A stretch of DNA of 64,000 nucleotides from Candidatus Thermokryptus mobilis (GTDB taxonomy: Bacteria > Bacteroidota > Ignavibacteria > Kryptoniales > Kryptoniaceae), in assembly GCF_900070205.1 (NCBI RefSeq), contig NZ_FAOO01000010.1:1-64000 (forward strand). The letters are read 5' to 3'. Both the position numbers and the translations under genes were made by a program. The notes below the pieces were generated by a model. That model was not told where the DNA came from. It did not search any database and was given only the letters and a program-made list of their open reading frames with translations. Below are positions 1 to 64,000 of this stretch, piece by piece. Position 1 is the first letter of the stretch. Each line of letters opens with the position of its first letter.

Positions 1-270
1 AGCTAACTGGTTAACTTTATTCGTCAACTCACCAATAGCAGTCCAAACTTTATTAAAATTCTCATCAGTTGCTCTCTCAAATGAAATCAATCTCTCCTCA
101 GTTCTTCGCTGTGCCTCAGCAAGCTCTTTTATAACCGCTTTAACTTCGCTAAGGTCCATCGCTTTCATAACTTGCTCATATATAAGAGCAACAAGCTCAA
201 ATAAAACCTCAGCTTGGTTCTCGCTAAAAACTTGCGTTAATTTATTTCTTAACTCTGAAATTCCAAGCAT
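1..270 (-). CDS. Coiled-coil hypothetical protein, N-terminal fragment (DUF3782-like)
   Basis: The open frame starts at an ATG at 268-270 and runs off the left edge, giving 90 residues. The protein is predicted helical and rich in Glu, Lys and Ala; after residue 40 it has the pattern KELAEAQRRTEERL, typical of the coiled-coil front part of DUF3782-type proteins, which often end in a PD-(D/E)XK nuclease-like domain. That C-terminal domain would lie outside the window and cannot be checked. It sits 14 bases upstream of htpX stop-side sequence and reads in the same direction. No strong ribosome binding site is visible. The family is a guess from composition and pattern. Confidence 0.55.
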   Translation of the reverse strand, partial: MLGISELRNKLTQVFSENQAEVLFELVALIYEQVMKAMDLSEVKAVIKELAEAQRRTEERLISFERATDENFNKVWTAIGELTNKVNQLA

Positions 271-284
271 CTTGTTAAACTTAT

Positions 285-1148
285 TTAATAATAAACTCCC
301 ATCTTACGTGCAAGCTTCTCAAGTCGCTTGACTCTCTCACTTATCGGCGGATGGGTTGAGAAAAGTTTAAGTATCCCCTCACCGCGAAGAGGATTAACAA
401 TGAACATATGTGCGGTTTCAGGTTTTGCATCCATTGGCACTACTTCAACTCCTTTTGCAAGTTTCTTTAACGCACTTGCAAGTGCAAGCGGTTTACCGGA
501 AATCCTCGCTCCACCCTCATCAGCTGCAAATTCCCTCGCACGAGAAATAGCAAGCTGAATTAAAACTGCTGCAATAGGAGCGACAATTATCAAAACAAGC
601 TCCGCAATCCAACTTGCATTATTTTCTCTGTCCCTTCCACCACCAAAGAAAAACAAAGACCACTGAGCCATGCGAGCAAGAAATGTTATAGCACCAACCA
701 TAGTAGCAACAATCGTAGCCGTTAAAATATCCCTATTCTTAATATGCGCCAACTCGTGCCCAAGAACACCCTCAAGCTCATCTCTATCTAAAATTCTCAA
801 AATTCCCTCAGTAACAGCAACAGCTGCATTTTGCGGGTTTCTCCCAGTTGCAAAGGCGTTTGGTGTTAAGGTCGGAATTATATAAACCTTCGGCATAGGC
901 ATACCTGCTTTTGTGACTAAGCGTCTAATAATTGAATACAACTCCGGCGCTTCCGCTTCCGTGACTTGTCTTGCACCATACATCGCCAGAACAATCTTAT
1001 CGGAAAACCAATAAGCAAAGAAATTCATCATCAACGAAAAAACAAATGCAATTATAAGACCTGATTTTCCACCAATCGCACTTCCAACCGCAAGAAATAA
1101 AACCATCATTAATGTCATCAAAAAGACAGTTTTCAAAGTATTGCTCAT
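285..1148 (-). CDS. htpX: Membrane zinc metalloprotease HtpX (M48)
   Basis: Inner-membrane protease of the M48B family, which degrades damaged membrane proteins under heat or envelope stress. The 287-residue length matches HtpX. The zinc motif HELAH is at residues 131-135, followed by IKNRD; the third zinc ligand is probably Glu206 in SRAREFAAD. Hydrophobic segments lie at about 7-27, 31-49, 141-160 and 182-201, the usual HtpX arrangement. The ATG is preceded by GGGGTGAT at about nine bases. It follows the ABC ATPase gene by 91 bases, so joint transcription is possible. Identification is firm; the stress role is from the family. Confidence 0.95.
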
Positions 1149-1232
1149 AGCTCTATCACCCCTGTTTTTTTATTTTTCGTGTTTTTTCATCTCATCATTT
1201 TTACTCTCAAATTTATCAAAAAAGCCAAAATT

Positions 1233-2141
1233 TTACAAACTTTTCTCACCGAAACCATCGCTTACAACATCAATGAAAATTGAATACAAAGATGGCGATT
1301 TAACCTCAAACTTCTTCAAATCAACAAGTTCAACAATTTTTTTCAAAATCTCACCGACATTTGCACCCGGCTCAACCGTCAATTCCGCATAATTTGGATA
1401 AAGTTCAACTTTTTTAACACCATTGATCCACTTTAAATCTTCGCCATCCCCGGAAAATTCAATATGAATTGTATCCCTTCCGAATTCCCCCTTGATCTTC
1501 TCAAGGGCTCCCGAGAGCACAGGTTTTCCTCTGTTTATAAGACAAATTTCATCACAAAGCTTTTCAACTTGTTCCATTTGATGAGTTGAAAAAATAATCG
1601 CCTTATTTTGCGACTTCAACTCAAGTATAATTTCCTTTAACAGTTCCTGATTTACTGGGTCAAGACCTGCAAACGGCTCATCAAGAATGATGAGCTCCGG
1701 ATCGTGAAGAACGGCTATTATTATCTGAACCTTTTGCTGATTCCCCTTTGAAAGTTCTTCAATCCTACTATTTACCCTATCGCTTAGACCAAACCTTGAA
1801 AGCAGATATCTCGCTCTTTCATTTGCCTTACCTTTATCAATGCCCTTCAATTGCGCAAAATAAAGTATTGTTTCCAATACACGTGTCTTTCTGTAAAGTC
1901 CACGTTCCTCGGGAAGATAACCAATTTTACTTTTTATTTTCTCGTTGATTAACTCACCATCAAATGTTATCCTTCCGGAATCAGGTTTAATTATGTCAAG
2001 TATCATTCTTATAGTGGTTGTCTTACCTGCACCGTTTGGACCAAGCAAGCCAAAAATTTGACCTCTTTTTACTTCAAATGAAACCCCATCAACAGCAACG
2101 ATATTTGAAAATTCTTTTCTTAGGTTTTCAACCTTAAGCAT
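1233..2141 (-). CDS. ABC transporter ATP-binding protein (NatA-like)
   Basis: Cytoplasmic ATPase subunit of an ABC exporter, 302 residues. Walker A is GPNGAGKTT at 34-42, the signature is LSKGNQQK, Walker B is LIILDEP followed by FAGLD, and the switch His is in STHQMEQ. The last 80 or so residues match the DUF4162 type of C-terminal extension seen in NatA and YhaQ-like exporters. NatA-type ATPases normally sit next to a NatB-type permease, but here the neighbours are asnS (7 bases upstream) and htpX, so the membrane partner must be elsewhere. Substrate unknown; sodium or drug export is only suggested by the subfamily. Confidence 0.9.
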   Translation of the reverse strand: MLKVENLRKEFSNIVAVDGVSFEVKRGQIFGLLGPNGAGKTTTIRMILDIIKPDSGRITFDGELINEKIKSKIGYLPEERGLYRKTRVLETILYFAQLKGIDKGKANERARYLLSRFGLSDRVNSRIEELSKGNQQKVQIIIAVLHDPELIILDEPFAGLDPVNQELLKEIILELKSQNKAIIFSTHQMEQVEKLCDEICLINRGKPVLSGALEKIKGEFGRDTIHIEFSGDGEDLKWINGVKKVELYPNYAELTVEPGANVGEILKKIVELVDLKKFEVKSPSLYSIFIDVVSDGFGEKSL

Positions 2142-2148
2142 AGATTTT

Positions 2149-3447
2149 CTATGGTTTTATTCTGTAGATCATCCTCGGGAAAGGAATTGTCTCTCTAACA
2201 TGATCAAGTCCACAAATCCAAGCAAGCGTTCTTTCAACTCCAAGCCCAAAACCGGAATGCGGGACACTGCCGTATTTCCTCAGGTCAAGATACCAATCAA
2301 AAGCATCTATAGGTAAATTATGCTCTTTAATTCTTTTCAACAATGTCTCGTAATCATCCTCCCTCTGACTTCCTCCGATTATTTCACCATATCCTTCTGG
2401 GGCAAGCATGTCAAAAGAAAGAGCATATGTTTCATCTTGCGGGTCTCTTTTCATATAAAATGCCTTAACAGCGGCTGGATAACGATGAACTATAACTGGT
2501 TTCTCAAACTGTTGTGAGATGACAGTTTCATCAGTGTTGCCAAAATCATTTCCCCATTGAAAATTAATTCCATTTTTCTTTAAAATTTCAACCGCATCGT
2601 TGTATGAAATCCTCGGGAAAGGTCTAATTATCTTTTCAAGCGGTTCGGTATTTCTTTCAAGCACCTCAAATTCCCTTTTACTTGTTTCAAGGACACGCGC
2701 AACTATATATTCAACAAATTCCTCCGCAAGGTTCATTATTTCTTCAAGCTCATAGAAAGCAACCTCAGGTTCAACCATCCAAAATTCAGTCAAATGTCTT
2801 CTCGTTTTTGATTTTTCCGCTCTAAAAGTCGGACCGAAACAATAAACCTTCCCAAAGGCCATTGCAGCAGCTTCAACATAAAGCTGACCCGATTGAGAAA
2901 GATACGCCTTGCCAAGGTCAAAGTAATCCGTTTCAAAAAGTGTGGTTGTCCCCTCACAACTTGCTGGAGTCAAAATCGGCGCATCAATCAAAACGAAACC
3001 TCTTGAATCAAAAAAATCCCTGATTGCTTTAACGAGACGATGCCTTATCTTCAAAACAGCATGAGGTCTTCTTGAACGAAGCCACAAATGGCGATGATCC
3101 ATTAAAAAATCAATCCCATGTTCCTTCGGAGTTATAGGATAATCCTGCGCTATATGTATCACTTGAATATCCTTTATGTGAAGCTCATAACCACCAGGCG
3201 CTCTTTTATCCTCATTGACTATCCCGCTAACTATTAAAGATGTCTCTTGGGTTAAAACATCATACTTATCAAAAACCTCATCCGGAGTTTCACCCTTTGC
3301 CATAACACACTGCAAAATCCCTGTCCCATCGCGAACAAGAACAAAGCGAATTTTACCGCTTGACCTTTTATTATAAACCCAGCCATAAATTTTTACCTCT
3401 TTTCCCACATACTGCGATAAATTTTCAATATACACCTCTGGAAGCAT
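2149..3447 (-). CDS. asnS: Asparaginyl-tRNA synthetase
   Basis: Class IIb aminoacyl-tRNA synthetase charging tRNA-Asn, 432 residues as usual for AsnRS. An OB-fold anticodon-binding domain occupies about residues 1-105 (start [11 protein letters not shown]). Motif 2 is recognisable as [20 protein letters not shown], and motif 3 as [16 protein letters not shown] near the C-terminus. The [11 protein letters not shown] sequence and the lack of a GAD insert favour AsnRS over AspRS. The ATG is preceded by GAGG very close to the start. Presence of a dedicated AsnRS argues that Asn-tRNA is made directly rather than by amidation. Confidence 0.96.
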
Positions 3448-3490
3448 TCCTCGCTCTTTAACTTTGTTTTAAACACTTTAGCTGAAAATT

Positions 3491-3530
3491 AAAAAAATGG
3501 GCTTGAAAAAACAATTAATCCCCCATTTTT
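3491..3530 (-). terminator. Probable terminator of the chemosensory operon
   Basis: On the minus strand AAAAATGGG (3522-3530) can pair with CCCATTTTT (3493-3501) across a 20-base loop, followed by a run of T. The upstream arm overlaps the last codons of cheB. It lies at the end of the twelve-gene operon, before asnS. The stem is AT-rich, so termination strength is uncertain. Confidence 0.45.
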
Positions 3531-4573
3531 AAAACAACCTTTGATATGGCTTCCCCAATTTTCTCCAAAGGTAGGATGCTATCTGCAAGCCCGGCATCAA
3601 CGACCGCTTTCGGCATACCCCAAACAACGGATGTCTCCTCATCCTGCGCTATGACATATCCCCCTTTCTCTTTAACCTTTCTCAAACCTTCAAGCCCATC
3701 TTTACCCATCCCAGTCATTATCACTCCCAAAACTTTATCCCCGAAAACATCCGAAGCTGAACTCATCATCAAATCAACCGACGGTTTGTAAAGTGTATCT
3801 GGAAAATCAACTATCCGAACTATTTTATTCCCGCCGTTTTTTTCAAAAACTAAATTTCTTCCACCTTGTGCAACAAGAGCAAGTCTAGACCTTACAACAT
3901 CACCGTCACTTGCTTCACGAACTTCAATCTTACTTATTGAGTTTAACCTTTCGGCAAGTAATCTTGTAAAATTAGGAGGCATATGCTGTGCTATTACAAT
4001 CCCAACTGGAAAGTCAGCCGGTATCTTTGACAAAACCTCCTGAAGCGCAACAGGACCTCCTGTTGATACACCAATAGCGACAAGCTCAAACTCTCTTTTA
4101 ACAGGTCTAAATTTTTCCTTTCTGATACTTTCAACCTCGTATTTGTAAATTTTCCTTCGGATGAATTTGCTGTTTACTATGGATTTTACTTTTTGAATCA
4201 ATTCGTCTTTAATTTTCACTATGTCAAGCGAGACATAAGAAAGTTGTTTTGGTATGAAATCAACTGCCCCGAGTTTAAGTGCCTCAAGCGTCACCCTTGC
4301 ACCCTCTGTTGTAAGTGAGCTGACCATGAGAACTGGAAGTGGGCATTCCTTCATTATAATTTTCAAAGCCGTTAATCCATCCATCCTTGGCATCTCCACA
4401 TCAAGGGTGACAATGTCAGGTTTAAGTGCTTTTATCCTGTCAATTGCTTCAGACCCATCTCTTGCGGTTGCGACAACTTCTATCTCAGGGTCCGACTCAA
4501 GCATCATTGAAATAGCTTTCCTCATAAAGGCGGAGTCATCAACGACCAGAACTTTTATTTTTCTCTCCGACAT
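3515..4573 (-). CDS. cheB: Chemotaxis methylesterase/deamidase CheB
   Basis: Removes methyl groups from glutamates on the chemoreceptor and is activated by CheA phosphorylation. An N-terminal receiver domain (residues about 5-125) has the acidic pair VDDS and the phospho-acceptor Asp58 in TLDVEMP. The C-terminal methylesterase domain (about 165-350) shows catalytic Ser in GVSTGGP, His in AQHMPP and Asp in TGMGKDG. Length 352 is normal. The ATG has a strong GGAGGGGAG directly upstream. It is the last gene of the operon, 12 bases after cheA, and completes the adaptation pair with cheR at 7875. Confidence 0.96.
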   Translation of the reverse strand: MSERKIKVLVVDDSAFMRKAISMMLESDPEIEVVATARDGSEAIDRIKALKPDIVTLDVEMPRMDGLTALKIIMKECPLPVLMVSSLTTEGARVTLEALKLGAVDFIPKQLSYVSLDIVKIKDELIQKVKSIVNSKFIRRKIYKYEVESIRKEKFRPVKREFELVAIGVSTGGPVALQEVLSKIPADFPVGIVIAQHMPPNFTRLLAERLNSISKIEVREASDGDVVRSRLALVAQGGRNLVFEKNGGNKIVRIVDFPDTLYKPSVDLMMSSASDVFGDKVLGVIMTGMGKDGLEGLRKVKEKGGYVIAQDEETSVVWGMPKAVVDAGLADSILPLEKIGEAISKVVLKMGD

Positions 4574-4585
4574 CTCCCCTCCGAT

Positions 4586-6274
4586 TTAAACTATGAAACT
4601 ATACGAGTTTTCAGCCGACATTTTGAAAATTTGAGCCACATCAACGATCATCCTAACTGTCCCATCACCAAGGATCGTCGCCCCAGCTATTCCCCTTACA
4701 TTATTAAGATACGAACCGAGCGATTTTATAACCACTTCTTTTTGACCGACCAATCCATCAACCACTATTCCGAGCTTCTTTTCGGCAAGACCAACAACGA
4801 CAACATAAAGATTCTCTTTATAATCACCATTTGAACTCAAATTGAAAACATTCGCCAATCTAATAAGCGGAAGAACCGAATCCCTCAATCTTATTATCTC
4901 CTTACCTTTGATTGAATGAACCTGTATTTGTGGGATTCTAACAACTTCAATTACAGATGAAAGCGGTATTATAAAAATTTCACCACAGACATCAACAAGC
5001 AGACCTTGAATTATGGCAAGCGTAAGAGGCAATTTCAGTATAAATTTTGTCCCTTGACCCAAGGTTGATTGAACATCAATCATCCCATTCAATTTCGTTA
5101 TATTCGCCTTTACAACATCAAGCCCAACACCGCGACCTGAAACATTTGTCACTTTGCTTGCTGTGCTAAACCCAGGCAAAAAAATCAAATTCAAAGCATC
5201 CCTATCACTTATTGAACTTGCCTCTTGCTCTGTTATAATCTTTTTTTCAACCGCTTTTCTTCTAACCCTTTCAGGGTCTATGCCACGACCATCGTCTTCA
5301 ACTGTTATAACGATGAAATTTCCCTCGTGTTCAGCTCTCAAAATAACTTTACCCTTCTCCGGTTTCCCGATCGCTTTTCTCTCCTGTGGCGTTTCAATTC
5401 CATGGTCAATTGCATTCCTTATCAAATGAACAAGTGGATCGTGTATGAACTCTATAACAGATTTGTCAACCTCAGTTTCTTCACCATAAATTAAAAGATC
5501 CACCTCCTTATTCAAATCCCTTGAAAGGTCTCTGACAATGCGCGGGAACTTACTGAAAACTTTCGCAATTGGCATCATCCTTGCACGCATTACAACAGCT
5601 TGAAGCTCGGAAGTTAAATAATCAACCTGAGCTACCGTATCCATAAGCTCACGGGCAAGCGACTCACCCTCAAATCTCTCAACAACCCCAGAAACTATCT
5701 GCGATAACCTGTTTCTCCCAAGAACGAGCTCGCCTACAAGGTTCATCAACTCGTCAAGCCGTTCAACATCAATTCTCACCGTCTTGTCAATAACCTTTGA
5801 TTGCAATCTCTGCGATGTATTGTCAACCGAAGCTTTCTCAATATCTTCTTCAATTAAAAATTCACCACGACTTATTCTTTCAAGTTTTGAAACAACACCG
5901 CTTATATCAATCGGGCTTAAATCATTTGCCTCAAGCTTTGAAAGTAAAATCTTCATCAAATCCTGCGCCTCAAGAATCACATCCATTATCTCAGGGTTCA
6001 ACTTCAATTCAAACCTTCGCAATTTGTTCAACACATCCTCAAACTTATGGGTCAACTCGCTCATCTGCTCAAAACCGATAAACGAAGAAGTTCCTTTAAT
6101 AGTATGAACATAACGAAAGATCGCATTTAAAAGCTCAACATCGTTTTGTCTTTTCTCAAGCTCAATCAAATCATTGTCAAGTTTATCCAGAAGTTCCTTT
6201 GTCTCAACGATAAAACTTTCAACTATCTCTTTCATTTCATCATCAAAAATTGCCGGGGTTGACATCTCCCTCAC
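4586..6274 (-). CDS. cheA: Chemotaxis histidine kinase CheA, lacking a P2 domain
   Basis: Cytoplasmic kinase that phosphorylates CheY and CheB under receptor control. P1 (about 1-115) carries the phospho-His at residue 57 in VHTIKGTSSF. P3 dimerisation helices start near 165 (RLDELMNLVGELV), followed by the P4 ATPase domain with N-box HLIRNAIDHG, G1 DDGRGID and G2 GRGVGLDVV, then a P5 CheW-like domain to the end. Only about 50 residues separate P1 and P3, so the P2 response-regulator docking domain is missing, as in some other bacteria. The GTG at 6274 or the ATG at 6265 could be the start; the latter has GGTGAGG just upstream. It overlaps cheZ by 24-32 bases. Confidence 0.95.
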   Translation of the reverse strand: MREMSTPAIFDDEMKEIVESFIVETKELLDKLDNDLIELEKRQNDVELLNAIFRYVHTIKGTSSFIGFEQMSELTHKFEDVLNKLRRFELKLNPEIMDVILEAQDLMKILLSKLEANDLSPIDISGVVSKLERISRGEFLIEEDIEKASVDNTSQRLQSKVIDKTVRIDVERLDELMNLVGELVLGRNRLSQIVSGVVERFEGESLARELMDTVAQVDYLTSELQAVVMRARMMPIAKVFSKFPRIVRDLSRDLNKEVDLLIYGEETEVDKSVIEFIHDPLVHLIRNAIDHGIETPQERKAIGKPEKGKVILRAEHEGNFIVITVEDDGRGIDPERVRRKAVEKKIITEQEASSISDRDALNLIFLPGFSTASKVTNVSGRGVGLDVVKANITKLNGMIDVQSTLGQGTKFILKLPLTLAIIQGLLVDVCGEIFIIPLSSVIEVVRIPQIQVHSIKGKEIIRLRDSVLPLIRLANVFNLSSNGDYKENLYVVVVGLAEKKLGIVVDGLVGQKEVVIKSLGSYLNNVRGIAGATILGDGTVRMIVDVAQIFKMSAENSYSFIV

Positions 6275-7082
6275 CGCTTTTTATTTTCTCGCTCTTATTG
6301 AAAAGTTTATCTATTTCCTCTTGGGATGCCCTATCCCCCTCATCTCTTTCAATGATACCATTTAAAATCTTATCAATCGCTTTCTGCTTTGCCCCGGTCC
6401 TATCATATTCAGCATTAGGGTTAAAAGAAGTGACATTCCTACCCGAGACGGAAGAATCCTTTTTAATATCAAGATTACCGAGTTTCCCAAGCAGATGATT
6501 CAATCTCTCTTGAACTGACTCTATAAGATGATTTATTGCTGATATTTGTTGAGCCGTTATGTCCTGAAACTGCAAAGCAACCATTATGTTATCAGCATCC
6601 CTCTTCACATCTGAAAGCTTTTCAAGTATATCATCAAACCCATTGAACGATTTAAACGCCGTATAAAACTTAACCCAATTTTGAGAAACTTTATCAAATT
6701 CACCTCTCTCAATGTATCTCCCAATCCTCCCCGCAATTTTTTTCTGCTTTTCGTAAGATTGCCTCATGGCATTTATAAAACCCCTCATCTCGCCAAATTT
6801 CAAGCTCATCTGGTCAAGTGCATCAAGAATTTCCGTCGTCGCAACCTCCGTCGTTTTCGTAACCGTGTTAAGTTGATTTGATGCCCGAGGAATCTTATTT
6901 GAGCTCTCTTCAAGCGACTTGTTTATCTCATCAAGCATCGGACCAACCTCTCGGACGAAATTGAACAACTCCTCAAGAAAAGGTATAACCTTCTGACCGA
7001 GGATAAATATCGCCTTTAACTCTTCTATCTCCCGCAAAATTGAATCAACTTGCTTCACTAATTTTGTTTCACCATTCACCAT
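6243..7082 (-). CDS. cheZ: CheZ-family phosphatase of CheY-P
   Basis: A helical 279-residue protein with the CheZ catalytic pattern at ALQFQDITAQQI: the Asp and Gln four residues later match the D-x3-Q that dephosphorylates CheY-P in known CheZ proteins. Upstream helices would form the long hairpin of the family. The C-terminus ends with SQEEIDKLF, resembling the CheY-binding peptide at the N-terminus of FliM (consensus like SQxEIDALL) and functionally like the CheZ C-terminal CheY-docking tail. A disordered linker of about 60 residues precedes it. Excellent ribosome site AAGGAGGTGAT. It lies between cheY and cheA, fitting the role. CheZ outside proteobacteria is less common. Confidence 0.85.
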   Translation of the reverse strand: MVNGETKLVKQVDSILREIEELKAIFILGQKVIPFLEELFNFVREVGPMLDEINKSLEESSNKIPRASNQLNTVTKTTEVATTEILDALDQMSLKFGEMRGFINAMRQSYEKQKKIAGRIGRYIERGEFDKVSQNWVKFYTAFKSFNGFDDILEKLSDVKRDADNIMVALQFQDITAQQISAINHLIESVQERLNHLLGKLGNLDIKKDSSVSGRNVTSFNPNAEYDRTGAKQKAIDKILNGIIERDEGDRASQEEIDKLFNKSEKIKSGEGDVNPGNF

Positions 7083-7095
7083 ACATCACCTCCTT

Positions 7096-7479
7096 TTAAA
7101 CTGTTTTCAAGATTTGTTCTATCTTTTCCTTCAACACTTGCGGAGTAAATGGCTTGACTATGTAGTTATTCACCCTCGCTTCAAGTGCCTCAATGACATC
7201 CTGTTTCATACCACGAGTTGTCACCATGAGAATGGGGATATTTGCAAAATTTGGATCCGACCTAACAGCTCTTGTAAGCTCAAGACCGGTCATATTTGGC
7301 ATATTCCAGTCGGTTATTATGAAATCAATTCTCTCCGAATATAACTTCGCAAGCGCATCCTTTCCATCTTCTGCCTCAACAATATCAGTGTAACCAATGT
7401 TCTTCAAGGCGTTGATCACTATCCTTCTCATCGTGGGTGAATCGTCAACAACAAGAAATCTTATCTTCCCCTCTTCCAT
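7096..7479 (-). CDS. cheY: Chemotaxis response regulator CheY
   Basis: A single receiver domain of 127 residues. The acidic pocket is VVDDS, the phospho-acceptor is Asp57 in ITDWNMP, the switch Thr is in MVTTRG and the conserved Lys is in IVKPF. The DWNMPNMTG motif is close to that of true CheY proteins, so this copy is the best candidate for the output regulator. It is followed 13 bases later by cheZ, its probable phosphatase. The start has GGTGAGGAG upstream. Confidence 0.93.
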   Translation of the reverse strand: MEEGKIRFLVVDDSPTMRRIVINALKNIGYTDIVEAEDGKDALAKLYSERIDFIITDWNMPNMTGLELTRAVRSDPNFANIPILMVTTRGMKQDVIEALEARVNNYIVKPFTPQVLKEKIEQILKTV

Positions 7480-7495
7480 AACTCCTCACCCCTTT

Positions 7496-7864
7496 TTAGT
7501 TTAGATATTTTGAAACCTCATATTGAACTCGCTTTGCATTGAACGGTTTAACAAGGTAAGAATTTGCGCCAAGCTTTAAACCCATATCAATACTTTTACC
7601 ATCCGAAAGTGACGAAAGTATGATTATCGGTATATCCTTAAACCTTTCATCCGAACGAAGCGTTTTTATAAGTTCAAAACCATCAAGATTTGGCATGTTA
7701 AGATCGGTTATTATCAGATCAACATTATCAACCCTTCCAAGAACCTCAAAGACCTCCATCCCATCTGAAGCAGTGATGACATTGTATCCCATATTTTCAA
7801 GCGCAAGTGAAACAAATTTTCTTATCGTGGGTGAATCATCAACAACAAGGATTGTTCTTGCCAT
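7496..7864 (-). CDS. CheY-like single-domain response regulator
   Basis: A second stand-alone receiver of 122 residues, with VVDDS, phospho-acceptor Asp54 in ITDLNMP, Ser switch in ILSSLS and Lys in LVKPF. The ATG at 7862-7864 is chosen over a GTG nine bases earlier because GAGGTGAT lies at correct spacing before the ATG and includes that GTG. It sits between cheR and cheY. It may compete with CheY for phosphate from CheA (phosphate sink) or drive a separate output; the sequence does not decide this. Confidence 0.9.
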   Translation of the reverse strand: MARTILVVDDSPTIRKFVSLALENMGYNVITASDGMEVFEVLGRVDNVDLIITDLNMPNLDGFELIKTLRSDERFKDIPIIILSSLSDGKSIDMGLKLGANSYLVKPFNAKRVQYEVSKYLN

Positions 7865-7874
7865 TTTTATCACC

Positions 7875-8765
7875 TCACTCTTTTTTATATGCTACTGCTT
7901 TTTCAAAATAAACCACTTTAAACGCCTTTGTCACATTTCTCAAACTTTCAGAATACCCAACCATAAGATAACCACCTCTATTGAGCGAATCGTAAATTAA
8001 AGAGACAACTTCTCTTCTTGCACCTTCATCAAAATAAATCAAAACATTTCGCAATAGCACAAGGTCAAAACCCTTCATCCCCAGCATCTGAAACTTATCA
8101 ACCAAATTAACCCGCTCAAAACGAACAAGCCGTTTAACCTCATCCCTCAAATAAAATTTATCCCCCTTGATCTCAAAGAATCTACTCAGATAATTTTCTG
8201 GGACGAACCTAACCGAATAATTTCCATATACTCCTATCTTCGCAACCTCAAGGACAGAACCATTGATGTCAGTTCCAATTATTTCAACCACAACATCTGG
8301 AAATTTCGGCTGGATCTTCTCAAGAAAAATCATCGCTATCGTATAGGGCTCTTCACCCGTTGAGCAACCCGCACTCCATATCCTCAAACGCCTAAAACCA
8401 TTCCTCGGCTTTGAATTTATCAACTCGGGCAAAATGTTCTCTTCAATTGCTTTTAATTGCAACTCATCCCTGAAAAAATATGTCTCGTTGACGGTTATCA
8501 ACCCGAACAAAATATCAAGTTCTTTACCCCTATACGGTGAAAACCTCAAAAAATCAATATACTCCCTAAACGAGGACAAACCTAACTGCTCAACTCTCTT
8601 TTTAAGCCGTGACTCTATAAAATATCTTTTGCTATCAGGAAAGAATATACCAGAGACGCGCAAAATGAACCCCCGCAATTCAAAAAATTCATCATCCCTG
8701 AGAACAACATCTGAGGAAGATGTCCTATTTGTAAATTGCGATGTCATCACAAAAAGCTTTCTCAT
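7875..8765 (-). CDS. cheR: Chemotaxis receptor methyltransferase CheR
   Basis: S-adenosylmethionine-dependent methyltransferase that methylates receptor glutamates. The 296-residue protein has the helical CheR N-domain (about 25-95) and a Rossmann methyltransferase domain with WSAGCSTGEEPY, the family SAM motif I, and LRNVLIYFD further on. The ATG overlaps the stop of the preceding HEAT gene as TAATG, indicating translational coupling. The N-terminal 20 residues are Ser/Thr rich and could be trimmed if the Met at residue 8 is used. The receptor lacks an obvious C-terminal CheR-tethering pentapeptide. Confidence 0.95.
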   Translation of the reverse strand: MRKLFVMTSQFTNRTSSSDVVLRDDEFFELRGFILRVSGIFFPDSKRYFIESRLKKRVEQLGLSSFREYIDFLRFSPYRGKELDILFGLITVNETYFFRDELQLKAIEENILPELINSKPRNGFRRLRIWSAGCSTGEEPYTIAMIFLEKIQPKFPDVVVEIIGTDINGSVLEVAKIGVYGNYSVRFVPENYLSRFFEIKGDKFYLRDEVKRLVRFERVNLVDKFQMLGMKGFDLVLLRNVLIYFDEGARREVVSLIYDSLNRGGYLMVGYSESLRNVTKAFKVVYFEKAVAYKKE

Positions 8766-10060
8766 TAAGTTAAATAAATCCTTACAACTGGGTCTTTCTG
8801 AAAATAAGGCAACGCCTTGGCAAATGCATCCGGGCTTAAAAACGGCAGAACTTCAAAAATCAACACCTTTTCATTAGGACTTACCAAGTCAAAAACGGAA
8901 AGAATTCTCTCGGCGATGACATTTTTGATTTCCTCCCCCAAATCAATCAAAATCTCCCTCTTAGCATAAAAAATCTCACCGATTAACTTTACAAATTTAT
9001 CACCTGTAATTGAACTATCATTTAACGCATAACTTATAAATTTCTCCGCATCCGACTTTATTATATCAAAGGCAACTGAAGAAACCTCATCAAAAGATGT
9101 CAAGGAGACATTGATTAAAAAGCCCTTCACCTCATCAAAATCACACCACTTTGACAAAAACTTCAAAAGGTCAATTTTAAAACTTGTGTCATCGCTGTTG
9201 TAAAAAATTTCCTTCGCCCTTTGGAAGAAAAACTTGAAGAAATGTCTGTTTGACTTAAAATTGCATCCGTCACGAGAACAAATCTTAACAATTGATATCA
9301 CTGCCATCTTTTGAATCGCCTTGTTCTCATCATTGACGAGATTGATTAAAAAATCAACCAACGATTTATCCCCGACCTTCCCGAGCGATTCAATAATTGC
9401 ACCTTTAAGTATCGGGTCATCAACTTGGTCAAACAAGTTGATGAGAAATTCATGGATCAATTTTAAAAACTCACTCCCGTGAAATCTCTCAGCTATTTTA
9501 CCAAGCGACTCAACGATTTGAATTTGCGCAAACTCAAACTTCTCAAATGAATCAATTAAAAACTCAACCGTTTTCCCACCGCCGACATTTCCAAGCGCTT
9601 CAATAACCGAGACCACAACATTTGGATCTGGATCGTTTAGTTTCCCAATCAAAAAATCCTCCGTTTTCTCATCTCCTATCAATCCCAAAACATCAATTGC
9701 CATTTTTCTTATATCTTTGTCCTCATGATTTGCCAAACTCAAAAGCGAGGGAACAGCATCTTCCCCAAGCTTAACGAGAAGTTCAGAGGAAAGGTTTTTT
9801 AAGCCAATATCATCAAAGCACATCAACTCACATACACTTTCAACGATTTTCTTTTTCATACCTTCAAAATCACTGGCTATTGACAAAAGCGATTGCGCAA
9901 CTGCATCTCTCACGCCTTTATCTTTATCCCTCAAAAGCCCGATCAACTTTTCAATAACTCCCTCCCTATCGCCAAATTTAACTATCGCCTCAACAGATGC
10001 CCTTCGCTCATCTGGGTCAAAAGAGTCAAGACCTTTTAAAATCACATCAAAAGCCCTCAT
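8765..10060 (-). CDS. HEAT-repeat protein in the chemosensory operon
   Basis: A 431-residue all-helical protein made of about eight or more HEAT/PBS-lyase-like repeats, clearest in the first 260 residues (for example VIEALGNVGGGKTVEFLID and IIESLGKVGDKSLVDFLIN, each about 30-35 residues apart). The C-terminal third is more divergent. No signal peptide or catalytic motif is seen. It overlaps the preceding gene by four bases (ATGA) and the next by one base, so it is an integral part of the operon. HEAT arrays usually scaffold protein complexes; a role in organising the signalling array is inference. Confidence 0.85.
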   Translation of the reverse strand: MRAFDVILKGLDSFDPDERRASVEAIVKFGDREGVIEKLIGLLRDKDKGVRDAVAQSLLSIASDFEGMKKKIVESVCELMCFDDIGLKNLSSELLVKLGEDAVPSLLSLANHEDKDIRKMAIDVLGLIGDEKTEDFLIGKLNDPDPNVVVSVIEALGNVGGGKTVEFLIDSFEKFEFAQIQIVESLGKIAERFHGSEFLKLIHEFLINLFDQVDDPILKGAIIESLGKVGDKSLVDFLINLVNDENKAIQKMAVISIVKICSRDGCNFKSNRHFFKFFFQRAKEIFYNSDDTSFKIDLLKFLSKWCDFDEVKGFLINVSLTSFDEVSSVAFDIIKSDAEKFISYALNDSSITGDKFVKLIGEIFYAKREILIDLGEEIKNVIAERILSVFDLVSPNEKVLIFEVLPFLSPDAFAKALPYFQKDPVVRIYLT

Positions 10061-11382
10061 ACCTCCCGAATTTTTGTTCTAACAATTATGCCTAAATCCT
10101 CCTCAAAAATTGAATTTTTCATATCAAAGCTTATCTCCTCCCTCGCTCCATTTATCTCAAGATAAGTGTTCTTGTAAATTGTTCCATAGACGATAAGCCG
10201 CGCTTTCCCAGCTTTTCTCATATCCTCAAGTAAATTGTTCCTTACAATTTCAAGCTGTTTTATTCGCTTTGGTATCTCATCCCGCCATCTGATCAAATTC
10301 TGAAATTGTCGCTCTTGATCTTCTGGCAACTCGCCCCAATCAATTTTTAACCTTGCAAGTGCGTAAATTTCTGACTTAACACCCTCAAGATACGATTCAA
10401 GTCGCCTTATTTCAGCCGTAACTTTTTTAAGCTTCTCAACTTGAACATCACGCCTGCCAATTATGACAACCGTCCTTGAATATTCCGCACCACCAAGCGT
10501 CTTCACCTCAACCTCACCCTTGCTCATTACCACACCGCCAATTATCACAGCATCCTTTGCGATTAACCTCCCTCCACAAACTATGTTTGCATTTACAGCT
10601 TCCCTTTTTATCACAACATTCCCATCAGCAACGAGATTTTGATTCGTTATATATCTCAACGAAACATCCCCGTGAACATAAAGCTTACCCCTGCCATAAC
10701 CTATAAACCCACCGCCAATTAAAGCATTTCCCTCCACTTCAACTTCAGCATCCTCAATGTTCCCGTAAACTTCAAGATTTTTACCAACTTTAACCCTTGA
10801 ACCCGACTTTATATCCCCCTTGACGATCAATGTCCCAATGAAATTCACCTCACCAAAGCTTACATCAACATTCCCATCTATCGTTAAAATTGGGGAGACC
10901 TCAATAGTCCCATCATCGTTTAAAATAAGATTACCATCCGCACTCGCAACTATGACAGAGTTATCTTGTTCTGAAAAAGACACATTTTCTCCCAAAAATA
11001 TATGATTTGCCTTTCTCCCAACTCTCGCCTTTAAAATCTCACCCGTCACAGCAACACCATCAACACCTGATGTAGGCGGATAAACTACCGCTATCCTCTC
11101 ACCAGCTTTCACATTCCTTATCAATGTCCTCCTGCTCATATCAAACTCAAACGAAATATAGCCATCCCTACCATCAACAGGCGGACTGCCCTCAGCAATT
11201 AAAAATTTACCTTCACTTGGATTTTCAATGAGCTTTTCTATCTCAACCATCTTTATCCCGTAGACAACACCAGACGACTTAGCAAAATTCACAATGTCAT
11301 CAACGCATTTACCTTCAAGCTCTTCTTTTGATTCAATGATTAAATATGCCTTTAACTTATCTGACGCTATCTCAATTTTCAT
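10057..11382 (-). CDS. DUF342 / FapA-family protein
   Basis: A 441-residue cytoplasmic protein of the FapA (flagellar assembly protein A, DUF342) family. After about 110 N-terminal residues it has a right-handed beta-helix-like region rich in Gly and Val with recurring short turns such as GNLEVYGNIEDAEVEVEGNA-type steps (about 150-300), then a helical coiled-coil (about 310-380) and a beta C-terminus. FapA proteins are often encoded near chemotaxis or flagellar genes, but no flagellar gene is present here. It overlaps cheW by 11 bases and the HEAT gene by 4. Exact function unknown. Confidence 0.85.
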   Translation of the reverse strand: MKIEIASDKLKAYLIIESKEELEGKCVDDIVNFAKSSGVVYGIKMVEIEKLIENPSEGKFLIAEGSPPVDGRDGYISFEFDMSRRTLIRNVKAGERIAVVYPPTSGVDGVAVTGEILKARVGRKANHIFLGENVSFSEQDNSVIVASADGNLILNDDGTIEVSPILTIDGNVDVSFGEVNFIGTLIVKGDIKSGSRVKVGKNLEVYGNIEDAEVEVEGNALIGGGFIGYGRGKLYVHGDVSLRYITNQNLVADGNVVIKREAVNANIVCGGRLIAKDAVIIGGVVMSKGEVEVKTLGGAEYSRTVVIIGRRDVQVEKLKKVTAEIRRLESYLEGVKSEIYALARLKIDWGELPEDQERQFQNLIRWRDEIPKRIKQLEIVRNNLLEDMRKAGKARLIVYGTIYKNTYLEINGAREEISFDMKNSIFEEDLGIIVRTKIREV

Positions 11383-11878
11383 CGCTATGGCTGAAAACTT
11401 CTTTTAAAGTTTCTCTTTCCTCAACATTTAGGACCTTTTTGAGGTCAAGCAAAATTAAAAGACGATTTTCAAGCTTTGCTATTCCGATTATGTATTCGCT
11501 ATCAATCCCACTGATGAGCTCCGGTGGTGGCTCAACAACGCTTTTCGGAACCCTCAACACCTCACTCACACTATCAACTATGAAACCGATAGTCTTGTCA
11601 TCAATCTCAACCACAACTATTCTCGTATCTTTATCGTTTTCTTTTCTGCCAAGACCTAATCTCCTCCTTAAATTCACAACTGGGACAATCCTTCCGCGCA
11701 AATTCATCACACCTTCAACAAAATCAGGAGCATTCGGGACACGCGTTACTTCAACGAGGCGATTTATCTCCTGAACTTGAAGGATGTCAACTCCAAACTC
11801 CTCATTCCCAATTTTAAAACTCACCAACTGCAAAACTTCCTTGTAATTTTCAGCGCTAACAACATCCTGTAAATTCAT
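11372..11878 (-). CDS. cheW: Chemotaxis coupling protein CheW
   Basis: A single CheW domain of 168 residues linking the receptor to CheA. Family features are FKIGNEEFGVDILQVQEI near the start, then EVTRVPNAPDFVEGVMNLRG and the RIVPVVNLRR strand. The last 20 residues form a charged tail. A strong AAGGAG lies eight bases before the ATG. It follows the receptor gene by about 48 bases and precedes the FapA-like gene. Confidence 0.95.
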   Translation of the reverse strand: MNLQDVVSAENYKEVLQLVSFKIGNEEFGVDILQVQEINRLVEVTRVPNAPDFVEGVMNLRGRIVPVVNLRRRLGLGRKENDKDTRIVVVEIDDKTIGFIVDSVSEVLRVPKSVVEPPPELISGIDSEYIIGIAKLENRLLILLDLKKVLNVEERETLKEVFSHSDEN

Positions 11879-11926
11879 CTTTGTGTCTCCTTTTTTTAAT
11901 TTTTATCGGAATATTTCAAAAATTTC

Positions 11927-13804
11927 TTAAACTCCATTGCCTCCAACCCCTATAAATTTCTTCCCGTATTCCGCCCTCTCAATAACCTGACCGATATTAA
12001 ATCTCATAACCATTTGTCTCAATTTTTCAGTCAATCCACTTAAATCGTCAACCGCCTTTGCGATTTGATGAACCCCTGCAGATGTTTGCTCAGCAATTGA
12101 ACTTATTGATTCAACCGATTTACTTATCTCCTCACTGACTTTTGATTGTTCGGTGTTCGCACGAGAAATTTCAGAGATTAAATTAGCTACATCATTTGCA
12201 TTTTGAACTATTTGTTTTAAGGCAAGATTTGCATTGTCTGCAAGTTTAATTCCCGCCTCAGCTACCTCAACCCCAGATTCCATAATTTTAACTACTTCGT
12301 CTGTATCAGATTGTATTTGCTTTATCATTTTGCTTATTTCCTTTGTAGCCTTCATTGTTCTTTCAGCAAGTTTTCTGACCTCATCTGCAACAACTGCAAA
12401 ACCACGCCCCTGCTCACCTGCACGAGCTGCTTCAATAGCGGCGTTCAAAGCGAGTAAATTCGTCTGATCAGCAATATCCTCAATCACATCTATTATCTCC
12501 CCGATTTGACTGCTGCTTTTACCGAGAACTTGAACGCTTTGAGCTGAATTTCTAACAACATCCGCAAGGCGACGCATCTGCTCAATCGTGGCTATGACTG
12601 CTTTGCTCCCTTCATTTGCAAAGGAACTATTCGCCTGAGCAAGTTCAGCTGCCCTTTCAGCCCCGCGCGCATTTTCAATCACAGTCCTTGACATCTCTTC
12701 AATAGCAGAAACAACCTCAGCTATTTGCCTTGCTTGATCCTGAACAGCAGTTGACATCTCCTCAGTTGAACTACTGATCTGGGATGTCGCATTCGCAACA
12801 GCATTGCTTGCATCAATTATCTCTTTTATTAAACCCCTCAAATCAACTATCATCTTGTTCAACTTCATAATCAAAGCCCCAACCTCATCATCTTTTTCAG
12901 GGATTCCTTCCTTAGTTAAATCCCCATTTGAAACCGCCTCAATTATATCAAAAATTTTCCTTATCTGAACTTCAAGATATTCCTGTTGCTGTTGTATTCT
13001 CCCCTTCGCCTGCTCCGCCTCAACCCTTAATCTCTCTGCTAACTCCCTCTGCGATGAAATCTCCTCAATTGATTCCCTTATGCTCTCAACCATCTTGTTA
13101 AATGACCTGACAAGAACACCTATCTCATCACCACGATCAACCCATTCCTTTATCTCAACATTCACATCACCATTGGCCACAGTCTCAGCAGCTCTCTGAA
13201 CGCTCTCAACCGGTTTGACAAACCAAGCGACCACGATATAACTAAACACAAGCCCAAGCAATAAAGCAAACACAATAAATCCCAAATTAAGCAAATGCGC
13301 CCCTGATAACACCTCTTTGATTGTAACCTTTGAAGCACCAAATCTAACATATCCAACAACCTCACTATCACGATAAACCTTCGCTTGGACATCAAGGATA
13401 TCCTCACCCCTGACATTCAAATCAACATAACTTACATCCTCTGAAAATTTTCTTAAACCTCCCATTTCGCCCCCTAAATAATCAAGATTTTTCTCAGCCA
13501 AGACCTTGCCATCAACCCCGTAAATCACAATATAACGGAATCTCACTAACTCATTCTGATAAAAATTCTCAATGACTTGCTTGAGTTGATTCACATCTTG
13601 AAGCAAGATCAAATAAACTGATTCATGCGAGAGCAATTCGCTCACACTTTTAACCCTTTTGATAAATTGTCTCTCAATCTCTCTTCCAAGGATCGTTGAA
13701 TAAATCAGGGATACAGCAATAGCGATAAAAAGAACCATAATTTCAATCCCTATGAAAGTTTTATAACGCCACTTCAAGTTGTTGAATTTTTTAATTAGCC
13801 ACAT
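11927..13804 (-). CDS. Methyl-accepting chemotaxis protein
   Basis: Inner-membrane chemoreceptor of 625 residues. A transmembrane helix at about 19-38, a periplasmic domain of about 130 residues, a second helix at about 172-196, a HAMP domain to about 250, a linker coiled-coil, and a cytoplasmic signalling domain with the hairpin tip [19 protein letters not shown]. The periplasmic part looks like a dCache/sCache-type sensor in size, but that is a guess. No C-terminal CheR-binding pentapeptide. The start has GGAGAGGGTG upstream and lies inside the end of the binding-protein gene (14-base overlap), suggesting that the two proteins work together. Confidence 0.95.
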
Positions 13805-14309
13805 ATTGCACCCTCTCCTTATAGTTTTCTGGAATTGTCAAGTTAAGAGCATTCGTAATTTTATCGTTGACAAAAATTTTTAAATCTTCACCCGCTTCAA
13901 GTGTAAAAAGCCCACCCTCTTTAACCATCTCAACGCTTGGAACAGCAACCGGAATCTTGTTCAAAAGCGAGTTCTTTAAAATATATTCTCTTGCTATTGG
14001 ATGAGCAGAAACATCTTGCACATCAAAAATCCATAAGAAATCAACACCGCCCTTTATAACTTCATTAAATCTCTGAGCAATGTCCTTCAACTCTCTCACA
14101 TCCCCAATTACAATTTTCACCCCTGCTGAAAAACCCGCCTTTTGAAGTTTTTCAACTAATCCCGGATTTTTGCTCAAATCACAAAGCAAACCGACTTTCT
14201 GCATATCTGGCTTGAACGATTTCATCATAAAAAGATATTGAAGTGGCGTCGCCTTCTGAGAAAAGGCAACGAAATGAAACAAAACAAAGAAAAATAAAAT
14301 TTTCCTCAT
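13791..14309 (-). CDS. Secreted ABC-type substrate-binding-like protein
   Basis: A 172-residue protein with an N-terminal signal peptide (about residues 1-17, ending near AFSQ). The rest resembles one lobe of the PF04392 (ABC transporter substrate-binding, TrpX/DUF534-like) family: [22 protein letters not shown], then [20 protein letters not shown] and [16 protein letters not shown]. It is shorter than the usual 300 residues, so only the core of one domain plus part of the other remains. No ABC permease or ATPase is adjacent; instead the gene overlaps the receptor gene, so it probably presents a ligand to the receptor. Ligand unknown. Confidence 0.75.
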
Positions 14310-14318
14310 ACTTCAACC

Positions 14319-14696
14319 TCAATTTGTTTTGTTTAAATCAGCAAGAATTTGAGTTATAATTCTCTCAAGGACACCAAGGTCAGCTGGCTTCTGCAAAATC
14401 GCTGTTACTTCAATCCCTTCAAGTTTTTCATTCGTTATCTCGCCAACATATCCACTTAAAATCACGATTTTAAAATCACGCTTGAACTTCAAAATTTCCC
14501 TTATCATCTCAATCCCAGTCATATCAGGCATCTTATAATCAGTGATTAAAATTTGAAACTCAACCTGTTGAGCTTTTTTAATTCCTTCCGAACCATTACC
14601 TGCTTCCACAACCTCAAGCCCAAGGATCGTTAGAAATTCCTTCAAAGTCACACGGACAAGTTCATCGTCATCAACAAGAAGAATTCGCTTTGGCAT
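14319..14696 (-). CDS. Single-domain response regulator, first gene of the chemosensory operon
   Basis: A 125-residue receiver domain: VDDDE acidic pair, phospho-acceptor Asp53 in ITDYKMP, Ser switch in ILSGYVG and Lys in LQKPAD. The YKMPDMTGIE pattern is closer to receivers of NtrC-type and hybrid systems than to CheY. It is the promoter-proximal gene, 9 bases before the binding-protein gene. Its target may be outside chemotaxis. No Shine-Dalgarno is visible before the ATG. Confidence 0.88.
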   Translation of the reverse strand: MPKRILLVDDDELVRVTLKEFLTILGLEVVEAGNGSEGIKKAQQVEFQILITDYKMPDMTGIEMIREILKFKRDFKIVILSGYVGEITNEKLEGIEVTAILQKPADLGVLERIITQILADLNKTN

Positions 14697-14805
14697 TTAA
14701 TTTCTATGTTTTTTCTACGACAATTAAACGCCTCAAAAGATGTGCCATTTGGAATTATTGAAATTTTCAAAAATTTTAAAAGCGATGTCCAATCCCCTGG
14801 CTAAT

Positions 14806-14845
14806 ATTGAGCAATCGTCTAAAAATTTTGAATAAAATTGAGCAA
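14806..14845. repeat. Paired direct repeat ATTGAGCAA in divergent intergenic region
   Basis: ATTGAGCAA occurs at 14806-14814 and 14837-14845, a 31-base period that places both copies on the same DNA face (about three turns). Each is preceded by A/T and followed by a C or T then CG or GG. The pair lies between the divergent chemosensory operon and the small secreted protein gene, so a regulator site is plausible but unproven. The rest of the 14697-14934 region is AT-rich with no gene seen. Confidence 0.35.
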
Positions 14846-14895
14846 CGGGAAATCGCAATAAAATGAAACTATATCCATGACGGATTTGTTGAAAA

Positions 14896-14915
14896 TTTTG
14901 AAAATCTTTTCAAAA
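14896..14915. promoter_or_regulatory. Perfect inverted repeat upstream of the secreted protein gene
   Basis: TTTTGAAAA at 14896-14904 and TTTTCAAAA at 14907-14915 form a perfect 9-base inverted repeat with a 2-base centre. It ends 19 bases before the ATG at 14935, just ahead of the GGAG ribosome site. It could be an operator; the AT-rich composition makes a chance palindrome possible. Confidence 0.3.
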
Positions 14916-14934
14916 CAAAATTTGGAGAACAAAG

Positions 14935-15318
14935 ATGAAGACCATAAAATTTTTTGCCTTCGTTTTAATGCTTCTTTTCTTCTCCGCATCAGCGGTTATT
15001 TCGCAGGGTTCAAAAGGAGCAACTGCTAAGAAAGTCACCCTAAAGGGCGAGATATTAGACCTTGCTTGTTATGTGGCTGGGGAAAAGAAGGGAGCAGAGC
15101 ATAAGAAATGCGCAGAGATGTGTATCAAGGGTGGCGCTCCAATTGGAATTTTAACCGATGACGGCAAGGTTTATCTTCTTGTTGAAAATCACCAGAAGCC
15201 AGAACCATATGAGAAATGCAAGGAATTCGCCGCTGAAAAAGTTACAGTGACGGGCTCGCTATATCAACGGGGTGGATTAGCAGGTGTTGTCGTTGAATCA
15301 GTTGAACCTTCAAAGTAA
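14935..15318 (+). CDS. Small secreted protein with conserved cysteines
   Basis: A 127-residue protein with a signal peptide (residues about 1-23, ending at VISQG). The mature part looks like a small beta-barrel, possibly OB-fold: VTLKGEILDLACYV, then a Cys/His segment HKKCAEMCIKGGAPIG, LTDDGKVYLLV and KVTVTGSLYQRGG. Four cysteines, at LACYV, KKC, EMC and EKC, could form disulfides or bind metal. I recognise the pattern from uncharacterised proteins found near cytochromes, but know no function. It has GGAG upstream, ends at a strong terminator, and precedes a dihaem cytochrome gene, hinting at a periplasmic redox role. Confidence 0.8.
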   Translation: MKTIKFFAFVLMLLFFSASAVISQGSKGATAKKVTLKGEILDLACYVAGEKKGAEHKKCAEMCIKGGAPIGILTDDGKVYLLVENHQKPEPYEKCKEFAAEKVTVTGSLYQRGGLAGVVVESVEPSK

Positions 15319-15324
15319 AATAAA

Positions 15325-15352
15325 AGGGCGGGCTAAACCCCGCCCTCTTTCT
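15325..15352 (+). terminator. Rho-independent terminator after the small secreted protein gene
   Basis: AGGGCGGG (15325-15332) and CCCGCCCT (15339-15346) form a perfect 8-base GC-rich stem with a 6-base loop, followed by CTTTCT. It begins seven bases after the stop codon at 15318 and lies 26 bases before the cytochrome start, so it may stop or attenuate transcription into that gene. Confidence 0.75.
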
Positions 15353-15377
15353 AAAATAAATCCCCCGCTTAAACGCC

Positions 15378-16136
15378 ATGGGGAAAAACCAAATTTATCC
15401 CTGGGTTATCTTTTTCTTCGTCGTCATATCTATCAATGTCCTGCTTGTCTATTTATCAATTCGCCTTCCGGAGTATACCCCCGTTTGGAAAGGGAGAGAA
15501 ATCGCCAACAAATACGGATGTTTCAATTGTCACGGCTTTGAAGGTCAAGGGGGAATGAAAAATCCAAATTATAAATATGGCGAAGTCCCCTCCTGGCAAG
15601 GTGAGACCGCAATGATGTTCATCGTTGATGAAAATGATATAAAGGAATGGATACTTTACGGGAAACCAAAACGATTAGAAAAAATTGATCATGGCGGTTT
15701 AATCAAGATGCCAGCCTATGAGAAAGTAATCTCGGAAAAGGAGCTAAAAAACTTAACAATTTATCTAAAAGCGGTCATGGGCTTAATTCAAATAAACGAT
15801 GAAAAAGCTAAAATTGGTTTTGAAATCGCAAAGAAAAACGGCTGTTTCGGTTGCCATGGTCCATATGGAATGGGTGGAATGCCAAATCCGAAATCACTTA
15901 AAGGATACATCCCAGGCTGGGATGGCCCCGACTTTGCGAAACTCGTCAAAAATGATGATGAGCTTAAAGAATGGATAACAAATGGAATAATAGAACGGCT
16001 CAAAAAGAATAAATTCGCAAAAAGATTCATTGAGCAACAAATCGTAAAAATGCCAGCATACAAAGATGTCTTGACAGATGAAGAAGTTGAGGAGATAATT
16101 TACTACATAAAATGGTTAAGGGGGCAAAAATTTTAA
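15378..16136 (+). CDS. Membrane-anchored dihaem cytochrome c
   Basis: A 252-residue protein with an N-terminal transmembrane anchor (about residues 8-29) and two tandem class I cytochrome c domains. Haem motifs are CFNCH (about residue 49) and CFGCH (about residue 154), each followed by a Gly-rich stretch (GFEGQGG, GPYGMGG) and by a Met in KMPAY that is the likely axial ligand in both domains. The repeat indicates internal duplication. The haems face the periplasm, where the protein could pass electrons between a quinol-oxidising complex and a terminal acceptor. Its stop codon overlaps the convergent hypF end by four bases. Confidence 0.9.
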   Translation: MGKNQIYPWVIFFFVVISINVLLVYLSIRLPEYTPVWKGREIANKYGCFNCHGFEGQGGMKNPNYKYGEVPSWQGETAMMFIVDENDIKEWILYGKPKRLEKIDHGGLIKMPAYEKVISEKELKNLTIYLKAVMGLIQINDEKAKIGFEIAKKNGCFGCHGPYGMGGMPNPKSLKGYIPGWDGPDFAKLVKNDDELKEWITNGIIERLKKNKFAKRFIEQQIVKMPAYKDVLTDEEVEEIIYYIKWLRGQKF

Positions 16137-18430
16137 ACCGCATTGAAAAGAGCAACAACCGCTTGACCAAGCGATATCCCACCATCATTGGGAGGAACTT
16201 TTGAATGAGTATAAACTTTAAACCCCGCCTTTTCAAGCTCTGAAATCGTCTTTTTGACAAGCAAAGCATTTTGAAAAACTCCACCGCTTAACACAACATC
16301 GTTTATCCCTGTTTCGGATTTTATTTTCTGTGCGACCTCGCAGATTATCCTTGCGATAGTGTTGTGAAATTTACCCGCTATCTTTGAAACATCAAGACCG
16401 CTCTCAATATCTTGAACCACTCCCCTTATCCCCTGTTTGAAACTTATCCGCCATGGCTTCATAGAATCAATAATTTCAAATTCATATACCCCGGATTCAT
16501 CTTCATCAGCTACCATTTGAAATTCCATTGCAGCTTGTGCCTCATAATTAACCTTCAACCTCACTGAACAAATCGCTGATACCGCATCAAACAATCTTCC
16601 CACAGCTGAGGTCATCGGTGAGTTTATGCCTTTGTCAATCATTTTAAGTAGAATTTTAACCTTGCTCCAATTTTCCTTCAAAAACTTAACAAACGGAATC
16701 TCAATTAATTGGAAATGATCACCGAAAGAATACACAAGATAGGAAAGCGCCATCCTCCAGGGTTCTTTTATAGCAATTTCTCCGCCCGGCAAAGGGACAT
16801 AGTCAAAATGTGCAATTCTTTCAAACCTTGCCAGTTCCGTTATTAGGAATTCCCCGCCCCAAATTTTCCCATCCGTTCCGTAGCCAGTTCCATCAAATGC
16901 AACCCCGATTACAGGTCCAGACAATCCATTCTCAGCCATACAGCTGACAACATGAGCGTGATGGTGTTGCACTGGAACTTTTACCGGGATGTCAAGTTCA
17001 AGCGCAAACTTGGTTGAGAGATATTCCGGGTGCATATCGTAAGCGAGAACCTCGGGTTTCAAGTCAAAAAGTTTCTTGAAATGCTCAACCCCTTCAATTA
17101 ACGACTTCAAAGTCGCCCAATTTTCAAGGTCACCTATGTGATGACTTAAAAAAGCATATCTTCCCTTCAAAAAACAAAAAGTATTTTTAAGATGACCCCC
17201 AACGGCGAGGACTTGTTTTTTCGCCTCAAATTGAAGTTTCACCGGATAAGGAACATACCCACGAGAACGCCTAAACACAACTGGTTTCCCAGCAATGACT
17301 GCGCTCACGGAATCATCACAACGCATATGAATTTCACGATTATGCACAAGGAAAAAATCCGCTATCTTGCCCAATCTTTCAAACGCATCATCATCTTTGT
17401 AAGCAATCGGTTCTTCAGTTAAATTTCCACTCGTCATCACAAGAGGTAAATTTACCTCCCGCATCAAAAGATGATGCAATGGGGTATAAGGCAACATAAC
17501 TCCAAGATAGGAATTTCGTGGAGCAACTTCATAAGCAATCGGACAATCTCGCCTTTTCTTGATCAAAACAATGGGTCGCTGAATTGATGTCAAAAGCTCT
17601 AATTCAACCTCATCATAATTACAGATTTTATCAAGCCAATCAACATCTGGAATCATAATCGCAAACGGCTTTTCAATTCTCATCTTCCGTTTCCTTAATT
17701 CAGCAACAGCATTATTATTTAAAGCATCGCAAGCGAGATGATAACCACCAAGTCCTTTGATGGCAACTATAAACCCATTTTTTAAAATTTTTGAAACCTC
17801 TTTTATCGGGTCTTCACAATTAATTTCATTTAACTTATTGTCAAAAAGTTTAAGTGATGGACCACAAACGGGACACGCATTCGGTTGAGCATGAAATCTT
17901 CTATTTGATGGATCATGATATTCACTCTCACATTCCTGACACATCTTGAACACAGCCATTGTCGTCTTGGCCCTATCATAAGGGACATCAACTATGATTG
18001 TAAACCTCGGACCGCAATTTGTGCAATTTATAAATGGATACCTATACCTTCTATCGGACGGGTCAAATAGTTCCCTTAGGCAATCATCACAGGTAGAAAC
18101 ATCGGGTGAAATTAAAACAAACTTCTCCTCTCCCCCCTTGCTTTTTTCAATGAAAAATTCAGAATAACCCTTAACCTGCGTTTCCTCTGTAAATATCCTC
18201 TCAACGAGCGCAAGCGGTGGCGCCTTCTTTGGGATAGATTTTATAAATTCATCTATTAACCCCTCCTCCCCTTCAACCTCTATATAAACCCCATTTGTGT
18301 CGTTGTAAATATACCCTTTCAAACCAAGTTCACTGGCGAGTTTGAAAACAAACGGTCTGAAGCCAACACCTTGAACTATACCTTCAATGTAAATTTTTTT
18401 CGCTCTTAACATTTTCCCTGAACTTTGCAA
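16133..18430 (-). CDS. hypF: Hydrogenase maturation carbamoyltransferase HypF
   Basis: Makes the carbamoyl group that becomes the cyanide ligand of NiFe hydrogenase. The 765-residue order is standard: acylphosphatase domain (about 10-95, GIVQGVGFRPFVFKLA), two zinc fingers of type C-x2-C-x18-C-x2-C (about 115-200), a YrdC domain (about 210-390) and a Kae1-like domain with HHHAHVVSC. Either the first Met or that at residue 7 (18412) may be used; both overlap hypB. It is last in the order hypA-hypB-hypF. hypC, hypD, hypE and hydrogenase structural genes are not in the window. Confidence 0.97.
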   Translation of the reverse strand: MQSSGKMLRAKKIYIEGIVQGVGFRPFVFKLASELGLKGYIYNDTNGVYIEVEGEEGLIDEFIKSIPKKAPPLALVERIFTEETQVKGYSEFFIEKSKGGEEKFVLISPDVSTCDDCLRELFDPSDRRYRYPFINCTNCGPRFTIIVDVPYDRAKTTMAVFKMCQECESEYHDPSNRRFHAQPNACPVCGPSLKLFDNKLNEINCEDPIKEVSKILKNGFIVAIKGLGGYHLACDALNNNAVAELRKRKMRIEKPFAIMIPDVDWLDKICNYDEVELELLTSIQRPIVLIKKRRDCPIAYEVAPRNSYLGVMLPYTPLHHLLMREVNLPLVMTSGNLTEEPIAYKDDDAFERLGKIADFFLVHNREIHMRCDDSVSAVIAGKPVVFRRSRGYVPYPVKLQFEAKKQVLAVGGHLKNTFCFLKGRYAFLSHHIGDLENWATLKSLIEGVEHFKKLFDLKPEVLAYDMHPEYLSTKFALELDIPVKVPVQHHHAHVVSCMAENGLSGPVIGVAFDGTGYGTDGKIWGGEFLITELARFERIAHFDYVPLPGGEIAIKEPWRMALSYLVYSFGDHFQLIEIPFVKFLKENWSKVKILLKMIDKGINSPMTSAVGRLFDAVSAICSVRLKVNYEAQAAMEFQMVADEDESGVYEFEIIDSMKPWRISFKQGIRGVVQDIESGLDVSKIAGKFHNTIARIICEVAQKIKSETGINDVVLSGGVFQNALLVKKTISELEKAGFKVYTHSKVPPNDGGISLGQAVVALFNAV

Positions 18431-19070
18431 CTCTGTTTCTAAACCAACTCACCCATTCATCAAGTCCAATCCCAGTCTTACAAGATATCGGAAAAATTTT
18501 TGCCGTCGGATTCACCTCACGAACATTTTTTTCAACTTCGCTCAATTCCACCCCTGAATACGGCAAAAGATCAATTTTGTTCAACAAGACGACTTCAACC
18601 TCGTGAAACATAAGGGGATATTTCTTTGGCTTTTCAACCCCTTCAACAACACTATAAACCATAACTTTCAAATCCTCGCCAAGATAAAATTCCGCTGGAC
18701 AAACAAGATTTCCAACATTTTCAATGAATAGGATATCAAAACCATCAAGTTTAAACTCATGCAACGCATTGTGGATCATACGAGCATCAAGATGACAGAC
18801 ATTCCCCGTAGTTATTTGATAAGCTGGGACACCAAGCGCTTTTATCCTTTCGGAGTCAACGCTAGTTTGAAGGTCTCCTTCAATCACCGCGATGGAAAAG
18901 TCATTTTTCAATCGCTTTATCGTTTCCTCAAGTAAAGATGTCTTACCCGCCCCAGGGGCTGACATAACATTAACTGTGAAAATCCCATACCTTCTGAAAA
19001 TTTCCTTGTTTTCAAAGGCAATTTCCTCATTCGCCTGAAGAATCTTCGTTCCTATGTCAATTTTGTGCAT
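18384..19070 (-). CDS. hypB: Hydrogenase nickel-incorporation GTPase HypB
   Basis: GTPase that works with HypA to insert nickel into NiFe hydrogenase. The P-loop is APGAGKTS, the G4 motif NKIDL, and the metal site at the dimer interface is visible as GNVCHLD plus a Cys in NLVCPAEF. The start ATG at 19068-19070 is chosen because GGAGG lies five bases upstream; an in-frame TTG 12 bases earlier lies in that ribosome site. The protein has 228 residues and lacks both the His-rich stretch and the N-terminal CxxCGC motif found in some HypB proteins. Confidence 0.96.
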   Translation of the reverse strand: MHKIDIGTKILQANEEIAFENKEIFRRYGIFTVNVMSAPGAGKTSLLEETIKRLKNDFSIAVIEGDLQTSVDSERIKALGVPAYQITTGNVCHLDARMIHNALHEFKLDGFDILFIENVGNLVCPAEFYLGEDLKVMVYSVVEGVEKPKKYPLMFHEVEVVLLNKIDLLPYSGVELSEVEKNVREVNPTAKIFPISCKTGIGLDEWVSWFRNRVAKFRENVKSEKNLH

Positions 19071-19088
19071 TTGAACCTCCAATCTTTA

Positions 19089-19430
19089 TTATTCAATTTC
19101 AATATATTCAACCCTCATCTCCCTTCCCGATACAATTTCCATCGGGTCTCCACACCTTGAGCAAAACAAATTGAAATCATCCACACCGTTAATTTCAAAA
19201 CCACAGACCTTACATCTTGCCTTGAACTCAACTATCTCAATTTCAAGTTCGGCATTTTCAGCAACAGTTCCACTCTTTGCTATTTCAAATGAAAACTCAA
19301 GCGCCTCTTTCACAACACCGCTGAACTCACCTATTTGAACTTTCACTTTTCTAACACCACTTGAATTATGCTTCCTCGCCTCACGCTCAACTATCTCAAT
19401 TATACTCTGTGCTATCGCCATCTCATGCAT
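19089..19430 (-). CDS. hypA: Hydrogenase nickel-incorporation protein HypA
   Basis: A 113-residue nickel and zinc metallochaperone. The N-terminus MHEMAIAQSI carries the conserved nickel-binding His2. The zinc domain has two CxxC pairs, CKVC and CSRC, separated by 13 residues. It hands nickel to HypB, encoded 18 bases downstream. Confidence 0.96.
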   Translation of the reverse strand: MHEMAIAQSIIEIVEREARKHNSSGVRKVKVQIGEFSGVVKEALEFSFEIAKSGTVAENAELEIEIVEFKARCKVCGFEINGVDDFNLFCSRCGDPMEIVSGREMRVEYIEIE

Positions 19431-19453
19431 AAATTTGTAACTTTGATTTTCAT

Positions 19454-20323
19454 TTAAAACATCACTTCAAAAGCTGAAAAGGCAAAATAAGTCGTGCTGA
19501 CAAGCGCGTTCATATTGTTGAAAGCGAAGTTTATCCTTGATAGGTCATTCGGCTTGACTATCAAATGCTGGTAAATCAGAAAAATCGCTATTATGAAAAG
19601 TCCAACCGTATAAATTCCCCCAAGGTTTAAAAGAAATTTCAGCGAAAGGAATAAAACAAATGCAACAGCGTGAATGAGTGATGAAATTTTAAGTGCGTTT
19701 TTAATCCCGAATTTTTGAGGTATGGAATAAAGCCCAAATTTTTTGTCAAATTCATAATCTTGACACGAGTAGATTATATCGGAGGCGGAAATCCAAGTTA
19801 AAACAGCAAATCCAAGGACGATTGGCGGTAGTTCAAATTTTCCAGCTATAGCAAGCCATGCCCCAACGGGAGCAAGACCAAGTGAAATGCCAAGAAATAG
19901 ATGAGAAAACCAAGTAAATCTTTTCGTAAATGAATAAAAGAAAATCACAGCTAACGCGACAGGGGAAAGATAAAAGCAAAGTTTGTTAAGTTTATAAGCA
20001 GAAAATATGAATAAAACGGATGAAATAGATATAAAAATCACTGCTTCAGCGATTGATATTTTCCCAGATGGCAGTTCTCTATCCTTCGTCCTCGGATTTA
20101 AAGCGTCAATGTCTTTGTCAACGACACGATTAAACCCCATTGCTGAACTTCTAGCGCTGACCATAGCGACAAGAATCCAAAACAATTTTTCCAGTGTAAC
20201 TTTGTAAAAAATTGACGAGAAAACAACGCTTGAAAGCGCAAAAGGAAGAGCAAAAATAGTATGTGAAAATTTTATCATCTTCCCATAAGTTAAAATTTTA
20301 TCAATCAGACCCTCAACTCTCAT
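19454..20323 (-). CDS. UbiA-family prenyltransferase
   Basis: Polytopic membrane enzyme that attaches a prenyl chain to an aromatic or alcohol acceptor. Two Asp-rich motifs are present: NRVVDKDID followed by ALNPRTKDR, and DYEFDKKFGLYSIP. About eight hydrophobic helices fit. The ATG at 20321-20323 is preferred, since AAAGGAG sits six bases before it; earlier in-frame starts lie within the ntrC gene. It overlaps ntrC by 11 bases. Best guesses are a menaquinone-type (UbiA/MqnP-like) enzyme or, given the GGGP synthase at 52222, a digeranylgeranylglyceryl phosphate synthase. The sequence does not settle this. Confidence 0.88.
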   Translation of the reverse strand: MRVEGLIDKILTYGKMIKFSHTIFALPFALSSVVFSSIFYKVTLEKLFWILVAMVSARSSAMGFNRVVDKDIDALNPRTKDRELPSGKISIAEAVIFISISSVLFIFSAYKLNKLCFYLSPVALAVIFFYSFTKRFTWFSHLFLGISLGLAPVGAWLAIAGKFELPPIVLGFAVLTWISASDIIYSCQDYEFDKKFGLYSIPQKFGIKNALKISSLIHAVAFVLFLSLKFLLNLGGIYTVGLFIIAIFLIYQHLIVKPNDLSRINFAFNNMNALVSTTYFAFSAFEVMF

Positions 20324-21728
20324 CCTTTGCTCCTTTAGGTTCTTCAATTCCATATTCTTGCAATTTTCTGTATAGGGTTCTTCTATCAATGCCAAGGATT
20401 TTCGCTGCGTTTGACTTGTGCCATCCCGTTTCCTTTAAAACTTTAAGTATATACCTTTTTTCAAGCTCGTTAAGCGTTATCCTTTCCCCAAGCGTTAATT
20501 CATCAATGATCGTATCAACCTTGCACACCCTTATATAAGGTGGGAGATCATCAACTTTTATTTCATCATCTACTGATAAAACAACAAGCCGTTCAATTAA
20601 ATTTTCAAGTTCCCTTACATTTCCAGGCCACGAATACTTCATCAAACAGGACAACGCCTCACGAGAAATCCTGATGTTTGGTCTTCCTGCTTCACTGCCA
20701 TATTTCTTCAAAAAATGCTCAACAAGAAGTGGGATATCTTCCGTTCTCTCTCTTAATTCAGGTAAATAAATCGGTATAACATTGAGCCGATAGAACAAGT
20801 CCTCCCTGAAATTTCCTTCCTTGACCGCTTTTTCAAGGTCTTTATGTGTCGCTGCGATGATCCTCACATCAATTTTTTTCGGTTTGTCGCTTCCGACAGC
20901 TCTTATTTCTTTATCCTCAATAACACGCAGAAGTTTTGCCTGCATAGCAAGGGACATATCCCCAACTTCGTCAAGGAAAATAGTTCCACCGTTTGCTTCC
21001 TCAAATAAACCCTTTCTGCTGGCAACTGCACCTGTAAAAGCGCCTTTTTCATGACCAAAAAGTTCCGACTCAAGCAAACTCTCAGGGATAGCGCTACAAT
21101 TTACAGCTATAAATGGCTTATCTTTCCTGGGACTATTATAATGGATCGCCCTCGCAACAAGCTCCTTCCCAGTCCCACTCTTACCGTAAATTATAACATT
21201 GCTATTCGTGTTTGCAACCTGTTTTATAAGTTGAAAAACTTTCTGCATCTGCGGGCTTTTACCAATTATGTTCCCGAAAGAATATCTCTGCCAAACCTCC
21301 CTACGCAAAAATTCAACTTCCTTTTTCAAATGAATCCTCTCAGAAGCACGCTCAATTATCAAAGCAAACTCCTCCATATTGAACGGCTTGACAATATAAT
21401 CATACGCCCCAAGCTTCATTGACTCAACAGCAGAACTCACAGTCGCAAACGCAGTTATCATTATCACGATGACATCAGATGAAAGCGACTTGATTTGCTT
21501 CAAAATTTCAAGCCCATTTATCTCAGGCATGTTTATATCGGTCACGACTATATCAAAACCATCGCTTTGGAATTTCTCAATCGCCTCTCTTGGCTTTGAC
21601 GATGTTTCAACAACAAATCCACGCTTTGTTAAAACCTTTTTCAAAAGTTCAAGCATTTTTACATCGTCATCAATGATGAGAATCTTAACCTCGTTAGATA
21701 TCTGACTCTGCTGTGTCATCTCTTTCAT
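20313..21728 (-). CDS. NtrC-family sigma-54 dependent response regulator
   Basis: Transcription activator of 471 residues. Receiver domain (about 14-130, Asp64 in VTDINMP), AAA+ ATPase (about 155-390) with Walker A GKSGTGKE, the sigma-54 contact loop GAFTGA and Walker B GTIFLDEVGD, and a Fis-type helix-turn-helix at the end (NAAKILGIDRRTLYRKLQEY). All catalytic features look intact. The start may be ATG at 21728 or 21719. It overlaps the upstream kinase gene by 26-35 bases, so the two form a two-component pair, and it is followed by ubiA and hypABF. NtrC-type regulators next to hyp genes are known for hydrogenase control (HoxA/HupR). Confidence 0.95.
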   Translation of the reverse strand: MKEMTQQSQISNEVKILIIDDDVKMLELLKKVLTKRGFVVETSSKPREAIEKFQSDGFDIVVTDINMPEINGLEILKQIKSLSSDVIVIMITAFATVSSAVESMKLGAYDYIVKPFNMEEFALIIERASERIHLKKEVEFLRREVWQRYSFGNIIGKSPQMQKVFQLIKQVANTNSNVIIYGKSGTGKELVARAIHYNSPRKDKPFIAVNCSAIPESLLESELFGHEKGAFTGAVASRKGLFEEANGGTIFLDEVGDMSLAMQAKLLRVIEDKEIRAVGSDKPKKIDVRIIAATHKDLEKAVKEGNFREDLFYRLNVIPIYLPELRERTEDIPLLVEHFLKKYGSEAGRPNIRISREALSCLMKYSWPGNVRELENLIERLVVLSVDDEIKVDDLPPYIRVCKVDTIIDELTLGERITLNELEKRYILKVLKETGWHKSNAAKILGIDRRTLYRKLQEYGIEEPKGAKDES

Positions 21729-22968
21729 CGCAATTGGTTGTCAATGATGGGAACTTCAATGTAAATGTAGTGCCTTTGCCTGGCGTGCTTTCAACTTCAA
21801 TTTTACCATTATGCTCATCCATTATCCTCTTGCTGACAGCAAGTCCAAGCCCCGTCCCTTTCCCTGCCTCTTTTGTCGTGAAAAACGGCTCAAAAATCCT
21901 GTTAAGATTTTCAGGCGCAATTCCAATACCATTATCTTTGAACTTTATATTCACATAACCATCCTTAGAAAATGTTTCTATTTCAATGACGCCGTTCTCA
22001 TTTATAGCTTGGATTGCGTTGACAATTACGTTCAAGAAGACCTGATGTATTTGAGAACAATCGGCATATATACAAGGTATACTTTCGCTAAATTTCAAAT
22101 TTAATTTTATCCTTGACTTTTCAAATTGATGTTTCAAAAGTTCTACGACATGGGCTATTTCTTTGTTGACATTTACCTTTGTATAATTTGGCTTGCGTGG
22201 GCGTGCAAATTCAAGGAGTTGTTTTATAAGATTTGCTATCCTTTCCGCTTGCGAAATTATCGTCTCAAGTTCCTCCCTGTAAGGATTGTCCTCCCCCATC
22301 TCCATGATCAAATACTCTGCATTACCGGAGATGACATTTAACGGTGTCCCAATTTCATGAGCTATACCAGAGGCAATTTGACCAATCAAAGCAAGTTTAT
22401 CCGAGTGCTGAATCTGTTTTTCCAGTTCTTTAACCTTGGTAATATCTTTAACTATTGCGATGCTTCCAAGGATTTCACCGCTTTCATCTTTTATTAAGCT
22501 TCGCGATAAATTTACCATTATTCTCCTTCCATCTTTTGTGACCCTTTCCGTCTCGTAATTTTCAATATAGCCCTTCCTTAAAGTTTCTTGAAAAAGCCAC
22601 TCAAGCTCCCCCTTCTTTTTAAGTTCTTCTGGAATTATCGGGTCTACAGTTTTACCGAGCATTTCATCGGCGCTATAGCCGAAAATTCTTTCAGCGCCCT
22701 TGTTCCAGAAAAAAATTTTGTAATCGTTATCAAGTGCTATAACAGCATCGGAATAATTTTGAATTATTGAATGCAAAACCCTCTCGTGGATAGAACGCCC
22801 TTTCTTGGCAAGTTCAATAATGCGATTCACATACCTTACGAAAATCCCGTGAATCTTTTCAACATCTTCTTTTTTAAGATGGGTGAAATTCTCGGAAAGT
22901 TCCTCCTTCAATGATTTATCTATCTCGTCTAAAATTTCATCAAGCTTGTTCAAAATTCTGCGTTCCAT
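21694..22968 (-). CDS. Cytosolic PAS-domain histidine kinase
   Basis: Sensor kinase partner of the NtrC-type regulator. From the chosen ATG at 22966-22968 it has a helical N-terminus, a PAS domain (about 65-170, YSDAVIALDNDYKIFFWNKG), the DHp domain with phospho-His in GIAHEIGTPLNV, and an ATPase domain with N-box NVIVNAIQAI, G1 DNGIGI and G2 GTGLGLAVSKRI. No transmembrane segment, so it senses an internal signal. An upstream in-frame extension of 31 residues exists but looks non-coding (AT-rich, aromatic and Lys-rich). Confidence 0.93.
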   Translation of the reverse strand: MERRILNKLDEILDEIDKSLKEELSENFTHLKKEDVEKIHGIFVRYVNRIIELAKKGRSIHERVLHSIIQNYSDAVIALDNDYKIFFWNKGAERIFGYSADEMLGKTVDPIIPEELKKKGELEWLFQETLRKGYIENYETERVTKDGRRIMVNLSRSLIKDESGEILGSIAIVKDITKVKELEKQIQHSDKLALIGQIASGIAHEIGTPLNVISGNAEYLIMEMGEDNPYREELETIISQAERIANLIKQLLEFARPRKPNYTKVNVNKEIAHVVELLKHQFEKSRIKLNLKFSESIPCIYADCSQIHQVFLNVIVNAIQAINENGVIEIETFSKDGYVNIKFKDNGIGIAPENLNRIFEPFFTTKEAGKGTGLGLAVSKRIMDEHNGKIEVESTPGKGTTFTLKFPSLTTNCDERDDTAESDI

Positions 22969-23043
22969 AATGGAAAAGTTTTGATTTTTCAGGATAAAGT
23001 TACGAATAAGCACCTTAAAAATCAATTTTGAAATCCTGCAAAC

Positions 23044-23072
23044 TTGATAATTTGAAAACAACTGATTATATT
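23044..23072 (+). promoter_or_regulatory. Sigma-70-type promoter for the microcompartment shell genes
   Basis: TTGATA at 23044-23049 and TATATT at 23067-23072 are separated by 17 bases, close to consensus. The predicted transcription start is near 23079, 38 bases before the ATG, and AAGGA lies at proper distance before that ATG. Confidence 0.55.
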
Positions 23073-23116
23073 TTTGAAGAGTTTGAATTTAAAATAAACA
23101 AAAAAAGGATAAACAC

Positions 23117-23410
23117 ATGGCGGAAACACTTGACGCCCTTGGAATGATTGAAACAAAGGGTTTAGTCGGAGCAATTGAAGCAGCCGATGCGATGTGCAAA
23201 GCTGCAAAAGTCACGCTAATTGGAAAAGAAGTAATTGGCGGTGGATATGTGACTGTAATGGTTCGGGGAGATGTCGGAGCGGTAAAAGCAGCAGTTGACG
23301 CCGGAGCAGCAGCAGCTCAACGCGTCGGCGAACTCGTCTCAGTCCATGTGATACCAAGACCGCATGCCGATGTTGAACTAATTCTACCGAAGCGACCCGA
23401 GGGAAAGTAA
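23117..23410 (+). CDS. Bacterial microcompartment shell protein (BMC-H)
   Basis: A 97-residue single BMC-domain protein of the PduA/EutM/CcmK type, which forms hexamers that tile a protein shell around an enzyme core. Diagnostic parts are [18 protein letters not shown] with the edge Lys, the pore loop IGGGYVTV, the segment [18 protein letters not shown] and HVIPRP. The pore loop reads Gly-Gly-Gly, where PduA has Gly-Ser-Gly, which would leave a small, uncharged pore. A second shell gene follows after 19 bases. No core enzyme gene is adjacent. Confidence 0.95.
23294..23340 (+). repeat. 47-bp segment shared with the second shell gene (copy 1)
   Basis: These 47 bases are identical to 23601-23647. 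They encode [15 protein letters not shown] in both shell genes. Identity extends through synonymous positions and is GC-rich compared with the surroundings. Confidence 0.9.
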
Positions 23411-23429
23411 ATTAAAAGGGTTTCAAACT

Positions 23430-23924
23430 ATGATTGAATATGCACTCGGCTTAATAGAGACAAGAGGACTTGTAGCTGCAATTGAAGCAGCTGACGCAGC
23501 CTGTAAAGCTGCTAATGTTAAACTCGTCGGGAAAGAATATATAGGTGGAGGTTATGTGACGATCAAAATAATCGGTGAGGTCGCCGCAGTAAAAGCAGCT
23601 GTTGACGCCGGAGCAGCAGCAGCTCAACGCGTCGGCGAACTCGTCTCGGTTCATGTCATCCCAAGACCGATTGATGACCTTGAAATGCTCATCTATCCCG
23701 AAAAGCCATCCGAAATCTCAGGTGGTGAAATCTCCGTTGACCCAGCTGAACTTCCCGAGGCGCAATCGCCAGAAGAACTTCGCTCCCAGCTTGAAAATCT
23801 AACCGTGATGAATCTACGCTCAATAGCAAGGAAAATTGAAGGAATAGGTCTATCCGGTCGCGAGATCTCAAAAGCAACAAAAGAGGAATTAATTGAAAGA
23901 ATTATCAAAGTGAAATTCGGTTGA
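23430..23924 (+). CDS. BMC-H shell protein with SAP/Rho-N-like C-terminal tail
   Basis: A 164-residue protein. Residues 1-90 are a BMC domain very like the preceding protein (pore IGGGYVTI), but with Arg in place of the edge Lys (ETRGLVAA). Residues about 95-120 are an acidic Pro-rich linker, and about 122-164 resemble a SAP or Rho N-terminal helix-extended-loop-helix fold ([15 protein letters not shown] then [18 protein letters not shown]). Such small modules often bind nucleic acid. A comparable arrangement is EutK, where a BMC domain carries a helix-turn-helix tail. The tail could face the lumen or cytosol. The BMC part is certain; the tail fold is read by eye. Confidence 0.9.
23601..23647 (+). 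repeat. 47-bp segment shared with the first shell gene (copy 2)
   Basis: Identical to 23294-23340, 307 bases apart in direct orientation. Suggests recent duplication or gene conversion between the two shell genes. Confidence 0.9.
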
Positions 23925-23929
23925 ACTAA

Positions 23930-24856
23930 ATGAAAAATTATGTCTCACTCCTTGTCTCCTTCTCCTTCGCCTTTATTCTATGGTTGGTCGTAAACTTAAA
24001 CGGCGAGTATGAAGAAAATTTCAAAGCTGAAATTTTAGTCAAAAACATCCCTACGGAAAAATCTCTTAAAAGCGACTATCCTGAAAATATAAATCTAAAA
24101 GTCAAAGGGCAGGGCTGGAAAATCCTGCCCATTTATTTTTTTTATCACCCTAAAATTATAATTGACCTTGCAAACATTCAAAAAAATTTAAACATCCGTC
24201 TCGTTAACAATCACCGCGTTATGTTCATACTTCCAAGTGGCGTCAAAGTAGTAAGCGTTGAGCCGGAGACATTGAGCATTGAACTTGATAAAAAAGCAAC
24301 GAAGAAAGTTCCGATCGTGCTTGACTTTGAAATCAAAAAAAATGGATATGACTTCGCATATCCTCCAAGGTTAAACCCTGACAGCGTCACAATCACAGGA
24401 GCTGAATCAATCCTTGAAAAAATACAAAACATCAAAACGGGGAAAATCATAATTGAAAAAGAACAAAAGTACGAAATTGTTAAACTCCCGCTTGTAAATC
24501 CGAACAAACGATTAATTACCTTAAGCAATGAAACAGTTGAAGTCATCTACTCGGTAGATCAAATTGCCGAGAGGGAATTCAATCTCCCAGTTCAAGTCAT
24601 AAATTTGCCACAAGATAAAGAAGTCATTCTTTTCCCGCCCGAGATAAAAGTTGTGTTAAGAGGTGCCCTTTCATCGCTTGTTGAACTTGAATATAAACCC
24701 AACGAACAGGATAAGAACTTAAAAGCATTCGTTGATTACCGAGATGTGGTAAGCGATAAAACAGGTCTTGTAAAACCACAGGTGATAGTTCCAGAAAACT
24801 TTAAACTCATAAGTTTCAGCCCTGAGGGCTTAAGTTATATCATAAGGCAAAAGTAA
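23930..24856 (+). CDS. YbbR-domain protein (CdaR-like)
   Basis: A 308-residue protein with one N-terminal membrane anchor (about residues 4-22, SLLVSFSFAFILWLVVNL) followed by extracytoplasmic beta-rich YbbR repeats, recognisable by strands such as VPIVLDFEIKKNG and the SVTITGAESILEKI step, repeated about three times. In Firmicutes, YbbR proteins (CdaR) regulate the diadenylate cyclase CdaA; no cyclase gene is adjacent here. It starts five bases after the second shell gene, so it may be in the same transcript, although a functional link is unlikely. Confidence 0.85.
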   Translation: MKNYVSLLVSFSFAFILWLVVNLNGEYEENFKAEILVKNIPTEKSLKSDYPENINLKVKGQGWKILPIYFFYHPKIIIDLANIQKNLNIRLVNNHRVMFILPSGVKVVSVEPETLSIELDKKATKKVPIVLDFEIKKNGYDFAYPPRLNPDSVTITGAESILEKIQNIKTGKIIIEKEQKYEIVKLPLVNPNKRLITLSNETVEVIYSVDQIAEREFNLPVQVINLPQDKEVILFPPEIKVVLRGALSSLVELEYKPNEQDKNLKAFVDYRDVVSDKTGLVKPQVIVPENFKLISFSPEGLSYIIRQK

Positions 24857-24872
24857 AATTTAAATTGACGCG

Positions 24873-26459
24873 ATGCTTGGTTTACTTTTTGCTTTTCTAT
24901 TTCAACTTTTCCAAATCAGCGAACTTCCGAAAACAAGAGCGGAGATTTCAAACTTCACAGAGACATCAACATATTCCGATGTAATCACTTTCATTGAAGG
25001 AATTTCTAAACAAAGCGAAATCATAAATTCAACCGTTTTCGGGAAAAGTTTTGAAGGCAGAGACCTTCCCCTTGTCGTTTTATCAAAGCCGAAGATTACC
25101 AGCCCGCAGGAAGCTCATTCAAGTGGTAAATTGATAGTTTTACTTCTCGGGAACATACACGCAGGCGAAGTTGAAGGAAAGGAGGCGATTCTTCACACCA
25201 TAAGAAAATTCCACAGCGATGAAAAATTCAAAAAACTTCTCAACGAACTCATCATCCTTGCAATCCCAATTTTAAATGCCGATGGAAATGAAAAGATAAG
25301 CACTGCGAATAGACCACATCAGAAAGGACCAATCGGAGGTGTCGGTATCAGAGAAAACTCCCAAGGGCTTGATTTGAACAGGGACTTCACGAAACTTGAA
25401 ACCCCGGAGATAACCTCTCTTGTGATGAATGTCTTCAACAAATGGAAGCCACATCTTTTGATTGACTGTCACACAACAAACGGTTCATATCACGGATATG
25501 TTTTGACCTATGCGACAAATTTAAATCCAAACGGCGACGAGAGGATAGCCTCATTTATCAGGGATGAACTTCTCCCAGAGGTCACTGAGAAGATGTTTAA
25601 AAAATATGGCTACAGGACATTCTTTTACGGAAATTTCATTGACCCGCTTGACCCTTCAAAAGGTTGGATCACATTTGACCACAGACCGAGGTTCGGGACC
25701 AATTACTTTGGTTTGATAAATCGCTTTTCAGTGTTAAGTGAAGCTTACGCATATGCCGATTTCAAGACAAGGATTGACGCCACGGAGAAATTCATAGAGG
25801 AAATTTTAATGTTCGCATCAAAAAACCGTAAAAAGATGCTGAAACTTATAAAACAAGTTGACAGCGAAACTTCAAGTGGGAAAATTGATTCGCTTGGGAT
25901 AAAATTTCAAATCGCGGGAAAACCAGCTGAAATTTGGGGATATAAAACAATTGAATACATTGACTCATTGACCGGGGAGAAGAAAAGAAAGGTTAGCGAC
26001 AAGATTGAACTCTTTAAAACAACAAACTTCGGCGAATTCAAAACCGTTAAAAAAAGAAGTGTGCCAGACGCATATGTTTTCCCAGGGAATTTTGAGGTCG
26101 TAGCGGAGAAATTAAAGCAGCACGGAATAAAGATAGAAAAAGTTAAAGGAAAGTTTAAAGCGAAGGCGGATGTTTTCATAGTTGATAGTTTGAAGCGATC
26201 CGAAAGAAAATTTCAAGGGCATAACGAAACGGAACTATTTGGTCGTTTTGAAGAAATGGAGGTTGAGATAGACAGCGGTTATTATTATGTTCAAACGCAA
26301 CAGGAAAAACTTGGTTTGATTTTCTATCTCCTTGAACCGGAAAGTGATGATGGTTTTGCAAATTGGAATTTTTTTGATGAGTTTTTAATTGCTGAATTAA
26401 AAGACAAAGGCAAGGCGATTTATCCGGTTTATAAAATCAAAAATAAATTGAGGAGGTAA
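24873..26459 (+). CDS. Secreted M14-family zinc carboxypeptidase
   Basis: A 528-residue metallopeptidase. The first 15 or so residues form a short hydrophobic signal-like segment. The M14 zinc site is visible as GNIHAGEVEGKEA (His and Glu) and the third ligand as LIDCHTTNGS; DLNRDFTK supplies the substrate-binding Asn-Arg pair. The catalytic domain ends near residue 310; the remaining 200 residues are of unknown beta-rich type. It probably trims peptides or peptidoglycan peptides in the periplasm. It is followed two bases later by the DUF1028 gene. Confidence 0.88.
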   Translation: MLGLLFAFLFQLFQISELPKTRAEISNFTETSTYSDVITFIEGISKQSEIINSTVFGKSFEGRDLPLVVLSKPKITSPQEAHSSGKLIVLLLGNIHAGEVEGKEAILHTIRKFHSDEKFKKLLNELIILAIPILNADGNEKISTANRPHQKGPIGGVGIRENSQGLDLNRDFTKLETPEITSLVMNVFNKWKPHLLIDCHTTNGSYHGYVLTYATNLNPNGDERIASFIRDELLPEVTEKMFKKYGYRTFFYGNFIDPLDPSKGWITFDHRPRFGTNYFGLINRFSVLSEAYAYADFKTRIDATEKFIEEILMFASKNRKKMLKLIKQVDSETSSGKIDSLGIKFQIAGKPAEIWGYKTIEYIDSLTGEKKRKVSDKIELFKTTNFGEFKTVKKRSVPDAYVFPGNFEVVAEKLKQHGIKIEKVKGKFKAKADVFIVDSLKRSERKFQGHNETELFGRFEEMEVEIDSGYYYVQTQQEKLGLIFYLLEPESDDGFANWNFFDEFLIAELKDKGKAIYPVYKIKNKLRR

Positions 26460-26461
26460 AA

Positions 26462-27478
26462 ATGAAAACAGTGGCGGTTTTTTCAATTGCAGTTATGATT
26501 TTGTTTCTGTTCAATTTTCCTTCAAACTTCGTTGAGCCAAAGATAAGTGCGACTTTTTCAATAGTTGCCTTTGACCCTGAGGCAAGGGAAGTTGGCGTTG
26601 CAGTACAGTCAAAATTCCCTAATGTCAGACCTATAGTCCCTTGGGCAAAGGCGGAAGTCGGAGCAATAGCAACTCAAAGTTTTGCAAATGTCAGCTACGG
26701 ACCAGTTGGACTTGCGCTACTTGAAAACGGTGCAACCGCTGAGCAAGCATTACAAATTTTGCTACAAAACGACCCAAAGAAAGAAATAAGACAAGTTGGA
26801 ATAGTTGATTTCAAGGGAAATTCTGCAAGTTGGACTGGAAATGAATGCTTTGATTGGGCTGGTGGAATAGTTGGTTATGGTGAGGGGAAAAAATACGGCG
26901 GAAAGGGTCAAATCATCACAGGAAGATATTACGCCGTTCAAGGGAATATACTTGTTGATCAAAGAACTGTTGAAGCGATGGCAAAAGCATTTGAAGAAAC
27001 AAAGGGAACATTGGCAGACAAACTCGTCTCGGCTCTCGTTGCAGGTGGGAAAGCCGGGGGCGATAGAAGAGGCGAACAATCAGCAGCTTTGCTTGTCGTC
27101 AAAAAGGGCGCTGGATATGATAGCACCATGGATAACTACATTGACATAAGCATCTACGATCATCCAAAGCCACTTGAAGAACTTCAACGACTTTACAATC
27201 TTCATAAACTTTACTTCTTCAAAAGCGATCCGAAGAACCTTGTAAAAATTGACGAAAAAATTTGTCGGGAACTTCAACAGATAATGAAAGACCGCGGATT
27301 TTACGATGGACCCGTCAACGGAATTTTTGATGCGAAAACCAAGAAAGCATTACAGGACTTCATGGGATGGGAAAATTATGATGTGAGGATAAGAGAGGAT
27401 GACTTGATTGATATTGAAGTTTTGCAGGACATAAGAAAAAATTATGAACAATGGAAAGCTAAATATGGCAAAAAATAA
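26462..27478 (+). CDS. Secreted DUF1028 protein with peptidoglycan-binding-like tail
   Basis: A 338-residue protein: signal peptide or anchor (about 1-22), then a DUF1028 domain (about 30-245; start ATFSIVAFDPEAREVGVAVQS, and GGDRRGEQSAALLVVKKG), related in fold to Ntn hydrolases. The C-terminal 75 residues contain a PG_binding_1-like motif, LQQIMKDRGFYDGPVNGIFD followed by KTKKALQDFMGWEN. The start has GAGGAGG upstream. Activity of DUF1028 is unknown; with the M14 gene next to it, a role in processing cell-wall or external peptides is plausible. Confidence 0.88.
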   Translation: MKTVAVFSIAVMILFLFNFPSNFVEPKISATFSIVAFDPEAREVGVAVQSKFPNVRPIVPWAKAEVGAIATQSFANVSYGPVGLALLENGATAEQALQILLQNDPKKEIRQVGIVDFKGNSASWTGNECFDWAGGIVGYGEGKKYGGKGQIITGRYYAVQGNILVDQRTVEAMAKAFEETKGTLADKLVSALVAGGKAGGDRRGEQSAALLVVKKGAGYDSTMDNYIDISIYDHPKPLEELQRLYNLHKLYFFKSDPKNLVKIDEKICRELQQIMKDRGFYDGPVNGIFDAKTKKALQDFMGWENYDVRIREDDLIDIEVLQDIRKNYEQWKAKYGKK

Positions 27479-28619
27479 AGCACTTGTAATCATAACTTTG
27501 CTCGGTCTTGTAAGTTTATTTGCTGATGTAACTTATGAAGGGGCTCGCGGTGTAACTGGACCATTTCTTTACACGCTTGGCGCTACAGCTGGGTTTGTCG
27601 GATTAGTCAGTGGTGTTGGAGAGTTGTTTGGCTATGGATTTCGCCTTGTAGCTGGATATGTCGCTGACAAAACAAGAAAATACTGGGCGATAACAATTTT
27701 GGGTTACTTCATAAACCTCGTCTCTGTGCCTTTGCTTGCCTTCGCTGGAAGATGGGAGATAGCTTCAATTTTAATTGTTGCAGAAAGATTTGGAAAAGCG
27801 ATAAGGACACCAGCAAGGGATACAATTTTGTCCTACGCTTCTTCAAAAATTGGCTTTGGAAAGGGATTCGGGCTTCACGAGGCGCTTGACCAAATTGGAG
27901 CAATCGCTGGACCCCTTATCGTTGCAGGTGCAATTTCAACAAGCAAAAGTTATTCAAATGCATTTCTCATACTTGGAATTCCAGCTGCTATCTCCCTAAT
28001 TTTCCTTTTAATCACCTCAGCAATTTATCCGAAACCGGAAAGATTTGAATCAGAAGATAATAAAACGCAAAATGCAAACCATTTCAGCAAAACCTTTTAC
28101 CTTTATCTTTTATTTAGCGCCTTTACTATCTGTGGCTTTCCACATTTTCAAATTCTATCTTTTCACCTCAAAAAAATACAACTTGTAAGCGACGAAGTCA
28201 TACCTCTTATGTTTGCCTTCGCCATGGGAGTTGATGCAATTGTAGCTTTGATAATCGGTCCGATTTTTGATCGTTTCAGATCAAATATCCTATTTCTAAT
28301 TCCGCTCGTTTCAGCTCCTATTTCCGTTTTCGCATTTGCATTTGACAAAATACTTCCCGTAATGTTCTCAATTTTTCTCTGGGGTTCAACAATGGGACTT
28401 CAAGAGACAATTATGAAATCGGCAATTGCGGATATAATCCATCCAGAAAAAAGAGCTAGAGCATTTGGAATTTTCCACGGATTATATGGATTTGCTTGGT
28501 TTGCTGGAAGTTTTGTGATGGGCTTGTTATACGAGGTCTCAATTTATCTACTTATAACATTCTCTCTCTTACTTCAAGCTCTCTCACTTATAACCTTTTT
28601 ACAGCTCAAGCGGACCTAA
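27465..28619 (+). CDS. MFS transporter
   Basis: A 384-residue inner-membrane transporter with about twelve hydrophobic helices and a central loop near residue 195-210. The first helices include LGLVSLFADVTYEGARGVTGP, typical of a small clade of uncharacterised bacterial MFS proteins. The start ATG at 27465 is used, since GGAAAG lies upstream; a frame extending to 27444 overlaps the previous gene more. It overlaps that gene by 14 bases and converges on the response-regulator gene with 14 shared bases. Substrate unknown. Confidence 0.9.
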   Translation: MAKNKALVIITLLGLVSLFADVTYEGARGVTGPFLYTLGATAGFVGLVSGVGELFGYGFRLVAGYVADKTRKYWAITILGYFINLVSVPLLAFAGRWEIASILIVAERFGKAIRTPARDTILSYASSKIGFGKGFGLHEALDQIGAIAGPLIVAGAISTSKSYSNAFLILGIPAAISLIFLLITSAIYPKPERFESEDNKTQNANHFSKTFYLYLLFSAFTICGFPHFQILSFHLKKIQLVSDEVIPLMFAFAMGVDAIVALIIGPIFDRFRSNILFLIPLVSAPISVFAFAFDKILPVMFSIFLWGSTMGLQETIMKSAIADIIHPEKRARAFGIFHGLYGFAWFAGSFVMGLLYEVSIYLLITFSLLLQALSLITFLQLKRT

Positions 28620-29670
28620 CCTGTATGATAAACTTATTTCCCGAGGTCAGCTCTGAGGGTTCAACTAGGACAAAACCGCCATGTAGTTCAATCAACATCT
28701 GGAAAACTTTTAAACCGAGAAGGTTATATGGGGGTGTGAACTCAAAATTTGAAAGTGCGTATGGATTGAACAAAATTTTTGCGAACTCAAGCGGGAGCTT
28801 AGGCGCCTCGTCACGAACCACGACAAATACAAATCTTCCATCCTTGCCAGACCTTATCGTTTGAGTTATTGATATTGCTCCACCTGAGGGCATTGCTTCC
28901 GAGACCAAATCAATGAAAATTTTAAATCCCACCCTCAATAAGTTATCATCCCCTTGAATTATCGCCTCCCTTGCTAGGTTAAGTTCAAACTTCACATTTT
29001 CGTATTTCCCCTTAACTTCCTCAATTAAATTTTTCAGCAATGCGCTCAAATCAACAATTCTCATATCCATTTTTTCAACGCCAGCAACTATATCGTTTAT
29101 AATGGTGTAATAATCCACGATCTCAAACCACTTTTTCAACTTCTTCAGGTCTTCTGAAATGCTAGCTTTAAATTCATAACTTATCCCCTCGCTCAATATC
29201 AAAATTTCCATCACTCCTTTAAGCGTTGAAAAAATCCTCTTTATCTCGTTTATAAAAAATTTCGCTGTGCCCGTTTGTGCTTTCTTCGCTTCAAGTTCAA
29301 GTATTTTCATCCTTAAAACTGACCTAACACGTGCGGTCAATTCAGCCAACTTTATCGGTTTGTAAAGATATTCAATCGCACCAAGGTTAAAACCGCGTTC
29401 AAGGTTTTCCTCATCAACATACTGCCCAGTAAGAATTATCACAGGTATATCTTTTGTTGAAGGGTTCTGTTTTAATTTAAATAAAGTTGTGAAGCCGTCC
29501 ATAACAGGCATACTTATATCAAGCAAAATCAAATCCGGCTTCTTTTCTTGCGCAAGTGTAAACCCAACAAGACCATTTTCGGCCAATATGACATCATAAC
29601 CTTCAAGTTCAAGTGCGTTTTTAAGGGTCTCCCTTAGCTCCTTTTCATCATCAACCACAAGTATCGTCAT
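28606..29670 (-). CDS. Response regulator fused to a degenerate kinase ATPase domain
   Basis: A 354-residue protein. The receiver domain (1-120) is intact: VDDEKE, phospho-Asp in LLDISMP, Thr in LTGQY and Lys in YKPIK. Residues about 135-205 look like a DHp helical pair, but the His box is replaced (FFINEIKRIFSTLKG). Residues about 215-354 look like a HATPase domain with lost motifs: the N-box Asn is absent (FIDLVSEAMPSGG), G1 reads RDEAPK instead of DxGxG, and G2 keeps only LLGLKVFQMLIELHGG. It should therefore receive phosphate but not bind ATP normally. It is the last of three genes and five bases after the pseudokinase gene. Confidence 0.82.
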   Translation of the reverse strand: MTILVVDDEKELRETLKNALELEGYDVILAENGLVGFTLAQEKKPDLILLDISMPVMDGFTTLFKLKQNPSTKDIPVIILTGQYVDEENLERGFNLGAIEYLYKPIKLAELTARVRSVLRMKILELEAKKAQTGTAKFFINEIKRIFSTLKGVMEILILSEGISYEFKASISEDLKKLKKWFEIVDYYTIINDIVAGVEKMDMRIVDLSALLKNLIEEVKGKYENVKFELNLAREAIIQGDDNLLRVGFKIFIDLVSEAMPSGGAISITQTIRSGKDGRFVFVVVRDEAPKLPLEFAKILFNPYALSNFEFTPPYNLLGLKVFQMLIELHGGFVLVEPSELTSGNKFIIQVRSA

Positions 29671-29674
29671 AAGA

Positions 29675-30223
29675 TTAAGCTTTTTCTGTTTTAACTTCGT
29701 TTGTTTCCTCTTTTATCTCTTCAATTACAAGCTTTTCTTCAAACTCCTTCACCTCCATCAAAAGACGCTCAATCCTCCTGCATCCTTGTTCAATTGCCCT
29801 GACATCTCTTATAGTTTCATTGTCGTAGGGGAAACGTCTCTCAATCCTTGCCGATGCGCTCATGATTATAGTCAGCGGATTATAAATCAAATCCCTGAGG
29901 GAAAATGTGAAATCTTTTACCATTTTCAACTTCGCTATTTGCGTTTCATATTGTCTGATCTGTTCAAGCCGAAGTTTTTCCTCGCGGTGTTGTTGCTCCT
30001 TCAAATTGATAAGCTTTACAAAAAGATAAGACAAACCCCATATCCACAGAAGTGAATCAAAATGTGTAAATATATCAGAAAAAGACACAAAACCTTCCCT
30101 GATTTTTCTAAAAAGATCAAGCGTTGTGAAAAGATAGTAAAGGTAAATTATCAAAGCAGAAAAAAGGGCGGGATGTTTCAAGACAAAGTCATCAACAAAC
30201 TCACGCCAAATTTTTCTTATCAT
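29675..30223 (-). CDS. Membrane protein with a DHp-like domain lacking the phosphoacceptor His
   Basis: A 182-residue protein from the ATG at 30221-30223, chosen because GGAGGT lies seven bases upstream. Two transmembrane helices (about 16-36 and 58-76) are followed by a coiled coil and a DHp-like hairpin. The usual H-E-x-x-N-P box reads RDLIYNPLTIIMS, with Asp at the His position; the helix then continues with IEQGCRRIERLLMEVKEFEE as in true DHp domains. There is no ATPase domain. It overlaps the upstream kinase gene by 23 bases. It could dimerise with that kinase or tether it; function unknown. Confidence 0.75.
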   Translation of the reverse strand: MIRKIWREFVDDFVLKHPALFSALIIYLYYLFTTLDLFRKIREGFVSFSDIFTHFDSLLWIWGLSYLFVKLINLKEQQHREEKLRLEQIRQYETQIAKLKMVKDFTFSLRDLIYNPLTIIMSASARIERRFPYDNETIRDVRAIEQGCRRIERLLMEVKEFEEKLVIEEIKEETNEVKTEKA

Positions 30224-31967
30224 TATGACTACCTCCATCTTTTGTTTGCTCTTCTGCAAGTGGAATTTTAAGTATAAAACTCGTTCCTTCGCCGACTCTC
30301 GTCTTTACATCAATTTGGATATTATATTTCTCAGCCAATCTTTTCACAGTAGCAAGTCCAATACCAGTGCCAACTGGCTCACTTGTATCACTACGGGTGT
30401 AAATCGTCGGCTTCGTCGTAAAGAACATATCCCAAATTTTGGGCAAAATATCGTCAGGTATACCTGTCCCAGTGTCGGTGATTTCAACTATCGCAAAACC
30501 GTTGTCCTTTTGCGTTTTAACGGTTAAGACCTTTCTCTCCGTGCGGTACATGGCATCTATTGCATTTTTAATTATATTTGTAAAAATTTGGGAAAAATCA
30601 CTGTAAAGCCCTTTTACATACAACGGCTCGTTACAAAAGTTAAAATTCTTGTCAATTTCATGCTTGAAAAATCTATGCGCCTGTAAAAATGTTAGCTCCT
30701 CTCTCAAAAGAAGATTAAGATCAAAAAGTTGAAAATCGGTGCGACTATCCATAATCGCTTTAAACTGGAGGTTATTTATTATGTCATTTATCCTCTGCGC
30801 TTGCTTCATAATAATATCAACAATGTTTGGTTCAACATTTTTCTTTTTTAAAATCTCCGCTGCAAAAATTATTCCTTGTAATGGATTTTTTATGTTATGA
30901 GCAACACCAGCGCTAAGTTCACCTATTTCAGCAAGCCGACTCGCAAGTTGAAGTTGAATCTCAAGCTTTCTTCTCTCGGTTATATCAAGTATAATGTTGA
31001 CGCTTCCTTTAAAAACTCCTTCTTCTCCAGCAAAAGGCGCTGAACTTACAATCACACTGTGGATATTACCTTCCATATCTTTAATTTCAATCTCATATGT
31101 AGAACACAAACCAGCTTCAATAGACTTTTCCTTTTCAAGGACAATCTCATGAAATCTATCCGGGATAAAATCAATAAATTTTCTGCCGATTAAATCATCA
31201 AAGCTTCTACACTTCATCAACTCGCCGAATCTATTGTTAATGTAAGTTATTTTAAGTTTAGTGTCAAGCAATACAAGTGCTTCATTCATAACATCAACTA
31301 CGGTGCGATAAAGCTTTTCTACTTGTATTGTCCTCACCATATACTTATCAAGGATTATAACAAGAATTGAAACGCCAAGTAATGTAAGCAGAACTTGTTC
31401 AAAGAATAAAGATAAACGCACAAATTCCGGTGAGATAGCACTAATGAAATTAGCCACAGTTGTAAGACCGAAAAGTATCAATGATAGCCCAAACAAACGA
31501 TATGAGGGCATTTTAGCAGTCCTCGCATGTAAGATAACTCTGACCCCAGCGATAAGGAAAAAGAGAAGGATAAAAAGAAGCGAAACTATATACCTCCATT
31601 TTTCACTAAAAATGAAATCACTTAACACCGATACAAATACCGCAAATGTTATCAGAGTGAGGAATTCACTTTTATGTTTAAATTTTTCACCCCATTTTAA
31701 ACCAAGCGCACCCCACAGAAAAACAACACCGGCTGAAATTGAAAAAACTTGTTTAAGAAAAATCAAACGAGGTATTATTTTGCTTTCAAAAACGAGGGTT
31801 AAAAAAACAGAAGCGATGAGAAGTAGATAAGCGATAACCCAAAAAAGCAGATATTTCTCTTTTTCTTTTTCCCTGAGGTAAGCATAAAGAATTATGCCAA
31901 GAATGACCAAATCAACTGTGAAACCCACTAACTCAATGAGGAAATTAACTTCTCCAAGTGAGTGCAC
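30201..31967 (-). CDS. Intact multi-pass membrane PAS histidine kinase
   Basis: A 588-residue sensor kinase. About seven hydrophobic helices (residues 5-215, 7TM-like sensor), a PAS domain (about 225-340, ALVLLDTKLKITYINNRFGE), then the DHp domain with phospho-His in GVAHNIKNPLQG and an ATPase domain with N-box NIIKNAIDAM, G1 DTGTGIP and G2 GTGIGLATVKRL. The GTG at 31965-31967 with GAGGTG upstream is chosen over an upstream TTG that adds 15 residues. First gene of the module with the two degenerate partners, and divergent from kdsA across 139 bases. Confidence 0.9.
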   Translation of the reverse strand: MHSLGEVNFLIELVGFTVDLVILGIILYAYLREKEKEKYLLFWVIAYLLLIASVFLTLVFESKIIPRLIFLKQVFSISAGVVFLWGALGLKWGEKFKHKSEFLTLITFAVFVSVLSDFIFSEKWRYIVSLLFILLFFLIAGVRVILHARTAKMPSYRLFGLSLILFGLTTVANFISAISPEFVRLSLFFEQVLLTLLGVSILVIILDKYMVRTIQVEKLYRTVVDVMNEALVLLDTKLKITYINNRFGELMKCRSFDDLIGRKFIDFIPDRFHEIVLEKEKSIEAGLCSTYEIEIKDMEGNIHSVIVSSAPFAGEEGVFKGSVNIILDITERRKLEIQLQLASRLAEIGELSAGVAHNIKNPLQGIIFAAEILKKKNVEPNIVDIIMKQAQRINDIINNLQFKAIMDSRTDFQLFDLNLLLREELTFLQAHRFFKHEIDKNFNFCNEPLYVKGLYSDFSQIFTNIIKNAIDAMYRTERKVLTVKTQKDNGFAIVEITDTGTGIPDDILPKIWDMFFTTKPTIYTRSDTSEPVGTGIGLATVKRLAEKYNIQIDVKTRVGEGTSFILKIPLAEEQTKDGGSHNDKKNLA

Positions 31968-32106
31968 TAGACACCTCACTTTTTTATAAATTTTAACATT
32001 TAAAATTAACAATTTTTAAGAATTAATCAAACCGAGGGCTTTCAAAGTGCTCATTTTGAATTAAATTGCTTGTTTTTTAATTTTGATAAAAAATGTGGTG
32101 ACTTTT

Positions 32107-32958
32107 ATGACGAAAATAGTTGAAGTTAAAGGGATAAAAATCGGCGGTGGAAATCCAATCGCTGTGATAGCCGGTCCGTGCGTCGTTGAAAATTATGAAA
32201 TCACATATCAAACGGCAAAAAGGGCAAAGGAGATAACAACTGAACTTGGGATGCCATTTATTTTCAAGTCAAGCTATAAAAAGGCAAACCGAACAAGTTT
32301 AAAGGGTTTTTCAACGATTGGGGAAAAGTTAGCCCTTGAAATTTTGGCGCAAATAAGAAAAGAACTTGATATCCCAGTTTTAACTGACATACACTCCGAA
32401 CCAGAGGCGGAAATGGCTGCTGAATATGTTGATGTCCTTCAAATACCTGCTTTCCTTTGCAGACAAACTGAACTTTTAATAGCTGCTGGAAGGACAGGAA
32501 AAGCTGTTAATATAAAAAAAGGTCAATTCATGGCTCCAGAAGATATGAAATACGCTGCTGAAAAGGTCGCCTCAACAGGAAATGAAAAAATTTTGCTTAC
32601 AGAAAGAGGAACCACATTTGGATATCACAATCTCGTCGTTGATATGCGTTCAATTCCAATAATGAGGTCAACTGGCTATCCAGTGGTAATAGATGCAACC
32701 CACTCTTTACAACTCCCAAGTGTTGGGGAAAAATCAGGAGGTAGACCGGAATTCATTTTCCATATAGCAAGGGCAGCTGTTGCTGTTGGTGTTGATGCAA
32801 TTTTCCTTGAAACACATCCTGAACCGTCAAAAGCATTGAGCGATTCAGCAAGTCAACTCAAATTGGACTTTTTATATGAACTCCTTTATCAGGTAAAACA
32901 GATTGATGAACTTGTGAAAAAGTTTGACGAATTCACAATAAATCAGGATGTGCGGTGA
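32107..32958 (+). CDS. kdsA: 3-deoxy-D-manno-octulosonate 8-phosphate synthase
   Basis: Condenses arabinose 5-phosphate and phosphoenolpyruvate to KDO 8-phosphate for lipopolysaccharide. The 283-residue protein shows GPCVVEN near the N-terminus, KSSYKKANRTS in the PEP site, and the VIDATHSLQLP segment. The Cys of the first motif is present, as in metal-dependent and independent forms alike. The ATG at 32107 has GGTGA five bases upstream. Its TGA overlaps the kdsC start (GTGA). Confidence 0.95.
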   Translation: MTKIVEVKGIKIGGGNPIAVIAGPCVVENYEITYQTAKRAKEITTELGMPFIFKSSYKKANRTSLKGFSTIGEKLALEILAQIRKELDIPVLTDIHSEPEAEMAAEYVDVLQIPAFLCRQTELLIAAGRTGKAVNIKKGQFMAPEDMKYAAEKVASTGNEKILLTERGTTFGYHNLVVDMRSIPIMRSTGYPVVIDATHSLQLPSVGEKSGGRPEFIFHIARAAVAVGVDAIFLETHPEPSKALSDSASQLKLDFLYELLYQVKQIDELVKKFDEFTINQDVR

Positions 32959-33461
32959 AAGTAAGAAAAAACGCACTTGAAAAAGCAAAGAAAGTTAAAA
33001 TGATTTTGCTTGATGTTGACGGTGTCCTAACAAATGGAAGCATAATTTATTCATCAAATTGTGGCGAGATTAAAGTCTTCAATGCTCAAGATGGCTACGG
33101 GATTGTCAGGGCGATTGAACTTGGATTGAAAGTTGGCATTATAACTGGGCGTGAATCTGAGATAATAAAAAGAAGAGCAAACGAACTTGGAATATCTGAT
33201 TTAATTCAAAATGCGATTGACAAGGTCAAACCGTTTGAAGAGCTATCAAAAAAATATGGACTTGACAAAGAAGAGTTTTGCTATGTTGGGGATGATATAC
33301 TTGACATCCCACTTTTAAAAAAGGTTGGATTCAGCGCAGCTCCTTCAAACGCAAGGACCGAGGTTAAAAGAATTGTTGACTATATCGCCTCATCTTCTGG
33401 AGGAAATGGCGCTGTAAGGGAAATAATTGACTTCATCCTGAAAGCGCAGAAAAAAATTTGA
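32955..33461 (+). CDS. kdsC: KDO 8-phosphate phosphatase
   Basis: HAD-family phosphatase (168 residues, C0 type without cap) that releases phosphate from KDO 8-phosphate. HAD motifs: DVDGVLTNG near residue 17, [16 protein letters not shown] and VGDDILDIP. Starts with GTG overlapping the kdsA stop by four bases, an evident two-gene unit. Confidence 0.93.
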
Positions 33462-33477
33462 GTCCCTTAAATCTAAG

Positions 33478-36255
33478 ATGCTTGAAAAGATAATAATCCG
33501 CGGAGCAAGACAACACAACTTAAAAAACATAAATCTTGAAATCCCAAGGGAAAAATTAATCGTCATCACAGGTGTATCCGGTTCGGGAAAATCTTCACTT
33601 GCTTTTGACACCATCTACGCCGAGGGACAAAGAAGATATGTTGAGTCGCTTTCGTCCTATGCGAGACAATTTCTTGATATAATGGAAAAACCAGATGTTG
33701 ATTTGATTGATGGTCTAAGTCCAGCGATTTCAATTGACCAAAAATCAGTAAGCCACAATCCGAGGTCAACTGTTGGAACGGTGACAGAAATTTATGATTA
33801 TCTGCGTCTTCTCTTCGCAAGGGTAGGTATCCAATTTTGTTATAACTGTGGGAAAAGGGTTCAAAAGCAATCAACAGATCAAATCGTTGAAAACATCTTG
33901 AAAATAGGCAATGGGAAAAGGATTGAAATTTTTGCGCCTGTCGTAAGAGGTAGAAAAGGTCATTACAGGGAACTATTTGAAAAAATATTAAAAGACGGTT
34001 TTCTGAGAGTAAGGGTTGACGGGAAGGTGCTTGAGATAACCCCTGGGATGCAAGTTGATAGATATAAAACGCACAACATTGAAATTTTAATAGACAAACT
34101 GACGGTTTCCGAAAACGCAAGGAGAAGGATTTATGAGGCGGTTGAACTCGCCCTTGATTATGGGAATGATTCAGTAATAGTCAATGATGGTTCTGAAGAT
34201 TTATTTTTCAGCAAGCATCTCGCTTGTGTTGATTGTGGAATAAGTTATGAGGAACTTTCCCCGAATTCATTTTCTTTTAATTCACCTTACGGCGCTTGTC
34301 CCGAATGCGATGGGCTCGGAGAAAAAATGGAAATTGATGTGAAATTGATAATTCCAGATGATTCAATTTCAATTTCCGACGGAGCTATAGCGCCATATGG
34401 AAAAGAAAGGGATACTTGGGAATGGTCACTTTTAAAATCCGTCGCAAAAAAATACAAAATTGATCTCAACAAGCCCATAAAAGAACTTTCAAAGGAGAAA
34501 CTTAACATCCTACTTTATGGCGCAGGGGATGAAAAATTTCAGGTGAAATACACCTACTCAGATGGATATGTAGCGACATATTTACATAAATTTGAAGGCG
34601 TGATAAATAACCTCAAGCAAATATACTACAATACGACATCTGAAAGCATTCGTGAATGGGTGGAAAGTTTTATGAGAGCTCAACCGTGTAAGTTATGCAA
34701 CGGCAAGCGACTCAAAAAATCATCACTTGCGGTAAAACTCGTTGACGCCAAAACCGGTGAAAAAACCGGGATAGATGAGATCGTTGAAATGTCAATTAAA
34801 TCTGCGTATGATTTTTTTGAGAACTTAAATCTTTCGGAGAGGGAATTTTTAATAGCGAATCAAATCCTTAAAGAGATAAAATCAAGGTTGAAATTTTTAC
34901 TTGATGTTGGACTTGACTATTTAACGCTTAACAGACCTGCAAGAACACTTTCTGGAGGTGAATCGCAACGGATTCGTCTTGCTACGCAAATTGGCTCACA
35001 ACTTTCCGGTGTACTTTATGTCCTTGACGAACCAAGCATAGGTTTACACCAAAGGGATAACCTGCGTTTGATCCAATCATTGAAAAATTTGAGAGACCTC
35101 GGGAACACAGTGATAGTCGTTGAACATGACAAAGAAACCATAGAAAACGCTGACTTTGTCATTGACCTTGGACCTGGGGCTGGTGAACATGGCGGATATG
35201 TCATAGCCATGGGAAAACCAAACGAACTTGACAACAACTCTATAACAGCACAATACCTTAAAGGAAAAAAGAAAATTGAAGTCCCGAAAAAAAGGAGGGA
35301 AGGAAATGGCAAATACCTTATTTTGAGGGGAGCTCGTGGAAATAACCTGAAAAATATAAATGTGAAATTTCCACTTGGAAAATTCATCTGCGTGACTGGC
35401 GTAAGTGGCTCTGGTAAATCAACGCTGATAAATGAAACGCTCTACAGAATACTTGCCAAACACTTCTACAATTCAAATGAAGAACCATTACCTTACACCT
35501 CAATTGAGGGGATTGAAAACATAGACAAGGTGATTGAAATAGATCAATCGCCAATTGGAAGAACTCCGCGCTCAAACCCGGCCACATACACCGGGGTTTT
35601 CACATTTATAAGAGAACTTTTTTCACAGCTTCCGGAATCTCGCCTTCGCGGTTATAAACCAGGCAGGTTTAGCTTCAATGTCAAGGGTGGTAGATGCGAT
35701 GCTTGTGAGGGTTCAGGGGTAAAAAAGATAGAAATGCACTTCCTACCAGATGTTTATGTGACTTGCGATGTCTGCAAGGGAAAGAGATACAACAAGGAAA
35801 CACTTGAAATTAAATACAAGGGGAAATCAATAAGCGATGTCCTTAATATGACTGTCTCCGAAGCGCTTGAATTTTTTAAGGATATCCCGAACATAAAAAG
35901 GAAACTCCAAACTCTCTACGATGTCGGACTTGGGTACATAAAACTTGGTCAGCCAGCCACAACCCTCTCAGGTGGTGAAGCACAAAGGGTTAAACTTGCA
36001 ACAGAACTTTCAAAAGTTGCAACAGGTAAAACACTTTACATACTTGACGAACCAACAACAGGTCTTCACTTTGAAGATGTGAAAATGCTACTTGATGTCC
36101 TGAATAAACTTGTTGATAAAGGGAACACGGTTATAGTGATTGAACATAACCTTGAAGTTATTAAAGTTGCTGACTGGATAATTGACCTTGGTCCCGAAGG
36201 CGGTGATGACGGTGGTTATATCGTCGCTGAAGGAACTCCTGAGGAAATCGCCTAA
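33478..36255 (+). CDS. uvrA: Excinuclease ABC subunit A
   Basis: DNA damage recognition ATPase of nucleotide excision repair, 925 residues as usual. Two ABC ATPase modules with Walker [10 protein letters not shown] (near residue 33) and GVSGSGKST (near 645), two signatures starting LSGGE, and zinc fingers CVDCG...CPECDG and CDACEGSG...CDVCKGKRY. It follows kdsC by 16 bases, so it may be co-transcribed with it. Complete, no odd features. Confidence 0.97.
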
Positions 36256-36301
36256 ATCCAAAGTCCTATACAGGAAAATTCTTAAAGAAGGAACTTGGAA
36301 T

Positions 36302-37132
36302 TTAAAATGAATCAATTATACTCTTAAGCCAAGGCATTGCTTCCGTTATGAAGCTCGGACCATGATGTGCAAGGAAATCGTAAATCCCAGGTGTTATAAA
36401 AATCTTGCCCTCCTTCACTGCCTTGATATCTCCAAACCTCGCATTGAACATACTTAAAATCCTTTCTCTCTCCCTTCGCTTTGAAAACATCTTCGGCTCA
36501 TAAATAATCAAATCGGGGTTCAAATCCTTAACCTTTTCATCATCGGACTTAAGCCATTCTGCAGGGAATTCCCCAAATATATTTACGCCTCCAAGAAGTT
36601 CAATTGCATCAGTTATATAACTATAAGCACCAAATGTCACAGGTCCTCCGAGGTCAATTTCAACATAAACCCTCGGTTTAACTTCCTTTCTCGCACTTGA
36701 AATCAAATTACCAAGCTCCGTTGTCAATTTTCTCTCAATTTCCCTTGCCCTTGAAACATAGCCGGTGACAGCTCCAACTTCAAAACAGGTAGCGATTATC
36801 TCAGAAACAGATGGCGGAAGACGAACGGGATAAACATTGAACTTATCGTTCAGCTTCTCAATGAGTTCAAGTTGATACCCGGTCGTAGTGAAAATTATAT
36901 CTGGCATAAGTTCTTTTAGTTTATCTTCCTTGAACGAGTTATAGCTTCCAACAATGTTTTTCTTTCTTGCTGATTCCGGTCTTACGCAATAAACGCTCAC
37001 TCCAACGACAAAATCCCCAAGACCCATTTGAAAAAGCGCCTCCGTGACAGCTGGGCTGAAACTAACTATCCTTTCGCATCTCTCGGGGAGAAAAAGTTCT
37101 TTATGTGTTAACTCGCAATAAACCTTTCTCAA
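36302..37132 (-). CDS. BtuF-like metal/cobalamin-binding protein without a signal peptide
   Basis: A 276-residue protein of the cobalamin or iron-siderophore periplasmic-binding family (BtuF/FepB, TroA-like fold): ERIVSFSPAVTEALFQMGLGDFVVGV, LKELMPDIIFTTTGYQLELIEKL and SYITDAIELLGGVNIFGE. The N-terminus MRKVYCELTHKEL has no signal peptide or lipobox, so the protein may be cytoplasmic or reach the periplasm by another route. No ABC transporter genes are nearby; it is last in an operon with PHP, DUF2520 and MEMO1 genes. Ligand unknown. Confidence 0.85.
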   Translation of the reverse strand: MRKVYCELTHKELFLPERCERIVSFSPAVTEALFQMGLGDFVVGVSVYCVRPESARKKNIVGSYNSFKEDKLKELMPDIIFTTTGYQLELIEKLNDKFNVYPVRLPPSVSEIIATCFEVGAVTGYVSRAREIERKLTTELGNLISSARKEVKPRVYVEIDLGGPVTFGAYSYITDAIELLGGVNIFGEFPAEWLKSDDEKVKDLNPDLIIYEPKMFSKRRERERILSMFNARFGDIKAVKEGKIFITPGIYDFLAHHGPSFITEAMPWLKSIIDSF

Positions 37133-37136
37133 ACAT

Positions 37137-37940
37137 TTACCTGATTTTTATTTCCTTCCTTTCCCTCTTATCAAAAACCGAAATCTTCCCATCCGCATAT
37201 CTTTCAACCAACTCATAAGCCATGCTGAAATCGCGCCCAACATCCCCTGGGTCGTGCGCATCGGAACCAAGCGTAATCGGAATACCATACTCTTTGACAA
37301 GTTCAAGTATCTTAAACGATGGATAAATTTCTGCAACCTTATGTCTTAACCCCGATATGTTAATCTCAACGCACAAACCATTTCGCTTTATCATAGAAAA
37401 AATCTCCCTGATCAAATCCTCAAAATCATCGTTCGCCTTATGCCCGAACTTCTTTATCAAATCAAAATGACCAATCACATCAAACAACCCCGAACTAACA
37501 AGCTTTTTCATAATTTGATAATAACTTTCATACACAGCGTTGACATCCTGCCCCTCCCATTTCCACGACTGCTTGTGACTTGCTATGTTCCATTCACCGA
37601 TGAAATGAATAGAACCGATGACATAATCAAAATCCCCATACTTAATAAAATCGCTGATGAAGCTAATTTCACTCTCAATGAACTCCGCCTCAATCCCAAA
37701 CCTGATTTTAATTTTATCCCCAAACTCCTCAACGACTTCTCGGTACCAGCTTCTGTAAATTTCAAATTCCTCAACCTTCATCCTATGGTCAGGGTCAAAA
37801 TCGCCAGGTAAAGGCATATGATCAGAAAGCCCAATCTCGGATAAATTTTTTGAAATCGCGCTTAAAACATAATCCCTTGGTTCACCTTTTGCGTGGTTGC
37901 AAAGTTTTGTATGAGTATGGTAATCTACCATAGCGCTCAA
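37137..37940 (-). CDS. PHP-family histidinol-phosphatase (HisK-like)
   Basis: A 267-residue PHP metal-dependent phosphoesterase. Metal ligands are visible in VDYHTHTKLCNHAKG, GLSDHMP, VIGSIHFIG and TLGSDAHDP. The set and length match HisJ/HisK-type histidinol-phosphatases, which act in histidine synthesis; no other his gene is near, so substrate is inferred. The start is TTG at 37940 (overlapping the upstream stop) or the ATG at 37931. Confidence 0.88.
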   Translation of the reverse strand: MSAMVDYHTHTKLCNHAKGEPRDYVLSAISKNLSEIGLSDHMPLPGDFDPDHRMKVEEFEIYRSWYREVVEEFGDKIKIRFGIEAEFIESEISFISDFIKYGDFDYVIGSIHFIGEWNIASHKQSWKWEGQDVNAVYESYYQIMKKLVSSGLFDVIGHFDLIKKFGHKANDDFEDLIREIFSMIKRNGLCVEINISGLRHKVAEIYPSFKILELVKEYGIPITLGSDAHDPGDVGRDFSMAYELVERYADGKISVFDKRERKEIKIR

Positions 37941-38839
37941 AATACTTTCTTTCCGATATATGAACTTACAAGGTCAAGAAATTCGGACGCCCGTTTAGCC
38001 GATATACTACCCTTCTTAAAAGCAACTCTTATCGTCTCAATCGCAAGCGACGAATAAAGCGGAAGGATTTCCGGGAACCTACTTTTTAATTCTTCAAGAT
38101 GCGATTTCACTGTCTCAATGTCACCCCTTTCAATAGGTCCAGTTAGCGCCTTAATCGGTCCAAATGCACCTGCGTTTTTCAACGATGCATCAATCAAAGG
38201 GAATAAAAATTTATGGTCAAAACCTATACCAGCCCTTTCAAAAATTTCATCAACGGCATTTAACAAAGACACCAAATAATTTGAAGCGAAAACACAAGCG
38301 ATATGATAAAGAACCTTTTGCGATTTCTCTATCAAAACTATGTTCTTATCAAAGCCGTAAAAAATCCACCTTGTTATGTCATAAATTCTCTCGCTACCCT
38401 CAAGCGTAAACCTTATCTTTTTTATTTCATCCAAAGAGTGGTCAAAATGGGAAACAGAGTAAATTGGATGCAAGGAGCCAACCTCAGCACCTCGGTTCCT
38501 AACTTTATAAAGGACATCACTTGACATAACCCCGGAAGTATGATAAACGACGAGATTTTTAAAGTTTAAGTTTTTTAATTCTGAGATTTCACAAGCGACA
38601 CTTTCAATTGCTGAATCTGGCGTTGTTATAAACACAACTTCAACACTTCCTGGCAAATCACCGATAAATTTCCCTGAAAATTCAACTTTAACCCTTTCTT
38701 GAAACCTTCTCAACGATTCATCGCTTCTGCTGATAACAGCTACAATTTTGTGTCCGATTATCTCAGATAAAAATTTCCCAATCAAAGTCCCAACTCTCCC
38801 AGCACCTAAAATCGCTATGTTGAAGACCTTGAAAGTCAA
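37937..38839 (-). CDS. Rossmann-like / DUF2520 dehydrogenase-type protein
   Basis: A 300-residue protein with an N-terminal NAD(P)-binding fold (ILGAGRVGTLIGKFL) and a C-terminal DUF2520 helical domain (about 140-290; GSLHPIYSV marks the join). The layout resembles ketopantoate or pyrroline-5-carboxylate reductases, but the true substrate of this family is unknown to me. It starts with TTG overlapping the MEMO1-like stop (TTGA), so it is translationally coupled. Confidence 0.85.
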   Translation of the reverse strand: MTFKVFNIAILGAGRVGTLIGKFLSEIIGHKIVAVISRSDESLRRFQERVKVEFSGKFIGDLPGSVEVVFITTPDSAIESVACEISELKNLNFKNLVVYHTSGVMSSDVLYKVRNRGAEVGSLHPIYSVSHFDHSLDEIKKIRFTLEGSERIYDITRWIFYGFDKNIVLIEKSQKVLYHIACVFASNYLVSLLNAVDEIFERAGIGFDHKFLFPLIDASLKNAGAFGPIKALTGPIERGDIETVKSHLEELKSRFPEILPLYSSLAIETIRVAFKKGSISAKRASEFLDLVSSYIGKKVF

Positions 38840-39693
38840 TTCACACCAACCTGTTTAAATAAGACAGCTGAAAGATAACCCACAACGCCAGTTCTATCTC
38901 CCGTGACATCGCCAGAGTTACAATAATGAAGTATTTCAGATTTATCAGCGCCGAGTTTTTTAGCTGCACTCATAACAGCAACCGTTGGTCCACCACCACA
39001 TGCTTCACATCTTTGCTGTTCAAGGTCGTCCATAAGTTTCTCGGGGCTAAATTCCGCGACATCATCAATCACGATCTTATCAAACTTCAATGCGATATCA
39101 TAAGGATAATAATGTGATAGATCTGTGCTCGCAACAAGAAGGACATTTCTATCTTTCAAAACCTCTCCAAGTATATCGCCAAGCCGAAAACAATAATCCG
39201 CTTTTTGATCACCCATAACAATTGGAATTAGTTTAAAATATCCAAGCGACTTCTGAAGAAATGGCAAATGAACTTCTATGGCGTGTTCTTGTCTGTGCCC
39301 GTAAGCTGAAAATTCAATCAAACCATTGCCCCTTTCAACTATCAATTCGGCTAAATCAACATCAATTTCTATTTCCCCTAGTGGTGTTTTGTATGCCCTT
39401 CCATCATAAACCGAAATGCCATCAAAATATTCCCTATGACTTGGCGAAACAACGACGACAGTATCAAAACTTTTACCACGAAGCAAAGAATAAGCAACAG
39501 CGGCTGTTTGACCCGAATACATATAGCCTGCATGAGGTGCTATTATACCTTTAATTTCACCGTTGATTTTCTTATCACCTACTATATCAACCGACCTTTC
39601 AAACATCTTTTCAATTTCTGCGTTTAAAATTGATGGGACATCCGGGTAGAATAATCCAGCAACAGCTGGTGGTCTGACTTTTTCTTTGATCAT
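38836..39693 (-). CDS. MEMO1-family protein (AmmeMemoRadiSam system protein B)
   Basis: A 285-residue protein of the MEMO1 family, related to extradiol dioxygenases. Features: VRPPAVAGLFYPD at the start, IIAPHAGYMYSG with metal-ligand His, VVVSPSHREYF, and STDLSHYYP. The ATG at 39691-39693 overlaps the AMMECR1 stop as ATGA; an in-frame extension into that gene is unlikely. It usually occurs with AMMECR1 and a radical SAM enzyme; the last is not in this window. In related species MEMO1 binds copper or iron. Confidence 0.92.
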   Translation of the reverse strand: MIKEKVRPPAVAGLFYPDVPSILNAEIEKMFERSVDIVGDKKINGEIKGIIAPHAGYMYSGQTAAVAYSLLRGKSFDTVVVVSPSHREYFDGISVYDGRAYKTPLGEIEIDVDLAELIVERGNGLIEFSAYGHRQEHAIEVHLPFLQKSLGYFKLIPIVMGDQKADYCFRLGDILGEVLKDRNVLLVASTDLSHYYPYDIALKFDKIVIDDVAEFSPEKLMDDLEQQRCEACGGGPTVAVMSAAKKLGADKSEILHYCNSGDVTGDRTGVVGYLSAVLFKQVGVN

Positions 39694-40265
39694 AATTTTT
39701 CGCTCATTTTTTGTTTGAAATCGCTCTCTTTGAAAATTATCGCAGAGAAAATATAAATTTCCGTCCCTTCGCTTTTCCAACAATCCGGAGGTAAGCCCGC
39801 CTTCAAACAGGTGTGCTCAAGGAATTCATCTCTTGTTAAGTTATGCTCAATTGCAACCTGAGGTAAAAGAAGCCCACGCCTCCACCCCTTCTTTATCATT
39901 ATCCCATGCTCACCAATTTTTATCTCATCAACCGACTTAACAGGTCTCAATGGCGACAAAACCGAAATCTCTATCTCAAGATTTTCAACCTCATACGGTT
40001 CAACCGGTGGAAATCGCGGGTCCTCAAGAGCTGCTTTTGCTGCAACTTCGTTGACCGTCTCAGCTAGTGGTTTTACAGCCTCAACATATCCAATACAACC
40101 ACGCAAATTATCGTTAATGGTTATCGTCACGAAAGCACCACATGGTGTTTTCAAATTTTCAGTGCTCGGCATAACTTCGGGAAGTTCTCCCCCATTTACG
40201 ACGCTTGTTATTGATCGGCGGGCAATCCGCAAAAGTTCAATTTTCTCTTCATCGGTGAGGTTCAT
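39690..40265 (-). CDS. AMMECR1-domain protein (AmmeMemoRadiSam system protein A)
   Basis: A 191-residue AMMECR1 protein: GAFVTITINDNLRGCIGYVE with the invariant LRGCIG motif, AALEDPRFPPV, and LLLPQVAIEHNLTRDEFLEH. First gene of an operon with MEMO1-like, DUF2520, PHP and BtuF-like genes. The family role is unknown. Confidence 0.93.
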   Translation of the reverse strand: MNLTDEEKIELLRIARRSITSVVNGGELPEVMPSTENLKTPCGAFVTITINDNLRGCIGYVEAVKPLAETVNEVAAKAALEDPRFPPVEPYEVENLEIEISVLSPLRPVKSVDEIKIGEHGIMIKKGWRRGLLLPQVAIEHNLTRDEFLEHTCLKAGLPPDCWKSEGTEIYIFSAIIFKESDFKQKMSEKL

Positions 40266-40336
40266 CGGATCCTCAAAATTAAATTTTCCAACAATAAACT
40301 AATTAAAATTACAAAATTTTTCAAGTCCAACAAACA

Positions 40337-41170
40337 TCACCTCAAAATGAAAACACGATAACCGCCAAACGCCGAAAGAATTTCCTCCTCATTCCTTATC
40401 TCATCAAAAAAGCCAAATACAGTTGAACCGCTCCCCGACATAAGCGAGAACAAAGCCCCAAGCTCATAAAGTTTTGCCTTTATCTTCCCTACCTCAGGAT
40501 AGTGCGAAAAAACAAGCTCCTCAAAATCGTTCTCAATCTCCATCTTCAAATTTTCAGGCGAATTGATATACTGAATGAAAATTTCCTTCAAACTTCTCTT
40601 TCCGGCATGGTCTCGCAGTTTCAAATTTCCATAAGCCCAGGCGGTTGAAATTTTTATGTTCGGATACACTAAAACAATTTTATAAGGGAAATCAACTTGT
40701 AGCGGTTCAATCACCTCACCACGACCGGTGGCATAAGCCGTCCCTCCCCTTATGAAGAAAGGAACATCAGAACCGATCAATCCAGCAAGCTCGCAGAGGA
40801 AATCCCCATCAGCTCCTGTCTCAAACAGAATGTTAAGTGCTTTCAAAACACCGGCAGCATCACTACTCCCACCCCCAAGCCCAGCTCCAACTGGAATTAC
40901 CTTCTTCAAAAAAATCCTCACCCCAGAATGTATCCCAAAACTTTCAATAAAAATCCTCGCTGACCTCAAACACAAATTTTCAAAATCCAACGGGACTTCG
41001 CTTGAATCTGTCTCAAACTCAATCCTATCTGAAACTTCAACTTCAATCTCATCAAAAAGCTTGACCTCGTGAAAAATCGTCTCAATATCGTGATACCCGT
41101 CTGGACGTTTTCTCAGAACCCTCAACCCAATGTTTATCTTTGCGGGCGATAAAACCTTGACACTTTCCAT
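40337..41170 (-). CDS. ispE: 4-diphosphocytidyl-2-C-methyl-D-erythritol kinase
   Basis: GHMP kinase of the methylerythritol (MEP) isoprenoid pathway, 277 residues. SPAKINIGLRVLRKRPDGYHDIET at the start (Lys is conserved), ATP motif PVGAGLGGGSSDAAGVL, and the third motif MSGSGSTVFG. It implies the MEP route to isoprenoids, which feed GGGP synthase and UbiA found elsewhere in this window. It follows the adenosyltransferase gene by three bases. Confidence 0.95.
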   Translation of the reverse strand: MESVKVLSPAKINIGLRVLRKRPDGYHDIETIFHEVKLFDEIEVEVSDRIEFETDSSEVPLDFENLCLRSARIFIESFGIHSGVRIFLKKVIPVGAGLGGGSSDAAGVLKALNILFETGADGDFLCELAGLIGSDVPFFIRGGTAYATGRGEVIEPLQVDFPYKIVLVYPNIKISTAWAYGNLKLRDHAGKRSLKEIFIQYINSPENLKMEIENDFEELVFSHYPEVGKIKAKLYELGALFSLMSGSGSTVFGFFDEIRNEEEILSAFGGYRVFILR

Positions 41171-41173
41171 ATC

Positions 41174-41716
41174 TCAAACACCCCATTTTATATCATCAAC
41201 ACCTTCAATTTTATTCGCATATCTTGCAAGGACAAAAAATAAATCAGATAGGCGATTCACAAAAGGGATTACTTTTTCATTTATCTTTTCAACTTCAGAA
41301 AGAGAAATTATCCTCCTTTCAGCTCTCCTACAAACAGCCCTTGCGAGGTGCAAAACGGATGAGAGAAAACTCCCACCAGGAAGTATAAAATTTTTTAACT
41401 GTTCAAGCTCTGCTTCCAGTTCATCAATAAAATTCTCAACAAGTTTAACATCTTCTTCGCCTATCCTTTTCAACTTCGGGCTCTTAACATCAAATGGGGT
41501 GGCAAGGTCAGCTCCAAGCGTAAACAAAAGATTTTGAACCGTTTGAACTATCTCATTTATCTTTTCATCCCTTGAAATAGATCTCACAATACCAAGCACA
41601 GCGTTAAGTTCATCAACCGTCCCGTAAGCTTCAACTCTAACATTGTTTTTCTTCACCCTTGCTCCACCGAACAGTGATGTTGTGCCATCATCACCTGTGC
41701 GCGTGTAGATTTTCAT
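41174..41716 (-). CDS. PduO-type cobalamin adenosyltransferase
   Basis: Converts cob(I)alamin and ATP to adenosylcobalamin. The 180-residue protein starts with KIYTRTGDDGTTSLFGGARV and contains AVCRRAERRI, both diagnostic for the PduO/MMAB family. Starts at ATG 41714-41716 inside the end of the SirB1-like gene. Related adenosyltransferases serve vitamin B12-dependent diol dehydratases inside microcompartments, but also methylmalonyl-CoA mutase, so a link to the shell genes at 23117 is possible, not shown. Confidence 0.93.
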   Translation of the reverse strand: MKIYTRTGDDGTTSLFGGARVKKNNVRVEAYGTVDELNAVLGIVRSISRDEKINEIVQTVQNLLFTLGADLATPFDVKSPKLKRIGEEDVKLVENFIDELEAELEQLKNFILPGGSFLSSVLHLARAVCRRAERRIISLSEVEKINEKVIPFVNRLSDLFFVLARYANKIEGVDDIKWGV

Positions 41717-42551
41717 CAAAACTTTCAACCAATTTTATTATCTCAATCAATTTGTTCGCCTTCTCAACATAACCATTGTTTCTATAAGCGAGAACGAGAT
41801 TTCCAAACATCCTTTTCACCACTTCCCTTGCGGTTGCCCGCCTAAAGTAATCATCCTTTGGAACATACCCGAGTTGAGAAAGCAACCTCTCACATTCCAA
41901 CCTTGACATCAACCTCCCACCGTTAAATGGATCAATGAAAATTTCAAAACCATTTGACTCATACTTCACTATAAAATGCCCTGGCATTCCAATTCCATAA
42001 ACAGGCAGGTTAATCCTTCTGCCAACAAGAATGTAAACAAGCGATAATGTGATCGGTATGCCTATTTTCCTGTCAATGACACGATTTATGTAAGAGTTAT
42101 CCGGCTCATAATAATTTTCAAAATTGCCCCTGAAACCTTTCTCAAAAAAGAAAAACTTATTTACAGCATCAATCACATCAAGCACATCTTCCTTTGTATA
42201 AAGTCGCTTTCTCAAATCAACGGCCATAAGGTCAAGAATTTCAGAATAACTTTTGAAATTCACATCCGGATACGCAAACTTTGCGACAAGAAAAGCACCC
42301 CGTTCAAAATCTTCACCATCATTTTTAAAATAATCCACAACCGCATCAATGTATCCTTTATAACGCAACGAATCAATAACTTCATCAAGTAAAATCTTCA
42401 ACCTCGGATTTGCATTTTCCCTATACTTGCTTATCAACTGGGCATGGCTGGGGTCAAGACACATCAATTTTTCATAAGCCGTTTTTGCGACGAAAGAATC
42501 TTCATCATCAAGGAGTTTTATAAGCGAAACTATGTATCTTTCAGAGATCAA
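41691..42551 (-). CDS. SirB1-family transglutaminase-like protein
   Basis: A 286-residue cytoplasmic protein: a HEAT-like N-terminal helical part (residues about 1-80), a SirB1_N transglutaminase-like domain (YEPDNSYINRVIDRKIGIPI, then VYGIGMPGHFIVKY), and a helical end. The Cys of a true transglutaminase is replaced, as in the family. TTG start overlaps the LOG stop by four bases. Function unknown. Confidence 0.85.
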   Translation of the reverse strand: MISERYIVSLIKLLDDEDSFVAKTAYEKLMCLDPSHAQLISKYRENANPRLKILLDEVIDSLRYKGYIDAVVDYFKNDGEDFERGAFLVAKFAYPDVNFKSYSEILDLMAVDLRKRLYTKEDVLDVIDAVNKFFFFEKGFRGNFENYYEPDNSYINRVIDRKIGIPITLSLVYILVGRRINLPVYGIGMPGHFIVKYESNGFEIFIDPFNGGRLMSRLECERLLSQLGYVPKDDYFRRATAREVVKRMFGNLVLAYRNNGYVEKANKLIEIIKLVESFDENLHAHR

Positions 42552-43438
42552 AGATAATGCTTCGTCAATTCATTTTTAAGATATTCAAAAGCTTCAACTG
42601 GCGAATCAACGAATTTAAAAAGTTTCAAATCATCCTTATCAATGACACCATATTCAACCATCGCATCAAAATTTACAATTTTACGCCAATACTCTGTCCC
42701 GTAAACTAAAACAAGAAGTTTTTTCTTTATCTTGCCCGTCTGAAGAAGTGTCAAAACCTCAAATAATTCATCAAGCGTTCCATATCCGCCAGGGAAAATA
42801 ACAAGCGCCTTTGCAAGATAAACAAACCAGAATTTTCTCATAAAGAAATAATGAAACTCAAAGATCAATTCATTCGTGATATACGGGTTTATCTTTTGCT
42901 CATATGGCAAACTTATGTTAAGACCTATACTTATACCCTTTGCCTTTGCTGCCCCCCTATTTGCTGCTTCCATAATCCCTGGACCACCACCAGAACAGAC
43001 CACAAAACGCCGACCGTTTGCATCGCCAAGTCCTTTTGACCACTCGGTTATCAATCTGGCAAGTTCAACAGCATCTTCATAATACCTTGACATATAAAGT
43101 TCAACTTCTGCTTTCTTTCTCTCTTCAAGCAACGACAGAGGAACATCCTTTCCCTTTGTCTCAAATTCTTTTATCCTGTTTTCAATCTCTTTAAGTTTTG
43201 CTCTCACCTCTTTCATCGGTTTCGTTCTTGCCGAACCAAAGAAAACAATCGTATCAACAATTTGATATCTCTTAAACCTTGAGAGTGGCTCAAGATACTC
43301 AGCCAAAATCCTCAAAGCCCTTGCATCAGGGCTGTTTAAAAATTTTAAATTCTTATACGCCTTGATCGGTTGTTTGTTTGAATTTAATGCTTCCTTGACT
43401 TCCTCTTTTGACATCTCGTTCAAATTTTTGTTTATCAT
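42548..43438 (-). CDS. LOG-family (TIGR00730) nucleotide phosphoribohydrolase-like protein
   Basis: A 296-residue LOG-type protein with the conserved SGGGPGIMEAANRGA and the PGGYGTLDELFEVLT motif. About 80 N-terminal residues precede the domain. LOG enzymes cleave nucleoside 5-prime-monophosphates to base and ribose phosphate. Long annotated in databases as lysine decarboxylase, which is misleading. It overlaps the SDR stop by four bases. Confidence 0.9.
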   Translation of the reverse strand: MINKNLNEMSKEEVKEALNSNKQPIKAYKNLKFLNSPDARALRILAEYLEPLSRFKRYQIVDTIVFFGSARTKPMKEVRAKLKEIENRIKEFETKGKDVPLSLLEERKKAEVELYMSRYYEDAVELARLITEWSKGLGDANGRRFVVCSGGGPGIMEAANRGAAKAKGISIGLNISLPYEQKINPYITNELIFEFHYFFMRKFWFVYLAKALVIFPGGYGTLDELFEVLTLLQTGKIKKKLLVLVYGTEYWRKIVNFDAMVEYGVIDKDDLKLFKFVDSPVEAFEYLKNELTKHYL

Positions 43439-44166
43439 AAAATTGACCTCCCACCGTCAACAGCTATAACTTGACCAGTTATGTAATCCCCTTTCGTCGC
43501 CAAAAAAACAACAACATCAGTTATATCTGACGGCTTGCCATATCTTTTAAGCGGAATTTTACGCTCAGGTATATGCTTTATTTCACCCGTTTCCTCACCC
43601 GGAATTATTATAGTCCCTGGGGCAATTGCGTTAACAGTGATATAAGGAGCAAGTGCCTTAGCCATTGCCTTCGTCAACATTATCAAACCCGCCTTAGCAA
43701 CATTATATGCGATGTGCTCCGTCCAAACCTGTAAACCACCAAGCGAAGCGATGTTTATAATCTTGCCTTTCTTCCTTTCCAACATATACTTAACAACTTC
43801 CCTTGAACAAAGAAACTGACCTTTTAAATTAGTATCAATCACACGATCCCATAACTCATCTGTTATCTCCCAAAATTTAACTGGCTTTGGGAAAATTGCT
43901 GCATTATTCACAAGGACATCTATTTGACCAAACTTTTCAATCGCCTTTTCAACCATCTTCTTGACTTGCCCGCTGTTGGTTATATCCGCCTTTATGGCTA
44001 TCGCCTCACGACCGAATTCTTCTATCTTCCGCAGTGTTTTTTTCGCTTCATCCTTTGACTGATTATAATTCACAACTATATCAAATCCAGCCTCAGCTAA
44101 AGCAATCGCAATCTGACGCCCAAGCCGTCTCCCAGAACCAGTAACAAGCGCAACTTTCTTTCCCAT
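43435..44166 (-). CDS. Short-chain dehydrogenase/reductase
   Basis: A 243-residue SDR with catalytic Asn (NNAAIF), Ser (IASLGG), and Tyr-Lys (AYNVAKAG). The cofactor motif reads TGSGRRLGR, with Arg at the position of the usual glycine run; TGxxxRxG is typical of NADPH-dependent pteridine reductases and some FabG relatives. Next to a folate-binding YgfZ and a methionine sulfoxide reductase, a pterin substrate is possible but not proven. It is 18 bases after that reductase gene. Confidence 0.9.
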   Translation of the reverse strand: MGKKVALVTGSGRRLGRQIAIALAEAGFDIVVNYNQSKDEAKKTLRKIEEFGREAIAIKADITNSGQVKKMVEKAIEKFGQIDVLVNNAAIFPKPVKFWEITDELWDRVIDTNLKGQFLCSREVVKYMLERKKGKIINIASLGGLQVWTEHIAYNVAKAGLIMLTKAMAKALAPYITVNAIAPGTIIIPGEETGEIKHIPERKIPLKRYGKPSDITDVVVFLATKGDYITGQVIAVDGGRSIL

Positions 44167-44184
44167 CCTCCTAAAAAATTTTCT

Positions 44185-44664
44185 TTAAAATTTCTCCAAA
44201 AGAATTTCAACAAGCTTTTCAAGATAAAACTTATCCACCTCGTCAAAATTATCCAATTCATAACTGTCAATGTCAAGAACTCCAAGAACCTCTCCATCCT
44301 TTATTATCGGGACAACTATCTCAGACCTTGAATCGGGGTCGCAATAAATATGCCCAGGGAATTTTTCAACATCAGGGACAATTATCGTTTCCTTTCTTAA
44401 AACGGCTGTCCCACAAACACCGCTTCCAACTTTAATCCGCGTGCACGCAAGTTTCCCCTGAAATGGTCCAAGGACAAGCTCACCATCTTTCATCAAATAA
44501 AAGCCAACCCATGAAAAAGATGGAAACGCTTGCTTTAAAGCAGATGTCACATTGGCAAGATTGGCAATTAAATCGCTCTCATCCTCAACAAGTGATTTTA
44601 TCTGCGGTAAAAGTTCAGTATATATTTCGTCCTTTGTCTGCCCTTTTACAATTATCTGCTCCAT
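44185..44664 (-). CDS. Free methionine-(R)-sulfoxide reductase (GAF domain)
   Basis: A 159-residue GAF-domain protein that reduces free methionine-R-sulfoxide. The redox cysteines are visible in ACTRIKVGSGVCGTAV and IYCDPDSRSEIVVPI, the pattern of fRMsr (MsrC). The ATG at 44662-44664 is taken; a TTG two codons earlier is also possible. It lies 21 bases after the YgfZ-like gene. Confidence 0.93.
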   Translation of the reverse strand: MEQIIVKGQTKDEIYTELLPQIKSLVEDESDLIANLANVTSALKQAFPSFSWVGFYLMKDGELVLGPFQGKLACTRIKVGSGVCGTAVLRKETIIVPDVEKFPGHIYCDPDSRSEIVVPIIKDGEVLGVLDIDSYELDNFDEVDKFYLEKLVEILLEKF

Positions 44665-44685
44665 TGCCAATTAATTCCCTTAGTT

Positions 44686-45795
44686 TTAAACTGAAAACGG
44701 AGGTAATATTACAACCGCATCATATCTATCGCCTCCAAACTCAATCTTAACTTTCTCCCCTTGAACTGCAAACTTTACCTTTAAATATCCCAAAGCAATA
44801 TACTTTTGAAAACCATACGAATACACAACGCTTGTCACCTTTCCAACTTCTTCATCATCTGAAAAAACGATCGCATCTTTGTCAAATTTTAACTTTCCTT
44901 TCTTATCTTCAATTATAAAGCCAACAAGGCGTTTCTGCAATTTATTATATGAATCAATCCTTGCCAAAACTTCCTGCCCGATGTAACATCCCTTTGAAAA
45001 ACTAACGAATTTGATCAGGTTTGCTTCAAGAGGATTGTAATCCTTGGTTATCTCCCTACCGAAAGATGGAATACCAGCTTCAACCCTTAACACATTAAAA
45101 ACCTCGTGTCCAACCGCCATTAAACCTTTGCTTTGCAACAATTTCCAAATTGCAACAGCGTCATCGCGCCTGCAAACAAGATTATATCCCAAAGATGAAA
45201 ATTCATCAACCCTCACTATGAAAACTTCATTTCCAATTATAAAACCACGGACGAAGTTATAAAGAGGCATCTTTGAAATGTCAAGGAAATGCTTGTGATC
45301 AACTTTAAATTCAGAGGAGATAACCTCATTCGCACCATATCCGTAGACGGAGATGATTACATAATCGTCGGTTATGTCTTCGTATTTTACATCGTCAATA
45401 ATTATCAATTTATCAAACCAGGATTTAACATCTTCAACCGACCCGGGGCTTAAAAATAAAATTGCTTCTTGATGACCATTTTCAACTTTCAAAAGGCAAA
45501 GGTTAACAACATCAATCATCTTCCCCTTCTCATCTGTTAAGACAGTGACAGCCCCTGTCCCTGGTGTCAATCCCCTTAAATCGTTTGTTGAAATTCTATT
45601 CATAAAATCAATTACATCCTTACCCCAAAGGCGTAACTTCCCAACATTAGCCCTGTCAATCATTACGCTTGATGTTTTAGCGAACTTATATTCCTCAATC
45701 GGATTCACATAATGCTTTGGCATCATCCAACCGAAATAATCGCCGAAAACCGCTCCAAGGTCAAGGTGTATTTCATATAAAGGCGACTTTTTCAC
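44686..45795 (-). CDS. YgfZ/GcvT-like folate-binding protein
   Basis: A 369-residue relative of the glycine-cleavage T protein and YgfZ, which supports repair or maturation of some iron-sulfur proteins. The defining KGCYIGQEV motif is at about residues 270-280. N-terminal half is GcvT-like (GWMMPKHYVNPIEEYKF). First gene of the seven-gene set ygfZ-fRMsr-SDR-LOG-SirB1-PduO-ispE. Confidence 0.9.
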   Translation of the reverse strand: MKKSPLYEIHLDLGAVFGDYFGWMMPKHYVNPIEEYKFAKTSSVMIDRANVGKLRLWGKDVIDFMNRISTNDLRGLTPGTGAVTVLTDEKGKMIDVVNLCLLKVENGHQEAILFLSPGSVEDVKSWFDKLIIIDDVKYEDITDDYVIISVYGYGANEVISSEFKVDHKHFLDISKMPLYNFVRGFIIGNEVFIVRVDEFSSLGYNLVCRRDDAVAIWKLLQSKGLMAVGHEVFNVLRVEAGIPSFGREITKDYNPLEANLIKFVSFSKGCYIGQEVLARIDSYNKLQKRLVGFIIEDKKGKLKFDKDAIVFSDDEEVGKVTSVVYSYGFQKYIALGYLKVKFAVQGEKVKIEFGGDRYDAVVILPPFSV

Positions 45796-45857
45796 AAAGC
45801 GAAACTCTTGTTTTTAAAATTTAGAGAAAAATAACAATTTTGAGAAATTCAGTCAAA

Positions 45858-48029
45858 TTACAGATTCTCAAGGATAAAATTCGTTATAAGCGTAAAAAGA
45901 TGATACCTTGTGTCACGCCCAGCGATGCTATGATCCTTGTTTGGATAGAACATCGTCCAAAATTGTTTCCCCGCTTTTTGCAACTTATCAACAAGTTGTA
46001 TTGTGTTTTGCCAATGAACATTATCATCTGTTGTCCCGTGAATGACGAGATATTTCCCCTTCAAACCATCAACATACTTTAAAACCGAACTATTCTCGTA
46101 TCCCTCTGGATTTAATTCCGGGGTTTGCATATACCTTTCGGTGTATATGGTATCGTAAAGTCGCCAGGTCGTAACAGGAGCTACCGCAACTGCAAGCTTA
46201 AAAATATCACCGAATTTGAATAGAGTTAAACTTGACATATAACCACCGTAGCTCCAACCCCAGATGCCTATGCGAGCGCTATCAACAAACCTGTATTTTC
46301 TCACAAGGTAAAGAGCTGCTTCTGCCTGGTCTTTTGACTCATAATAACCCAAATTTTTGTAAATCACATCTTTAAACGCTTTACCCCTTGCGCCAGTCCC
46401 ACGCCCGTCAACGCTGAAAATTATATATCCGTTCTGCGCCAGATATTGATACCAAAGATAATTCCCAAGATACGCATTCCTAACTGTTTGGCTTCCCGGA
46501 CCTCCATAAACATAAAAGAGAACAGGATATTTCTTTGTTGAATCAAAATTTGCCGGTTTCAACATCCAGGCATTTAACTTAACGCCATCAGATGTCTCAA
46601 CAACTTCAAAAGTTATTTCCCCTTTTTCATAACCAGCGAGGACATCATCTGGATTGTCAACAAGCGTTCGTATAAATCTACCACGATAATCAAAGAGTTT
46701 CCACTTAGGCGGTTTTGAAATAGTTGAATGATTGTCAATGTAATAAACACCAGTAGGTGAAAAATTAACACTATGCCAACCGGATTCAGCGGTCAATTTT
46801 CTCTTATTGCGACCGTTAAAATCAATTACATATAGATGTCTCTCAAGTGGCGATACCTCAGTAGATGTATAATAGACCTTCCTGTTTCTCTCATCAACAA
46901 AACAGAGTTGATCAACCTCAAATTCCCCAACAGTTATCTGATTAACAAGTTTCCCATCAATCCTATAAAGATATAAATGCAACCAACCATCCCTTTCACT
47001 CGCCCAAATGAAATGCTTTCCATCGTTCAAAAAGGTCAAATAGTCATGGACATCAATCCAGGTCTTTGAAACCTCTTTAAGTATAACTTTCTGCTCACTT
47101 GTTTTAACATCATAAAATATAAGTTCAAGCTGATTTTGAAGCCGATTCAACTTCTGATACGATAAAACACCAGGCGTCTTCGTCCAGTTAATCCTCGGAA
47201 TGTAAATATCTTCTTCCCCAAAATCAATCCACTTCGTCTCACCCGTTTCAACATCAACGACACCTATCTTTACTTTTGAATTTGGATAACCAGCATATGG
47301 ATAACGCTGATCAACGACTTTCAAATATGTCGGTTCATAATCAATCAACTTAAAAACAGGAACATCCGACTGATCAAGTCGCCAAAAAGCAATAAATTTC
47401 CCATCCGGAGACCACTCATATCCATCTATTATGCTGAACTCCTCTTCATAAACCCAATCAAAATTCCCATTGATTATCGTCTCCGAACCATCAAATGTAA
47501 GCTGTTTGAAATTTCCCGTCGCAATTTCATAAACATATATATTGTTGCTTCTGACAAAACTTATAAATCTACCGTTTGGTGAAAATTTAATTATCGCTTG
47601 CGTTTCTTCTGTATCCGTTATCTTCTTAAGCGTCCCCGTCTTGATATCATACAGGTAAAAATTCCCACCCGTCTTCAATTTCCTTGCTGGCAAACTACCA
47701 GTGAAAAGTATATACCTCTTATCCGGCGAAAAGAAATAGGCACTTACATCCTTTGAAAAACCTGAAACTTGAGAATCAAGACGAGCATAATTGACTATAA
47801 GCGTTTCTTTACCTGTTCTCAAATCGTATCTGTAAATCGCCATTGACCGGGAAAGCGAATCATATTTAATCGTCGTATAAGCATCCTCACCAGGTAACCA
47901 TTGCATTGAGAGAAAATTGATCCTAAACTTCGCGGACCTAAAGATGTCATCAAGTGTTAGTTTCTTTTGTCCATAAACTGTGAAGGTAAATAAAATGATC
48001 AAAAAGAAGTATGCTTTCGCCTTTCTCAT
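45858..48029 (-). CDS. Secreted dipeptidyl-peptidase IV family (S9B) serine peptidase
   Basis: A 723-residue enzyme with a signal peptide (residues 1-20 from the ATG at 48027-48029). An eight-bladed propeller region (about 40-480; repeated PDG-type steps like WSPDGKFIAFWR) precedes an alpha/beta-hydrolase domain with nucleophile Ser in GWSYGGYM, Asp in HGTTDDNVH and His in NKDHSI. An in-frame extension upstream to a TTG is rejected because the signal sequence sits at this ATG. It follows the MarR gene; secreted DPP IV enzymes release dipeptides. Confidence 0.93.
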   Translation of the reverse strand: MRKAKAYFFLIILFTFTVYGQKKLTLDDIFRSAKFRINFLSMQWLPGEDAYTTIKYDSLSRSMAIYRYDLRTGKETLIVNYARLDSQVSGFSKDVSAYFFSPDKRYILFTGSLPARKLKTGGNFYLYDIKTGTLKKITDTEETQAIIKFSPNGRFISFVRSNNIYVYEIATGNFKQLTFDGSETIINGNFDWVYEEEFSIIDGYEWSPDGKFIAFWRLDQSDVPVFKLIDYEPTYLKVVDQRYPYAGYPNSKVKIGVVDVETGETKWIDFGEEDIYIPRINWTKTPGVLSYQKLNRLQNQLELIFYDVKTSEQKVILKEVSKTWIDVHDYLTFLNDGKHFIWASERDGWLHLYLYRIDGKLVNQITVGEFEVDQLCFVDERNRKVYYTSTEVSPLERHLYVIDFNGRNKRKLTAESGWHSVNFSPTGVYYIDNHSTISKPPKWKLFDYRGRFIRTLVDNPDDVLAGYEKGEITFEVVETSDGVKLNAWMLKPANFDSTKKYPVLFYVYGGPGSQTVRNAYLGNYLWYQYLAQNGYIIFSVDGRGTGARGKAFKDVIYKNLGYYESKDQAEAALYLVRKYRFVDSARIGIWGWSYGGYMSSLTLFKFGDIFKLAVAVAPVTTWRLYDTIYTERYMQTPELNPEGYENSSVLKYVDGLKGKYLVIHGTTDDNVHWQNTIQLVDKLQKAGKQFWTMFYPNKDHSIAGRDTRYHLFTLITNFILENL

Positions 48030-48088
48030 AGCAGAAAAATTTTTGTTTTTAAATCTCGTTAATATGTTAATTGAAAATTTTGAAAAGT

Positions 48089-48715
48089 TCAAGCGGATTT
48101 TACGGCGGGTTCATAGTCCTCACAATCAAGTCGTATCTCAACGATTGAAAGTGGCTTATCAAGAAGTCCACAATGGTGTGGTGATTTTGAATCGGGATGG
48201 ACATTTTTTTGAAAGTAAATGCAGGAAAAACACATCCTTTGAATAGTTATAATTCCCGCATCGTAAAGCGCACCTATTAAATTCAAAATAAAAGAAAGAA
48301 ACATCTCCTTTTCTTTAACGCTAAAATTTTTTAACTCGCTTTTTAAAACATCCGCCCAATTTGAAACATCTTCGGCTACTTTTTTCCCTTTTTGAGTCAA
48401 TTTTAGAAAGTAATTTCTTCTATCCTCTCTATTTTCAACCCTTTTGACAAGTCCTTTCTCCTCAAGGGATGAGATAGCATCGCTCACAGTTGCCTTCGTC
48501 AGAGCAAACTCATTTGCGATATCAGTTATACGAGACCTTGAAGCTCGGTTATAGGCAAGATAAACGAGAAATTGAATTTGAATCGGGCTTAAATTTTCCT
48601 CTTTTGCAACATCCCATAGCAAAAGTTTGAAAACCCTTGATATTCTCTCAAGCCCTGCGACAATTTTAGCATCTATATTTCTCTCTTGTTCCTTTGGATC
48701 AAAGATTGATGACAT
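48089..48715 (-). CDS. MarR-family regulator with a four-cysteine C-terminal tail
   Basis: A 208-residue regulator. Residues about 30-150 form a MarR winged helix (LSPIQIQFLVYLAYN; EEKGLVKRVENREDRRN). The last 55 residues have Cys in CFSC, HHC and DC, spaced C-x2-C-x16-C-x15-C, with nearby His residues. This could hold a metal or iron-sulfur cluster and make binding redox- or metal-responsive. It lies downstream of the cytochrome P460 gene, whose promoter carries a palindrome (49300-49314). This is a family of its own that I know only as an uncharacterised MarR variant. Confidence 0.88.
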   Translation of the reverse strand: MSSIFDPKEQERNIDAKIVAGLERISRVFKLLLWDVAKEENLSPIQIQFLVYLAYNRASRSRITDIANEFALTKATVSDAISSLEEKGLVKRVENREDRRNYFLKLTQKGKKVAEDVSNWADVLKSELKNFSVKEKEMFLSFILNLIGALYDAGIITIQRMCFSCIYFQKNVHPDSKSPHHCGLLDKPLSIVEIRLDCEDYEPAVKSA

Positions 48716-48741
48716 AAAAAGAAAAGATAAAATTTTAACTT

Positions 48742-48763
48742 GCGGGGGAAATAATCCCCCCGC
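48742..48763 (-). terminator. Probable terminator between cytochrome P460 and marR
   Basis: A perfect 7-base GC-rich stem: GCGGGGG at 48742-48748 pairs with CCCCCGC at 48757-48763 (loop of 8). On the minus strand a weak T-rich stretch follows. It may terminate or attenuate P460 transcription before marR. Confidence 0.55.
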
Positions 48764-48777
48764 CTTCTCAAATAAAT

Positions 48778-49269
48778 TTACTTCCTGAACTTGCTAAAAA
48801 CAAAATCCTCCTTCTCCTGAGACGCATGACAAGAGAAACATTCTTGCTCTGCATCTTTCACGACCCTCTCTTTGGTATCGCCTTTAAAAGCTTCAAATCC
48901 CCAGCCACCGGTATCTTTGAACTTCTTTGAATCTTTATACATCACGCCAACAACCTTCCTTGGACCCTCAACATATGTATTGTTTTCTTCCTTTGCCTCG
49001 AGCAAATCAAATATGATAACCGAGCCATCCGGGAATTTACCCGTTCTATACCCACGCAGGGCTTTATCGTTTGCATAAATATGATGAATTCCACCAAACG
49101 CCTCATAAAGCGGATGCCCTGGGAGTATAAGCATTGACTTAACATGAACCCAATTTCTGTATCCTTCGGGATACGGAACTTGTGACTTCCCCTGACCGGA
49201 TAAACTTAAAACAAATAGTGCTAAAGCGATAGAGATAATCCCGAAAAAGATGACAGATTTTTTAACCAT
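48778..49269 (-). CDS. Cytochrome P460-family protein
   Basis: A 163-residue exported protein: signal peptide or anchor (about 1-25), a P460-type beta domain (YPEGYRNWVHVKSMLI; PDGSVIIFDLLEA) and one c-type haem motif CFSCH near the C-terminus. Cytochromes P460 oxidise hydroxylamine or detoxify nitric oxide in ammonia oxidisers and methanotrophs; the real substrate here is unknown. AAAGGTG precedes the ATG by five bases. It has its own promoter overlapped by a palindrome. Confidence 0.88.
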   Translation of the reverse strand: MVKKSVIFFGIISIALALFVLSLSGQGKSQVPYPEGYRNWVHVKSMLILPGHPLYEAFGGIHHIYANDKALRGYRTGKFPDGSVIIFDLLEAKEENNTYVEGPRKVVGVMYKDSKKFKDTGGWGFEAFKGDTKERVVKDAEQECFSCHASQEKEDFVFSKFRK

Positions 49270-49299
49270 GATGGCACCTTTGATTTTGTTTTAAAATAT

Positions 49300-49314
49300 G
49301 TTAGGATTCCTAAC
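49300..49314. promoter_or_regulatory. Perfect palindrome GTTAGGA-T-TCCTAAC, probable MarR operator
   Basis: Arms of seven bases (GTTAGGA and TCCTAAC) with a one-base centre. It lies one base downstream of the predicted -10 element, covering the likely transcription start of the P460 gene, and 31 bases upstream of its ATG. MarR proteins commonly bind such TTAGG-CCTAA-type sites and block RNA polymerase, and a MarR gene is the next gene downstream. Confidence 0.6.
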
Positions 49315-49315
49315 T

Positions 49316-49344
49316 AATATAATAAATCAAAACAAAAAAGTCAA
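49316..49344 (-). promoter_or_regulatory. Sigma-70-type promoter of the cytochrome P460 gene
   Basis: On the minus strand TTGACT (49339-49344) and TATATT (49316-49321) are 17 bases apart. Transcription would begin near 49309, inside the palindrome at 49300-49314, giving a leader of about 40 bases. Confidence 0.6.
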
Positions 49345-49355
49345 TACCCCCTTGC

Positions 49356-49384
49356 TTGAATTTGACAACTTTGATTCTTAAATT
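49356..49384 (+). promoter_or_regulatory. Probable promoter of the tRNA-Val gene
   Basis: TTGAAT (49356-49361) and TAAATT (49379-49384) are 17 bases apart, placing the start about seven bases before the tRNA. An overlapping TTGACA (49362-49367) with a weak TAAACC at 49385 is an alternative. Confidence 0.4.
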
Positions 49385-49397
49385 TAAACCGGAAAAC

Positions 49398-49475
49398 GGG
49401 CGCTTAGCTCAGTTGGTCCAGAGCGCTACCTTCACACGGTAGAGGTCGCAGGTTCGAATCCTGCAGCGCCCACCA
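49398..49475 (+). tRNA. tRNA-Val (anticodon CAC)
   Basis: Folds as a full cloverleaf: acceptor GGGCGCT pairs with AGCGCCC, anticodon stem CTACC/GGTAG with loop TTCACAC gives anticodon CAC (codon GUG), T arm GCAGG-TTCGAAT-CCTGC, D arm with GCTC/GAGC. The 3-prime ACCA (discriminator A plus CCA) is encoded. It lies between the P460 promoter and alaS. Confidence 0.97.
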
Positions 49476-49547
49476 TGTTTTATTTGCAAGAGTTTAACCC
49501 TTTTATTAGATTTTTACCAAGGAAAACAAAATTTCTCACATAGAAAA

Positions 49548-52208
49548 ATGAAAGCGCAAGATGTAAGGACTTCTTTTGTTAAATTCTTTGAACAAAAAGG
49601 ACATACATTCGTTCCGAGCTCCCCGGTTATACCTTTTGATGATCCAACATTACTTTTCACAAACGCCGGGATGAACCAATTTAAGGATGTATTCCTAGGC
49701 ACTGGAACAAGACCATACAAAAGAGCTGTCAATTATCAAAAATGTATTCGCGTAAGTGGAAAACATAATGACCTTGAAGAAGTCGGAAAAGACACTTATC
49801 ACCATACATTTTTTGAAATGCTTGGCAATTGGTCATTCGGCGACTATTATAAAAAAGAGGCGATTGAATGGGCTTGGGAACTCCTTACAAAGGAATGGGG
49901 ATTGCCAAAAGATAAATTATATGCGACTGTCTTCAAAGATGATGACGAAGCGGAAGAACTCTGGAAAAAAGTGACAGACATATCGCACAATAGAATTTTA
50001 CGCTTTGACGAGAAATCAAATTTCTGGGAAATGGGTGAAACAGGTCCGTGCGGTCCGTGCTCTGAAATTCACATTGACCTCGGCGAGGGAACATGCAATA
50101 AAAATCATATCTGTGGCGTCAATGTTGACGGCTGTTCAAGATTTATTGAACTTTGGAACCTCGTTTTTATTCAGTTTAATAGAAATGAAAAAGGGGTGCT
50201 TGAACCACTACCTGCAAAGCATGTTGACACCGGGATGGGTCTTGAAAGAATCGTCGCTGTTCTTCAAGGGAAAAATTCAAATTACGATACTGATCTTTTC
50301 AAGCCGATAATTGATGAAATATCAAACCTTACTGGGAAAGAATACGTCGGTGATAAAAATCAAATCGCAATGAGGGTCATCGCAGACCATATTAGGATGT
50401 TGACATTTGCCATAACAGACGGTGCTGTCCCATCAAATGAGGGAAGAGGTTATGTTTTGAGAAGAATTTTGAGGCGAGCTTCAAGGTATGCGAGAAATCT
50501 TGACATGCACGAACCGTTCATCTATAAACTTGTTGATAAAGTTGTTGAAATTATGGGCGATGCTTACCCTGAGATTGAACCTAAAAAAGAATATGTCAAA
50601 GATGTGATAAAATCAGAGGAAGAAAACTTTAATCAGACACTTGACCGTGGGATTGAAATTTTTGAAGAAGTTGCCTCAAAGCTTGAGGCAAGCGGAAGCA
50701 AAATTTTCCCTGGGAAAGAAGCCTTCAAACTCTACGATACCTATGGTTTTCCAATTGATTTGACAAATTTAATGGCTGAGGAAAGAGGACTTAAAGTTGA
50801 CATCGCTGAATTTGAAAAGCTAATGGAAAAACAAAGGACAAGATCAAGGGAGGCAACGAAAAAGATTTTCACGGAGGGTAAAATCGGCATTGCTGACAAA
50901 GTTGAGGTTCTTTTAAGAAAAGGTGATGTTCTGAAGACAGAATTCAACCCTGACCTTAAACAATACGAAATGGAGGTCAACGACGAAACAAACAAAGTGA
51001 TTTTACTTTCAAGCGACGATGAAAATATTGATCAAATCCTATTCTCAAAGAAAACGATATTTTATCCCGAATCGGGTGGACAAGTCGGCGATACTGGGAA
51101 GTTAATTTATCCTGATGGCGAAATTGAAATAATTGATACGCAAAGGATAGACGACTTGATCGTTCATTTCATCCCAAAAATGAAAAAAGATAGCAAAGAA
51201 GCCAAAGAGATTGAAAAGTTCATCAAAAGTGGTGGGAAATTCGTTGCGAGAATAGATGTTGAAAGGCGAAAGTCAATAATGAAAAATCACTCTGCGACGC
51301 ATCTTTTACATTCGGCTTTGAGGAAAATCCTCGGCACGCATGTCCAACAAGCCGGTTCACTTGTTGCGCCAGATAGATTAAGGTTTGATTTCACTCATCC
51401 GAAGAAATTAAGCAAAGAAGAAATTGAAAAGATTGAACACCTTGTAAACTCCGTAATTTTTGAAGACATTGAACTTGTAAAGGAATACAAACCGTTAAAG
51501 CAGGCGCTTGAAGAAGGCGCACTTGCATTTTTCGGAGATAAATACGGTGATATAGTCAGAACTGTAAGAATTGGCGATTTCAGCTACGAACTTTGTGGAG
51601 GAACTCATCTTGACAGGACAATTGAAACGGGATACTTTAAGATAATTTACGAGGGAAGCATAGCAAGCGGGATAAGAAGGGTTGAGGCGATAACTGGAAA
51701 AGCGCTTGAGAAATACCTGAAGGAGAAAGAAGAAGAAATTTTGAGATTGAATGAAAAGGTTGATCAAATCCTTGAAGAGAAGCAAAAACTTGAAAGGGAA
51801 CTCGCAAGGGTGAAGATGAAATTAATCTCGGATGAAATTGAAAAAGTCGTGAATTCTTCAGATGTTCCCAAGATTGATGGATTCAAAGTCGTTGCGATGA
51901 AAGTTGAAGCAAGCGATATTGAACAATTAAAACAGCTTGGGGATGTTTTGAGGGGTAAGATCGGCAGAGGGGTTGGGCTTCTTGCAAGCATCAGCGAGAA
52001 TAAAATTAATTTCGTTTGCATTGTAACGGATGACCTTGTTAAGGAAAAAGGGCTTGACGCTGGGAAAATCGTGCGAGAGGTCGCAAAGATAACCGGAGGC
52101 GGTGGCGGTGGAAAACCCAATATGGCAACCGCTGGTGGAAAGGACATTTCAAAGCTTGACGAGGTACTGAAAATTTTCCCGAAGATAATTAAAGAATTAA
52201 CACAATAA
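49548..52208 (+). CDS. alaS: Alanyl-tRNA synthetase
   Basis: Charges tRNA-Ala and edits mischarged Ser/Gly. 886 residues. Catalytic class II core at the N-terminus (TFFEMLGNWSFGDYYK; GMGLERIVAVLQG), editing domain with zinc-type HSATHLLHSALRKI and CGGTHL, and C-Ala domain ending GGGGGGKPNMATAGG. First gene of a three-gene unit with GGGP synthase and gmhA, 13 bases apart each. Confidence 0.97.
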   Translation: MKAQDVRTSFVKFFEQKGHTFVPSSPVIPFDDPTLLFTNAGMNQFKDVFLGTGTRPYKRAVNYQKCIRVSGKHNDLEEVGKDTYHHTFFEMLGNWSFGDYYKKEAIEWAWELLTKEWGLPKDKLYATVFKDDDEAEELWKKVTDISHNRILRFDEKSNFWEMGETGPCGPCSEIHIDLGEGTCNKNHICGVNVDGCSRFIELWNLVFIQFNRNEKGVLEPLPAKHVDTGMGLERIVAVLQGKNSNYDTDLFKPIIDEISNLTGKEYVGDKNQIAMRVIADHIRMLTFAITDGAVPSNEGRGYVLRRILRRASRYARNLDMHEPFIYKLVDKVVEIMGDAYPEIEPKKEYVKDVIKSEEENFNQTLDRGIEIFEEVASKLEASGSKIFPGKEAFKLYDTYGFPIDLTNLMAEERGLKVDIAEFEKLMEKQRTRSREATKKIFTEGKIGIADKVEVLLRKGDVLKTEFNPDLKQYEMEVNDETNKVILLSSDDENIDQILFSKKTIFYPESGGQVGDTGKLIYPDGEIEIIDTQRIDDLIVHFIPKMKKDSKEAKEIEKFIKSGGKFVARIDVERRKSIMKNHSATHLLHSALRKILGTHVQQAGSLVAPDRLRFDFTHPKKLSKEEIEKIEHLVNSVIFEDIELVKEYKPLKQALEEGALAFFGDKYGDIVRTVRIGDFSYELCGGTHLDRTIETGYFKIIYEGSIASGIRRVEAITGKALEKYLKEKEEEILRLNEKVDQILEEKQKLERELARVKMKLISDEIEKVVNSSDVPKIDGFKVVAMKVEASDIEQLKQLGDVLRGKIGRGVGLLASISENKINFVCIVTDDLVKEKGLDAGKIVREVAKITGGGGGGKPNMATAGGKDISKLDEVLKIFPKIIKELTQ

Positions 52209-52221
52209 AAAGGGGCAAAAT

Positions 52222-53007
52222 TTGGAAAAGGAACGCAAAGATAGCTCGGCTCGGCTGGGCAAGACATACGACTACATCCTAAATCAAATTGCCCAGCACG
52301 GGTCTTTATATTTTATTTTGATTGACCCGGACAAAACCAATTCAAATTTAAAAAAATTTGTACGCATTGCGACGGAATGCGGGGTTGATGGTTTTTTCAT
52401 CGGAAGTAGCCTGTTGCTATCCCAAAATTTTGAAAGATGCGTTAAAATCACAAAAGAAAATACCGATAAGCCGGTCATCATCTTCCCAGGGAGCATTTAT
52501 CAGATTTCAAAATTTGCCGATGCGATTCTTTTCCTTTCGGTTTTAACGAGCACAAACACCGAATTTATCATTGGACAACAAACGATCGCCTCCCCCATAA
52601 TTTTCAAATATCGCATTGAACCGATTTCAACAGCTTACCTTTTAATTGAATCAGGCAAGATGACATCAGCCACTTTTATAAGTCAAAGCAAGCCAATACC
52701 AAGAGATAAGCCAGAAATTGCAATCGCTTATGCATTAACAGCCCAATATCTCGGGATGAAATTGATTTACCTTGAAGCAGGCAGTGGAGCTGACAACAGC
52801 GTTCCGAACGAACTGATAAAAGCGATAAAGTCAACTGTTGAAACCCCATTAATCGTCGGCGGTGGGATAAAAAATCCGGAAAACGCCTATGAAAAAGCCA
52901 ATTCAGGAGCGGGGATAATAGTAACAGGAAACATACTTGAGGACACACCGCCCACAAAGATAAAAGGTTTGATATCGGATTTTGTGAGAGCAATACATAG
53001 AAAATAA
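52222..53007 (+). CDS. Geranylgeranylglyceryl phosphate synthase family protein (GGGPS/PcrB-like)
   Basis: TIM-barrel prenyltransferase of 261 residues. Landmarks are LIDPDKTN at the start, [11 protein letters not shown] (phosphate-binding) and [11 protein letters not shown]. In Archaea it joins geranylgeranyl diphosphate to glycerol 1-phosphate in ether-lipid synthesis. Bacterial members in FCB-group species belong to a group II and may make archaeal-type lipid precursors or heptaprenylglyceryl phosphate. Start is TTG with AAAGGGG seven bases before it. Whether true archaeal lipids are made cannot be said from this window. Confidence 0.9.
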
Positions 53008-53020
53008 AAAACATCAAGAA

Positions 53021-53614
53021 ATGGACAAGATTAAATTCATAGAATCATCGTTAAACGAAAGCGCTGAGGTAAAGAAAAAAATTCTTTCTCACTGCACTGA
53101 GCAAATTCTAAAAGCTGTTGAGGTTATCTCAACTGCCTTTAAAAATGGGAAAAAGGTTTTGCTTTGTGGAAATGGTGGTAGCGCTGCTGATTCACAACAT
53201 ATCGCAACTGAATTTGTGATAAGATTAAACCCCAAAATAAAGCGCCCAGGGTTGCCAGCAATTGCAATCACAACAGATACATCTAATTTAACAGCTGGCG
53301 GAAACGATATCGGCTTTGAAAATACATTCGCAAGAACTGTTGAAGCGCTCGGTAATGAAGGAGATGTGCTAATCGGGATAAGTACAAGCGGAAACTCGGA
53401 AAATGTGATAAGAGCCATCAAAACAGCAAAAGAAAAAAACATGACAGTTATTGGATTACTTGGTAAAGACGGTGGAAGAATGAAAGAACTTTGCGATATA
53501 GCGATAGTCGTTCCTTCAAACAACACGCAGAGAATCCAAGAAGGACACATAACAATCGGACACATAATAAGCGAGCTTGTTGAAATTGAACTTTATGGCG
53601 AGCCGAAGGATTAA
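53021..53614 (+). CDS. gmhA: Phosphoheptose isomerase
   Basis: SIS-domain isomerase converting sedoheptulose 7-phosphate to D-glycero-D-manno-heptose 7-phosphate for lipopolysaccharide core. 197 residues: [50 protein letters not shown] and [15 protein letters not shown]. It converges on the outer-membrane protein gene with a four-base overlap. Confidence 0.95.
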
Positions 53615-55467
53615 ATCTTTATCTCAACTTGTAAACCAGCGCTGGCTTTCACATTCTCAAAAAACAACGACTCTGCGTATTTAAGCTGAATTGAAAGAAA
53701 CTTCCAATAACTATATTTCAAAACGAAATACCACCTCAATCCTTGACCGTAAAGCGGAATCAAAGAAACAACACCATCAAGATCATCTTCATATACATAA
53801 ATTCTTGATGAATAAGAATTGCTTCTGAAATGCGCTATCCGAGCATAAAATGTCAATCCATTGAAAACTTTCACCTTAACTCCCTGATAAATAACAAAGC
53901 CCGTCCCCTCACTGGTAAAACTCATCTTTAAAACTTCAATCCGACTTCTGAATGTAATACTCTGAAATTTGTTCTCAATCTCAATCCTGAAGTTTTTTCT
54001 CCTTTCATTCCCTTCGCTCAAAATTCTCCTCTCAAACTCATCATAAACCTTGATCCCTTTTGAAACAGATTTCTCTCGGATTAGAATCTTTGCTCTCATA
54101 TTTCTTGAAACAAAAATGCCAAGTTCAAGTCTATAGTCATATCCTTTTTTTGCGTCGTCAATCTCTGTCACAGGAAATGTAAAAATATCATAATAACCCC
54201 AAATGTAAAAACGGCTTAACTTAAACTTAACACTTGAATAAAATCCTTCTTCGTTCCACGACTCGCCATATCTCTCGCCAAATGTGTTTCCATTTATTGA
54301 GGTGAAATTAGGGTTCAAATTTCTATATTGAAAGGCGAGTTTTAAATTTTCAAAGTCAAAGGCAACTCCAGAGACGGCGCTGAAGTAAAGCCCGGATAGT
54401 GTCGCAAACTCGCCGAAAAAGTTCAATCTCTTAAACAAGAAATCCCACATAAAACTTGAATAAATTCCCCCTCCACCATATGGTCTTGATATTGAACTTG
54501 AGAAATCTTTATCAAATTTTTGGTAAGCGAAAGAAACACCCGTTACGAAATTTCTCCTACCATACACACCGAAAAAGCCATAGACATCCCTTTTCAAAAT
54601 ATCCCTTTGCCCCTTGTTTATGCCTGAAAAATCAATGTATCTAACAAGTCCAGTTGAGTCAAGTGAAGCGGGTATTTTTCTACTTGAATAAAAAACCGTT
54701 AAGTCAAAATTTTTAAACTTGGTTACAGCCACCGCTCCGAGGAACGGTTTAACCTCATCGGTTGATATATACCTTTCTGCGTAGTTTTCAACGCTTCTTT
54801 GAACTGGTGAAATCGCATCTGTTCCCTTTCCGAGCCCAACAGGTCGCCAAAATAAAATCCCCTGCCCAAATTGAAGAATGTAATTTCCAACTATAAACCT
54901 TCTCAAAATCCTTCCCCCCTTGTAATCAAAATAAAAGTTCACAAGTTCATCTATCCTTCTCTCCCCATAATCCTTCTCAATCACAAATCCACTGGAAAAA
55001 TTTGAATATGCAAGAAAGCCAAGTTGATATGTTTTAAAATCGTTGATAAAATTCCCCTTGACATTTCTAAATCCGCCTTTGTTCACGACCCTGCCCCTTA
55101 AGCGAACACCAAACCTTTCCCTTTGAATGTGACTGTTTCTGTAAAGCAAAAATTTCACCCTCTCGTCAATCCCCGGTATATCAAAGACCTGCTCTTTTCT
55201 CTTAAACCCGCCAATTTTATCTCTATACTCAACTATCTTTAAAGCATCCTCTCTTGATATAAACGGTATTTCAGTTAGATCGTCAACCTCAGCTCTGTTA
55301 AGTTCAATTCTGATAAATTCAATTTGTTCAATTATTTCATCAAGTTGTGAATCTTCTTCAACATTTTCAAAAAGCCCTTCTCCAACATCTTCAAGCGTGT
55401 CAATTTTAGCCTCTTGTGAAAAAAGAAATGCCGTATTTAAAATGAGGATTAAAACCGCCCATTTCAT
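53611..55467 (-). CDS. Helix-hairpin-helix outer-membrane barrel protein
   Basis: A 618-residue exported protein. Signal peptide about 1-17. Residues about 55-115 hold two ComEA-like helix-hairpin-helix motifs ([20 protein letters not shown] and [20 protein letters not shown]). The rest is beta-strand rich with aromatic Tyr/Phe alternation, fitting an outer-membrane barrel. Such fusions occur in Bacteroidota and Ignavibacteria; function unknown, with DNA or pilus contact as possibilities. Start overlaps the end of the upstream barrel gene by four bases. Confidence 0.82.
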
Positions 55468-56267
55468 TTTTCACCCAATCTTAATGCAATTGTAATTTGA
55501 TGTGTTAATCCAAGTATTTGATGTTTGTCAATTGAATAGTCAAGGTTAAAGATAAAGTATTTTATCCCGATCCCAGCTGAAAACCTTGTTGGGAAATTCA
55601 AAAGACCGATTCTCAAACAAAGCCATTTCTCCACTATATATTCAACGCCATATTTAAAGCTTTCACGCAACGCAAATACCTTTTCAACGGATGAAGAAAC
55701 GGTCAAATTTTCGTAAGGAACAAACGCCAATCCTATTTCAAGAACGCTCGGCAATTTTTCTTTTGCTTTGCCAATCCTTTCGGAGATCACATTTCTTAAC
55801 ACAAAACCGAAACGTAGAAACTTTACTGGGTTTGATATAAGACCTAAATCAAAACCAAGCCCACCGTCACCCCCATAATTTTTTATTGATATTAAATTGT
55901 AGCTCAAACTTCCACCGATGGAGAAAAACTTAAACTCCCTTGCGAATGCCAATTTAAGGATGAATTCGCGATAAAGTTCAAACCCAAAAATTCTTGCCCC
56001 CAAACCGAATTTGACGGGAAGCAAGGGTTCATAATAGGCTATACCTTTTTGTGAAAGTTCAGCAAGCTCAAATTGTGCAGGTATATACGAAAATGCTACT
56101 TCCCTTGTTCTTAAACTTGATATACCAGCTGGGTTATAGAAAATCGTCCATGGGTCGTTTGCGACAGCGACATAGCTTTTCAAAGCGAAAGCCCTCGCGC
56201 CGATAATTTCTTGTGAAAGAGAAAGCCCTTGGAATAGAAAAAACACAATCAAAATTTTCAATCTCAT
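55464..56267 (-). CDS. PorV/PorQ-like outer-membrane protein
   Basis: A 268-residue exported beta-barrel with signal peptide (about 1-19). The N-terminal mature part has ARAFALKSYVAVANDPWTIF followed by YNPAGIS, the landmark of the PorV/PorQ-UPF0164 group. The ATG at 56265-56267 is chosen, as an in-frame upstream extension overlaps the TauE gene. It is next to the helix-hairpin-helix barrel gene and likely belongs to its envelope complex. PorV-like proteins serve type IX secretion in some Bacteroidota, but no other such gene is here. Confidence 0.85.
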   Translation of the reverse strand: MRLKILIVFFLFQGLSLSQEIIGARAFALKSYVAVANDPWTIFYNPAGISSLRTREVAFSYIPAQFELAELSQKGIAYYEPLLPVKFGLGARIFGFELYREFILKLAFAREFKFFSIGGSLSYNLISIKNYGGDGGLGFDLGLISNPVKFLRFGFVLRNVISERIGKAKEKLPSVLEIGLAFVPYENLTVSSSVEKVFALRESFKYGVEYIVEKWLCLRIGLLNFPTRFSAGIGIKYFIFNLDYSIDKHQILGLTHQITIALRLGEK

Positions 56268-56286
56268 AAATAAACGAATTTTGATT

Positions 56287-57033
56287 TTAAACTTCCCTAA
56301 CAAAGAAAAAAATTGAAAACACGACAAGGAAAATACCATAAGCAATTTCAAGTGTTTCGTTCTTTAGCCTAACTGCCAGCTTTGCTCCAAAATTTGCAAA
56401 TGGGATTGAAGTTAAAACAAGCACCAAAAGAAGCTTTAAATCAATATGTCCGAGCAAAAAATGAACCACAGTTCCAGGTATCGCAAAAAATGGAATCACG
56501 AAAAGAGAAGTCGCAAATGCGCTTTTGATATCCATCTTTAAAGCTTTAACATAGAATGGGACAAGCATAACTCCACCACCATTTGCAAGGAAACCAGAAA
56601 TCAACCCAATAAGCCCACTAAGAGAGATTAAAACAAATCTATTAACCTTCCCCTCCGCTTCCGTTTTAAACACATCCTTCCTAAAAAGAAAACTCAAACC
56701 AACTGTAAAAACAAAAACAGCTGTTGAAAGCATCAAAAATTTACCACTGACCAACCTGGTTAAAATTGCGCCAATGAGAACGAAAGGGAAACCGAAAATT
56801 ATCGTAACTTTTGCTACATTGAAGTTTATTAAACCCCTCTTATGATAAACAAGCGAAGCAGAAACCGCTGAGGGTATAACAACTGGTAGTGGTGTTGCGA
56901 GCGCAAATGTTGGTTTGACCCCGATAATCGTTCTAAGGAGAGGGGTTGCGATACTACTCCCACCAAGACCGAACATCCCGGAGAGAAAACCGATAAGAAT
57001 CCCCGTTAAAACTTCCTCTAACAAGTTAAACAT
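56287..57033 (-). CDS. TauE/SafE-family sulfite exporter-like permease
   Basis: A 248-residue membrane protein with about eight hydrophobic helices. The family mark is GILIGFLSGMFGLGGSS and a second copy, ISGFLANGGGVMLVP. Members export or take up sulfite, sulfoacetate or related anions; the substrate here is unknown. It precedes the barrel gene by 19 bases. Confidence 0.9.
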   Translation of the reverse strand: MFNLLEEVLTGILIGFLSGMFGLGGSSIATPLLRTIIGVKPTFALATPLPVVIPSAVSASLVYHKRGLINFNVAKVTIIFGFPFVLIGAILTRLVSGKFLMLSTAVFVFTVGLSFLFRKDVFKTEAEGKVNRFVLISLSGLIGLISGFLANGGGVMLVPFYVKALKMDIKSAFATSLFVIPFFAIPGTVVHFLLGHIDLKLLLVLVLTSIPFANFGAKLAVRLKNETLEIAYGIFLVVFSIFFFVREV

Positions 57034-57040
57034 TTAAATG

Positions 57041-57892
57041 TCAAATTTTCTTTGAAAAGAAAAGTCCGAAAAAGGCAAACCTTGGTGTCAATCTAACTGC
57101 AGGAGCTGGTAGGTGAATGTAATTCAAATTTTTCTTTATCAATCCCCACAGCCATCCATCCCCGGGTAATTTTTCAAGGTCATAGTCAAGTGAAATATAA
57201 AATTCCCTTATTCCGCCTCCCCTTCCATCAAGGTCCCTTACACCATATCCAACAGCTAGGTTTAAAAAACTGGGATAAGATTTTTTAATTTTCTCGGGCA
57301 AGAAATTAACAACTGATATAGAAAGCCACATAGTTTGTCCCTCGTGGTCGTCAATGAAAATTTTCTTTTGTCCACTTTTAAGTTGACTTGTTGGGATATA
57401 GCTCCACTTGAAATTAAAATTTTTCAAGACCGGGAAATAACTCTGCGCAACTGGATACCAAGCCCCCAATATATTTGCTCCTGCATCTCCTGGGCTAAAT
57501 CCCCAGTCCGTTGCAAAGCCATCTTCAAATTCAACATATAATCCAAAAATTGAACCAAGCAAAGCACCATAAATCATTGACTTCCCTTTTTCAACCCCAG
57601 CCCATTGGAGGGAAGACGAAAACAAATTTGAAATCAAATTCGCCCCATAAAAATGTCCAATCTTGTCAATGTTAAGTGCATATTCCCAGTCGTTTACAAT
57701 ATGAAAAGACCGCCTTTGCCCACTCCACCAAGCATTTTTTTGATAGACATGTATCACAGCCATCGTCCCAGCGGTTCCAACGCCAACAAAAGCAAGTTTT
57801 GTATAGTTAATACTACTTGAAGATTTAGTTGAATCAGCGTCTGCACAATATGAAAAAGGTGACAGAAATAAAAGAAGAAAGAAATAAATCAT
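57041..57892 (-). CDS. DUF2279-family exported protein
   Basis: A 283-residue protein with a signal peptide (about 1-18 from the ATG at 57890-57892) and a lipoprotein-like Cys at about position 16, in SYCADADS. Membrane-associated segments and family landmarks are WEYALNIDKIGHFYGANL, GFSPGDAGANILGAW and SYIPTSQLK. A TTG three codons upstream overlapping the GH57 stop is an alternative. Function unknown. Confidence 0.8.
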   Translation of the reverse strand: MIYFFLLLFLSPFSYCADADSTKSSSSINYTKLAFVGVGTAGTMAVIHVYQKNAWWSGQRRSFHIVNDWEYALNIDKIGHFYGANLISNLFSSSLQWAGVEKGKSMIYGALLGSIFGLYVEFEDGFATDWGFSPGDAGANILGAWYPVAQSYFPVLKNFNFKWSYIPTSQLKSGQKKIFIDDHEGQTMWLSISVVNFLPEKIKKSYPSFLNLAVGYGVRDLDGRGGGIREFYISLDYDLEKLPGDGWLWGLIKKNLNYIHLPAPAVRLTPRFAFFGLFFSKKI

Positions 57893-57894
57893 CC

Positions 57895-60024
57895 TCAAAT
57901 TTTACGGAATATATTTCTAATTTCAACATTCCATTCCCTGCTGAGCTTTATGTTCCAATGCAGGAGTATCACCGAACCCTGATAAACTCTCTCAAACCCC
58001 GCCTCGGATAAAGAAACCGTCTCAATCGGAAACCTCCACACATTTGCGAATTTATCAAGATAAAAATTCATATCAACACCCAGCCACTTATCAACAACTC
58101 CAAAAGAAGTCACATCTTCAACCTCCCCAATACTTGCCAATTTTGAATCATCAACTTCATATCCCACGAAATAAAAATACCTGTCATCTGAATTCGGCGC
58201 GAGGAAATTACAAACGAATTCAACCCCAAACCACAAATCAATCTCTTCTTCCTCAAGATTTTCAAGTTTATACCTAAACAGAACTTCGGTTGAATTTTTA
58301 TCAATTATGATCTTCTTCTGCAAGCGTAAATTCTTTCGCTCATTCTCAACCCACACATGCCCATCTCTTGAAAGTGTAATCTCAATTACCCCATGCCTGA
58401 GCTCAACATCTGCCCTATAAGGTTGATTCACAAAATTGCCTTGCTCTGGATATTTACATTGATAAAAATTTTCAATTGTCGTTTCAGCCCCAAAGAAATG
58501 ATCAATTAAACTACCACGCCTATACCAGTCATAATGCAAAAACTTTTCCAACCCCTCTTCTTTAGCAGTTAACATATCATGTATACTTGCAACACCCTGA
58601 TTGTTCGGATTGTTCATCTCTTTTGAAAGTTGCAAAAGCTTTTCGTGATAACCCTCTTTTTTTCTTGTCATCACATCTGTTATGTTAAATTCAGCTGGTT
58701 TAAAATCAAGTTCAAAAATTTGACCACCATAATTCGGATTGATATAGACATTAAAATTTGGCGTCTCAACTATTAGCTCTTCTTTACCATCCTTGTCAAA
58801 GTCAGTGAATTCATACTTTATGATTTTCTTCCTCTCAACCTTATCAAGTTCGTTCTCTGCGCTTATCAAGTTTCTATATGCTGTTGACCTCAAACTCGTC
58901 AGATAAAGACCGCCGAAAATCCCGTGCCAATATGGATCATTGCACTGCGCCCTCCATACCTTTTCAAGCGCGGATTTGACATCTTTTCCTTTCGCCTGGA
59001 GCTTTCTAGCCCTTTCAGATACCCTTAACATTTTCTTGTGAAGATTGTTTGCCTCGGGATACTTAACGAGAAAATTTCTCCAAAAACCGCCTCTGAAAAA
59101 TCTTGAATATTGCTCATACATCCCCTCTTCCTTTAAATGCTCTTCAAGTTTCTCATAATCAAGGTATGCATCTGCTGGCAAAGCCCAATGCATCATCTCA
59201 GCGTATGAGGCGTTCGGAAGATAAATTCTCCCTATGGGTTTAATTTTATCAAGCACCTCCGAAAAGTGAAGTATATTAATCCAATCGCTATTTTCTTCAA
59301 GTGCGCAGAAAAATTCCTCAAGCCAGCCATCATCGTAAACATGCTTATAAGTATTTGGCCAAACGCCGAACTTTTCCCCATCATCAGCATAAACTATAAC
59401 TCTATCTCCTTCCTCGGTTGCAATTTCCCTGAGGTAATCAATCGTCTTCTCAACCGCTTGGAAAGGAATCGTATACCTTAACATTTTGCTTATCGGAAAT
59501 ATATTAACCGTAAAGCCCTGTTCCTCGGTTATATAATAACCAAGCAATTGGTCACCTACAAGCCCCGCATATCTAAAGTGTGTATCGTCAATTATAACAT
59601 ACTTAACACCAGCTTGAGAAATGAACTTAACGATGTGCTGTTCCCAAACCCTTTCAGCAAGCCACATTCCAACTGGAACCTTGCCGAAATGTTCCTCTAT
59701 GAAATCAGAAAGTTTCCTTATTTGATCAAATTTATCTTGATCGGGTATAATAGCAAGTATCGGCTCATAAAAACCACCAGTCATCAACTCAACCTGACCG
59801 TTATCAACGAGAGATTTAAGTTGCTCCAAAAACTCCGGATGATTTTTCAAGATCCATTCAAATAAAATTCCAGTGTAGTGCTGTGCGAGTTTAATTTTCG
59901 GATGTCGCGCAAGTATCTCAATAAAGGGCTTGTAAGCGGAATTATAAGCATGCTCAAATACGAAATCAAAATTTCCAGATGGTTGATGATTGTGAATTCC
60001 AAGGACTAGGTTGATTTTTTTCAC
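57895..60024 (-). CDS. GH57-family 4-alpha-glucanotransferase/alpha-amylase-like enzyme
   Basis: A 709-residue glycoside hydrolase of family 57. N-terminal barrel starts LVLGIHNHQPSGNFD (HxHQP motif); nucleophile Glu in WLAERVWEQ and acid/base Asp in YADDGEKFGVWP. The C-terminal half has the DUF1925/DUF1926-type beta domains of the Thermococcus glucanotransferase. Acts on starch or glycogen; common in thermophiles. Starts with GTG next to AAAGG. It follows lysS by 26 bases and overlaps the next gene slightly. Confidence 0.92.
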   Translation of the reverse strand: MKKINLVLGIHNHQPSGNFDFVFEHAYNSAYKPFIEILARHPKIKLAQHYTGILFEWILKNHPEFLEQLKSLVDNGQVELMTGGFYEPILAIIPDQDKFDQIRKLSDFIEEHFGKVPVGMWLAERVWEQHIVKFISQAGVKYVIIDDTHFRYAGLVGDQLLGYYITEEQGFTVNIFPISKMLRYTIPFQAVEKTIDYLREIATEEGDRVIVYADDGEKFGVWPNTYKHVYDDGWLEEFFCALEENSDWINILHFSEVLDKIKPIGRIYLPNASYAEMMHWALPADAYLDYEKLEEHLKEEGMYEQYSRFFRGGFWRNFLVKYPEANNLHKKMLRVSERARKLQAKGKDVKSALEKVWRAQCNDPYWHGIFGGLYLTSLRSTAYRNLISAENELDKVERKKIIKYEFTDFDKDGKEELIVETPNFNVYINPNYGGQIFELDFKPAEFNITDVMTRKKEGYHEKLLQLSKEMNNPNNQGVASIHDMLTAKEEGLEKFLHYDWYRRGSLIDHFFGAETTIENFYQCKYPEQGNFVNQPYRADVELRHGVIEITLSRDGHVWVENERKNLRLQKKIIIDKNSTEVLFRYKLENLEEEEIDLWFGVEFVCNFLAPNSDDRYFYFVGYEVDDSKLASIGEVEDVTSFGVVDKWLGVDMNFYLDKFANVWRFPIETVSLSEAGFERVYQGSVILLHWNIKLSREWNVEIRNIFRKI

Positions 60025-60050
60025 CTTTAAATTTCAAAATTTTGTTTTCA

Positions 60051-61583
60051 CTATTTTTCAGGTCTCATATGTGGGAAAAGTATGACATCGCGAATGGTTT
60101 TCTGATTGGTTAAAATCATCACAAGCCGATCAATCCCTATACCAAGCCCAGCTGTTGGTGGCATACCATATTCAAGAGCTCTTATAAAATCCTCATCTAT
60201 GGTCATCGCTTCTTCATCCCCTTGTGCCCTTAAACGCGCCTGTTCTTCAAACCTATATCTTTGATCAATCGGGTCGTTCAACTCGCTGAAAGCATTGCAG
60301 ACCTCCATGCCTGAAATTATAACCTCAAACCTTTCAACAAGATGTGGTTTGCTTCTATGTCTTTTCGCAAGCGGTGACATCTCAATTGGATAATCAATCA
60401 CAAATGTCGGCTGTATCAAGTTCGGTTGAACCAGCTCTGAAAAAATCTCATCAATTATCTTCCCGACCCCAATTTTTGAAGAAACATCAACATTAAGTCG
60501 CCTCGCTATGGCACGAAGTTCATCTTCACTTTTCCCTTCAAGATTTTCACCCGTGTACTGCTTCAACAACTCAAACATCGGAACTCTCCTCCAAGGCGGG
60601 GTCAAATCAATTTCATTATCACCAAACTTTATCCTTGAAGTTCCATTAACACGCAAACAAACATTGTAAATCAAACTCTCCGTAAACTCCATCATCCAAT
60701 TGTAATCCTTGTACGCCACATAAAGTTCAAGCATTGTAAACTCCGGATTGTGCATCCTGTCCATACCCTCATTTCTAAAATCCTTGCCTATTTCATAAAC
60801 ACCATCAAAGCCACCAACGATTAATCTCTTTAAGTAAAGTTCATCTGCAATGCGAAGATACAAATCCATATCAAGCGCATTATGATGCGTTACAAAAGGT
60901 CTAGCTGTTGCACCACCATAAACTGGCTGAAGGATTGGCGTTTCAACTTCAATGTAACCATGTGAATCAAGTATCTCCCTTATAGTGCTTATTATCTTCG
61001 CACGCTTTATGAAAACCTGCTTCACTTCCGGATTTACGATCAAATCAACATATCTTTGCCTGTATCTCATCTCCTTATCCGTGAAGGGGTCATAAACAAT
61101 CCTATTGCCGTGTTCGTCTATCTTTTCTTTTACTACTGGAAGCGGTCTAATTGATTTGGCAAGAATTTGATAGTCATCAACTTTGACAGTCACTTCACCG
61201 GTGCGGGTCCTGAAAACCTCACCCCTAACGCCAATTATATCTCCAATGTCAAGCAACTTCAAAATATCATACTTTTCCCCAAGCACATCTTTTTTGAAAT
61301 AAATTTGAATTTTCCCCTTTGAATCTTGAATATGCGAAAATGTCGCCTTTCCCATTCGTCTTATTGACATAATTCGCCCAGCAATTGAAACACTCATCGG
61401 GGGATCTTCATCTCGGAAATTTCTTAAAATTTCATCAGAATAAGCATTAACCGGATACTCATAAGGATAAGGGTTAATCCCAAGTCTTTTCAACTCTTCA
61501 AGCTCCTCAAGTCGCCTCTTCATAAGTTGATTGAACTCTTCCCAATATTGAAACTTAAGCTCGTCCTGCAAAGCAATTCGCAA
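60051..61583 (-). CDS. lysS: Lysyl-tRNA synthetase, class II
   Basis: Charges tRNA-Lys. 510 residues: OB-fold anticodon domain (about 55-160, [20 protein letters not shown]), motif 2 [20 protein letters not shown], and motif 3 [16 protein letters not shown]. The start is unclear: TTG at 61583 (used here), TTG at 61571 or ATG at 61523 all keep the family core; the upstream helix [12 protein letters not shown] looks coding. Confidence 0.94.
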
Positions 61584-61645
61584 TTTTTGTTTTTTATTGT
61601 TTTTAATTTAATTAAATTTGCATAAAAAATGAAACCGCTTCCAAA

Positions 61646-61855
61646 ATGAAAATTTCAACCAAAACATTCAACCTGATAACTTACATAAGCTTGGCAATTC
61701 TCGTCATCCTGCTAATTGGAATGCTTACAAGGGTGATACCGCCTAAATACTATCTTCATGCTTTAACAGTTGCAATCGCATTGTTCATACTTAGGATTTT
61801 CCTCAGAATTCAAATGTATCTACAATCAAAATCGTCAAAGCGAAATGAAAATTAA
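61646..61855 (+). CDS. Small two-helix membrane protein
   Basis: A 69-residue protein with two predicted transmembrane helices (about 11-28 and 37-55) and a basic C-terminus (KSSKRNEN). It is divergent from lysS and its stop overlaps the aldolase start by 11 bases, so the pair looks coupled. No family recognised. Confidence 0.6.
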   Translation: MKISTKTFNLITYISLAILVILLIGMLTRVIPPKYYLHALTVAIALFILRIFLRIQMYLQSKSSKRNEN

Positions 61856-62501
61856 AGAGAAATTAATTGAGGAAATCGTTGAAATATCGCACCTGATTTA
61901 TAAAAAGGGCTTCGTATCCTCAACCGACGGCAATATCTCAGCTAAACTCCCGAATGGAAATATACTTTGCACTGCGACATCCGTCAATAAAGGCGAGGTC
62001 AAAAAATCACATATCGTTGAGGTAAATCCAACAGGCGAAGTAGTTTATGGAATTTACAAGCCGTCAACCGAAATAAAAATGCATCTTTTCATTTATCAGC
62101 GTCGCGATGATGTTAAAGCGATAATTCATGCTCATCCACCGTTTGCCACCGCTTTCGCAACCACAGGGCTCTCGCTTGAGGGCTATGTCTTACCCGAGGT
62201 GATTATAAACCTTGGTAAAATACCGCTTGCTAAATATGCTACCCCATCAACCGAAGAAGTTCCATTGTCAATAGAGCCGTTTGTTGAAAAACACGATGCA
62301 TTTCTCCTTCAAAATCATGGCGCGGTTACGCTTGGCTCAAGCTTGAAAGATGCCTACTTTAAAATGGAAAAACTTGAACACTATGCAATGATAATTTTAC
62401 TTGCGAGAATCCTTGGCGGTGAAAAAAATCTATCACAGGAGGAAATTGCAAAACTTTCAGAAATAAGCTTAAAATCATACGGGAAAAAGATAAGTATATG
62501 A
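61845..62501 (+). CDS. Class II aldolase/adducin family protein (FucA-like)
   Basis: A 218-residue zinc-dependent aldolase-type protein similar to L-fuculose 1-phosphate aldolase or ribulose 5-phosphate epimerase. Catalytic Glu is in STEIKMH, zinc His in IIHAHPPFATAFA and third His in LQNHGAVTLG. FucA-type aldolases feed some microcompartment pathways (fucose/rhamnose), but this gene is 38 kb from the shell genes. The ATG at 61845 is used. Its TGA overlaps the ddl start by four bases. Confidence 0.9.
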   Translation: MKIKEKLIEEIVEISHLIYKKGFVSSTDGNISAKLPNGNILCTATSVNKGEVKKSHIVEVNPTGEVVYGIYKPSTEIKMHLFIYQRRDDVKAIIHAHPPFATAFATTGLSLEGYVLPEVIINLGKIPLAKYATPSTEEVPLSIEPFVEKHDAFLLQNHGAVTLGSSLKDAYFKMEKLEHYAMIILLARILGGEKNLSQEEIAKLSEISLKSYGKKISI

Positions 62502-63532
62502 AGACAGGGGAAATAAAAGTTGCGGTTTTGCTTGGGGGAACATCTCCCGAAAGGGATGTCTCAATAATTTCTGGAAAATATGTAACGCTTGGATTAAGGG
62601 AAGTCGGATACATCGTTAAACCGATTGATCCAGCCCTTGGTGTGAATCAACCCGAAAACGAGGATGAACTTTTTATAAGCTCAATAAGGGAAACCCCGCC
62701 AACTGAGGAGGAACTCTCAAAACTTTCAAATAAAAATGTGATTGAGTGCATCAACTCAAATCTCCTTGATGATGTTGATGTTGTCTTTATAATTTTGCAC
62801 GGGAAATGGGGGGAAGATGGAACAGTTCAATCCTTGCTTGAGCTTCGCGGTAAAAAATATACAGGTTCCGGGGTGCTTGCAAGCGCAATCGGCATTGATA
62901 AAAATATGTCCAAAATCGTCTTCAAACATCACGGCGTTCAAACACCAGAATGGTTTATGATAAGAAAAAATAAAATTGACCTGAAGGAAATAAGAGAAAA
63001 AATTGAAAAATCATTCTCATACCCATGTGTAGTGAAACCCAACGATCAGGGTTCAACCGTCGGCTTAAGTATAGTCAAATGTCCCGAAGATATTGAACCG
63101 GCAATTGAACTTGCCTTCAAATACTCAGATCAAGTCATGGTTGAGGACTTCATAGATGGCAAGGAGCTAACAGTTGGAATTCTCGGGGATATGGCATTGC
63201 CAGTGATTGAAATAATACCCAAGGGCGGGATTTATGATTATTACCATAAATACACAAAAGGGGCAACCGAATACATAGTCCCTGCGCAAATACCAGAAGA
63301 ACTAACCCAAAAACTTCAAGAACAAGCCTTGCTTGCGTTTGAGTCAATCGGATGTAAGGGATTCGCAAGGGTTGATTTCAGAGTTAAAGATAACGGCGAA
63401 ATATATTGCCTTGAAATTAACACAATCCCAGGCATGACAGGAACAAGCTTAGTCCCTAAAGCAGCTAAAGCAGCTGGAATTGATTTCCCAGAACTCGTTG
63501 ACAGAATTGTAAAACTTGCTCTTGAGGAGTGA
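62498..63532 (+). CDS. ddl: D-alanine--D-alanine ligase
   Basis: ATP-grasp ligase making the D-Ala-D-Ala of peptidoglycan. 344 residues. Features: VLLGGTSPERDVSIISGK at the start, KPNDQGSTVGLSIV in the ATP site, and EINTIPGMTGTSLVPK at the catalytic end. It overlaps the aldolase stop by four bases (ATGA). Confidence 0.96.
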   Translation: MKTGEIKVAVLLGGTSPERDVSIISGKYVTLGLREVGYIVKPIDPALGVNQPENEDELFISSIRETPPTEEELSKLSNKNVIECINSNLLDDVDVVFIILHGKWGEDGTVQSLLELRGKKYTGSGVLASAIGIDKNMSKIVFKHHGVQTPEWFMIRKNKIDLKEIREKIEKSFSYPCVVKPNDQGSTVGLSIVKCPEDIEPAIELAFKYSDQVMVEDFIDGKELTVGILGDMALPVIEIIPKGGIYDYYHKYTKGATEYIVPAQIPEELTQKLQEQALLAFESIGCKGFARVDFRVKDNGEIYCLEINTIPGMTGTSLVPKAAKAAGIDFPELVDRIVKLALEE

Positions 63533-64000
63533 TCACCTCCTGAAAATCTGTTCAAGCAATTTCCCACCCCGCCTTTTTATTTCATCCTCTATTTCCCTTA
63601 GCTTAGCATCTTTCAGCTTCTCAAATTCACTTATCTGAACATTGTATTGTTCTAATTTTGAATATGCCTCATTTACCTTATTCTCAACACTTCGCTCAAA
63701 ATCAGCAAGATATGAATCAATTTTCTCTCTTACCGCCTTTTCAACATCTTGTTTTATCCTTTCAATCTCTTTCCCCACGGCGTCTTTAAAACCTTGCGTC
63801 AACTGTCTATCAAGCATTGAGTTAAACCTCACATCAAAATCAGATCCTTTGAACGACAACAATATGTTCACGTCAACATTCTTAACTGAGTTAAATGTTT
63901 GCTTGAAAATTTCAGCAACCTTTTCTTCATACTGATTATTAAATTTCACATCTTGATAAGCAAAGGCGGGATTTAAAGCGTTAAACTTTGCGGTTGATTC
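63533..64000 (-). CDS. Coiled-coil protein, C-terminal fragment (possibly TIGR03545 family)
   Basis: The frame is open from the right edge (64000) to a stop at 63533, 155 residues, so this is the C-terminal end of a longer protein; the GTG at 63949 need not be the true start. It is strongly helical, with a long Glu/Lys-rich coiled coil after residue 60. SFKGSDFDVRFNSMLDRQLT resembles the end of TIGR03545-type membrane proteins, which have C-terminal coiled coils. It touches the ddl gene end with no spacer. Family is tentative. Confidence 0.5.
   Translation of the reverse strand, partial: ESTAKFNALNPAFAYQDVKFNNQYEEKVAEIFKQTFNSVKNVDVNILLSFKGSDFDVRFNSMLDRQLTQGFKDAVGKEIERIKQDVEKAVREKIDSYLADFERSVENKVNEAYSKLEQYNVQISEFEKLKDAKLREIEDEIKRRGGKLLEQIFRR

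Follow-up and report, generated by a model that had tools for sequence, protein, structure and literature searches.

We analysed the first 64,000 nucleotides of contig NZ_FAOO01000010.1 of Candidatus Thermokryptus mobilis, a bacterium of hot springs; we refer to this stretch as the window. Two consecutive genes on the minus strand of the window lie downstream of a predicted promoter. The first gene (48778..49269) encodes a 163-aa haem protein, described as exported, that belongs to the Pfam family Cytochrome_P460 (PF16694, E 1.6e-36) and contains one CxxCH haem motif, which reads CFSCH. The second gene, marR (48089..48715), encodes a 208-aa protein with a winged-helix core at approximately residues 1-155 (Pfam MarR_2, E 7.5e-12). 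Read along the minus strand, the promoter consists of the -35 element TTGACT (49344-49339), a spacer of 17 nt and the -10 element TATATT (49321-49316), followed, after a single A, by the candidate operator palindrome GTTAGGAATCCTAAC (49314-49300, a feature to which no strand is assigned), in which the arms GTTAGGA and TCCTAAC flank a central T; the cytochrome gene starts approximately 30 nt downstream of the palindrome. The TTGACT-N17-TATATT combination occurs only once in the whole window, both strands included. The original prediction, which described this promoter, the palindrome one base past the -10 element, and marR as the next gene downstream, with a C-x2-C-x16-C-x15-C tail in its product, was accurate in all these respects.

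The 62-nt gap between the cytochrome gene and marR contains a GC-rich hairpin (48742..48763, minus strand; fold z = -2.68), the stem-forming sequence of which could be aligned in six genomes. The hairpin is found in all six sequences from the genus, with varying stem bases and no clear T tract, and could be a partial terminator or an mRNA stabiliser that may keep the expression of MarR below that of the cytochrome. Elsewhere in the window, positions 3515-14696 are occupied by a long chemotaxis-type cluster, with CheB-, CheA-, CheY-, CheW-, CheR- and receptor-like genes recognized by eye.

By itself, the palindrome is unremarkable, as repeats of its kind are about as frequent in the window as chance would predict: perfect inverted repeats with the 7-1-7 layout number 8, and 20 first-order Markov copies contain 8.4 on average. 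This count would be compatible with the palindrome being a chance occurrence, or else a feature acting at the RNA level, for instance a weak hairpin in the 5'-UTR or a terminator, instead of a protein-binding site, and the scanner that we used indeed classes it as terminator-like. It is conservation that sets the palindrome apart from chance: it is retained within the genus and recurs in other phyla beside MarR proteins of the same family. An orthologue of the MarR protein, with 63-70% identity, was detected in five of the six other genomes of the genus that were searched, and in all five, the palindrome is located upstream of the cytochrome gene, being identical in four and matching at 14 of the 15 bases in the fifth. 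The two promoter hexamers, each invariant in all six genus sequences, and the palindrome stand out as invariant blocks, with diverging DNA around them. Thus, the absence of the palindrome from orthologous loci, which was specifically looked for, is not what is observed in the genus or, as described below, in the wider family.

A search of the complete genome for further copies, the check suggested with the prediction, showed that the exact 15-bp site is unique. Matches with up to three mismatches are not in excess either (54, compared with 121 for the backwards pattern), so a larger regulon in this genome can be rejected. One such near-match (C4:174212), which is probably fortuitous, abuts the start codon of a gene recognized by eye as glycogen synthase-like.

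The cytochrome downstream of the palindrome

The closest relatives of the window cytochrome with solved structures are cytochromes c'-beta from Methylococcus (6hih, E 1.6e-52) and Thermus (7ead, E 2.1e-47), for neither of which do we know of a described regulator; the true cytochrome P460 (6hiu, E 1.4e-10) lags far behind. According to the available part of a published review, the cytochromes c'-beta are distinguished by Phe61, which replaces the cross-linking Lys, Gly82, which replaces a carboxylate, and the capping Phe32; the physiological role is described there as undetermined, with nitrosative defence or NO trafficking proposed, and the same available text names no regulator (PMC11928373). 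When aligned to 6hih and its two Phe-to-Val variants, the window cytochrome shows Phe, Gly and Phe in all three positions, the same signature as in its two closest solved relatives. The lysine that forms the haem cross-link in true P460 (Lys78 of McP460, corresponding to Phe61 of McCP-beta) is accordingly replaced by Phe, and Gly occupies the place of the distal carboxylate, at the Gly82 position of McCP-beta. Thus, the protein combines the P460-type fold family and a single CxxCH motif with the Phe/Gly/capping Phe set of cytochrome c'-beta; the designation of the target as a cytochrome P460 in the original prediction holds at the level of Pfam family membership but not as the identity of a true P460. 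Given these residues, the cytochrome should be expected to bind NO rather than to oxidise hydroxylamine.

The four-cysteine MarR protein

Assignment of the regulator to the MarR family is straightforward. The protein matches two winged helix-turn-helix profiles, PF12802 (45.7 bits, cut-off 27) and PF01047 (35.7 bits, cut-off 24.6), both of which are also matched by 81 of the 81 relatives, whereas its score to Rrf2, the family of NsrR, is 17.3 bits, under the Pfam cut-off of 30. The AlphaFold2 model built from the 81-sequence alignment (pLDDT 86.8) has a MarR fold that is closest to MepR of Staphylococcus aureus among the solved structures (Z 15.2, rmsd 2.3, 137 residues aligned), and MepR is also the best sequence match among the solved structures (E 2.9e-14). 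The likeness to MepR, a self-repressing regulator, appears to extend to DNA recognition: MepR uses a GTTAG signature, as stated in the available parts of two reports (PMC8044140, PMC3617543), and GTTAG...CTAAC forms the outer part of the Kryptonia site. MepR differs in its target, a multidrug efflux pump, and in the compounds to which it responds, the substrates of that pump (PMC3617543, available part), and the matches between the window protein and solved MarR proteins stop near residue 155, so that the tail with the four cysteines is an addition to all of them.

This tail (48122..48232, minus strand) has the spacing C162-x2-C165-x16-C182-x15-C198, with all four cysteines invariant in 81 of the 81 aligned proteins. 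Modelled alone with AlphaFold2, the tail reaches medium confidence (pLDDT 75.8, pTM 0.56). A Foldseek search with this model yielded a best E-value of 6.9, and comparison of the tail sequence with solved structures yielded nothing under E 0.8, each a weak test for 49 residues; altogether, no known metal-site fold matched the tail in sequence, Foldseek or profile comparisons. High-potential iron-sulfur proteins (HiPIP) resemble the tail in the similar order of the four cysteines and in a C-x-L-[IL]-x-x-P-[IL] stretch, and the Pfam HPIP_like family matched one of 16 tails (E 0.01). However, hhalign comparison with seven HiPIP stretches returned probabilities of only 0.3% and 2.3%, so that homology is not shown and HiPIP is retained as no more than a weak lead. 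A profile of the tail, run against 198 genomes of the phylum, produced 17 strong matches (E <=8e-13), all of them in MarR loci. The weak matches include a CoiA-like protein, identified by eye (locus L215, 1480-2481), that carries a C-terminal four-cysteine stretch similar to the MarR tail (profile E 1.6e-4); the tail may thus be a small module common to other proteins. The natural reading of the four invariant cysteines is that they hold an iron-sulfur or zinc site.

Well-known NO-responsive regulators, such as NsrR, HcpR and NorR, control overlapping genes, including hcp and globins, and belong to protein families other than MarR. Judged by its description, the closest functional parallel to the window protein is ArnR of Corynebacterium, a winged-helix repressor that carries a C-terminal Fe-S sensor region and targets the promoters of narK and of hmp, a gene for NO detoxification (PMC12343034, available part). 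The two proteins differ in that, according to the same source, ArnR has three conserved cysteines (179, 193 and 223) that coordinate a [4Fe-4S] cluster, compared with the four invariant, differently spaced ones here (162, 165, 182 and 198).

The predicted operator across the MarR family

A profile of 11 MarR proteins retrieved 348 relatives from a species-level genome collection, and the 80 best of these were retained. Among these 80, same-genus relatives came from Candidatus Kryptonium, Chrysopegis and a Kryptonia bin, and the phyla represented were Bacteroidota, Acidobacteriota, KSB1, Calditrichota, Spirochaetota, Aminicenantes and a Caldisericota bin; one further relative comes from a Bacillota genome. 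The same search found the protein in 28 of 395 genomes of the phylum. We then merged 117 MarR ORFs, by identity over the last 150 residues, into 106 loci with a total of 594 kb of sequence (one locus, L130, was left out because it lacked a MarR ORF under the ORF rule used) and scanned them for the family consensus of the operator, TTAGGANTCCTAA. Allowing for up to one mismatch, we found 169 sites, 53 of them exact, as opposed to 2 sites, none exact, in the same DNA read backwards. At least one site is present in 96 of the 106 loci, and an exact one in 49; the remaining 10 loci contain no site at this level of stringency. The sites are mostly located in front of genes: only 9 of the 169 fall within ORFs, and 150 are followed by an ORF start within 130 nt, with distances of 30-50 nt prevailing. 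In the family as a whole, the site extends to TAGTTAGGANTCCTAACTA.

Co-occurrence of the site with the regulator was assessed in 390 genomes of the phylum, where exact TTAGGANTCCTWA is present in 22 of the 28 genomes with the MarR protein (it is missing in the other 6) as against 45 of the 362 genomes without it (Fisher p = 1e-13). In other genomes, remote exact sites are mostly within ORFs or before unrelated genes; two, however, precede genes for cytochrome c'-beta (G122 and G404). Starting from the cytochrome instead, we examined 119 genomes of the class and found the site upstream of 10 of the 11 strong c'-beta genes (nine exact, one with a single mismatch) compared with none of the 12 weaker P460 relatives. 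In four genomes (G038, G122, G435 and G404), the site accompanies the c'-beta gene, with the MarR gene located on another contig; one genome (G054) has a strong c'-beta gene and neither the MarR protein nor the site.

These comparisons, which amount to strong evidence of a palindromic operator, are hard to explain unless the four-cysteine MarR family binds the predicted site. At the level of comparative genomics, they establish the putative operator, its pairing with the MarR family and its placement on promoters, and we consider the operator-regulator pair to be nearly certain. The proposal that the MarR protein acts at the palindrome on a P460 gene is thereby borne out with respect to the link between regulator and operator, through conservation and co-occurrence, and amended with respect to the target, which has the features of a cytochrome c'-beta.

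Mode of action, regulon and candidate signal

In the genus, the site begins 1 bp past the -10 element. Bacteroidetes-type promoters have a -7 box with the consensus TAnnTTTG, and in the larger set of loci, such boxes start at fixed offsets from the start of the site, either 10 (26 sites) or 14 (42 sites). With either placement, the bound protein would sit over the core promoter, as expected of a repressor, in agreement with the earlier suggestion that the MarR protein blocks transcription. The same arrangement bears on the reading of the palindrome as an RNA-level or chance feature: Bacteroidetes-type sites lie upstream of the -7 box and hence would not be transcribed whole, so that an RNA hairpin or terminator can be rejected, and what is conserved over genera and phyla, beside one regulator family, is the sequence itself, beyond the pairing of the arms. 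We therefore regard that reading as extremely improbable.

An activating or dual role of the MarR protein, with binding just upstream of the -7 box aiding RNA polymerase in flavobacteria and repression confined to Kryptonia, could be proposed given that the Bacteroidetes-type sites, at offsets 10 and 14, are upstream of the -7 box and overlap it instead of being downstream. However, overlap with a core element leaves the polymerase little space, and the Kryptonia site is past the -10 element, where activators are rare; activation thus appears quite improbable, and we infer that the protein, very likely, is a repressor. In many flavobacterial loci, the site is located directly upstream of marR itself, which suggests that the predicted repressor is autoregulated.

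The genes behind the sites include those for cytochrome c'-beta (12 cases), protoglobin (11), a 77-aa thioredoxin-like protein (49), a 241-aa secreted protein (25) and a DUF2024 protein (11), the last three being the commonest in flavobacteria. Also found behind a site or within a MarR operon are the hybrid cluster protein (Hcp; TIGR01703, E 2.4e-194) with a ferredoxin-like partner, a DUF438-hemerythrin-PAS protein and a truncated-type globin. Cytochrome c'-beta, protoglobin, the hybrid cluster protein, DUF438-hemerythrin and truncated globins are families that handle NO or hydroxylamine; we know of no established role in NO metabolism for the 77-aa thioredoxin-like protein, DUF2024 or the 241-aa secreted protein. 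The 77-aa protein contains a CxxC motif, and its best solved relative is the thioredoxin 2k8s (E 1.3e-24), from the ammonia oxidiser Nitrosomonas europaea. Its gene and that of DUF2024, which has a C-x2-C-H stretch, recur together under the operator in Flavobacteria (for example, L073, 2380-2613, and L092, 2674-2937). In its 25 cases, the secreted protein of approximately 241 aa is encoded directly behind the operator (L066, 885-1610; L055, 1934-2680; and similar loci), and the one example that we scanned had no match in Pfam, NCBIfam or solved structures. In a HBSIN02 bin, a gene for an exported 102-aa protein with one CxxCH haem motif (L052, 2096-2404) separates the c'-beta gene from the operator.

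The presence of the hybrid cluster protein, protoglobin, DUF438-hemerythrin and truncated globin behind the site or in the operon makes a nitrogen oxide, one of the two signals put forward in the original prediction beside a redox signal, plausible, and we consider it reasonably likely to be the one sensed. Production of NO by the cell itself is unsupported, as the nitrite reductases do not follow the MarR protein: NirK, over the curated cut-off, was detected in 4 of the 28 genomes with MarR, compared with 10 of 52 same-family controls, and is thus not commoner with MarR; for NirS, the corresponding counts are one of 28 and none of 52. The genome of the window has neither NirK nor NirS at the curated cut-off, in agreement with the available part of a report on Kryptonia, according to which these bacteria encode an N2O reductase and no other denitrification step, and co-occur with N2O-making Thermus (PMC4737851). 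NO would then reach Kryptonia from outside, from their neighbours.

The same repressor and operator could instead respond to general redox stress, to oxygen or peroxide stress, or to a reactive sulfur species, sensed through oxidation of the cysteines or through a zinc-thiolate site, with the haem and thioredoxin-like proteins being broad oxidative-stress genes. The lack of association between the nitrite reductases and MarR is in line with such a signal, as are the thioredoxin-like CxxC protein being the commonest flavobacterial target and the capacity of globins and protoglobins to bind O2 as well. Nevertheless, Hcp, DUF438-hemerythrin and cytochrome c'-beta indicate nitrogen species over peroxide, and catalase, peroxiredoxin and superoxide dismutase were not seen among the listed gene clusters behind the sites, so that a general redox signal seems unlikely.

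With nitrogen species as the favoured signal, the following scheme can be proposed. A MarR dimer, with its C-terminal four-cysteine metal-binding tail, would bind TTAGGANTCCTAA and block transcription of its own operon at the core promoter. In the window, the operon would consist of the cytochrome c'-beta gene followed by marR, and with the regulator gene in the same operon as its target, the switch would be self-limiting. NO or a related reactive nitrogen species would modify the metal centre, for which an iron-sulfur cluster or iron is our first guess and a zinc-thiolate the second, whereupon the repressor would release the DNA and the NO-binding cytochrome would be produced. Elsewhere, in other phyla, this pair of regulator and operator would control the hybrid cluster protein, protoglobin, DUF438-hemerythrin and truncated globin. 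Taken as a whole, a four-cysteine MarR repressor at this operator that is released by NO or related species at a metal centre appears to be a likely model.

Individually, MarR, cytochrome c'-beta, Hcp and protoglobin are all of known kinds. In the open-access literature, outside of which most subscription papers fall, we found no description of the four-cysteine MarR regulator or of its site, and none of three exact forms of its sequence appears in the articles searched; we are aware of no comparable regulator dedicated to NO in Bacteroidota and the uncultured phyla concerned. There is, in our estimate, an even prospect that these observations reveal an undescribed, widespread class of NO-responsive regulators, in which the MarR winged helix is joined to a new, probably iron-sulfur, four-cysteine tail, the operator is the same across several phyla, and the nitrosative-stress regulon includes the thioredoxin-like/DUF2024 pair and the 241-aa protein. 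If so, these three uncharacterised proteins would be linked to a stress and acquire a role in the defence against NO, and cytochrome c'-beta would be placed in a testable physiological context. With one regulator family and one operator, nitrosative-stress regulons would become readable from sequence alone.
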